Positions 1 through 40,959 of a stretch of 40,959 nucleotides of DNA are shown in pieces (the first letter of the stretch is position 1; each line of letters starts with the position of its first letter). Below the pieces are notes generated by a model. It saw only the letters and a list, made by a program, of their open reading frames with translations, searched no databases and was not told the origin of the DNA. The DNA is taken from assembly GCA_025922715.1 (NCBI GenBank), contig JAICHH010000003.1:1-40959 (forward strand), written 5' to 3'. A program made the position numbers and the translations under genes. This stretch comes from Nitrososphaeraceae archaeon. GTDB lineage: Archaea; Thermoproteota; Nitrososphaeria; Nitrososphaerales; Nitrososphaeraceae.

Positions 1-543
1 AAATATACAAAAAGAAGTACCGGTAAAGACAAGAACTAGCAGAACAATATGATACACGATTTAAAGAAAATAATGGATAGTATTTACAAAGACAAAAGTA
101 AGATATCATGAAGTATATATTTTTTAATTTATTCTGTATCCAAAATTATATCAACATATTATGGCTAGAAGTGGTAAAGATACTATACTGCTAGGAAAGA
201 TTGAGAGATGATGGCAATGTAGATATGTCCAGATTTATTCATTCATAGAAATGAAAATTTACTCAATATTCTGTCTAACTGGTAAATTGGTCGAAGATAA
301 CTTGTGGGTAATACCTTTGTTTTCTTTTAAAGATATCATAACTCAATAAATCTTTGTTATTTATTTTCACAACTATATAAGTAACCTATTTATCCATTAT
401 TTCTTGAAAGACATAACATAATATAAGAGTTAATTGTCCTATTAAATTTTTTTAGCAGTTATTTTTCAATTTAAATTCTTTTAGTTATACTTATTGCTTA
501 AATGGTAGTAGTTTAACTATAATGAGAATAATTAAAATTAATA

Positions 544-1107
544 TTAAGTTTCTCTACTTTGACTAATTATTTTCAATTTGTCAAGAACTTCTAAATATTT
601 TGAAATTAGATCTAGTTTGGTATTTTGAATTAGGATATCATTCTCATTCTCTAAAGTTGTTATCAAAAAGTTAATTTTATCTGTGATTATTTTTGTAGAG
701 ATTGTATTGGTTATGCTAGAGTCAAAAACAGTCGGAACTTTAAATTCCTTCTTCTTTGATAAATTAAAATCTTGAATAGGAGGCAGCTCCGGCTGTGGCT
801 GTGGCTGTTGCTGCTGCTGTTGCTGCTGCAGTTGCTGCTGCTCTTCTTCTATCTGCTTTGTCATCCCATCATTATTTGTTTTCTCTTTTATTATTCTTCC
901 ACAACTAACGCATACAGTCTCTTCTTTATAACGTACCTGAACACCTCTACATTTAGCACATGACTCGCTAAGTAAAGTACCTCCTTTTAATAACAGATCA
1001 GCAGCACTTTTAATATTACTGCTACCTTTTTTACTCTTATCCTCCTCATCTGCAGATTTACCGTTAGACATTGTAATACTATTGCTATATAGAGAGTGAG
1101 AAGACAT
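544..1107 (-). CDS. Sjogren's syndrome/scleroderma autoantigen 1 (p27)-like zinc-ribbon protein with polyQ/PQ tract
   Basis: ORF; motif AADLLLKGGTLLSESCAKCRGVQVRYKEETVCVSCGR typical of the UPF0148/autoantigen p27 zinc-ribbon family; internal Q-run followed by PQPQPQP. Confidence 0.75.
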   Translation of the reverse strand: MSSHSLYSNSITMSNGKSADEEDKSKKGSSNIKSAADLLLKGGTLLSESCAKCRGVQVRYKEETVCVSCGRIIKEKTNNDGMTKQIEEEQQQLQQQQQQQQPQPQPELPPIQDFNLSKKKEFKVPTVFDSSITNTISTKIITDKINFLITTLENENDILIQNTKLDLISKYLEVLDKLKIISQSRET

Positions 1108-1265
1108 TATTTAATTTTTTTTTATGTAAATGTATTTGTTTTGTTATTTGTTGTTGTTTTTATTTTTATTGTTATTATTATTATTGTTTGAATTTAGTAT
1201 TTCAATTTGATTTTTTGTTTATTTTTTTTAAAAAAACAAAAAGACACATAACTAGAAAAATATGA

Positions 1266-2042
1266 TTAGTATATTATATTGGTAGCCCCAAATCCTTCCC
1301 TTATTGTTCTATTTGTACTCATATTATAATTATAAATTTTTGAGGAATAATCTTGTAAAACAGGCATCATATTCTCTATTGTTTTACTTAGATAAAAACC
1401 AGGACAATCGCCAGTAAATTGAAAAGTTGCATGAACTAATGGTCTGTTATTATATGATTCCATCCACGATGCAAAAGGATACAACCAGCATACACCTGGT
1501 TTTCCCTCTTGAATTTGACAACTGCCTTGATTATCTAAAAATCGGCATTTTATAGGTTTTCCGTCTTCTTCATCAGTCTCATTTTCCTTTCGCTTTAATG
1601 AAATCATAGTTAGATGAGTAATTAAATTTCCATAAGATCCGGGTTCATTCCAAGAGGATATTTTTGTTTCTTTATTCAGAAATTCATTGATAGATTTATA
1701 ATTCAATTTACTTTTTAGGGTATAAAGGTCATCTTTAGTTAAAGGTAATCTTCCCTGTTTTTCACAACAGTTATGACAATCAGGCCACAGGCAGTTCCAA
1801 AGAACAAATAGATCATCATTTGACAGTTTTGGGATATGAAAAATTACCTGATTCACTTTCACTGTGGTATCTACCACATCTCTTCTTCTACCTAGATGAA
1901 GATCATAGATAGGCTTTTCAATATTCCATTTTTTTGAGAGCTCGTCGATAGAAGATTTTATTGTTGGTGTTGTTGTTGTTGTTTCCTGATTCTGGTCGTG
2001 ATGATGATGATGATGGTGATGGTGATCCTGTTGCTGTCCCAT
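1266..2042 (-). CDS. YkgJ-family Fe-S/zinc cysteine-cluster protein with N-terminal polyhistidine tract
   Basis: ORF; CLWPDCHNCCEKQG ... CRFLDNQGSCQIQEGKPGVCWLYPF cysteine pattern; N-term HHHHHHHHH. Confidence 0.65.
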   Translation of the reverse strand: MGQQQDHHHHHHHHHDQNQETTTTTPTIKSSIDELSKKWNIEKPIYDLHLGRRRDVVDTTVKVNQVIFHIPKLSNDDLFVLWNCLWPDCHNCCEKQGRLPLTKDDLYTLKSKLNYKSINEFLNKETKISSWNEPGSYGNLITHLTMISLKRKENETDEEDGKPIKCRFLDNQGSCQIQEGKPGVCWLYPFASWMESYNNRPLVHATFQFTGDCPGFYLSKTIENMMPVLQDYSSKIYNYNMSTNRTIREGFGATNIIY

Positions 2043-2226
2043 ATAGTTACTATAAGGAATAAAGACCTTTAAGTTTAATGATCGCTCCCTTCTAGTACTG
2101 CTGGTTTTGTTTTTGTAGTCTCTCTGCAGAATAAAAAAAGTTTCTATAGGATATTATCTATCTAGTTATCAAACAAACAAAGTAAACGACAAACAAATCC
2201 ACACACATACACAGCACCATATAAAA

Positions 2227-4116
2227 TTATAACAGTTTGATTGCTTCTGGAACTAGCAAATATTGACACTGAATATTAAGAATCTTATTTACAGATGATG
2301 CCAAGTTCTGTACTCTAGGTTTTTCACCGTGATTTATTATCACTCTTTTCAGTTTTGGTTTTAATCTACTAATATATGCGAGAAGTTGATTATAGTCACT
2401 ATGGTTGCTAAATCCATGAATAGATTCAATCTTGCATTTTAACTTTAACTTTTGTTGCCCATTTATTGTTACTTCAGTATGTCCTGTTTGAATTTCCTTA
2501 CCAAGTGTTCCTGTTACTTGGTTTGAAATAAGTATTAGTTTACTAAGAGGGTCATTGTGAATTTGCTTTAAAAATTTTACAGACAGACCACCATTCAGCA
2601 TAGATGATGGGACAAGTATTATTCCTGGTTTATCTAGTTTAGATTTTGAAGTGAGTACTTTCAGATTTTTATAATTAAAAATCGAGACATTTTCATTCAA
2701 AATTTTTGTTTTAATTTCTTTTGACAAATAGTCAGAATATAATTCATGTATATATGTTGCTTCTAGTATGGACTTGTCCACGAAGATCTCAGCCGATGGT
2801 TCTAATGAACCAAGCTCTTGATATTTTGTTAAGGTATAGATAAGCTCTTGTGAAAGACCTATAATTGGAACTGGAATGAGAACTCTACCACCCTCTCTAA
2901 GAGTTTGATTAATACTTTCTACCAAAATTGGATCTGTCTCTTCACGTTTATGAGGTAAATCTTTACTTCCAAAAGTACCTTCAATAATAAGTGTTTCGAC
3001 TCTGGGAAAATTCCAAGATGCATTTTCAAGTAAATTAGTCTTCCCAAACTTGAGATCTCCTGTATACACTAGATTATGATTTCCATTTCCAATATGTAAA
3101 TGAATAGATGTAGATCCTAATATGTGTCCAGAATTATATAATACAAGTTTTACATCTGGTGATATATCGGTAACTACACCGATAGATAAAGGCATAGTAT
3201 GGATTATTACATTTGTTATATCTTCTTCCGAATAGATCTCATGGTTTTTATGATAATCAAGGAAAAGAAGGATCATTAAAGGTAATGTTGGTTCAGTACA
3301 ATAAACAGGTCCTCTATAGCCATATTTGTATAGAAATGGAAGAAAACCTATATGATCGATATGAGCATGAGTTATTATAACTGCATCAATTTCATCTAAA
3401 GTGAATCCTGTCATATCAAATCGTGGAAAATAATTTACAGCTTTTTCATCAAGAGTATTTATTCCACAATCAAGTAATATTTTACTTTCTTTAGTAACAA
3501 CTAATAAACATGATCTGCCAATCTCACCAAATCCCCCCAATGTAACGATACTGGCTTCAAAATTACTAGGACTTAATTTTGGTCTGAAAACTTTGTCCCC
3601 AACTTCTTTATAGAATTTTATCCTATAGTCAGTGGAATTATCCAAAACTTTATCAATAAATTGGATTGTAGGAAGTTTTACTGTGGATTTTCTTAACTTA
3701 ATTTTCCAACCGGTTTCACTGACTAAATCCAATAAAATGGCATTTTCAATTTGATTTTTCATTTCAGATGAATTACTGATATAGATTGTAAGTTCACCCA
3801 AGGCATCATCAAAAAAAATTCCAGTAGTTTTAACCTTTAAAGGCAGGAGACGATTCTGAATAATTCGGGTAGAATCATTTCTTGATTTGCGAATCGATTC
3901 ATCGCTTCGTATTACTACTCTCTTTCTAATTATATTGACCATATTAGAAAGGATTTGGGAGTTTTCTATCAAAAATCTAGGGTTTTTACTGTATAGCGCT
4001 ATACTAGGTCCTTCATATTCTATCTTAGTCAGACCTGATTCCTTTGGTAAGCTTTTTAGTATAGTAGCCATGATATTCTGACTAGATTGTTCATTATCAA
4101 AATTAGTAAATTCCAT
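2227..4116 (-). CDS. aCPSF1/FttA-type KH plus metallo-beta-lactamase/beta-CASP ribonuclease (transcription termination factor family)
   Basis: 629-aa ORF; HAHIDHIG metallo-beta-lactamase motif, N-terminal KH-like region, beta-CASP/C-terminal histidine motifs (IHGFSNHSDYNQL, INHGE). Confidence 0.9.
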   Translation of the reverse strand: MEFTNFDNEQSSQNIMATILKSLPKESGLTKIEYEGPSIALYSKNPRFLIENSQILSNMVNIIRKRVVIRSDESIRKSRNDSTRIIQNRLLPLKVKTTGIFFDDALGELTIYISNSSEMKNQIENAILLDLVSETGWKIKLRKSTVKLPTIQFIDKVLDNSTDYRIKFYKEVGDKVFRPKLSPSNFEASIVTLGGFGEIGRSCLLVVTKESKILLDCGINTLDEKAVNYFPRFDMTGFTLDEIDAVIITHAHIDHIGFLPFLYKYGYRGPVYCTEPTLPLMILLFLDYHKNHEIYSEEDITNVIIHTMPLSIGVVTDISPDVKLVLYNSGHILGSTSIHLHIGNGNHNLVYTGDLKFGKTNLLENASWNFPRVETLIIEGTFGSKDLPHKREETDPILVESINQTLREGGRVLIPVPIIGLSQELIYTLTKYQELGSLEPSAEIFVDKSILEATYIHELYSDYLSKEIKTKILNENVSIFNYKNLKVLTSKSKLDKPGIILVPSSMLNGGLSVKFLKQIHNDPLSKLILISNQVTGTLGKEIQTGHTEVTINGQQKLKLKCKIESIHGFSNHSDYNQLLAYISRLKPKLKRVIINHGEKPRVQNLASSVNKILNIQCQYLLVPEAIKLL

Positions 4117-4285
4117 CTTTAGTTCCTTCAGTTTAATATAATATACCTCAGTTTTCTGATTGAAATATAAATTGATTGCGATTAATTAGTAGAGAGAATT
4201 CATTTATGTTTTTAAATAAAGCCAAAAAAAATAATATTGAAATAGTAATATATAATAAATTCATTGTAAAGACAGGTTAGATAGT

Positions 4286-4573
4286 ATGGATGTAGAAACC
4301 AATAGAGAAAATACAGCTCGTGACAGACCTAACGAAAATAATTCAGGGAACGAAACAGGTTTCAGAAAGTTTAGATCTTTTAGAATTCCAGTTAAAGTCG
4401 GGGAAGAGTATGATGTAAAAATTGAAGCAATGAGTAAAAGAGGAGACGCTGGTGTTGCTAAAATTGAAGGAATGGTAATATTTGTAGCTAACACAAAAGA
4501 GGGTGACGAAGTTAAAATAAAAATCAGCAGAGTAGGAATGGGTTATGCTATAGCAGAAGTTGTCCAACAATGA
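4286..4573 (+). CDS. TRAM-domain small RNA-binding protein
   Basis: 95-aa ORF; PVKVGEEYDVKIEAMSKRGDAGVAKIEGMVIFVANTKEGDEVKIKISRVGMGYAIAEVV = canonical TRAM domain. Confidence 0.9.
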   Translation: MDVETNRENTARDRPNENNSGNETGFRKFRSFRIPVKVGEEYDVKIEAMSKRGDAGVAKIEGMVIFVANTKEGDEVKIKISRVGMGYAIAEVVQQ

Positions 4574-4642
4574 CGACGATTATTAGTTTAATAACAAATT
4601 TGTCTTTAGCTATTAAATTTAAGAAATATATTTATTTTATTT

Positions 4643-4717
4643 ATAATTAAAATTATTTGAATAAAGACAGAAAGAAAGAAATAATTAAAATTATTTGAAT
4701 AAAGACAGAAAGAAAGA
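4643..4717. repeat. 38-bp tandem duplication upstream of the G1P dehydrogenase gene
   Basis: ataattaaaattatttgaataaagacagaaagaaaga at 4643 and again at 4681 (period 38; 37 bases identical). Confidence 0.95.
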
Positions 4718-4720
4718 TAT

Positions 4721-5779
4721 TTGAACTCTAATAGTCATTTGATGGAGCTACCAAGGAAAATTCTTGTAGGAGACAATGTAATTTCAGACCTTGGGAATTT
4801 TATAATGGATATCAATAATGGAATATCTAGTGTCATTATAATTAGTGGTGAAACTGTAAGGAACAAGATTGAAGATAACATTAAAAAATCATTTGAGAAA
4901 TCTCATATTAGAAATTACTGGTTTATTAGAAAAGATGCCTCTTTTGAAACAGTATCTAAAATCAAAATAGAGATAGAAGGATTAAAACCTGATATAATAC
5001 TTGGGATTGGAGGAGGAAAATCAGTTGATGTTGGAAAGATGATTGCATATTCTATAAAAAAACCATTTATAAGTATTCCCACATCTGCGTCTCATGACGG
5101 TATTTCAAGTCCATTTGTGTCTTTAAAAGGGTCAAATAAACCTTATTCTATTAAAGTAAATACACCAATAGGAATCTTGGCAGATATTAAATTAATTTCT
5201 GAAGCACCTCCTAGGTTATTGTCAAGTGGTTGTGGAGATTTAATAGGTAAACTCACTGCTGTTAAAGATTGGGAATTAGCAAGAGATGATAACAATGAAT
5301 ATTTCGGAGCCTATTCTGCTTATCTAGCAAAATTAAGTGCGGATATCATCATGAATAAATCAAAAGAATTATTATTAAATGAATCTGGAGTTAGAACTAT
5401 CATAGAGGCGTTAATAAGTGCAGGTGTTGCTGCAGGGATAGCTGGTAGTAGCCGTCCTTGTTCTGGATCGGAACATCTTTTCAGCCACGCTCTGGAGTTT
5501 ATTACACACGGTAATTGTGGTCTCCATGGAGAAAGGGTAGGGCTCGGGACGATAATCATGTCCAAGCTGTATGGTATGGATTTCGAAGCAATTATAGCTG
5601 TTCTAGAAAATGTTAAAGCTCCAGTCAAAGCTAATCAATTAAATTTAACTGAAAAAGATGTTGTTCAATCATTGTTAATTGCTCAAGATTTGAGACCTGA
5701 AAGATATACTATATTAAGTAAAACAAAACTTGATAAAAAAACAGCATCTGAATTAGCAAAATCAGCAAAGGTCATTTAA
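4721..5779 (+). CDS. egsA: sn-glycerol-1-phosphate dehydrogenase (archaeal lipid backbone synthesis); start may instead be ATG at 4742
   Basis: 352-aa ORF; LPRKILVGDNVISDLG, GIGGGKSVDVGKMIAY, SIPTSASHDGISSPF, GSEHLFSHALE, HGERVGLGT motifs. Confidence 0.93.
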   Translation: MNSNSHLMELPRKILVGDNVISDLGNFIMDINNGISSVIIISGETVRNKIEDNIKKSFEKSHIRNYWFIRKDASFETVSKIKIEIEGLKPDIILGIGGGKSVDVGKMIAYSIKKPFISIPTSASHDGISSPFVSLKGSNKPYSIKVNTPIGILADIKLISEAPPRLLSSGCGDLIGKLTAVKDWELARDDNNEYFGAYSAYLAKLSADIIMNKSKELLLNESGVRTIIEALISAGVAAGIAGSSRPCSGSEHLFSHALEFITHGNCGLHGERVGLGTIIMSKLYGMDFEAIIAVLENVKAPVKANQLNLTEKDVVQSLLIAQDLRPERYTILSKTKLDKKTASELAKSAKVI

Positions 5780-5927
5780 GAAAGAAATTAAATTAAAGTG
5801 TATTGTACTATACAACCTATTCTCTTTATTTACTAAATAAAAGTAATAAAATAATTATTTAAGAGGAGATTGCTAAAAAGATAAAATAGTATAAAAAATA
5901 AAATAGTATTTTGATTTTTTATTATTA

Positions 5928-6779
5928 TTATACTGTTTTGTTTTCAGATTTGGATGCAGTTTCTGATCTGAGGGAAGTATCGGATCTGGGGGAAGTATTA
6001 GATGTTACAGTTTGGTTCGCTGGAGTAGATGATGATTCAGCAGTCTCGTTGGCTGGAGTAGATGATGATGGTGGTGGTGAAGAAGAGTCTTTTGCTTTTT
6101 GTGATAAGTATACTTCTTGAAATGTTATTTTATTTAGACCATCTATAAACTTGAAAATATCTGCAGTGACTGCCTTTTTGATTATTTGCAATCCATCCAA
6201 TAAAGAAATATCTTCAGATAACTCAATTACTACGGTGTCATCATTATATTCGAATTTTGCCTTTTCATCATCTAGTGGAAGTCGTCTCTTTAACAAATAT
6301 TTGATTTTATCATCATTTGATTCAATCTTTTTAACAACATTTACATCATAAACTAGTACTCTACTTGCAAGTCTATGATTATAATCAATCTGGACACGGC
6401 CTGAACCTATATATCGAATAATTCCGGTTCGATCATCCAACTCTACAACATCACCTACCTTTATTTCGTTAGCCTTTTCACCTAATTTTCTTTGTGGAAT
6501 CATTCTTACCTTGTTTGTATCCCTTTCACCAAAACCTTTATCTGGAGAAATTTCAATTGAAAGTTTTTGACCTACATCTGTACTAGTCAGGGCTTCATCT
6601 AGGCCCTTTAATACCCAGCCTTCTCCTACTGAAATGAGTCTTGGTTCGTATGTTCTAGTAGGATCGTATAGATTGGATTTTTTTGCATCTTCTTCAATAG
6701 TTGTTTCAAAAATTTCCCCATTATCTTTGATTCGTGCAGTATAATCTAATAATATTAAAGATCCTTTATCAAAAGTCAT
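5928..6779 (-). CDS. FKBP-type (SlyD-like) peptidyl-prolyl isomerase with Ser/Thr-rich C-terminal tail
   Basis: MTFDKGSLILLDYTARIKDNGEIFETT...GEGWVLKGLDEAL...ISPDKGFGERD; tail with SSSTPANET/SSSTPANQT repeats. Confidence 0.88.
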   Translation of the reverse strand: MTFDKGSLILLDYTARIKDNGEIFETTIEEDAKKSNLYDPTRTYEPRLISVGEGWVLKGLDEALTSTDVGQKLSIEISPDKGFGERDTNKVRMIPQRKLGEKANEIKVGDVVELDDRTGIIRYIGSGRVQIDYNHRLASRVLVYDVNVVKKIESNDDKIKYLLKRRLPLDDEKAKFEYNDDTVVIELSEDISLLDGLQIIKKAVTADIFKFIDGLNKITFQEVYLSQKAKDSSSPPPSSSTPANETAESSSTPANQTVTSNTSPRSDTSLRSETASKSENKTV

Positions 6780-6841
6780 AAAAATCGCTATTTATATACC
6801 CTATATTAAGTTTGACAAATAATAAATTAGACTTAAATTAT

Positions 6842-8008
6842 TTATAAGTTTTTCAATTTTTCTTCCGCAACAGACAATGCTTTGTCGTTTGTATTTACTC
6901 CAAGCATCTTCATAGCCGAGTAAATAGCTGATACCGTTCGCATAACATGATACCGATTTACTTCACCCATACTACCTATTCTAAATACTTTACCCTTGAG
7001 GTTTCCAAATCCCCCAGCTATTAGGACTCTAAAATCATCTGATAATAACGTTCTAAATCTCTTATCATCCATTCCCTCTAGATAGTTGAAAGCGATAATA
7101 ACATTACTCTTAGCGTCTTCTTTAGCGAAGGGAGTTAGGCCCATTGCTGTTAAACTAGAATAAAATGCATCAGCACATTGTCTGTGTCGTTGAATTCTTT
7201 TCTCAATTCCTTCTTCTATGACAAGATTCAATGCTTCATCAAATGCATAGTATAAAGGTAAGGCAGGAGTGAAGGGAGTTTCAGTATGTTCTTTATAATA
7301 CCTGAAATATCTATTTAGATTCAGATACAATATCGGTGCTGGATTTGACTGCATGTATTTTTTTGTTCTTTCATTTATAGATATTGGAGAAACTCCTGGA
7401 GGAGCCGCTAGGGCTTTTTGTGATGCAGTAATACAGATATCAACATTCCATTTATCAACAGGAAGCTCATCTCCACCTAATATAGAAACAGCATCTGCGA
7501 TAAAGAATGAGCCATATTTTCCAGAAAGATTACCTAATTTATCCATGTATCTAAGTGTAGTCCCTGTGGAAGTTTCGTTATAAACTGCATACAAAGCTTT
7601 AACATCTTTATTAACTTCAAATGCCTCCTCAATTTTTTCAATAGGAGGATTCTCTCCAAAAGGAGCATCAATTCTAATTGCAGTACCGCCCCAACTATCT
7701 ATTAAATCTGCAAGTCTTGTGCTAAATTCACCATTTACAGGAATAATTGCCTTGTCTCCTTTTTTAATCAAATTAACTACTGAAGATTCTACAGCACCAG
7801 TTCCTGAAGTAGTCAATAAAATAATATCACCGTTTGTTTCAAAAACTTTTTGAGTTTTTTCAATTATACCTCTATACAAAATTCTGAAATCTTCGCTACG
7901 ATGATTGATAACAGGAGCAAGCATAGCATTCATTACACGATTTGGAACGTTAGTAGGACCCGGAAGCATTACTAAATATTCCATATTTTCAAATAAAGTC
8001 AGTATCAC
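6842..8008 (-). CDS. Class V aminotransferase (alanine--glyoxylate / serine--pyruvate type)
   Basis: LPGPTNVPNRVMNAM, LTTSGTGAVES, ADAVSILGGDELPVDKWNVDICITASQKALAAPPG (PLP lysine). Confidence 0.88.
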   Translation of the reverse strand: MILTLFENMEYLVMLPGPTNVPNRVMNAMLAPVINHRSEDFRILYRGIIEKTQKVFETNGDIILLTTSGTGAVESSVVNLIKKGDKAIIPVNGEFSTRLADLIDSWGGTAIRIDAPFGENPPIEKIEEAFEVNKDVKALYAVYNETSTGTTLRYMDKLGNLSGKYGSFFIADAVSILGGDELPVDKWNVDICITASQKALAAPPGVSPISINERTKKYMQSNPAPILYLNLNRYFRYYKEHTETPFTPALPLYYAFDEALNLVIEEGIEKRIQRHRQCADAFYSSLTAMGLTPFAKEDAKSNVIIAFNYLEGMDDKRFRTLLSDDFRVLIAGGFGNLKGKVFRIGSMGEVNRYHVMRTVSAIYSAMKMLGVNTNDKALSVAEEKLKNL

Positions 8009-8070
8009 TGTTATTTAAAATTACTTAAATAGCATAATGAAGAACGATTTAATTATTCTAGTTAGGAAAA

Positions 8071-9180
8071 TTGAATGTCATCATCATGTTTACAGCTAGA
8101 AAAAAGAAATTATTAGAGAATGTATCTAAAATCAATTGTAAAAATATAATTTCTTGCCAACCGGAGAATATATTTTATCTAACTGGATTTTGGGGAGAAG
8201 GAGCAGTATTGATGAATCATAATACTACAAAGTTATTTACACCAACATTAGAGTATTTTCGAGCATTAGAAGATTCAAAAGAATGTGAGATTATAAAAAC
8301 TGAAAAAAGAGGAAGCGATGGCGCATTGTTATCACTCACTTCAGAATTGGACAAGAATAGCTTTTATTGTATAGATAATACCAGTTATAATTTAATAAAT
8401 CAACTTAAAGAAAAGATTGGAAATAATAAAATAATAGTTAATGAGGATCCATTTTTTAAAACTCGAATCATCAAAGACGAAATTGAGATAAAATACATAC
8501 AAAAGGCTGCTAATATCGTAGATAGACTATATGATATCTGCTTAAAAGAAATAAAGGAAGGAGTATCGGAAAGGCAATTACAGGCAATATTATTATATGA
8601 AACATTTAAAAATGGTGGTGGAATTCCTGCATACAAATCTACGTTGAATCCATTTATAATAGCAAGTGGACCAAATTCATCATTACCTCATGCAAGCGTT
8701 TCCGATAGAAGGTTTAAACGAGGAGATTTTATAGTTGTGGATCTCACTTTAAGAGTTAATGGCTATGTAGCAGATGCCACACGAACATTTGGTTTGAAGA
8801 CAATAAATCCTGAATTGAAAAAAATATATGAAATAGTAAAAGATGCTCAAAGGCTAGGCTTAACCAAATGTAGTAACAAAATAAAAATAGGAGAAGTTGA
8901 CAAAACATGCAGAGAATATATTTCTGCGAATGGATTTGTAAATGAATTTAATCATTCTACTGGCCATGGTATAGGATTAGATGTTCATGAACCACCCTGG
9001 ATTCGCCCTAACAATGAAGAACTACTTATGGATAACATGACTATTACAATAGAACCTGGAATATATCTTGAATCAAAATTTGGAGTAAGAATTGAAGATA
9101 GTATCATGATAGATAGTAAAAAAGGTAGAACAGGAATAATAAACTTTAATAAATTTGAGAAGGATTTAATTATTATTTAA
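8071..9180 (+). CDS. M24-family Xaa-Pro aminopeptidase
   Basis: HASVSDRRFKRGDFIVVDLTLRVNGYVADATRTFG, HSTGHGIGLDVHEPPWI, ITIEPGIYLESKFGVRIEDS metal ligand motifs; internal ATG at 8086 may be the real start. Confidence 0.88.
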   Translation: MNVIIMFTARKKKLLENVSKINCKNIISCQPENIFYLTGFWGEGAVLMNHNTTKLFTPTLEYFRALEDSKECEIIKTEKRGSDGALLSLTSELDKNSFYCIDNTSYNLINQLKEKIGNNKIIVNEDPFFKTRIIKDEIEIKYIQKAANIVDRLYDICLKEIKEGVSERQLQAILLYETFKNGGGIPAYKSTLNPFIIASGPNSSLPHASVSDRRFKRGDFIVVDLTLRVNGYVADATRTFGLKTINPELKKIYEIVKDAQRLGLTKCSNKIKIGEVDKTCREYISANGFVNEFNHSTGHGIGLDVHEPPWIRPNNEELLMDNMTITIEPGIYLESKFGVRIEDSIMIDSKKGRTGIINFNKFEKDLIII

Positions 9181-9288
9181 TAAAGATAAAAAATTGAAGA
9201 AAAACGTTTTATTATTATTATTATTTGTTACTTGATTCAAATTGGTTAATATCAAAATTTTTTTTGTAATATAATAACAATAATATAA

Positions 9289-10569
9289 TTATTTTAAATC
9301 TGATATAATAATTTCAAATAATTTGTTTGCAATAGAATCCTTGGTTTGAACCTTTAAATGAACTACCGGTTCTTTTTGTGTAACAATAAACACTTCATTA
9401 TAATCAGATCCTATTTTGGTATTTATTCTGCCCACATCATTTGCAACAACAATATCTGCATTACATTCTTTCAATTTTTTCTTTGCCTTATTAATTAAAT
9501 AAGTATTTGAAACATCGAAATATGCTTTAAAACCAACAAGAAATATATTTTTGTCAATTAATTTAATCTCATCAATAATTTTTTTTGTAGGTACAAGTTC
9601 TAAATTAATTGAATGCGAAATTTGACTAGGTATTTTCTTTTTATGTATTTGAAGGAGTTTGAAATCTGTTACAGCAGCAGCAAAAATAACTATGTCAAAT
9701 TTCTTTGAACTGATCTCAGAGATAACTCTTGTATACATTTCGTCAGAGGTATTAACTTTAATAGTTTCTAAATTAGATGAATTAGACGAAAAAGGAACAG
9801 TAGTAAAATTTCCTACAATATGAGTAACATTGGCACCTAGTTCAAGTGAATGTTTAATTATGGCATTACCCATTTTTCCAGAACTGAGATTAGTTATAAC
9901 TCGGATTGGGTCAATATATTCCATTGTACCGCCGGATGTTACTAAGATGTTCTTTTCAGAAAGAACTTTTTTTTTACTCAAAGTAAAAAGTTCTAAAACT
10001 GATTGTAATGCTTGCTCTGGTTGAAGAATTTTCGCTTTTCCTTCGGTAATTTCAGGCTCTAGAAAAATTACACCAAGTTTTTTTAAGTGAGATATATTTT
10101 CAATCACCAATGGATTATAGTATAGTGCTTCATGCATAGCTGGTGCGATAAAGATAGGAATTTTTGATCCTAATGCCATAGACAAAATAGAGGTTATGGT
10201 AGTATCGTCTATTCCATTTGCAAATTTACCAATAGAATTAGCTGTACAGGGATACACAATTATTAAATCTGATTTGTTAAAATCTGCTAATTTAATATGT
10301 TCCATATCAGCCGTTAATTTGGTAACAACATCATTTCCAGTGGCCCATCTTAAATAATTAGGATGTAATAATATGGTAGCAGAATTTGAAATTACTGGGA
10401 ACACATTAGCACCATGTCTCATTAGTAGACGAGCAAAATCAATTGCTTTGTAGGCAGCAACACTCCCACATACACAAAGAACTATCTTTTTGTCTTTTAA
10501 AGTATTTCCGCATGTATTTGTTATATCTTTTGAAGGATGTAGATCACTAGTCATTCTTTCTTTTCTCAC
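9289..10569 (-). CDS. coaBC: Bifunctional phosphopantothenoylcysteine decarboxylase/phosphopantothenate--cysteine ligase
   Basis: KIVLCVCGSVAAYKAIDFARLL, PAMHEALY, NILVTSGGTMEYIDPIRVITNLSSGKMG, ADIVVANDV. Confidence 0.92.
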   Translation of the reverse strand: MRKERMTSDLHPSKDITNTCGNTLKDKKIVLCVCGSVAAYKAIDFARLLMRHGANVFPVISNSATILLHPNYLRWATGNDVVTKLTADMEHIKLADFNKSDLIIVYPCTANSIGKFANGIDDTTITSILSMALGSKIPIFIAPAMHEALYYNPLVIENISHLKKLGVIFLEPEITEGKAKILQPEQALQSVLELFTLSKKKVLSEKNILVTSGGTMEYIDPIRVITNLSSGKMGNAIIKHSLELGANVTHIVGNFTTVPFSSNSSNLETIKVNTSDEMYTRVISEISSKKFDIVIFAAAVTDFKLLQIHKKKIPSQISHSINLELVPTKKIIDEIKLIDKNIFLVGFKAYFDVSNTYLINKAKKKLKECNADIVVANDVGRINTKIGSDYNEVFIVTQKEPVVHLKVQTKDSIANKLFEIIISDLK

Positions 10570-11506
10570 TGATTGGGGGGGGAGGGGGAGGAGGAGCAGG
10601 ACGACTATGAGATTTTTTTTGAATTTTTTTTATTGTTTTTACTAAACGTTCATATTCTTTATCTTCTATTTTGTATGAATGTTTTTCTTCTGGAAATTTA
10701 CCTGTTTTAACATCTATAATATAACTTTGTATTGCATTCAGAATTACCTCTGAAAGATTAGTATATGTTTTTACAAATCGTGGTTTGATATTATCATACA
10801 GATTTAACATATCATGTAAAACCAGAACTTGTCCATCACAATGAGGACCTGATCCAATACCAATTGTTGGAATTTTTAAACTTTTAGAGATTAATTCTGC
10901 AACTTCTGAAGTCACCATCTCCAATACAATTGCAAAAACTCCAGTCTTCTCTAGTTCTATTGCTTCTCTTAGTAGTTGAGAGCCCCTCACAGCAGTATTG
11001 CCTTGTACTTTATATCCCTCCCAAAGTTTAGTGGTTTGAGGTTTTAATCCTATATGACCCATTACAGGAATTCCCACCTCAATAATTGCCTTAATTCTAT
11101 CAATAATTTCGATTCCACCTTCAAGTTTAACTGCGTCACTTCCCGATTTTATGAATCGAATAGCATTCTTAACTGCATGCTTTATGTCAATTTGGTATGA
11201 CCCAAAAGGCATATCAGATACTATAAGAGATCTCTTGGTACCTACAGATACTGCTCTTGAAAAAATAAGCATTTCTTTCATATTTACAGGTACAGTAGAA
11301 TTATAACCTAGCATAACCATTCCTCCACTGTCACCGACCAATATAATATCAATACCTGTATTATCACATATTTTTGCACTCCAATAATCATAAGATGTAA
11401 TAACCGAAATTTTTTCATTATTTTTCATAGATACAATATCGTTAACAACCAATTTCTTTAGTGCAGTTTTTTTATTTTTATTATTATTATTATTATTACT
11501 AGTCAT
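10547..11506 (-). CDS. panB: 3-methyl-2-oxobutanoate (ketopantoate) hydroxymethyltransferase
   Basis: ISVITSYDYWSAKICDNTGIDIILVGDSGGMVMLGYNSTVPVNM, GGIEIIDRIKAIIEVGIPVMGHIGLKPQ, TIGIGSGPHCDGQVLVLHD; N-term Asn run and C-term Pro run. Confidence 0.93.
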   Translation of the reverse strand: MTSNNNNNNKNKKTALKKLVVNDIVSMKNNEKISVITSYDYWSAKICDNTGIDIILVGDSGGMVMLGYNSTVPVNMKEMLIFSRAVSVGTKRSLIVSDMPFGSYQIDIKHAVKNAIRFIKSGSDAVKLEGGIEIIDRIKAIIEVGIPVMGHIGLKPQTTKLWEGYKVQGNTAVRGSQLLREAIELEKTGVFAIVLEMVTSEVAELISKSLKIPTIGIGSGPHCDGQVLVLHDMLNLYDNIKPRFVKTYTNLSEVILNAIQSYIIDVKTGKFPEEKHSYKIEDKEYERLVKTIKKIQKKSHSRPAPPPPPPPISEKRKND

Positions 11507-12267
11507 TATTGTTCACAATTCCATCTACGTATTATTTTTAAAGAATTCTCAATATTATGTTTATTATTAAAATTATTCAATATTTTCAATAGAGAGTTCT
11601 GACTCATTTGTTTCAATTGTTTTGAAGTTTTAACAAGTTCGGGAATAGCTCTTACAATATTGTCTATTATACTTATTGTGGCATTCTGTGCCGTTCGTGA
11701 AAGAGGATTCAGATCAACTGTAATTACTTTTTTTTGCATATTAATTAATGCCTGTGTACGGTCACCATCTTCTAAGGGTACCAAAACGACATCAGCTAGA
11801 AATATTCCTTCAGGATCAACATGTCTCCGATTACTAGTCAGCTCTGGTATTTTTAGAAATTTTTTTTGACCCACTCCAAGAATATTGTTTGCTCCATTTT
11901 TTTTTAGAGTTTCGGCGATTAAATTTTCTCGTCTTTTATTTCTATAGAACAGGTTAACTTCTATTGATGATCTAGTTTCATTGGCTAGATCAACAATCTC
12001 TTTAGGACATAATGCTGTCGTATTTCCATTTACAGATATTACAGGTCTCTTAGCAAGTAACAATAAACTTGATGCCGCTTTAATTGCATCAAAAGCATAA
12101 TTAGATGTTTTTTCACCAATAAGATAATCGAATGCTTCTCCTCTACCATGAGCTATTAGCCCTTCACTAACTACCAAGCCAGATTTGAAACCATTAGCAA
12201 GTAATTGTCTTACTGCAAGAGATTTTGCTCTTGGGTGATTGGATGGTATATGATTAGTTTCGATCAA
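11506..12267 (-). CDS. 4-phosphopantoate--beta-alanine ligase (archaeal phosphopantothenate synthetase)
   Basis: IPSNHPRAKSLAVRQLLANGFKSGLVVSEGLIAHGRGEAFDYLIGE, HVDPEGIFLADVVLVPLEDGDRTQALI; located in the CoA operon. Confidence 0.88.
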   Translation of the reverse strand: MIETNHIPSNHPRAKSLAVRQLLANGFKSGLVVSEGLIAHGRGEAFDYLIGEKTSNYAFDAIKAASSLLLLAKRPVISVNGNTTALCPKEIVDLANETRSSIEVNLFYRNKRRENLIAETLKKNGANNILGVGQKKFLKIPELTSNRRHVDPEGIFLADVVLVPLEDGDRTQALINMQKKVITVDLNPLSRTAQNATISIIDNIVRAIPELVKTSKQLKQMSQNSLLKILNNFNNKHNIENSLKIIRRWNCEQ

Positions 12268-13198
12268 AATTTTCTATCACTGCTCCTCGATTATCAATAT
12301 CCGAAACTATCAAAGTACCCCGGAACTTCTTCAACACGGAGGTAACTGTAGAAATCTCGTTAGGAGGAACCAATGTGAAAATTGTTTCTCCAAACATACC
12401 TATACTACAATCTATCCCAGAATTGTTTAATTCTTCTATTGGTTTGGCACACACTCCTTTTGTCAATCCTAAGAAATCTGCGAACTCATAAGACATTCTT
12501 AAAAAAGAATTAACATCTTTAGATAATAATAATCGTTCTACCATCTTTTTGCCAAGAATATTAGCATTATTTGAATAATTAGAAAGAATTTTTTTTGTGG
12601 AGAGAGGACTAATACAAAGAATAATAGCTTTGTAATTATCTAGTTCTATTTTAGTTACTTTACCTATTCCTGGAGCTCCAAAACTAGTCCTGATCTCTAG
12701 TCCACCATAAAATTCTGAGATTACAGTACCTAAACCCGTATTGCATTCAATTTCTGCTATATGTGCAATTTGAGCGGCCTCTTCCTTTAAGAATTTTATA
12801 TCAAGGGCTTTATTCAAAGCATAAGAAAGGCTTAAAGCCGCTGCTCCACTTGTTCCTAATCCATAACCAATAGGAATATCTATAAAGTGATTTATTTTTA
12901 TATAATAGGTAAAATCAAATTTATCAAGATAATACTGCGCTACCCATTCTGAAACTTCTGCATTATTTGTTAATAAATTATTAATATAGATCTGATACCA
13001 TTTATTCTTCGATTTGTAAAGTTCTACAGATGTGGTTACTCCTTTTTTAAAAGAAAAACCAGCCCCTTTAGATCCATAAAAAAGTAGATCTGTGTTTTGG
13101 TTTTTTTTATCCTTTGGTTTTTCAAAAAAACCTGTAATATGACCAGGACTGAATGCTGTACACCTAGCAACGAGGTCACCAGTTTCAGAAGTGGTCAT
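12254..13198 (-). CDS. Pantoate kinase (GHMP kinase family)
   Basis: FSPGHITGFFE, DIPIGYGLGTSGAAALSLSYALNKAL GHMP motif; first gene of the CoA operon. Confidence 0.87.
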   Translation of the reverse strand: MTTSETGDLVARCTAFSPGHITGFFEKPKDKKNQNTDLLFYGSKGAGFSFKKGVTTSVELYKSKNKWYQIYINNLLTNNAEVSEWVAQYYLDKFDFTYYIKINHFIDIPIGYGLGTSGAAALSLSYALNKALDIKFLKEEAAQIAHIAEIECNTGLGTVISEFYGGLEIRTSFGAPGIGKVTKIELDNYKAIILCISPLSTKKILSNYSNNANILGKKMVERLLLSKDVNSFLRMSYEFADFLGLTKGVCAKPIEELNNSGIDCSIGMFGETIFTLVPPNEISTVTSVLKKFRGTLIVSDIDNRGAVIENFDRN

Positions 13199-13464
13199 AG
13201 ACTTAAAGTAAATATAACATGAAAATATAAAAATATCGATACCAACCTATAATAAAATGAGTTACTTTTATACAAATCGATTCTTAAATATTGTAATTAA
13301 ATTGTCTATTACATGGTAAAATTTAATTTAAGGTAGTTTTTCATTGTTGTTGCTGTTGGGATCACTCTTTATTCATTTAAATTATATAAATAAATTTTTT
13401 AAATTTTAAATGAAAAGAAAGAAATTTTATAGGAAAAATGGAATATAGTAAGAGGCGATAACTA

Positions 13465-14271
13465 TTGTCCAAGGATATAGAAATTATTTGTATTGGCAAT
13501 GAAATATTGAACGGAACTACAATTGAAAAAAATTCATCTTGGCTCACAACAAGAATAAGACGAATAGGAGGTAATGTATCCAGAATAACAATAATTCGAG
13601 ATGATGCTAAGGAGATTGAATTAACAATAAATGAAGCATTAAGCCGTCATCCTGTATGGATAATAACATCTGGTGGTCTTGGTCCTACATATGATGATAT
13701 TACCATTGAATCAATTGGAAGAGCACTGAAAAGGAAATTCATATGCGATCCTATTGCATTAGCAATTCTGAAGAAAAATTATTTTAAGCGTGGTATAAAG
13801 AAATTAAATAAATATCAATTAAAGATGTCTTTTGTACCTGAAAATTCCCAAATAATAGATAATTTAATAGGTACCGCGCCATCAGTATTAATTAAATATA
13901 GAGAAACAAAAATAATTTGTTTGCCAGGTGTACCTATAGAATTAAGACACATTTTTAAAAAGAATATATCTACAATGATAATAAATGAGTACAAGGACAT
14001 CATTTTCAAAGAACAATTTATAAAGACAATTAAAATCAGAGAGAGTCAGATTGCAAAATTTTTAGAAACAATTACTAAGAAATATGATGAAAAGGAATAC
14101 GATTTTTATATCAAAACACATGCAAAAAATCCAACCTCAAAAGTACCAAAAATAAATATTTATGTTTCTATTAAAGGCTATGATGAAAAAATAGTAAATA
14201 TAAAATTCGAGAATATAATAAATAAAATTAAAAAAGAAATATACAGATTAGAGGGAGAAATAAATTTGTAA
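13465..14271 (+). CDS. CinA/MoaB-like molybdopterin-binding-domain protein (competence/damage-inducible protein A-like)
   Basis: IEIICIGNEILNGTTIEKNSSWLTTRIRRIGGNVSRITIIRDD, TSGGLGPTYDDITIESIGRAL, CLPGVPIELRHIF. Confidence 0.85.
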   Translation: MSKDIEIICIGNEILNGTTIEKNSSWLTTRIRRIGGNVSRITIIRDDAKEIELTINEALSRHPVWIITSGGLGPTYDDITIESIGRALKRKFICDPIALAILKKNYFKRGIKKLNKYQLKMSFVPENSQIIDNLIGTAPSVLIKYRETKIICLPGVPIELRHIFKKNISTMIINEYKDIIFKEQFIKTIKIRESQIAKFLETITKKYDEKEYDFYIKTHAKNPTSKVPKINIYVSIKGYDEKIVNIKFENIINKIKKEIYRLEGEINL

Positions 14272-16680
14272 TTAATGAATAGCAAGAAAAGTATTTGTAG
14301 AAATAAATGGACGTAAAGAGTCTTGTATAGTAGCATATACCTTTAGAGTAACAGGTCCTAATGGAATTTTATCCGTTTCCTCTATTGGTAAAGCAATTTT
14401 AAAGTAGCCTACTTTATTATGTATTGGTACTGCTTTTCCCTGTGAAATAATATTTCCATTATAATCGGTAAGAAAGAATTCTGCCGTTACAGAAGATGAA
14501 TTTGTTGTAGTCAGTGGAATATTATCAACTAGAATCTGAAATTCAAAAATTTTTTCTTCTCCGATCTTTATAAACTTAGAGAAATTAAGAGATGCGACTT
14601 GAATGGATTTAGGGTTTACAAAGTTTGACCAATAATCTCGTTCAAAAGGATAGGAAGAATCATTAAAGATTTTAATATCAATGATTCTTCCTGATGGATT
14701 ATATCTGTCTAAATAGAAGGCACCATTACTTATTAGTGCATGATTATGTTTTTCTATCCAATCTATACTAGCCTCATATCTATCTTTTGCTTCTTCTAGA
14801 CTTACAATACCCTTGAGAGGAGAAGGAATAAAGTTTTCATTCTTCATCTTAAGGAGCTCTTTTTTTATTAAATTAGCATGCTCTGGAATTATTAACGATA
14901 ACCATTCTGCATTCTTTGTAGTTGATTGGGATTTAGAAAATGAAAGATCATTGGATAAAACTAATCTTTCAGAAGCTGCAGTTATCTCCCAAGGTTCTTG
15001 AGCCCACACTCCTGCACTTGCAGCTATTTCTTTATCATCATAATGCCATTGATCCAAATATGATTCTACAATATCATCCCCATTTTCAGAGATAAATCTC
15101 ACTCCTTTAAAATAAGGTAATCCCAGCTCTACTCTGGAAGTATATTCTGGATCAATAGTAAGATCACCATCTCCACTATTTGTGCCCCATTCATACATAA
15201 AATATAAAGAGTATAATAAGTCAGATTTATCCATTGGAATTCCGTTATGCCAGTTGGAGTACAAAATTTTATATGTAACTTTGCTTAATGATGTGGAATT
15301 CTTTTCTACAGGTATCCATCCCAATGCACTATTCCAAATAATAGTATCCGGATGAATTTGTATTCTCTCATCAGGACCATTTGTTGTTGAATTTAGAATT
15401 TGATTTCTCATTGAAATAACTTCTCCTGTAAAGGGATGTCTCAGAGTAGCACTATCAGCAATATTAGAGTAGATATTTATGCTATAAGCGTCACTAAATC
15501 CACCTATATTATTCCACGCACCTTGATAAATTTGTTTAACTCCTACTTTTAGAGAATGATCTCTTTCAGATTTTGCGTTCAGTAATGAATATTTGCTTGT
15601 AATACCAGCCCCAAAATCATTTACTAGACCAGTTACAGAAGAAGAAACAGCATAAGGATCAATATTCTTGACTAAAAAAATACGTACTGACTCTTCAATT
15701 CCCATTCTGGTTGCCTCGTTAAGTAAATTATTTCTTTCATTTTCAGAGGTAAAGTTTGAGAAGACTAATTTTTGAGTTATTTTATCCAATGTAGAATTCC
15801 TATATTGCCAAAATCCAGGATTTTGATTTCCTGGCATGTTAGCATACCAAGGGGCATACATTTGAGCAAGGACTGCATCATTATACTTTATAAAAGATGT
15901 AGATCCAGCAAATGCTTCAGTATATACATGCCATAAAAATTTCTGCGGATCCGATCCTTGAGTAAGGGTAACAGCTTTATTTAGATCGCTATAATCCTTT
16001 ATAATTGTAAAACCCAATTGGTCAAGTTCTGAAGAAACTAATTCTCCGAGAACTTTCCTTTGAAGATCATCACTCCGTATTAAAACTTTTAATTTAATAG
16101 GTTTATCCTTAAAATACCATTTCTCATCTTTTAATTTTGCTCCATGTGCTAGCAAAGTTTTTTTAATTTGTTTTAATGCATAATCTGGATCATAATGGAA
16201 TCCAAATGACTCAACAGTGTCCATTACTACAGGATAATCAGGTGAGAAAAGACCAAAAGGATCGTGCATTGGAATTCCATAACCATGTAATACCTCATTT
16301 GAAATAAAATTTCGGTTTATTAAAAAATTTATAGCAAACCTAATATCACGAAATTCAAAGGGATTGATGGTATCATTAGTTGATGATGGAGAAGGATTTA
16401 ACAAAATTCCAAATGAACCGCCAATTTTATTAAATAATGTAACACTCACATCGTTTTTTATATCTGTAACTAAGTCAAGAGGAATACGAAAAAAATATGT
16501 ATCCAAGTTGCCAGACTTTATTTCCTCAATAGCAACATTTTCATCCAAATAATGGATAAATCTTACACTGTCAATATTTTTTGTTTCTTCTTGAGTTGAA
16601 AATTCAAAAGATAACTGAAAACCCAACAAGAAACAAAAAGAGAGGAGAAGAATAAGATAGAAATTAGTAAATTTATTCAT
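14272..16680 (-). CDS. Secreted ABC transporter substrate-binding protein (SBP_bac_5/oligopeptide-binding type)
   Basis: 802-aa ORF with N-terminal hydrophobic signal segment; FEFRDIRFAINFLINRNFISNEVLHGYGIPMHDPFG and domain layout typical of family 5 extracellular SBPs. Confidence 0.75.
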   Translation of the reverse strand: MNKFTNFYLILLLSFCFLLGFQLSFEFSTQEETKNIDSVRFIHYLDENVAIEEIKSGNLDTYFFRIPLDLVTDIKNDVSVTLFNKIGGSFGILLNPSPSSTNDTINPFEFRDIRFAINFLINRNFISNEVLHGYGIPMHDPFGLFSPDYPVVMDTVESFGFHYDPDYALKQIKKTLLAHGAKLKDEKWYFKDKPIKLKVLIRSDDLQRKVLGELVSSELDQLGFTIIKDYSDLNKAVTLTQGSDPQKFLWHVYTEAFAGSTSFIKYNDAVLAQMYAPWYANMPGNQNPGFWQYRNSTLDKITQKLVFSNFTSENERNNLLNEATRMGIEESVRIFLVKNIDPYAVSSSVTGLVNDFGAGITSKYSLLNAKSERDHSLKVGVKQIYQGAWNNIGGFSDAYSINIYSNIADSATLRHPFTGEVISMRNQILNSTTNGPDERIQIHPDTIIWNSALGWIPVEKNSTSLSKVTYKILYSNWHNGIPMDKSDLLYSLYFMYEWGTNSGDGDLTIDPEYTSRVELGLPYFKGVRFISENGDDIVESYLDQWHYDDKEIAASAGVWAQEPWEITAASERLVLSNDLSFSKSQSTTKNAEWLSLIIPEHANLIKKELLKMKNENFIPSPLKGIVSLEEAKDRYEASIDWIEKHNHALISNGAFYLDRYNPSGRIIDIKIFNDSSYPFERDYWSNFVNPKSIQVASLNFSKFIKIGEEKIFEFQILVDNIPLTTTNSSSVTAEFFLTDYNGNIISQGKAVPIHNKVGYFKIALPIEETDKIPLGPVTLKVYATIQDSLRPFISTNTFLAIH

Positions 16681-16755
16681 AATTAATGCTCACAGCATAA
16701 AATAGGTTTACCTACAACAATAACGGTTATTCTTGAAATACAGCTTAAAAATTAG

Positions 16756-17670
16756 TTAAAGTTTGAGATGAGTTTTCAATCCTTTATAACGATTCCTAAT
16801 AGTTACTTCCGTGACTCCTGCAGCCTCTGCTACATCCTTTTGTGTCTTATTTTCTCCATTCATAACGCATGCAACATATAATGCAGCTGCTGCTAGACCC
16901 ATTGGATCTTTCCCTGCTGAAATTTTACCTTCCTCCGCTTTTTTAAGAATTTCTAGGGCTTTACGTTTAGTTTTTTCAGACAATCCTGCTTTGCTAGCAA
17001 TTCTTGCAACACATTTTACTGGATCTACAACTGGCATTCTTAAGTCAAGCTCTCTAATTAAAAGTCGATAACAACGTGCAACATCCTTTTTCTTTATATT
17101 GCTTGCATTTGCTATATCTTTTAGGGTTCTAGGTGTTTCTGTATCACGACATGCAGCATATAATGCAGCTGCAACGAGAGCAGAAATAGATCGGCCTCTT
17201 ACTAATCCTTTTTCTAACGCCTTTCTATAGATATATGCGGCCTTTTCTATTACTGCATCTCCCACTGCTAGTTTGTCTTTTAGCCTATCTAACTCACTAA
17301 AAGCTTGTCTAAAATTACGATCGACTGGTTCATGGACCTGACTTCTGCTATCCCATGTTCTAAGCCTTTCAATAGTGCTTTTCATTGAAGAGGAAAGTGG
17401 TTTACCAGAAGCATCTTTGTCCACAGGTCCTATAATGGTTGCTAATCCCATGTCGTGCATAGCTAAAGAAGTTGGAATTCCTGCACGGCTTCTATCTTCG
17501 TGTTCTTCTTTGGAAAATGCTCTCCATTCCGGCCCTGTTTCTTCTATTCTTTCATTAATGACAAAACCACAATTTCCACAAAACATCTCACCTGTAGAAT
17601 TGTCAGTCACCATCGGACCTTTGCCACATCTTGGGCACCGATCGCCAAAAAGCGATATATCTTTAACCAT
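16756..17670 (-). CDS. tfb: Transcription initiation factor TFB
   Basis: N-term zinc ribbon CPRCGKGPMVTDNSTGEMFCGNCG, B-finger GPEWRAFSKEEHEDRSRAG, two cyclin repeats. Confidence 0.96.
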   Translation of the reverse strand: MVKDISLFGDRCPRCGKGPMVTDNSTGEMFCGNCGFVINERIEETGPEWRAFSKEEHEDRSRAGIPTSLAMHDMGLATIIGPVDKDASGKPLSSSMKSTIERLRTWDSRSQVHEPVDRNFRQAFSELDRLKDKLAVGDAVIEKAAYIYRKALEKGLVRGRSISALVAAALYAACRDTETPRTLKDIANASNIKKKDVARCYRLLIRELDLRMPVVDPVKCVARIASKAGLSEKTKRKALEILKKAEEGKISAGKDPMGLAAAALYVACVMNGENKTQKDVAEAAGVTEVTIRNRYKGLKTHLKL

Positions 17671-17825
17671 TCATTTCACCACAAAACTTTTTAATAACTA
17701 AATCCGTACTATTTATGTTTTATTCTAACATATAAATATTACCCTATTAATAGGCAGGGGGATCAACATTCTATAAAATTTACCCGAATTAAATCCGAAA
17801 AGTTTTATATCATCGACAAATAACT

Positions 17826-18134
17826 TTATTGCACTTCTATTGCTTCTTGGTTAAATCCTTTTTTTACTAAATAACTTTTAACGTCTTCACGATGGTCACC
17901 TTGTAACATAATAAAACCATCTTTAGCTGTTCCACCACATGCAAATTGGCTTTTAAGCTCTTTAACAATATTGTGCATATTGGTTACTTTAGGATCTATC
18001 CCTTCTATCATAGTGGTAGTCTTAGAAAATCTCCGAGTTTCAAGGCGGATGATTATTCTTGTCTCTTCTTTTTCAAGTTCACCACAAGGACATAAATCAT
18101 CAGGTAATCCACATTTTTTACATATAACCGCCAT
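17826..18134 (-). CDS. Translation initiation factor aIF1 (SUI1 family)
   Basis: CKKCGLPDDLCPCGELEKEETRIIIRLETRRFSKTTTMIEGIDPK...LKSQFACGGTAKDGFIMLQGDHREDVKSYLVKKGF. Confidence 0.93.
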   Translation of the reverse strand: MAVICKKCGLPDDLCPCGELEKEETRIIIRLETRRFSKTTTMIEGIDPKVTNMHNIVKELKSQFACGGTAKDGFIMLQGDHREDVKSYLVKKGFNQEAIEVQ

Positions 18135-18269
18135 ATTATATTTATCTATACTTTTCTTAGCTTCTTATTAAGCCTTACCTAGTACCTTTAAAAAGATTCT
18201 GATTTTATAAACCATCCTGATTACAATAAACGATAGCTATTTAAGGAATAATGTTTTATATTTTGTGAA

Positions 18270-18446
18270 TTGAGCAGCAAAAAGAAAAATGCACCATTAC
18301 CAGCATCTAGTGCTGGTTTATTAAGATTCTTTGAGGATGAAACGAAAGGAGTAAAGGTGAAACCAGAAGTTGTTCTTGGAGTTACTGGGGCTTTAATTGC
18401 AATTTCGATCATGATTCGAGTGATATTTCCAGTTGTAGGTGCATAA
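18270..18446 (+). CDS. Preprotein translocase subunit Sec61beta (SecG-like); not in the ORF track (58 aa, TTG start)
   Basis: My translation: (M)SSKKKNAPLPASSAGLLRFFEDETKGVKVKPEVVLGVTGALIAISIMIRVIFPVVGA*, characteristic Sec61beta N-terminal AGLLRFFEDE plus single C-terminal TM. Confidence 0.9.
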   Translation: MSSKKKNAPLPASSAGLLRFFEDETKGVKVKPEVVLGVTGALIAISIMIRVIFPVVGA

Positions 18447-18463
18447 CGACTCAATCTTATAAG

Positions 18464-20266
18464 ATGGAAAATGACCATGACAGTGTATCTAATATTCATA
18501 AAAGATGGTCTCTAACTAGGATCAACTTTTCATCATATAAAATTTCTTTAGCAATATCGATAATTAGTTCGATAGGTATAATATTAGGTTTTAATCATTT
18601 TTATCTAATACTAAATTTAATACAATTAGTTGTATTTACAATAACAGGTATATCTTTTCTCGTCTTCAGTTATTTCTTAGATCTTTTTTTGTTAAGAAAA
18701 ACACCAGTTAATAAAATATCCAAAATTCTTCATGTCTCAGCTTTTTCGAATTTGCTATGGTTACTTATCCTTATCCTTGGATATCTTGCTTTTATTATTT
18801 TTCAGAAAGATGTTCCTCCTAAGGAACACCTGTTTGAGGGAATGATGTTAGCAATTGGGCTAAGGATAGGAATATTTACTTCAGTTTTTGGCGCTAATTT
18901 AGTACAAGCACTAAAAACTGCAATAATTCAGCCTATAGTTTTTTTCGTTTTAATTATTCCTTCTTCTCTATTTATTGAAATTTTTTTCGATGTTGTAGCA
19001 ATTTCTTTTGGTTTAATTTTAACAGGTTTAGGTATAGGATGGACGATACTTGCCGATAGAGCAGGAAGACCAAATGTACAGAGTACTTTTGCGCTTCTCC
19101 AAGCTTTCCTTTCAGCATGGACAGAAAACAAGGTAGAAAATATAGAAAAAATTTTGTTATCCAAGTCTAAAAATGAGTTGGTTGATACACATATTGTTAA
19201 ATTTACTAACAAACATCATAACCTTTATTGGGTTTTACCCAATATTCACCCTGGTCCTTTTAAAGAAATTGGTGGAAGTAATCTTCCTTATCAAATATAT
19301 AATCATTTTTCTCAAAAAGCAGTTGTATTTCACAGTGCCTCTGACCATTCCTTGAACATTCCATCAAAAGGTGAGGTCAGGGAATACCTAAAGTCACTAT
19401 CTAATACACAAAAGACCCTAGATTATGGAAGTACATGCTCAATACCTATTCAAATAAAAAATAAAAAAGCAACGGTTACAGGGATAATCCTTGGCAATAC
19501 TCCTATTCTGATGCTCTCTTTTGCTCCTTCGGGTATGGAAGATATTTCAGAAGAAATTAGTAAAGAATTGGAAACATATTCAAAAAATGAAGGATTTAAG
19601 AGACTTTTTATAATAGACAGTCATAATGCCATGGGAAAAAAAATTGGAAAAAGTGAAAATGAAGAATTGTTAGTTGCAGGAAAAACATGTCTAAAAACCT
19701 TAAAAAAATCTCCACAATATAGTTTTAAAATTGCCCAATCAAATACAAACGAGAATAAAAATCATATAGTATTTGGAGAAGACATTGGAAAAAGTGGTCT
19801 TTCTATTATCCTTATTGATGTAAACAAAGATAATGATGATGACAATAACAGTAATAACAATATTCAATATGTAATAGGTTGGGCTGATTCTAATAATATG
19901 AAAAGTGGGTTAAGAGAATATATTATAAAATATTTAGAACAAAAAGGAATAAGAATGTTAGAACTTTGTTCATCAGATACCCATGAGAAGTCTGGAATTA
20001 GAACCTCAGAAGGATATTATCCATTTGGTCACATAACAAAATTTGAAACAATAGCAGAGTATTATCATCAGCTTGTACAACTAGCGTATAAAAAATTAGA
20101 AGTTTATGGATATGAAGTATTACACATTGTATCAACAGTAAAGGTTATGGGAACGGACCAATTTCGTGATTATTCTAATGCTTTAGATACAGCAATGAAT
20201 TTAACTAAAAAATACCTCATCGTCACTTTTGGAGTAATTTTACTTATGTTGATAATTACCAATTAA
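18464..20266 (+). CDS. DUF2070 multi-spanning archaeal membrane protein
   Basis: N-terminal ~6 TM segments, soluble part with WVLPNIHPGPFKEIGGSNLPYQI, HSASDHSLNIPS, CSSDTHEKSG motifs characteristic of DUF2070. Confidence 0.82.
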   Translation: MENDHDSVSNIHKRWSLTRINFSSYKISLAISIISSIGIILGFNHFYLILNLIQLVVFTITGISFLVFSYFLDLFLLRKTPVNKISKILHVSAFSNLLWLLILILGYLAFIIFQKDVPPKEHLFEGMMLAIGLRIGIFTSVFGANLVQALKTAIIQPIVFFVLIIPSSLFIEIFFDVVAISFGLILTGLGIGWTILADRAGRPNVQSTFALLQAFLSAWTENKVENIEKILLSKSKNELVDTHIVKFTNKHHNLYWVLPNIHPGPFKEIGGSNLPYQIYNHFSQKAVVFHSASDHSLNIPSKGEVREYLKSLSNTQKTLDYGSTCSIPIQIKNKKATVTGIILGNTPILMLSFAPSGMEDISEEISKELETYSKNEGFKRLFIIDSHNAMGKKIGKSENEELLVAGKTCLKTLKKSPQYSFKIAQSNTNENKNHIVFGEDIGKSGLSIILIDVNKDNDDDNNSNNNIQYVIGWADSNNMKSGLREYIIKYLEQKGIRMLELCSSDTHEKSGIRTSEGYYPFGHITKFETIAEYYHQLVQLAYKKLEVYGYEVLHIVSTVKVMGTDQFRDYSNALDTAMNLTKKYLIVTFGVILLMLIITN

Positions 20267-20267
20267 A

Positions 20268-20312
20268 TGGAATACATTAGTCATAATATTATTACTTTTA
20301 ATGTATATTCCA
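20268..20312. repeat. Imperfect inverted repeat directly after the DUF2070 stop codon (possible 3'-end hairpin)
   Basis: tggaatacatta (20268-20279) vs taatgtatattcca (20299-20312): complementary apart from a 2-nt bulge. Confidence 0.5.
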
Positions 20313-20854
20313 TTACTTACATTAATGCTAGAGTATTAAAGATTTATAGATAGAATAAATTATTTGCCTTAGAATTTTGATACATATTAGTTTTTAGTTA
20401 ATTATAGAACATAATCAAATAGTTACGTTTCATATTGAAAAAATAAAAATTTATATTCTTCAAAAGGTCTAGATAACATATAAAAACATATCAATCAACT
20501 TAGTTTCTAACCACAATATCAAATGTGAATGTATATCTGAGAATAGAGTAAACATAGATCATTCTTTTGTGTAGATATGGAATTTACTTGGCTAGAAGAC
20601 CACACTAGTAATAGTTAGGAATAGCTGGAGAGATAATTCAATTCTGTTACTTTTGATAAACCAAAATAATTTTAAATTACTATTAGAAGTTAAAAAAGAT
20701 AGAGGATCTCAAGATAAAGTTTGAGAAGACTAGTAGAATAATATAATCGAATATAAAACTGATTAATTTTGTCAGATTAAATTCTCTATGAGAAATGGGT
20801 TATTAAATTAACACGTTATGGATAACAAATGAGGCTTTAGCTCTAATATTATGA

Positions 20855-20995
20855 TTAGCTATGTTCTTTTTTCATATGGCTATCAAGTTCTTTTTCATTT
20901 TTAGCTATATAATTGCATATATTACATGTTTTCTTATCTTTTCGTCCTTGTAGATAGTCGACAAAATGCATCAGATATATTGTTATACCCCACAT
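20855..20995 (-). CDS. 46-aa C2H2 zinc-finger miniprotein; not in the ORF track
   Basis: My translation: MWGITIYLMHFVDYLQGRKDKKTCNICNYIAKNEKELDSHMKKEHS*; perfect C-x2-C-x12-H-x4-H spacing. Confidence 0.6.
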   Translation of the reverse strand: MWGITIYLMHFVDYLQGRKDKKTCNICNYIAKNEKELDSHMKKEHS

Positions 20996-21101
20996 AAACT
21001 ATAAAGAGCCAAATTATATTTATGACTTTAAGTAATTCTTCTTGCTTTTGTCATCTTTTTTATTATCATTATTATAAACTGTAATGGTTCTAACTAGATA
21101 T

Positions 21102-21341
21102 TCAAACTAAATTATGTTTTACTCGTCTCGATTTTTTTTGGTTTTCAACTGTTCTTAATATTAATTTATATTTTCCGTTTCTTGGTCTGATCCTTAATCT
21201 ATAACCACAACATGGACACCAAGTACCTTGCCAATCAATATAGATCTCACATACCTGACAGCGTTTTTGCCCTATCAAATATCGTCCCCCATTTCGAGGT
21301 TTTATTGCTTTATGACGTTGACAAATTCCCTTACATGTCAT
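21102..21341 (-). CDS. Small zinc-ribbon protein (thaumarchaeal hypothetical)
   Basis: 79 aa; CKGICQRHKA...CQVCEIYIDWQGTWCPCCGYRLR, basic C-terminus. Confidence 0.65.
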   Translation of the reverse strand: MTCKGICQRHKAIKPRNGGRYLIGQKRCQVCEIYIDWQGTWCPCCGYRLRIRPRNGKYKLILRTVENQKKSRRVKHNLV

Positions 21342-21603
21342 ATTTCTTCAGCAGTATACTAATTGAAAACATAATAATGAATATATTGTAAACTGGAGGT
21401 ATTATATATTATACATTTACATAAACAACTTCATTGTTCAAATTATAGCTTATTGAGAGTTTTATAATAAAATTATTATCTTTCTCTTCTATATCCTTTT
21501 TAAGAAAAACTATCATAATATTTGAAATATCTGCTATTACATTTATACTTCTCACTATATTCTATAAATAGAATAAAGAACATCTTTTCCTTTGATCCCC
21601 GTT

Positions 21604-21912
21604 TTAATTCTTTCCTGTTAATGATTCAAAAAATTGAATTAGTCTTCCATTAAAGCCATAATTATATTTCATTAATTCTGTAATTTTCTCCACACAATTT
21701 AAACAAATATTGTAATATTTATCCGAAAGATCCTCGTTAACATAAGTGCTAACTTCCGATATTTTGGTTTTGTTGTTGTTACTCCTATTACTACTGCTAC
21801 TACTACTAACATTTAGATATACTAAGGTGTTAATTTCATTATTACAAATATCACAGGTTTTGATTTGCTCTTCTTTTACTATATCTTTTGTGGTCGAAAT
21901 ATCTTCTATCAT
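21604..21912 (-). CDS. Hypothetical protein with two CxxC pairs and a Ser/Asn low-complexity linker
   Basis: CDICNNEI ... YNICLNCVEKI; SSSSSSNRSNNNK linker. Confidence 0.5.
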   Translation of the reverse strand: MIEDISTTKDIVKEEQIKTCDICNNEINTLVYLNVSSSSSSNRSNNNKTKISEVSTYVNEDLSDKYYNICLNCVEKITELMKYNYGFNGRLIQFFESLTGKN

Positions 21913-22088
21913 ATATATTTTCTGTGTATAATGTTACCAATAATGTTTTCCTTAATTAATTCATATTTTACTTCCTAGAACTAATTTCTTAAAAGGAATC
22001 ACCAAGTAATTAATGAAATCTGCAGTTTGATTTTTACAAGAAGAAACAATTAATTCTATCAAGCCAAAGAATATTAGGAGTAAAAATA

Positions 22089-22805
22089 TTGTTTGGTAAT
22101 AATTTGGATCAGTTCACATCGTCCTTTGTAGACATTTTTAAGTTTTATAAAAGGATATCGGAACAGTATACAGACCATATGATCTTGGATTCTGTCAAGC
22201 AATCAGTACCAGATAAGATATTAAAATTATGTCTCGATCACCAATCGTTAATCCCTCTCTTATATTGGTTCAAAAATGACTTGATGAAATGGATGCCAAA
22301 GGAAGTACAATGTTCGAGTTGTAATATGCAGATGAAAGTCCAAGTTATAGATGGTGATTCAACGATATTGCGCAAAACAGAAGTTCATTCATGTGGCAAA
22401 TGTGGATCCTCTATAATATTTCCTCGGTACGTTAAAATACAAAAAATTGCAGAAACAAAGATCGGCAGGTGTAGTGAATGGTCTATACTCTTTGGTGCTA
22501 TTCTAAATTCATTGTCACTACAGACTAGAATAGTGCACGATTTTCTTGATCATTGTTGGAATGAATCTTTGATAAATAATAAATGGATACACCTTGACTC
22601 AACTTTGAACTATCCTATTTCTTTTAACCACCCTTATTATTATGAACAAAATTGGGGAAAGGACTATGAGTATGTTTTAGCATTCTCTGCCAATAGCATC
22701 GAGGATGTTACTAGATGTTATACTGAAAAGTGGCACATGATTAAGAAAAGGAGGGAAAAGGAAGATAAAACAGACATATTGAAGAAACTTTATTCGAGAG
22801 TATAA
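22089..22805 (+). CDS. Peptide:N-glycanase (PNGase/NGLY1-like) transglutaminase-fold protein
   Basis: LLYWFKNDLMKWMPKEVQCSSCNM ... HSCGKCGSSIIFPRYVKI (split CxxC pairs) then catalytic-triad context GRCSEW...DHCWNE...WIHLDST, followed by YYEQNWGKDYEYVLAFSANSIEDVTRCYT; TTG start. Confidence 0.85.
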   Translation: MFGNNLDQFTSSFVDIFKFYKRISEQYTDHMILDSVKQSVPDKILKLCLDHQSLIPLLYWFKNDLMKWMPKEVQCSSCNMQMKVQVIDGDSTILRKTEVHSCGKCGSSIIFPRYVKIQKIAETKIGRCSEWSILFGAILNSLSLQTRIVHDFLDHCWNESLINNKWIHLDSTLNYPISFNHPYYYEQNWGKDYEYVLAFSANSIEDVTRCYTEKWHMIKKRREKEDKTDILKKLYSRV

Positions 22806-22819
22806 TTTCATTCATTCTA

Positions 22820-22852
22820 ATCCAGATGAATATAAATCTGATTTATTTTTTT
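22820..22852 (+). terminator. Possible hairpin plus T7 terminator after the PNGase-like gene
   Basis: atccagat / atctgat stem (one bulge) followed by TTTTTTT at 22846-22852. Confidence 0.35.
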
Positions 22853-22930
22853 ACAGTTTCCGGTATACTAATATCATATTTGAGTGAAACAACTGGGTTA
22901 GAATATCGCTAGAGTAATAGAATTATAAAA

Positions 22931-23257
22931 TTATTCACAATAACGTGATAAATATACAAGCGCTTTTATCTTCCCAATCTTGGAAGACTCTTTGATGTTA
23001 AATTCTATTTGTTCTGCAATAATATAATCGCAAATAATATTGGTATTTTCTGGATTTTTCTTTAATAAATCCTTCGACAAGTTTTTTATAAAATGTTTAC
23101 ACGATTTTGTAATTGAATTTATTTTGGTTTCTATTTGGTTGTTATTAGTAATTATTATTAAGTTATCACTATTGATCTTTTCTTGATTTTTCTCTTCTAC
23201 ATTGATTCCATGTTTAGGATTAGTATTATTATTGATTTGATCTTCTCCTATTAACAT
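22931..23257 (-). CDS. Hypothetical protein; C-terminal half resembles the N-terminal core-binding domain of thaumarchaeal tyrosine recombinases (possible integrase remnant)
   Basis: 108 aa; FIKNLSKDLLKKNPENTNIICDYIIAEQIEFNIKESSKIGKIKALVYLSRY; no catalytic domain follows. Confidence 0.45.
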   Translation of the reverse strand: MLIGEDQINNNTNPKHGINVEEKNQEKINSDNLIIITNNNQIETKINSITKSCKHFIKNLSKDLLKKNPENTNIICDYIIAEQIEFNIKESSKIGKIKALVYLSRYCE

Positions 23258-23334
23258 TCCTTAAATTGCTCATGGTATTTTTTATCGATCACTGATAAAT
23301 AATTATTGGAAGAACACTCATTTGAAAATAGTGT

Positions 23335-23619
23335 GTGTGCTAGCAATAACCCTCCTTCTGTTTTATACGAGATTTCGCTTAGCGGCCAACCTGAGCCAGT
23401 GCAGGAATATGTTACTCTTTTTGGCCTTGCTCCACTCAGGTCGTCAGTTTCATTCTAGGAAAGACAATCTCAGGTTATTGGCCATCATAGAGTTATAGTG
23501 AGTCCTCTAGATACTTTTCTGTTACGTTGCCAGCTGTCTCCAGCTAATTATCGCTAATTTGAGTGCCTGCTATGAGGGAGGAGTTTCCTCTCTTTCGAGT
23601 CACTCGTACGCTAGCTCAC
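23335..23619 (-). ncRNA. rnpB: RNase P RNA (archaeal type A-like); not in the ORF track
   Basis: Minus-strand read: GUGAGCUAGC...GAGAGGAAACUCCUCCCUCAUAGCAGGC...GGCAACGUAACAGAAA...GAUGGCC...UAAAACAGAAGGAGGGUUAUUGCUAGCACAC. Conserved GAGGAAAcUCC, aACAGAAA and ACAGAAggnGGnUUAU cores, and a P1 helix (gtgagctagc with gctagcacac, one mismatch). Confidence 0.88.
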
Positions 23620-23632
23620 AATATTATAATAC

Positions 23633-23650
23633 AATATAAACTAATATAGA
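23633..23650 (-). promoter_or_regulatory. Candidate TATA-like element(s) for the RNase P RNA gene
   Basis: Minus strand ...tctatattagtttatatt... roughly 15-30 nt upstream of the inferred RNA 5' end and overlapping the tsr3 stop codon. Confidence 0.35.
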
Positions 23651-24147
23651 TTTGGAAAATAATCTTTTTCGATTTTAAGAATTTCATTAGGATCTTCTTG
23701 GTTTTTGTATAATTCTAATAGCTCGACATTTAAGTCTAAAAAAGTATGACCCCATTTGAATTTATTCAATAATTCTTCTGCATTTGACTGAAAACCTAGT
23801 ATAAATAAAGAACCTGCTATAGCTTCAGCAGTAGTTAATTTTCCTAATTTTGCATAATTTACAGGATTTCCTGCTAGAAGTAATGGAAGACGTCGATTAA
23901 TTCTTTTTTTAAGAATTTTGAATTTTCTTATTGTTTCATCAAAATAATTCCAAGAACAATCTATAGCACAGATGGATTTAGCGATACTATTGTCGGTTTT
24001 TGATAATGCAATTTTAGATAAAGGGTTTAAAACTATAGCGTCTTTCGGTATAAATCTGCTTGATTGAATTAAATTAAACTTTACCAACTTGGCTGCAGTA
24101 CATTTAGTTGGATCATCTTGTTTTAGTTCTAAAACAAAAACTTTCAT
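23641..24147 (-). CDS. Tsr3-like rRNA aminocarboxypropyltransferase (DUF367)
   Basis: LELKQDDPTKCTAAKLVKF, AIDCSWNYFDE, RRLPLLLAGNPVNYAKLGKLTTAEAIAGSLFILGF. Confidence 0.9.
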   Translation of the reverse strand: MKVFVLELKQDDPTKCTAAKLVKFNLIQSSRFIPKDAIVLNPLSKIALSKTDNSIAKSICAIDCSWNYFDETIRKFKILKKRINRRLPLLLAGNPVNYAKLGKLTTAEAIAGSLFILGFQSNAEELLNKFKWGHTFLDLNVELLELYKNQEDPNEILKIEKDYFPNLY

Positions 24148-24286
24148 TTACAATAATTATTAAGAATACCCAATTATTTATTTGAATTTAGAAATCTCAA
24201 TACAAATGTTTTGGATCGTCATAATAAACAATAAAAAATCAGTAACTACATAAATTATTAATAACTTCATTGTTACTTTATTATTC

Positions 24287-25567
24287 TTGTCTGAAATAAT
24301 GCTTCTAAAATTTCCCTTTGAATTAAAAAAAGATCAGAGAGATGCGGTTGATGAATGGATAAATAAGAAAGGCAAAGGTTCTATTATATATAGTACAGGT
24401 ACAGGAAAAACGGAAATAGCTTTTGAATGTGCCAGGAAAATGGCTTCTCTAATTAGAAAACAGAATCCACTAATGGTCTTTAAAATTCTTTTTTTAGTTC
24501 CTCGAATTGTATTGATACAACAAAATATTAACAGACTAATAAAATATGGTATAAAAAAAGAAAAGATCGGGGTTTACTATGGAGAAAAGAAGGATATTAA
24601 AGAAATTACCTTTAGCACTTATCAGAGTATTATAAAAAACTTTGATCTGCTAAGACAATCAGATATGATTATACTGGATGAAATGCACATGGTTAGTGAA
24701 ACTGCCAAAAAATTAAGCAAAATTTTTGATGTGCTATATGATAATTACGATAAACTAATACTTGGTTTAACCGCGACAATTGATGAAAATGATCCAAGGT
24801 ATTCAAAGATAATGAAGTTAATTCCTCCAGTAAAAAAATATATGATAAAAGAAGCTGTTAATGATGGAAGATTAAGTGAACCCCTGGTTATACTAAAACC
24901 AGTGAAAATGAATTCAGAAGAGCAAAGAATATATGAGCAGACAACGAGCACAATTAAAGATATTTCATTAAAACTTAAAGCATCCAATCCTTTGATAGTT
25001 TCAAAGTTATTAAAAACAGGTGGACAAAGAGCCCGATTAGCTAAGTTATGGTTTGCAAGTGTTCATAAAAGAAAAAAATTGCTTAATGAAACCAACTCAA
25101 AATTAAATGAGTCTGTGAATATAGTTAAAAGTCATCCAAAAGAAAAAATCATGATATTTAGTGAAACAATAGAATCCATAAATAATATAAGTGAAATTTT
25201 AAAGAAAAATAAAATTCCCTCGCAAGTTATACATAATAAAATAAAGACAAAACAAAGGCAAGACATTTTAGATTCATGGGGGAGAAATTATTTTGTTTTG
25301 CTATCAGTACATACCTTGGAGATCGGATTTGATATACCATCTGTAAGTATTGCAATAATAGTATCAAATACGAAAAATGTGCATCAACTTGTACAGAGAA
25401 TAGGACGAGTAATAAGAAAAACAGATGAAAAAAATCAGTCTCTAATATATGTGGTATATGTAGATGATACAAAAGATAAGAACATACTTAACCTGGTTAG
25501 AACATCATTACAAAGCAATAGTATAAAAAAACCAATTAAACAAGATAAAATATCTTCTTATTTTTAA
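24287..25567 (+). CDS. SF2 DEAD/H helicase, XPB/Rad25-like
   Basis: KKDQRDAVDEWINKKGKGSIIYSTGTGKTEIA (Walker A), DMIILDEMHM, LGLTATIDENDPRY, QLVQRIGRVIRK; ATG at 24299 possible start. Confidence 0.85.
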   Translation: MSEIMLLKFPFELKKDQRDAVDEWINKKGKGSIIYSTGTGKTEIAFECARKMASLIRKQNPLMVFKILFLVPRIVLIQQNINRLIKYGIKKEKIGVYYGEKKDIKEITFSTYQSIIKNFDLLRQSDMIILDEMHMVSETAKKLSKIFDVLYDNYDKLILGLTATIDENDPRYSKIMKLIPPVKKYMIKEAVNDGRLSEPLVILKPVKMNSEEQRIYEQTTSTIKDISLKLKASNPLIVSKLLKTGGQRARLAKLWFASVHKRKKLLNETNSKLNESVNIVKSHPKEKIMIFSETIESINNISEILKKNKIPSQVIHNKIKTKQRQDILDSWGRNYFVLLSVHTLEIGFDIPSVSIAIIVSNTKNVHQLVQRIGRVIRKTDEKNQSLIYVVYVDDTKDKNILNLVRTSLQSNSIKKPIKQDKISSYF

Positions 25568-25754
25568 TCAATAATAGACATGGATTTATCAAAGTATTTC
25601 TTCGTTTAACAATAATAAGTGTAATAGAAAGTGAATCCAAAATATAGCTAAACGTTAAAATTTAGTGGTATATTATTTTTAGTTTTTAGAACAAATAAGA
25701 TTTACATCATAGTACTAAAAATCAATTATGAACTAAATAATATCGACTAGAATT

Positions 25755-26969
25755 ATGATTTTAGCTCCACAGGAATTAGAAAATAGTGCAAGTAAATATG
25801 CCGCTGAAGCTATAAGGCTTGATTCACAAGGTTCAAGATTAAAGGCTATTCAATTTTATCAACGCGCTATTGAGGCTTTGAATAAATTAATACACATCTA
25901 TCCCGAATACAAATTAAATAAAATATACTTAGAAAGATCTAACGCATATTTAAACCGAATTAAATCGTTACAAATGTCAAATGTATTGGAAGACGAAGAA
26001 GTAAAGGGTGATGAAAATATAGTTGGGAATGATACTGACAATTATGATAGAAAAATAGGAAGTGAGATGAGGAAGCCAAGGGAATCACTTGGTGAAGAGT
26101 TTGATAGTTTAATTATGAAAGAAAAACCTAATATTTCTTGGGATGAAGTAATTGGTCTTGACGATGCTAAAAGAGCAATAAAGGAATCTATAGTTTATCC
26201 TACAAAGAGATCTGATTTATTCCCGTTGGGATGGCCAAGAGGAATACTGCTATATGGACCTCCAGGATGTGGAAAAACATTACTTGCAGCCGCCGCAGCT
26301 GCTGAAATTGATGGTTATTTTATAAATGTTGACGCAGCTGCAATGATGAGTAAATGGCTTGGTGAAGCTGAGAAAAATGTTTCAAAACTTTTTAAAATGG
26401 CTAATAAGTTATACGAAAGTGAAAATATTCCTATATTGCTTTTTATTGACGAAATAGATTCTTTAATAGGAAATAGGAATGGCGAAGTAGGAGGGGAAAT
26501 ACGTGTTAAAAACCAATTTTTAACTGAGATGGATGGAATAAACAATAAATCAAAGAAGTCAAAATTATATGTTATTGGCGCGACAAATAAACCCTGGAGC
26601 TTGGAAGCAGGATTTCTTAGAAGATTTCAGAAGAGAATTTACGTTACTTTACCTGACAACGATTCAAGAAACTATTTATTTAAACAATATACTATGCCTT
26701 TAAAAAAAGATAAAACATTCAAAATAGAAGAGTTATCTAAACTTGTTCAGGGGTACAGTGCTAGTGATATTAAAGACATTTGTCAAGCAGCACAATTAAG
26801 GGTTGTTAATGAATTATTTGAAAGTGGAAAGGCAATGGAAGCACAGTCTAATCCGCGTTCTATATCTATGAATGATTTTAAAGAAATTATAAAAATAAGA
26901 AAACCCAGTGTCAGCATAGACATGATTAGAGCTTATATGAGATGGAGTGAACAATTCAAAGCATTATAA
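25755..26969 (+). CDS. cdvC: CdvC/Vps4-like AAA ATPase with N-terminal MIT domain (ESCRT/Cdv cell division)
   Basis: MIT-like ASKYAAEAIRLDSQGSRLKAIQFYQRAIEALNKL; AAA motifs GILLYGPPGCGKTLLAAAAAAE, ILLFIDEIDSLIGNR, VIGATNKPWSLEAGFLRRFQKRIYVTLPD. Confidence 0.9.
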   Translation: MILAPQELENSASKYAAEAIRLDSQGSRLKAIQFYQRAIEALNKLIHIYPEYKLNKIYLERSNAYLNRIKSLQMSNVLEDEEVKGDENIVGNDTDNYDRKIGSEMRKPRESLGEEFDSLIMKEKPNISWDEVIGLDDAKRAIKESIVYPTKRSDLFPLGWPRGILLYGPPGCGKTLLAAAAAAEIDGYFINVDAAAMMSKWLGEAEKNVSKLFKMANKLYESENIPILLFIDEIDSLIGNRNGEVGGEIRVKNQFLTEMDGINNKSKKSKLYVIGATNKPWSLEAGFLRRFQKRIYVTLPDNDSRNYLFKQYTMPLKKDKTFKIEELSKLVQGYSASDIKDICQAAQLRVVNELFESGKAMEAQSNPRSISMNDFKEIIKIRKPSVSIDMIRAYMRWSEQFKAL

Positions 26970-26982
26970 TTAAAGTAAAAAG

Positions 26983-27513
26983 TTAAGTTTCCAAATATTT
27001 CTTACTAGCTTCAGTTATTTTTGTTTCTGCCATTTCTTTATTCCCCCATCCTGTAATACTTACATATTTTCCGCCTTCTAATTCCTTATAATGGGCAAAA
27101 AAATGTTCAATTTGTTTTTTTAAACTATTTGGTATATCATGAACATCCTTTATAAAAGAAAAAGTAGGGTCTATTTTATTAATAGGTGTTGCAATAATTT
27201 TAGAATCTTGTCCTTCTTCATCTTCAGTTAATAATACACCGACAGGAATTGCTTTGAGTATAGAAAGTGGAACTAATGCAAATTCACCAATAACCAAGAC
27301 ATCAACAGGATCGCCATCGTCTTCAATGGTAGAAGGTACAAATCCATAATTACATGGATAGAACATTGCAGTAAACAATTTTCTATCTACAAATAACAAA
27401 CCACTGTCTTTGTCAATCTCATATTTGATGTTACTTCCCTTGGGTATTTCGATAACAACATTGATTTGATTGGGAATACCACTAGGAATTTTTCCTATAA
27501 AGCTAGAGTTCAC
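26983..27513 (-). CDS. ppa: Inorganic pyrophosphatase (family I)
   Basis: VVIEIPKGSNIKYEIDKDSGLLFVDRKLFTAMFYPCNYGFVPSTIEDDGDPVDVLV. Confidence 0.96.
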   Translation of the reverse strand: MNSSFIGKIPSGIPNQINVVIEIPKGSNIKYEIDKDSGLLFVDRKLFTAMFYPCNYGFVPSTIEDDGDPVDVLVIGEFALVPLSILKAIPVGVLLTEDEEGQDSKIIATPINKIDPTFSFIKDVHDIPNSLKKQIEHFFAHYKELEGGKYVSITGWGNKEMAETKITEASKKYLET

Positions 27514-27598
27514 ATCAAGAATATTTAAAATCCCATTTATAACTCAACAGATCAGCAAATAAAATCAAAAGATTTTATGAATGAATTTAGTAGATTGG

Positions 27599-27901
27599 TC
27601 ATATTTTTTGTAATTTCCCATATTTACCTATATTTAGATTATTTTCTCCTCTATATGCATGTGTATATCCATTCTCAATAACTACCATATCTCCTTCTTC
27701 GATCATATTAATTTGGTCATCCCATAGAGACAACTTGATTACTCCAGTTTCATCTGAAACCTGAGCATCGGCGACTTTAGCTTGTCCTCCTGTTCTTAAG
27801 TTTACAGATCGCGGTTCAGAAATACTATCTATTCTAACTTTTACATTTACTCCTCTCATTCCAGGTCTCAATTCATTAATCTTTTTTTCACTCGTACTCA
27901 T
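27599..27901 (-). CDS. OB-fold ssDNA-binding (RPA-like) protein
   Basis: INELRPGMRGVNVKVRIDSISEPRSVNLRTGGQAKVADAQVSDETGVIKLSLWDDQINMIEEGDMVVIENGY. Confidence 0.88.
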   Translation of the reverse strand: MSTSEKKINELRPGMRGVNVKVRIDSISEPRSVNLRTGGQAKVADAQVSDETGVIKLSLWDDQINMIEEGDMVVIENGYTHAYRGENNLNIGKYGKLQKI

Positions 27902-28325
27902 TACTAATTAATAAAATAAAGAAGAACAATAAAAATGATAATATTTTTAAATTAATATATATTTAACTCATAACGACTATAGAATTTTTAGCAACTCATT
28001 AATAAAAATATAAAAAAAATAACTCTCAAGAATCTAACAATTACAATAATTGATAAAGAAAAATGCAAATAGAAATAAGAACAATAGCACCCATTAGTCA
28101 AGCATTAAAATATCTATTGAATTTTTGGTTTTTAAGACCCTAACAATTTGAATCTGTTTATTTTATACAATGACTGTTAAGGTGAAATCTTTTTTATTCT
28201 AGCCGTAATTGTATATGCAATACCAGATTAATATTAGGTAGAAAGTATAGAATTATAGTTAAACAAACTAATTCTGATAGAAAAGCAATAAAAACTTATT
28301 CAGCGATTAACACATTCGAATAGCA

Positions 28326-28499
28326 TCACCTATTGTTTTTATAGTCACTCATTATATCACTATATCGAGGGTCTTTATATGCAATATATTTAACATATTC
28401 ACCATACGTAAGATCCAATGAGCAATAACTGCATTTTACAAATGAAAAATCATCTTCAAGATGGGCAGTGTTTTTACAATCAGGACAAATTATTTTCAT
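28326..28499 (-). CDS. 57-aa zinc-ribbon protein; not in the ORF track
   Basis: My translation: MKIICPDCKNTAHLEDDFSFVKCSYCSLDLTYGEYVKYIAYKDPRYSDIMSDYKNNR*; CPDC/CSYC pairs. Confidence 0.65.
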   Translation of the reverse strand: MKIICPDCKNTAHLEDDFSFVKCSYCSLDLTYGEYVKYIAYKDPRYSDIMSDYKNNR

Positions 28500-28576
28500 A
28501 CTATATGATAGTGCTTAAGCTATAAATACTTGGTTTTTATAATTCTGACACAAAGATAGCTATAGCAAATATAATA

Positions 28577-28741
28577 TTAAATTGCTTTAATCTGTTTTAC
28601 AACAGGCTGTCTTGCTTTTCTAAAAACTCGGAACCCACAAATACATTTTATCTCAGGCAATGCCGACAATTCTTCTATTGTTACACTAGTTCCACATCTC
28701 ATACACTCATAGGAGACACTACCTAGACCTTCATATTCCAT
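28577..28741 (-). CDS. rpo12: DNA-directed RNA polymerase subunit Rpo12 (RpoP/Rpb12-like); not in the ORF track
   Basis: My translation: MEYEGLGSVSYECMRCGTSVTIEELSALPEIKCICGFRVFRKARQPVVKQIKAI*; YECMRCG...IKCICGFRVFRKARQPVVKQIKA is diagnostic. Confidence 0.88.
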   Translation of the reverse strand: MEYEGLGSVSYECMRCGTSVTIEELSALPEIKCICGFRVFRKARQPVVKQIKAI

Positions 28742-28789
28742 GATGTTGATGTTTTAAAGATTAATTTAATTGTACTGAAAAATTGAAAA

Positions 28790-29533
28790 ATGAAGTTCCA
28801 AATGATTAATAAGTTTGTTAATCACAATATCAGACAAATGAAGAAAAAAATTGTAATTGCAGCTGTTTCGTTAATGGCGATTATGTTTGTAGGTACTATA
28901 GCTGGTTTTTTAAATTTTGCTCCCAAGAGTAATAATATTAATCAAGATCCTCTCGATCGAGAAATGTTTTTAGATAAATTATTAAGTCCCTCTATGGTTA
29001 ATGTCTCAGCACTAGGAAATGAACAATCAAAAATAACAATAGTTGAGTTTGCTGATTATCAGTGTCCGTTCTGTGCCCAGTTTCATAAGGAAACTAGAGA
29101 TTCTATAATAGAGAATTTCATAGACACTGGGAAGGCTAAGTTTCTATATAAGGATCTTGTTGTAAATGATGGCAGTGATAAAGCTTCAACTCTTGCTGCA
29201 GCAGCATCCTATTGTGCAGCAGAACAAGGAATGTATTGGGAGTATCATGATGAGTTATTTACAAATTCAAACGGTGAAAATACAGGATGGGTAACAAAAG
29301 ACACTGTAAAGCAATTTGCAAATAACATTAGAGTTCCTGATCTTATGAAATTTTCCGACTGTGTGGATACAGGTAAATATAATGAAGTAGTCAGTGAAAA
29401 TGATTCATTCGCTAGGAACATTGGATTACAGAGTACACCATCATTTATCTTTTATAACGGTACAACACCTGTAGCAATTCAGGGAGCACAACCATATGAA
29501 GCATTTGAGCAGATAATTACTGCAATAAGCTAG
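28790..29533 (+). CDS. DsbA-like thiol:disulfide oxidoreductase with N-terminal TM/signal
   Basis: TIVEFADYQCPFCAQFHKETRDSIIENFIDTGKAKFLYKDL, CPFC active site, cis-Pro QSTPSFIFYNG. Confidence 0.9.
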   Translation: MKFQMINKFVNHNIRQMKKKIVIAAVSLMAIMFVGTIAGFLNFAPKSNNINQDPLDREMFLDKLLSPSMVNVSALGNEQSKITIVEFADYQCPFCAQFHKETRDSIIENFIDTGKAKFLYKDLVVNDGSDKASTLAAAASYCAAEQGMYWEYHDELFTNSNGENTGWVTKDTVKQFANNIRVPDLMKFSDCVDTGKYNEVVSENDSFARNIGLQSTPSFIFYNGTTPVAIQGAQPYEAFEQIITAIS

Positions 29534-29615
29534 TATATCGTACTTTTATTCGGTTTGTATCAGCCATCATTGATGACCTTTTAATCTACAATTCTGAAAA
29601 CTATTCATTTCATCT

Positions 29616-30428
29616 TTATTTGAAAATAGAAGTTTTTAGTAGAAAGGTGATAATAAAACCAGTTGCAGACAACAATACTATTATGCCACTTGGTGCTAGA
29701 TTGTAATAATAAGAAAGAACAATTCCAGCAAATACTGAGAAAGTAGATAAAGATAATGAAATTAAAAGTGTTTTTTTAAAACCTCGATTAAACAATAGAG
29801 CAGTTATATTTGGAATAACTATTAAGGATGAAATTAATAGTATTCCAACCAATTTCATAGAAACAATTATTGTTATAGCTACCAAGATAGTAAATAAATA
29901 GTCAAGTTTCTCTACTTCAATCCCACTAATTTTTGCTTGTTCTTCATCAAAAGCAATATATAGAAATTTTTTATAATAAACTATAATTATAGACACAACA
30001 ATTATTGCGACAATTATTATAGGATATATATCTTGTAAACTCACTAATAGAATACTTCCAAACAGAAAACTAAACACATCTACAGAGAAACCATCAGATA
30101 AACTAACTAAGGTAACGCCTACTCCCAAACCCAAAGAAAGCATTAGTGCTATCATGGAATCTGAAGGAAGTTTTATAGATTGTCTCATTTTTGCTATAGC
30201 CAAGGCAGTGACTATTGAAAATCCCATTGCAGTCCAAATTGGATAGATATTTAAAAAAGTACCAATTGCAATTCCTCCAAATGCCATATGAGAGATAGCA
30301 TCTCCAAATAATGATTGTCTTTTTAGAACAAGAAATAATCCAATAATAGAACATGTTATGGCAATAATTAAACCTGAAAATAATGCGCGCTGAACGAATC
30401 CATAGGAAAAAATATCTGCCTCAAACAT
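29616..30428 (-). CDS. Metal (Zn/Mn-type) ABC transporter permease; ORF track extends to 30590 but MFEADIFSYGFVQRALFSGL at 30428 is the likelier start
   Basis: FVQRALFSGLIIAITCSIIGLFLVLKRQSLFGDAISHMAFGGIAIG...LLISSLIVIPNITALL; ABC-3 family pattern. Confidence 0.87.
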   Translation of the reverse strand: MFEADIFSYGFVQRALFSGLIIAITCSIIGLFLVLKRQSLFGDAISHMAFGGIAIGTFLNIYPIWTAMGFSIVTALAIAKMRQSIKLPSDSMIALMLSLGLGVGVTLVSLSDGFSVDVFSFLFGSILLVSLQDIYPIIIVAIIVVSIIIVYYKKFLYIAFDEEQAKISGIEVEKLDYLFTILVAITIIVSMKLVGILLISSLIVIPNITALLFNRGFKKTLLISLSLSTFSVFAGIVLSYYYNLAPSGIIVLLSATGFIITFLLKTSIFK

Positions 30429-30453
30429 ATACAAATCATTATAATATATTTTT

Positions 30454-31180
30454 TTACATATCGTGTGCGTGCATATGAATTTGCATTGTTGACTCAGAAT
30501 AATTCTTGATATGATCTTCACTAGAGAAAAATTCGCCTTTATCCCCATGAAAGAACATTCTTTTATTGATACATGATACTTTGTTGGCATATTTATTTAC
30601 TGCATCCATATCATGTGATGTCCATATTATAGTAATCTTATTTTTTTCATTAAGTTCCTTTAGAAGTAAATAAAAATCATTTTGACTTTTTTGATCCAAT
30701 TCGTTAGTGGGCTCATCAAGCATAAGGATGATTGGATTATTTACCAATGCTTTTGCTATTAAAACACGTTGTTGTTGACCTCCAGAAAGCTGACCGATTG
30801 TTTTGTTTTTCATTTTATATAATCCAACTTGTTTTAAAATTTCAAAAACTATGTTCTTAGAAGTCTTTCTAGTAAGAGATAAGGATACGAGTTCTTGTAC
30901 TGTTAGTGGAAACTTTTGATCAATAGATTTTTTTTGTGGAATATAACCTATTGTTTTGAATATTTTTTTATTTTTTTTTTATATCTTGATTTAGAATAGT
31001 TATTCTTCCAGAATATGAATTTAGTAAACCCAACATACAGTGAAATAAAGTAGTCTTACCTGCACCATTGGGTCCTATAATACCTAAAAAATCACCTTCT
31101 TCTATATCAAAGGAGACATTTTCTAAAACTGATTCTGAATTATAGGAGTATGAAACAGATTGAACAGAGATTAATGGCAT
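30454..31180 (-). pseudogene. Metal ABC transporter ATP-binding protein split by a -1 frameshift at an A10 tract (pseudogene, programmed/transcriptional slippage, or sequencing indel)
   Basis: ORF 31180-30968 carries Walker A GPNGAGKTTLFHCMLGLL and ends ...ILNQDIKKK* at the A10 tract; downstream frame resumes [82 protein letters not shown]. Confidence 0.85.
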
Positions 31181-31481
31181 TTTGTACTATCCCCATAATA
31201 TAAAATTCTACCATAGTTATAATAAACTTTATATTTCATATTTTGTATTGCTTGCAATAGTATTTCTTATTATATAATAATTATTATTAATTATATATGT
31301 TTTATTATTAAGTAATATTGCAATTCTTAACTAAATTTAATAATAAGCTCAATGGCATTTTAATATAACCTTTTCTGATAAAAATATAAAAAATAATCTA
31401 CTAATAGATTTAATATCTATTATTATCTTTTGTAATACATAATGATGCTGATATCTACTGAATTGAAAGAATGATAGAATT

Positions 31482-32855
31482 ATGATCATACAGAAGGAAT
31501 CGTCAACAACCCATGAGATGAATAAAAATAGATGGATTATCCGATATTTTATGTTATCATTAATAGGGATTATATTACTTATCAAAATTTATTTTATGTT
31601 ATTTATAGTTGACTTTACAATAGGATTTTATAGCTTTCTTACCTCCCTTACTCTTTGTAGTATTTTTTTGTTTTCTTACTTAAAATTTAAAGATCCTTTA
31701 GTGAATATAAAAAAGAAATTCAATGACACAGAACCCTTAATATCTATAATTATTCCAGTTAAAAATGAGGAAGAGAATATAGAAAATTGTATTAAATCGT
31801 GTATAAATTCATCTTATAAAAATAAGGAGATCATTGTTGTTAATGATGGAAGTACTGATAAGACACCAAGAATTTTAGAAAGATTAATGAAAGAAAATCC
31901 AAATGCACTAAGAGTATTACATCTTCCTATAAATCTAGGAAAAAAACATGCTATTGAAAAAGCTATCGAAATTGCTAATGGAAAATTTTATGTATTTATG
32001 GATAGTGATTGTAATATGTTTGATGATGCTGTAGAAAATCTTGTAAAGATATTTCTTTCTGACAATGAAATTGGAGCCATTACCGGACATGGAAATGTAC
32101 GTAATGCCGACACAGGAAATTTGTTAGAGAAAATTCAAGACGTTTGGTTTGATGGACAGTATAGAATTATTAAAGGAATGGAAGGTTCGTTTTCCTCCTT
32201 AACTTGTTGTTCTGGATCTCTTTCTGCCTTCAGAAGAGAAGCTATTATAAATCATATCCATGAATGGGCAAATGATAGATTTTTGGGTATGGAATTTAAA
32301 TTTGCAACGGATAGAAGATTAACTGCATTTATTCTTGCAGAAAAAATAAAACTTAGTAGTGAGAAACTCATAAAGAACAAACAAATAAAAGAAAACGGAA
32401 GAAAAATAAAATCTCAACAATGGAAATTGAAATATAGCCCAAGTGTGAAGGTAGAAATTGGAGTCCCCAAAACATTAAGAAGTTTAATTAAACAACAAAT
32501 ACGATGGAGGAAAAGCTTCATAAGAAGTATTTTTGCAACAGGATCGATTTATTGGCAAAGACCTTTACCTGTTGCAATTATTTATTATTTAACAATTGCT
32601 TTAAGATTATTTAGACCGTATATTATAATAAAATCTCTCATAATATTACCATTAACTGGTGATATCTTAAGTGGTATTTTTTATCTAGGGGGAGCTATGT
32701 TTTCAGGGTTGATGTATGGCATTGATGTAAGACTGAGGAAGCCAGGTTATCCTAGGTGGTTTTACAGGCCATTAATGAATGTTATTTCAACATTTATTTT
32801 TACATGGTTAATCATATATGCCGCTATAACAATAAAAAATAAAACATGGAGATAA
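31482..32855 (+). CDS. Family 2 membrane glycosyltransferase (processive-synthase-like)
   Basis: ISIIIPVKNEEENIENCIKSCINSSYKNKEIIVVNDGSTDKTPRILE, YVFMDSDCNMFDDA, QQIRWRKSFIRS; flanking TM segments. Confidence 0.88.
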   Translation: MIIQKESSTTHEMNKNRWIIRYFMLSLIGIILLIKIYFMLFIVDFTIGFYSFLTSLTLCSIFLFSYLKFKDPLVNIKKKFNDTEPLISIIIPVKNEEENIENCIKSCINSSYKNKEIIVVNDGSTDKTPRILERLMKENPNALRVLHLPINLGKKHAIEKAIEIANGKFYVFMDSDCNMFDDAVENLVKIFLSDNEIGAITGHGNVRNADTGNLLEKIQDVWFDGQYRIIKGMEGSFSSLTCCSGSLSAFRREAIINHIHEWANDRFLGMEFKFATDRRLTAFILAEKIKLSSEKLIKNKQIKENGRKIKSQQWKLKYSPSVKVEIGVPKTLRSLIKQQIRWRKSFIRSIFATGSIYWQRPLPVAIIYYLTIALRLFRPYIIIKSLIILPLTGDILSGIFYLGGAMFSGLMYGIDVRLRKPGYPRWFYRPLMNVISTFIFTWLIIYAAITIKNKTWR

Positions 32856-32954
32856 TATAATTTTAGATAATCTAAATAAATAATTTAAAATAGATTAGTC
32901 CTTGAGAAATTCAATAGTCTTTCATATACTTATTAGAAAACATTCATTTAGTAT

Positions 32955-33899
32955 TTATTCAATAACAATTTCTTCAAAATATCGGAGAACAGTAACTTCA
33001 GATACTTTCGGAATTATTAAATTATTATTATTATTATTACTTATCATTTCTAATAGCATTGCAGGAAAATTTGCACCAGCAAGTGTAGTAAAAATTGTAC
33101 CTCCTCCAAATCTAGGATTTATTTCAATAATTTTTAGTTCTCCATTTTCAGACTCTTTTAATTGAATACAACATGGACCTTTAATTCCTAATGTCTCTGC
33201 AGTTTTTTTGCAAAGATTTTCTATCATCAAGTCTCGTTTTATTTTTCCTTTTACTGATATCCCAGCTTTGGTATCAATTCTTATTCTTGGAATTGCCATT
33301 ATTGGTTTTTCAGTAAGATCAGAAAGTACATCGACTGTATATTCTGTTCCAGGAAGATATTCCTGGAAAATCATATTTTTAAATTTGCCCAATACATATT
33401 TAAGGTCTAATTTGTTTTCTATTTTTATAATATTATTACTTCCTTTACCAAAACGTGGTTTAGCAATTAAAGGAAATGTATCTATTTTTTCATGATATTC
33501 ACAAGTAAAAGCAAAAGGAAATTTATTTGATAAGAATTTATATGATAATAATTTATCTCTGCAAATTTCTAATACCTTTCTTCTGCTAACTATTGGTATT
33601 GCACCGTATTCTACTATTAAATCATAATTGAGACTATACCCATAAATATCAAATCCAGATGAAGGCATCAAAACTTTAATATTTTGTTCTTTAATTATTT
33701 TTAATAATTTTTCTACAAAAAACTTATCATCGTATGGTGGTATAACATAATAAAAATCGCTAAGAAAAAAACCTGCAGATAGTGAATTCGAATCAGTTGA
33801 TACAATATTTCCTTTAAATAATGAAAGTCGTAAAGATTTAATGGTATTTATTCCCGCTGGCCCTCCAGCTCCAGGAACAAGTACATTGAAAGTATCCAT
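32955..33899 (-). CDS. ATP-grasp domain protein (CarB-like)
   Basis: VLVPGAGGPAGINTIKSLRLS, PLIAKPRFGKGSNNIIKIENK, FQEYLPGTEYTVDVL, IEINPRFGGGTIFTTLAG. Confidence 0.87.
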   Translation of the reverse strand: MDTFNVLVPGAGGPAGINTIKSLRLSLFKGNIVSTDSNSLSAGFFLSDFYYVIPPYDDKFFVEKLLKIIKEQNIKVLMPSSGFDIYGYSLNYDLIVEYGAIPIVSRRKVLEICRDKLLSYKFLSNKFPFAFTCEYHEKIDTFPLIAKPRFGKGSNNIIKIENKLDLKYVLGKFKNMIFQEYLPGTEYTVDVLSDLTEKPIMAIPRIRIDTKAGISVKGKIKRDLMIENLCKKTAETLGIKGPCCIQLKESENGELKIIEINPRFGGGTIFTTLAGANFPAMLLEMISNNNNNNLIIPKVSEVTVLRYFEEIVIE

Positions 33900-34081
33900 T
33901 AAGATTAGTTATAATGTGATGATAATTAAAATTTACATATTTTTGCATTTAATAGCGATTGTGATTTCTATTAAAGTGGAATAATTCTATTAAATAAATA
34001 ATCATATTGCATGACCTGATACTAATTTTTATAATAAGATAGAGAATATATATTGTTATAATTCATTAGGTAATAGAAATT

Positions 34082-34699
34082 ATGAATTTAAAAGAAGACT
34101 ATCATGTCCATACTAACTATAATGATCATTCAGACTCAAATCTTACAGTGAAAAATGTAGTAATAGAAGCGGAACGAAAGGGAATAGAGATAATTGCTTT
34201 AACAGAACATGTAAGAGAATCTTCAGAATGGATCCATAATTATTTAAATGAAATCGCAAACTGCAAAAAAAAAACAAAGGTTAAAGTAATTCCAGGATTT
34301 GAAGCAAAGATTTTGTCCGATGGTAATATTGATTGTAGAGAAGATATTGCTAGAGATTACTTTATTATTGCAAGTTTTCATACGAAATATTATGATAAAG
34401 CAATTTGGATAAATGCATTAAAAAAAGTAATAGAAAATAAATACGTAAATGTTATAGGCCATTTAGCTCCTGAGAGTTCATTTCAGATAAATACAGAAGA
34501 GATAGAAGAATTTGCAAAACTTCTTAGTAAACACGACAAAATAGTAGAAGTCAATGCAAAATATAAGAGGCCACCTGAAAATTGGGTTAAAATATTTATT
34601 AAAAGAGGGGTTAGGTTTCATCTTGGTAGTGATGCACATTCCCTTAGTGAAATTGGTAATTATGCATCTATAATAAAGTTAATAAAATTATTTGCATGA
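34082..34699 (+). CDS. PHP-domain metal-dependent phosphoesterase
   Basis: DYHVHTNYNDHSDSNLTVKNVVIEAERKGIEIIALTEHVRE, GFEAKIL, FHLGSDAHSLSEIG. Confidence 0.88.
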   Translation: MNLKEDYHVHTNYNDHSDSNLTVKNVVIEAERKGIEIIALTEHVRESSEWIHNYLNEIANCKKKTKVKVIPGFEAKILSDGNIDCREDIARDYFIIASFHTKYYDKAIWINALKKVIENKYVNVIGHLAPESSFQINTEEIEEFAKLLSKHDKIVEVNAKYKRPPENWVKIFIKRGVRFHLGSDAHSLSEIGNYASIIKLIKLFA

Positions 34700-34790
34700 T
34701 GAGAATGAATTTTTATTTTACAATATAACTAGAATACTTAAATTTTTTATAAATTAGTGCATTTTAACCATAAAATTTTATATCACTTAT

Positions 34791-35189
34791 ATGATTATTT
34801 CGCTATTGCCTATAATAAGTATTTCATTAAATGATGATATTATTAATGATATTGATAAATTGCAGAAGAATCTTGGATTTACTGGAAGATCGGAAATAGT
34901 AAGAGCTGGGTTAAGAAATATTATAGCAGAACAAAAAGAAAGAGATACATTACAGGGAAAATTGGCTGCTTTATTACTAATTATTCACCAAGAAAGGGAT
35001 GATGATCAAGTTACTAATATGAGACACGATTTTGAAGAAATTGTGACTACACATATACACAGCAAAATTGACCAAGACAGATGTGTAGAATTATTTTTAC
35101 TAAAAGGAGATGCAGAATTAATAAGGAATATGACTAAAAAATTTCAAACTAATAAAAAATTAGAACATGTAAAGCTTATTGCTATGTAA
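34791..35189 (+). CDS. NikR-like ribbon-helix-helix metal-responsive regulator
   Basis: ISISLNDDIINDIDKLQKNLGFTGRSEIVRAGLRNII (RHH) plus C-terminal THIHSKIDQDRCVELFLLKGDAELIRNMTKKF metal-site HxH...C. Confidence 0.85.
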   Translation: MIISLLPIISISLNDDIINDIDKLQKNLGFTGRSEIVRAGLRNIIAEQKERDTLQGKLAALLLIIHQERDDDQVTNMRHDFEEIVTTHIHSKIDQDRCVELFLLKGDAELIRNMTKKFQTNKKLEHVKLIAM

Positions 35190-35223
35190 AATATTGCTAA
35201 ATTTTCTGTTATTATATCTAAAA

Positions 35224-36078
35224 CTATTTTATTTTTAATTCCAAGGAATATCCAATTAGATCTGTATTTACTGTTGCTGGTCCCATATAAGTATTGGTGA
35301 ATTGAGCTGATTGTAGTGAGTCCTGAATTATAGAGCTACAGGCATAAGAATCGATTCCAGATTCAAGACAAAATTTGAGTAATTCATTATTAAATTCTGT
35401 CAATGAATTACTAGAGATAATATCTTCATTATTATTTTTTTTATCTACTATCTTTGCAAAATATTTCATATTTTGATTTTTTACTTGATTAACAGTAACA
35501 GAAGATTCACTCGAATCTTGATTCTTTAAAATTGACATTATTTCACTATTAACAACATTTGACGTATTAGGCAGTGATGATTGATTGGGAGGAGAAGAGC
35601 TGGATGAAGAGGAACTAGGTGGAAGTAATGAATTTAGAGGAGAAGAGCTGGATGAAGAGGAACTGGGCGGAAGTAATGAATTTAGAGATGAGCTTGATAC
35701 AGAAGAGTTTGGTCCAGAAGAGTTTGCTGTAGGTGTAGAAGGTGGAGGAGAAGAGGAACTAGGTGGAAGTAATGAATTTAGAGGAGAAGAGCTGGATGAA
35801 GAGGAACTGGGCGGAAGTAATGAATTTAGAGGAGAAGAGCTGGATGAAGAAGAATTTGAGGAAGGAGATGAACCCATTCCTTGCATTAATGAATCAATAG
35901 TACTATCCATTATACTGCTTCTTCCTATTTTATTTAAAAGATTATTTATTTCTGTATCAATGTTTGTAGGATTAGAAACGTTATCTGATTGTGAATAAAC
36001 AAAGTTTAATAATTGATCACCGCTACTTATAGACACCATTAAGATTAAACCATACAATGCCAAAAATTTAAATTTCAT
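35224..36078 (-). CDS. Secreted Ser/Pro-rich repeat protein
   Basis: N-terminal signal-like segment MKFKFLALYGLILMVSISSG; repeated LNSLLPPSSSSSSSSP modules; C-terminal domain with two Cys. Confidence 0.7.
   Translation of the reverse strand: MKFKFLALYGLILMVSISSGDQLLNFVYSQSDNVSNPTNIDTEINNLLNKIGRSSIMDSTIDSLMQGMGSSPSSNSSSSSSSPLNSLLPPSSSSSSSSPLNSLLPPSSSSPPPSTPTANSSGPNSSVSSSSLNSLLPPSSSSSSSSPLNSLLPPSSSSSSSSPPNQSSLPNTSNVVNSEIMSILKNQDSSESSVTVNQVKNQNMKYFAKIVDKKNNNEDIISSNSLTEFNNELLKFCLESGIDSYACSSIIQDSLQSAQFTNTYMGPATVNTDLIGYSLELKIK
35590..35850. repeat. 48-bp tandem repeats (16-aa SLNSLLPPSSSSSSSP) arranged as a 144-bp higher-order repeat
   Basis: Variant A (actaggtgg) at 35614 and 35758; variant B (actgggcgg) at 35662 and 35806; A-to-B 48 bp, A-to-A and B-to-B exactly 144 bp. 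Confidence 0.9.
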
Positions 36079-36285
36079 TTAAATATTTTACCTCGACCGA
36101 TCTTGTATCTTTTAGTATTAATATGAATTGTAGAAAAGTTATAATTGATTCTCCTATAATATTATAGGATTTTCTATGAAGTTTAAAAATTGGTAACGTT
36201 CAATAGAAAATAAAACAATTATAATATTTTTAGGAATATACAAAATATTTAAAATTTAAAATATTTAAAAATTTTTGGGAATATA

Positions 36286-38580
36286 TTAGTTAGATTCTTG
36301 TTTTATATTTTCTGAGGTTTGATTTAGTTGGGTAGTGTTTAAAAGTTTTGGAGTATCAATTAATTCTATTATACACGTTTTGTCTGTTCTTTCTATTACT
36401 CCTGTACATCCAGAAATTCTATTTATTTCATATCCAAATGTATTAGATATCTTAACATCATAATTTCCTGGCTTTATGGATACTTTTTGAAAGTTGTTGC
36501 TACCTGCAAAAGAACTTGGTTCAACGTTTTCTCCTTTCACTGTTATATTAAAATCTAATGGTTTTTTGCTTCCACCATGGACATTTATTACTTCTACTAG
36601 AACATTCAAGTGAAGGTCACGTAAAAGTAAGTTTACATTTGCATTGTTATTATTGTTACTGTCGTTAATGTTCTTATTTGTTGTAGCGATTGTAGTTGTA
36701 AGATTGTTACTTGTAAGATTGTTACTTGTAAGATTATAAGTATTGTTTAGTAATTCTTTAGAGGTTTTTGTGGGATCCATATCATCCAATGTTATCACAC
36801 ATTCTATGTTGTCACCTGAACCTATAATACCTTTACATCCAGCTGATAAAGTAGTTTTATATCCTGTGAAGTTATTTATTTTGACTTCATATGGTCCTGT
36901 TTGTAGAGATACAGACTGTCCATCGGGATTACCGGGGAATGAATTTGGAGTTGCCTGGCTACCATTAACTGATATAATAAAATCTTTTGTTTGTTTAGTT
37001 CCCCCATTATCATTGATGACCTGAGTTACTATATTTATGAGTGATGCAGAGGTAAGTGATTCTTTCTGAATTGGATTGGCAAATACATCAACTTCATTGA
37101 TACTGGCCCAATCATTTACACTATTACCAGTAACAGTAATTCTAAGATACTTACCAACAGTGTCTGGTATATCATATATTTCAATATCGTCAGTAGTATA
37201 ACTATTAGTGCTCGAAAAAACCTGTCTAAAATCATAACCATCTGAAGACACAGAGACTACGAAATCAATGTAACGGAAATCTCCTTTATACCAAGAAATT
37301 CCAATATCACATACCTGTTTTTCTTGTCCAAGATCAAATTGTAACCATGAACCCAATCCTAGATTTGACCATTTTGTGGAAAGATCATTGTCGACTGAAT
37401 TGCCCTCAGTATTATTAGGTGAATTATCTATTGATGAAATATGATCGACAGGGATATTTAATGGTAAACATGGAGAAGGAGATCCAGGAACTATGGGATT
37501 ATTAATATCAATCTCAGAGATACTGGACCAATCATTCATTGAATTGTCATTAACGGTTATTTTAAGAAAGCGAGCTTTTATATCCGGAATATCAAATTTT
37601 TCTGGTCCGGTGGTAAGTCCACTAGTAGTTTCAGAAAATAAATTGCTAAAAATTTCTCCATCTACAGATGTAGATATAGTGAAATTAACCTTCCTCTGAT
37701 CACCTTTATACCAAGATATATCAATATCACAGATCTCCTTTTCTTTACCTAAATCTACTTGAACCCAAGAATCGAGTCCATATTTAGACCATCGAGTGGA
37801 TTGATTACCATCAATTGCATTAAGTTCTGTATTATTGCCAGCATGTCCTATGGAGGTAACATTAACAGCCTTTTCAGGTTTACAAGATGTATTATCGCCG
37901 AAGGAAACAAATACTAATTGATTATCTAAATTGAATTTGTTTTGTGTATATGCATCGTATACCTCTGCTGTAGTAAGAGATCTATCCCAAATACGAATTT
38001 CATCTACATCGCCCACATATAACTTATCTTTGAAGAGAGAGTTTGCAGCAATGGCAATCCTATTTTTTCCTGTACTATCAGGCTTTGCATTCTTTGTATT
38101 TATACTATGGTCAAGCACACCATCGATAAACAACTTTAGTAATGATCCGTCATAAGTCACTGTAGCATAATGCCATTTATTGTCATTAACGGGTTTTTTA
38201 GAAGTAACAAAATAATTTGAGGAGTCTTTTGCTTCAAATCCCGCTTGAAGATGACCTAGGTAGGTTATCCAAAATCCATAGTTCATATTTTCACCGGAAG
38301 CTTCAGATCCAAATCCACCTTTATTAACTAAAAATGAAACATTGGGATCGGTATTATTTGTTTTAAACCAAACAGCAATTGAAAATTGATTTAATTGAAA
38401 TAATTCTGAATCTTTTACATATTTAAAATTATTACCAGTAAAGGTTCCAAATTTTCCAATTTGTGCTTCTACACTACTAATTTGAAAATGATTGGAAGAA
38501 ATAATGGTAAATGAAATTAGAAATGAAATTAAAATTAACATAATCACCTTATTTTCATAAATTTTATAATTTGTTGTCAT
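36286..38580 (-). CDS. Secreted multidomain surface protein: LamG/ConA-like, two F5/8 type C (discoidin) domains, two prealbumin/SpaA-like repeats
   Basis: FSIAVWFKTNN...DNKWHYATVTYDGSLLKLFIDG...VDEIRIWDRSLT (LamG); duplicated SWVQVDLGKEKEICDIDISWYKGD / SWLQFDLGQEKQVCDIGISWYKGD; duplicated C-terminal GPYEVKI.. / GNYDVKI.. modules. Confidence 0.82.
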   Translation of the reverse strand: MTTNYKIYENKVIMLILISFLISFTIISSNHFQISSVEAQIGKFGTFTGNNFKYVKDSELFQLNQFSIAVWFKTNNTDPNVSFLVNKGGFGSEASGENMNYGFWITYLGHLQAGFEAKDSSNYFVTSKKPVNDNKWHYATVTYDGSLLKLFIDGVLDHSINTKNAKPDSTGKNRIAIAANSLFKDKLYVGDVDEIRIWDRSLTTAEVYDAYTQNKFNLDNQLVFVSFGDNTSCKPEKAVNVTSIGHAGNNTELNAIDGNQSTRWSKYGLDSWVQVDLGKEKEICDIDISWYKGDQRKVNFTISTSVDGEIFSNLFSETTSGLTTGPEKFDIPDIKARFLKITVNDNSMNDWSSISEIDINNPIVPGSPSPCLPLNIPVDHISSIDNSPNNTEGNSVDNDLSTKWSNLGLGSWLQFDLGQEKQVCDIGISWYKGDFRYIDFVVSVSSDGYDFRQVFSSTNSYTTDDIEIYDIPDTVGKYLRITVTGNSVNDWASINEVDVFANPIQKESLTSASLINIVTQVINDNGGTKQTKDFIISVNGSQATPNSFPGNPDGQSVSLQTGPYEVKINNFTGYKTTLSAGCKGIIGSGDNIECVITLDDMDPTKTSKELLNNTYNLTSNNLTSNNLTTTIATTNKNINDSNNNNNANVNLLLRDLHLNVLVEVINVHGGSKKPLDFNITVKGENVEPSSFAGSNNFQKVSIKPGNYDVKISNTFGYEINRISGCTGVIERTDKTCIIELIDTPKLLNTTQLNQTSENIKQESN

Positions 38581-38744
38581 TATCTCTCACCAAGAATTAG
38601 TCAAATAAATTTCTTTTATCACTTTCAGAAATTTACCAAGATGTCCTATAATCTATTTTACCAAAAATAGTTGATAAAAAAATAAAATAAATTTACTAAT
38701 TATGAAAAAATAATAATGATAACTATCTCAAACAATTATACATA

Positions 38745-39365
38745 TTATTCTCCTCTTGTGGCCAATGATAATAAGACTTCTTTACCAAAATCAACAGCCA
38801 ATTTTTTTTCTTCCATCATTCCACACTCAATGCATTTAATAGTATTATTAAGTTTGACGGTATCTCCTCCACAGATATAACATATACAATACACAACACC
38901 GAAATCTTTATCGTTTATAGTAGCATGAGCAGAAGAGTTCATCAAGCTAAAGATCCTTCCTCTTACTATATCTCCAACTCTATAAACTAATTTAGGTCTT
39001 CTCTCACCTCTGTCCCTCCTAGAATTCCATCCTCCTGATCCCGAGGCTATCCTTGTTGAGGCAATTGCAGATAGACCTGAAGAAAATTTTTTATTATTGA
39101 GATATAAGATTCGTATAGAAATCATACTTCCAAATAACATTTCTATATATCCTACTATAACATCCCCGATTTTTGGAAAATGTGCTTGTTTTATTCTTTC
39201 GATAACAACTTGTCTCTTTTTAAAATCATATTCTTTTTTACCGAAACTCAAAGATCTTATAGAACCATCTACAACAAAAGTATTTTTTCCACTTTCAAAT
39301 TCTTCAATAAATGCAAGATGTTCACCAGGAAATATAACATCATAATTCGCTTTTTTCTTAATCAT
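38745..39365 (-). CDS. csl4: Exosome complex RNA-binding protein Csl4
   Basis: FPGEHLAFIEEFESGKNTFVVDGSIRS...PKIGDVIVGYIEMLFGSMISIRI...VGDIVRGRIFSL...CYICGGDTVKLNNTIKCIECG. Confidence 0.88.
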   Translation of the reverse strand: MIKKKANYDVIFPGEHLAFIEEFESGKNTFVVDGSIRSLSFGKKEYDFKKRQVVIERIKQAHFPKIGDVIVGYIEMLFGSMISIRILYLNNKKFSSGLSAIASTRIASGSGGWNSRRDRGERRPKLVYRVGDIVRGRIFSLMNSSAHATINDKDFGVVYCICYICGGDTVKLNNTIKCIECGMMEEKKLAVDFGKEVLLSLATRGE

Positions 39366-39488
39366 TTAAGGATTGTATATATCTTAAAGTTATAATTGTT
39401 ATTTTTTACATTCTTCTACTTATCTGAAACAGTAATAGTGGGATGATTTGATACAATTTCGGTATTATATGTATACCTTTTACTATTT

Positions 39489-39629
39489 TTAATTTAATAG
39501 TAATTGATATATTAATACTATAAAAAAAATTCCAACAACAATTAAACTGATTCCTGCAGCAAAAACGAATTTTAAATTACCTTTTCTTAATTCCCTTTTT
39601 AAATTATCAAATTTTAAAAACTTTAGCAA
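39489..39629 (-). CDS. Possible small single-TM membrane protein (46 aa, TTG start); not in the ORF track
   Basis: My translation: (M)LKFLKFDNLKRELRKGNLKFVFAAGISLIVVGIFFIVLIYQLLLN*; basic N-terminus then a TM helix. Confidence 0.4.
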   Translation of the reverse strand: MLKFLKFDNLKRELRKGNLKFVFAAGISLIVVGIFFIVLIYQLLLN

Positions 39630-39679
39630 TTCCCTAAATATTTATGGATAGAAAGTCTAACTACAAACAGTATTTTCAA

Positions 39680-39970
39680 TTACTGCTCTCTTATACTTTC
39701 TAACTTTGAAACTACTTGCCAAAGGGACGTTCTGATATGTGATTCCATATGTCTATTTTGTGTTAAGCTATCCAGCATACTAACTGCATTAGCTGCTCTA
39801 ACAGATATACTCCCATTTTTTTCTTCTTTTAAAATGTCATAAATATCTTTGATTTGGTTGCGTATTACCCTAGGAAGGTCTTTATTCTCCTTGAATGATT
39901 CTAAAGTTGCAATTGTACTCTCAAGCCTTTCTGTGTTTTCTTGATCACGGATTTCCTTTTTTGATTTCAT
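39680..39970 (-). CDS. UPF0147 family protein
   Basis: ATLESFKENKDLPRVIRNQIKDIYDILKEEKNGSISVRAANAVSMLDSLTQNRHMESHIRTSLWQVVSKLE. Confidence 0.85.
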   Translation of the reverse strand: MKSKKEIRDQENTERLESTIATLESFKENKDLPRVIRNQIKDIYDILKEEKNGSISVRAANAVSMLDSLTQNRHMESHIRTSLWQVVSKLESIREQ

Positions 39971-40125
39971 AATAGCAAACTAAACCTCGATTTTGTAAAG
40001 AATAAAAATTAGTTGATTATTACTTATTTATATGTTTTTATTTCTCATAAATTTAAAGTTAATAGAATAATGAATTTAGAAAAGATCTAGTATGGAATAA
40101 ATATTCCTAAATATTTATTTATCTT

Positions 40126-40386
40126 ATGGAATGTGCAGTTTATGATACATATGTAACAAAAAAAGATGGAAAAATCATGCATTTTGATGTGATTGTAGAA
40201 GCTAGTACTCCTCATGAAAAAGCAATTGAATATGGAAAGGAATTCCTTGAACAAGTAGGTCAGGGAAATCAAACAATGACCCAAGAAGAGTGTCAATTCT
40301 GTCATGTTCAGGAAGCTCCACCTGTAGTTGCGAAGGATATTGAAAATAGAGGATACTTTATTCAAAAAATGGAAGGTTGTCCATAA
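40126..40386 (+). CDS. DUF2024-like protein
   Basis: ECAVYDTYVTKKDGKIMHFDVIVEASTPHEKAIEYGKEFLEQVG...CQFCHVQ. Confidence 0.75.
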   Translation: MECAVYDTYVTKKDGKIMHFDVIVEASTPHEKAIEYGKEFLEQVGQGNQTMTQEECQFCHVQEAPPVVAKDIENRGYFIQKMEGCP

Positions 40387-40469
40387 TTTTTTATTTGTTT
40401 TTTCAATTTATTAAACTTTAACTCGAGCTATTGTAGTGGAAGGTTTAGCAATACCTTAATAAACTTATA

Positions 40470-40959
40470 ATGGATTATAATTTTAGAAATTTAATATATG
40501 CATTTAATCAGCTGAAAAAATTTAGGTCCTATTCATTATCAAGACATCATGAGCGATTTCTTTTTCCTTATATATGTGGAACATATTTTTCTTATCGCAA
40601 AGTAGATGTCTTGAGAATAAAAGCAATAGCAGATGCAGTCAGTAATAACGTAACTGAGTCTATAAAATATTTAGAAGTAGGTTGTGGGAATGGAGATTTT
40701 CTCGAAAAGGTGAGAGAATATATTCCAAATGCAAAAGGAATAGAAAGTAACATAGACATATTTTATTCAATTGGTAGAACAAAACCAGAATACATAGAAA
40801 TAACGGATGTGAAATATGGTATAGATGAGTTTCATGATATTATATTTGTAGGGTGGATGGACCCTGGCCAAGATTTTAGAAAAAATATAGCCGACAAAAC
40901 AGATATTATAATAACTACTCTGGATCCTGGTTTAAGTTTAGCTGCAGAATATGAAGGAC
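40470..40959 (+). CDS. Class I-like SAM methyltransferase, truncated by the window end
   Basis: Open frame from ATG 40470 to window end: ...SIKYLEVGCGNGDFLEKVREYIPNAKGIESNIDIFYSIGRTKPEYIEITDVKYGIDEFHDIIFVGWMDPGQDF...; EVGCGNG SAM motif. Confidence 0.7.
   Translation, partial: MDYNFRNLIYAFNQLKKFRSYSLSRHHERFLFPYICGTYFSYRKVDVLRIKAIADAVSNNVTESIKYLEVGCGNGDFLEKVREYIPNAKGIESNIDIFYSIGRTKPEYIEITDVKYGIDEFHDIIFVGWMDPGQDFRKNIADKTDIIITTLDPGLSLAAEYEG

Follow-up and report, generated by a model that had tools for sequence, protein, structure and literature searches.

A reduced archaeal relative of the cytosolic peptide:N-glycanase NGLY1/Png1 in the Nitrososphaeraceae

Cytosolic peptide:N-glycanase (PNGase) strips sugar chains from faulty proteins before their destruction in our cells. 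The gene, NGLY1/Png1, has been described as conserved among eukaryotes (PMC12753239, PMC8997433), and a full-text literature search, whose reach stopped short of subscription journals, found no paper on an archaeal NGLY1/Png1. PNGase F, PNGase A and Ngly2 are alike in reaction type by name; PNGase F is a secreted protein of paired beta-sandwich subdomains with acidic catalytic residues (PMC9102325), and Ngly2 is similar to PNGase F (PMC12753239). The XPC/Rad4 proteins are described as an inactivated branch of the transglutaminase fold (Anantharaman 2001, as cited in PMC10318531).

The window analysed here is a stretch of 40,959 nucleotides from a Nitrososphaeraceae archaeon (contig JAICHH010000003.1 of assembly GCA_025922715.1). 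It contains an open reading frame of 238 amino acids, which an earlier note on this DNA had read as a eukaryote-like PNGase; this extent was borne out, and the TTG start is aligned with the ATG of both closest homologues (L002 and L003). The gene and its sites are given below. The PDB rows were numbered by the catalytic Cys, by which the published triads of yeast and mouse and the zinc cysteines of yeast (PMC2791212, PMC9102325, PMC12248763) were reproduced.

22089..22805, + strand: PNGase (NGLY1/Png1-type) gene, stop included (PDB sequence search, profile, start aligned to homologues)
22266..22292, + strand: WFKNDLMKW helix, residues 60-68 (mapping onto human W236 and W244)
22311..22322, + strand: first CxxC of the putative zinc site, CSSC 75-78, with C75 and C78 equivalent to yeast C129 and C132 (residue mapping)
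22392..22403, + strand: second CxxC of the putative zinc site, CGKC 102-105, with C102 and C105 equivalent to yeast C165 and C168 (residue mapping)
22470..22472, + strand: predicted catalytic Cys128 in GRCSEW, equivalent to yeast C191 and mouse C306 (residue mapping)
22551..22553, + strand: predicted catalytic His155 in DHCWNE, equivalent to yeast H218 and mouse H333 (residue mapping)
22596..22598, + strand: predicted catalytic Asp170 in WIHLDST, equivalent to yeast D235 and mouse D350 (residue mapping)
22605..22607, + strand: Leu173 at the position of a eukaryotic Glu, yeast E238 and human E356 (residue mapping)
22650..22721, + strand: C-terminal PNGase signature NWGKDYEYVLAFSANSIEDVTRCY (aligned in the PDB and profile searches)

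All the motifs named earlier, namely WFKNDLMKW, CSSC, CGKC, FPRY, GRCSEW, DHCWNE, WIHLDST and the C-terminal stretch NWGKDYEYVLAF...EDVTRCY, were found in the protein. It shares with the cytosolic PNGases of mouse (2f4m) and yeast (1x3w, 3esw) the Cys-His-Asp triad, the CxxC...CxxC arrangement, the WFK...W helix, the C-terminal signature and the predicted fold, where the identity over the aligned core residues is about 31% to the mouse enzyme and 36% to the yeast enzyme. The triad (C128/H155/D170) and the zinc cysteines (C75/C78/C102/C105) show no variation across the 25 archaeal rows. The missense sites of NGLY1 deficiency include human W236 and W244 (PMC9102325), which correspond to W60 and W68; these two are kept together with C283 (C102 of the window protein), E311, R328 and D386, and the positions of L318, Y342, C355, E356 and R390 are changed. 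The 238 residues leave no room for the PUB and PAW domains of PNGases, neither of which was detected by Pfam, and the yeast PNGase likewise lacks the mannose-binding C-terminal domain (PMC2791212). The N-terminus is a predicted helix with no obvious hydrophobic signal, as judged from the AlphaFold model and from the sequence by eye.

The window protein differs from the cytosolic PNGases, however, in that its archaeal host has no ER and in that Leu replaces Glu three residues after the triad Asp (Asp+3). The earlier note had not remarked on this change. Of the 25 Nitrososphaerales rows, 23 have Leu at this position and 2 have Phe; yeast, mouse and the zinc-less archaeal relatives described below have Glu, which is a conserved and not a defining PNGase residue. 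The Glu of yeast E238 and human E356 presumably lies near the chitobiose site, and the change to Leu would, as a hypothesis only, fit a sugar with an N-acetyl group at C3.

In the phmmer search against the PDB, mouse PNGase (E = 1.1e-26) and yeast Png1 (E = 2.2e-25) were the only significant matches, and no sequence relation to PNGase F, PNGase A or Ngly2 was found. A profile of 19 homologues gave a PNGase match at E = 3.4e-43. The AlphaFold (AF2) model, with a pLDDT of 88, retrieved mouse PNGase (2f4o/2f4m) first in the fold search (E = 3e-15, TM 0.76-0.77) and yeast PNGase next, followed by XPC at 2e-5 and transglutaminase 2 at 0.01, so that the XPC/Rad4 match is about ten orders of magnitude weaker than the PNGase match. 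By Pfam, Transglut_core is the sole family above its cut-off (38.8 bits, cut-off 23), an assignment at the superfamily level; Rad4 scores 22.9 bits (E = 8e-5), under its cut-off of 27, and NCBIfam holds no fitting model. Membership in Rad4/XPC was rejected from this score and from the length of only 238 residues, compared with the DNA-binding beta-hairpin domains expected. The relationship to the Rad4/XPC transglutaminase-like domain is a distant one of fold, and that branch is inactivated, whereas the triad of the window protein is intact. The profile and structure searches thus place PNGase ahead of Rad4/XPC, and the PDB search, the fold search, the residue mapping and the tree agree with the claim of the earlier note that the protein is closer to PNGase than a generic transglutaminase would be. 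It is practically certain that the protein is an NGLY1/Png1 relative by homology and not a generic transglutaminase.

The archaeal origin of the host DNA, also claimed earlier, is supported by synteny in close relatives: both flanks of the gene are syntenic in one congener (L032), and its upstream neighbours also in a second (L031). The gene is under purifying selection, with dN/dS of about 0.2-0.35 against four homologues. Since it lies in syntenic archaeal DNA under such selection, it is not contamination; contamination and a chimera were ruled out by the syntenic neighbours and by the presence of homologues in single-contig genomes. No relatives were found in IMG/VR or among phages, and the plasmid search gave only weak partial matches to the transglutaminase core, by which a viral or plasmid origin was ruled out.

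The neighbours of the gene are syntenic within the genus of the window and vary between genera, and a comparison of the neighbourhoods of homologues found no family-wide conserved operon, glycan-related ones included. In seven loci (L043, L044, L045, L046, L048, L050 and L053), mostly of Nitrosocosmicus, a gene for an M1-type aminopeptidase-like protein of about 920 aa, identified by eye, lies near the PNGase gene, in divergent orientation in most of them; its recurrence is weak, and it is a possible link to peptide turnover. Elsewhere in the window, positions 25755-26969 (+ strand) encode a CdvC/Vps4-like cell-division ATPase with an MIT domain, which scores 496 bits against the NCBIfam CdvC model, under the equivalog cut-off of 650.

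A match to the gene, intact or decayed, occurs in 34 of the 70 genomes of the family of the window (Nitrosocosmicus and relatives), and extending the search to the order brought in a single genus from a sister family and one short match. The carriers include Candidatus Nitrosocosmicus, Candidatus Nitrosopolaris and other Nitrososphaeraceae assemblies. When family-specific peptide patterns were run over one genome per bacterial and archaeal species, only the Nitrososphaeraceae group matched, the patterns being narrow enough to miss the sister-family genus. In genus g7, which is probably Nitrososphaera, the gene is present in 2 of 18 genomes. Decayed copies with frameshifts and stops were found in three genomes (G014, G015 and G024), and split reading frames at L057:668-1590, L058:7860-8759 and L059:3757-4339 are decaying PNGase genes. 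Loss and decay of the gene are recurrent in the Nitrososphaeraceae, a feature absent from the earlier note.

The genome homology searches covered the phylum of the window. In another class of this phylum they found PNGase-like proteins of about 165 aa without the zinc domain (L068-L074 and L079-L089). These share with the window protein the triad, DHxW and the signature YExxWxKxLxxVxAF...(D/N)VTxxYK (profile E = 1.9e-23), but they lack the zinc domain, retain Glu at Asp+3 and stand apart on the tree. Their own profile matches mouse PNGase at 3.7e-25, with a generic transglutaminase next at 0.001, and their predicted structure finds PNGase first with XPC not far behind. The zinc-less form occurs in a minority of its class, and STT3/AglB is present in most of the carriers tested; it is possibly a minimal PNGase. 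A clade near it (L090-L097) consists of transglutaminase-fold proteins, several with membrane-like segments, that carry a DVTxxY C-terminal feature.

In the tree, a branch with support of 100/100 separates the Nitrososphaerales rows and the eukaryotic PNGases from the archaeal relatives that are zinc-less or membrane-anchored; it was recovered at 100/99 after the zinc-domain columns were removed, and both alternative unions were rejected (p-AU 0.009 and 0.014). This grouping with eukaryotic PNGases comes from an unrooted tree of two eukaryotic rows and no Asgard rows, in which long branches meet at the join. Because of the long branches, the two eukaryotic rows and the lack of a root, the tree does not fix the direction of descent. 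An ancestor of these soil archaea may have taken the gene from a eukaryote, as its grouping with the eukaryotic rows and its patchy presence in about half of one family and one sister-family genus would suggest. However, the Nitrososphaerales rows form one clade (99/97) on a long stem apart from the eukaryotic pair, and PNGase-core proteins without the zinc domain exist in another archaeal class. We consider such a transfer a real possibility, at less than even odds against an ancestral archaeal gene.

As to function, we estimate from the sequence and the predicted model a probability of about 0.75 that the window protein is a cytosolic archaeal PNGase, which would remove N-glycans from glycoproteins or glycopeptides in a manner coupled to proteasomal turnover. 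By the chemistry of the eukaryotic PNGase, an unfolded glycoprotein or glycopeptide would be attacked by Cys128, activated by His155 and Asp170, at the side-chain amide of a glycosylated Asn, which would become Asp; the released glycosylamine would hydrolyse to free glycan and ammonia. The likely substrates would be mislocalised, misfolded or reclaimed N-glycoproteins made by the cell's own AglB, such as S-layer protein and multicopper oxidases. Once deglycosylated, the chain would be open to breakdown by the 20S proteasome and peptidases, with recovery of sugar and nitrogen. We infer a pathway of glycoprotein quality control or salvage, as did the earlier note.

STT3/AglB is present in 61 of the 70 genomes of the family, and AglB was not found in the window's own assembly, which is 78% complete; 20S proteasome genes are present in the same genome. 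A search of the genus for Alg14 (PF08660) gave no match and is uninformative, since Sulfolobus acidocaldarius, in which Agl24 is a known homologue, is likewise missed by the model. In Nitrososphaera viennensis, the S-layer protein and the multicopper oxidases carry an N-linked hexasaccharide (Nakagawa et al. 2025, PMC12153357). Its core was termed "chitobiose-like", with di-N-acetylhexosamine and then di-N-acetylhexuronic acid; the glycan has been proposed as a nitrogen store, and no N-glycans were found in Nitrosopumilus piranensis (PMC12153357). As the yeast PNGase structure 3esw contains GlcNAc2 as its ligand according to the structure title, a chitobiose-type core is, by analogy, a plausible substrate for the archaeal enzyme. 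Since the genus of Ns. viennensis (probably g7) mostly lacks the gene, the link between gene and substrate stands at the level of the family.

Two further products of the window are exported or secreted in appearance. Positions 36286-38580 (- strand) encode a 764-aa exported-looking protein with a laminin-G-like domain, two F5/8 type C domains and several N-x-S/T sequons, which is a candidate N-glycoprotein, and positions 35224-36078 (- strand) encode a secreted-looking protein with tandem Ser/Pro-rich repeats (NSLLPPSSSSSSS) and no Pfam match.

The protein could instead be a PNGase-fold cysteine enzyme acting on another amide substrate, as a peptidase, deamidase or transglutaminase. Such an activity would agree with Transglut_core being the only Pfam family above cut-off, with the Leu in place of the Glu conserved in yeast and mouse, and with the transglutaminase activity that plant PNG1 also has (PMC9102325), but the PNGase-specific C-terminal signature, the zinc domain, the aromatic residues and the six kept NGLY1-deficiency positions make it improbable. 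A non-catalytic glycoprotein-binding or scaffold protein is highly improbable given the invariant Cys, His and Asp, even if filamentous fungal PNGases persist despite the loss of their catalytic Cys and His (PMC9102325) and the gene has decayed in some relatives.

What is new is a reduced branch, found in archaea, of a family that has been described as eukaryotic; the kind of enzyme is already known. In a broader and rather doubtful scenario, cytosolic PNGase arose from zinc-less PNGase-like proteins in archaea with chitobiose-type N-glycans, as an enzyme of glycoprotein turnover and nitrogen recovery, and was passed to eukaryotes, where ERAD recruited it later; deglycosylation would thus predate the ER, and the Leu at Asp+3 would adapt the archaeal enzyme to diacetamido sugars. 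The occurrence of a relative in soil ammonia-oxidising archaea makes it possible to ask whether this clean-up step predates eukaryotes, and renders the origin of the ERAD step testable. If active, the protein would enable archaea to take N-glycoproteins apart in the cytosol, and at 238 aa it would be a small enzyme suited to structural and inhibitor studies of the NGLY1 active site. Because the reaction frees ammonia and a glycan that is very nitrogen-rich in this group, it could, speculatively, tie glycoprotein turnover to the nitrogen economy of ammonia oxidisers.
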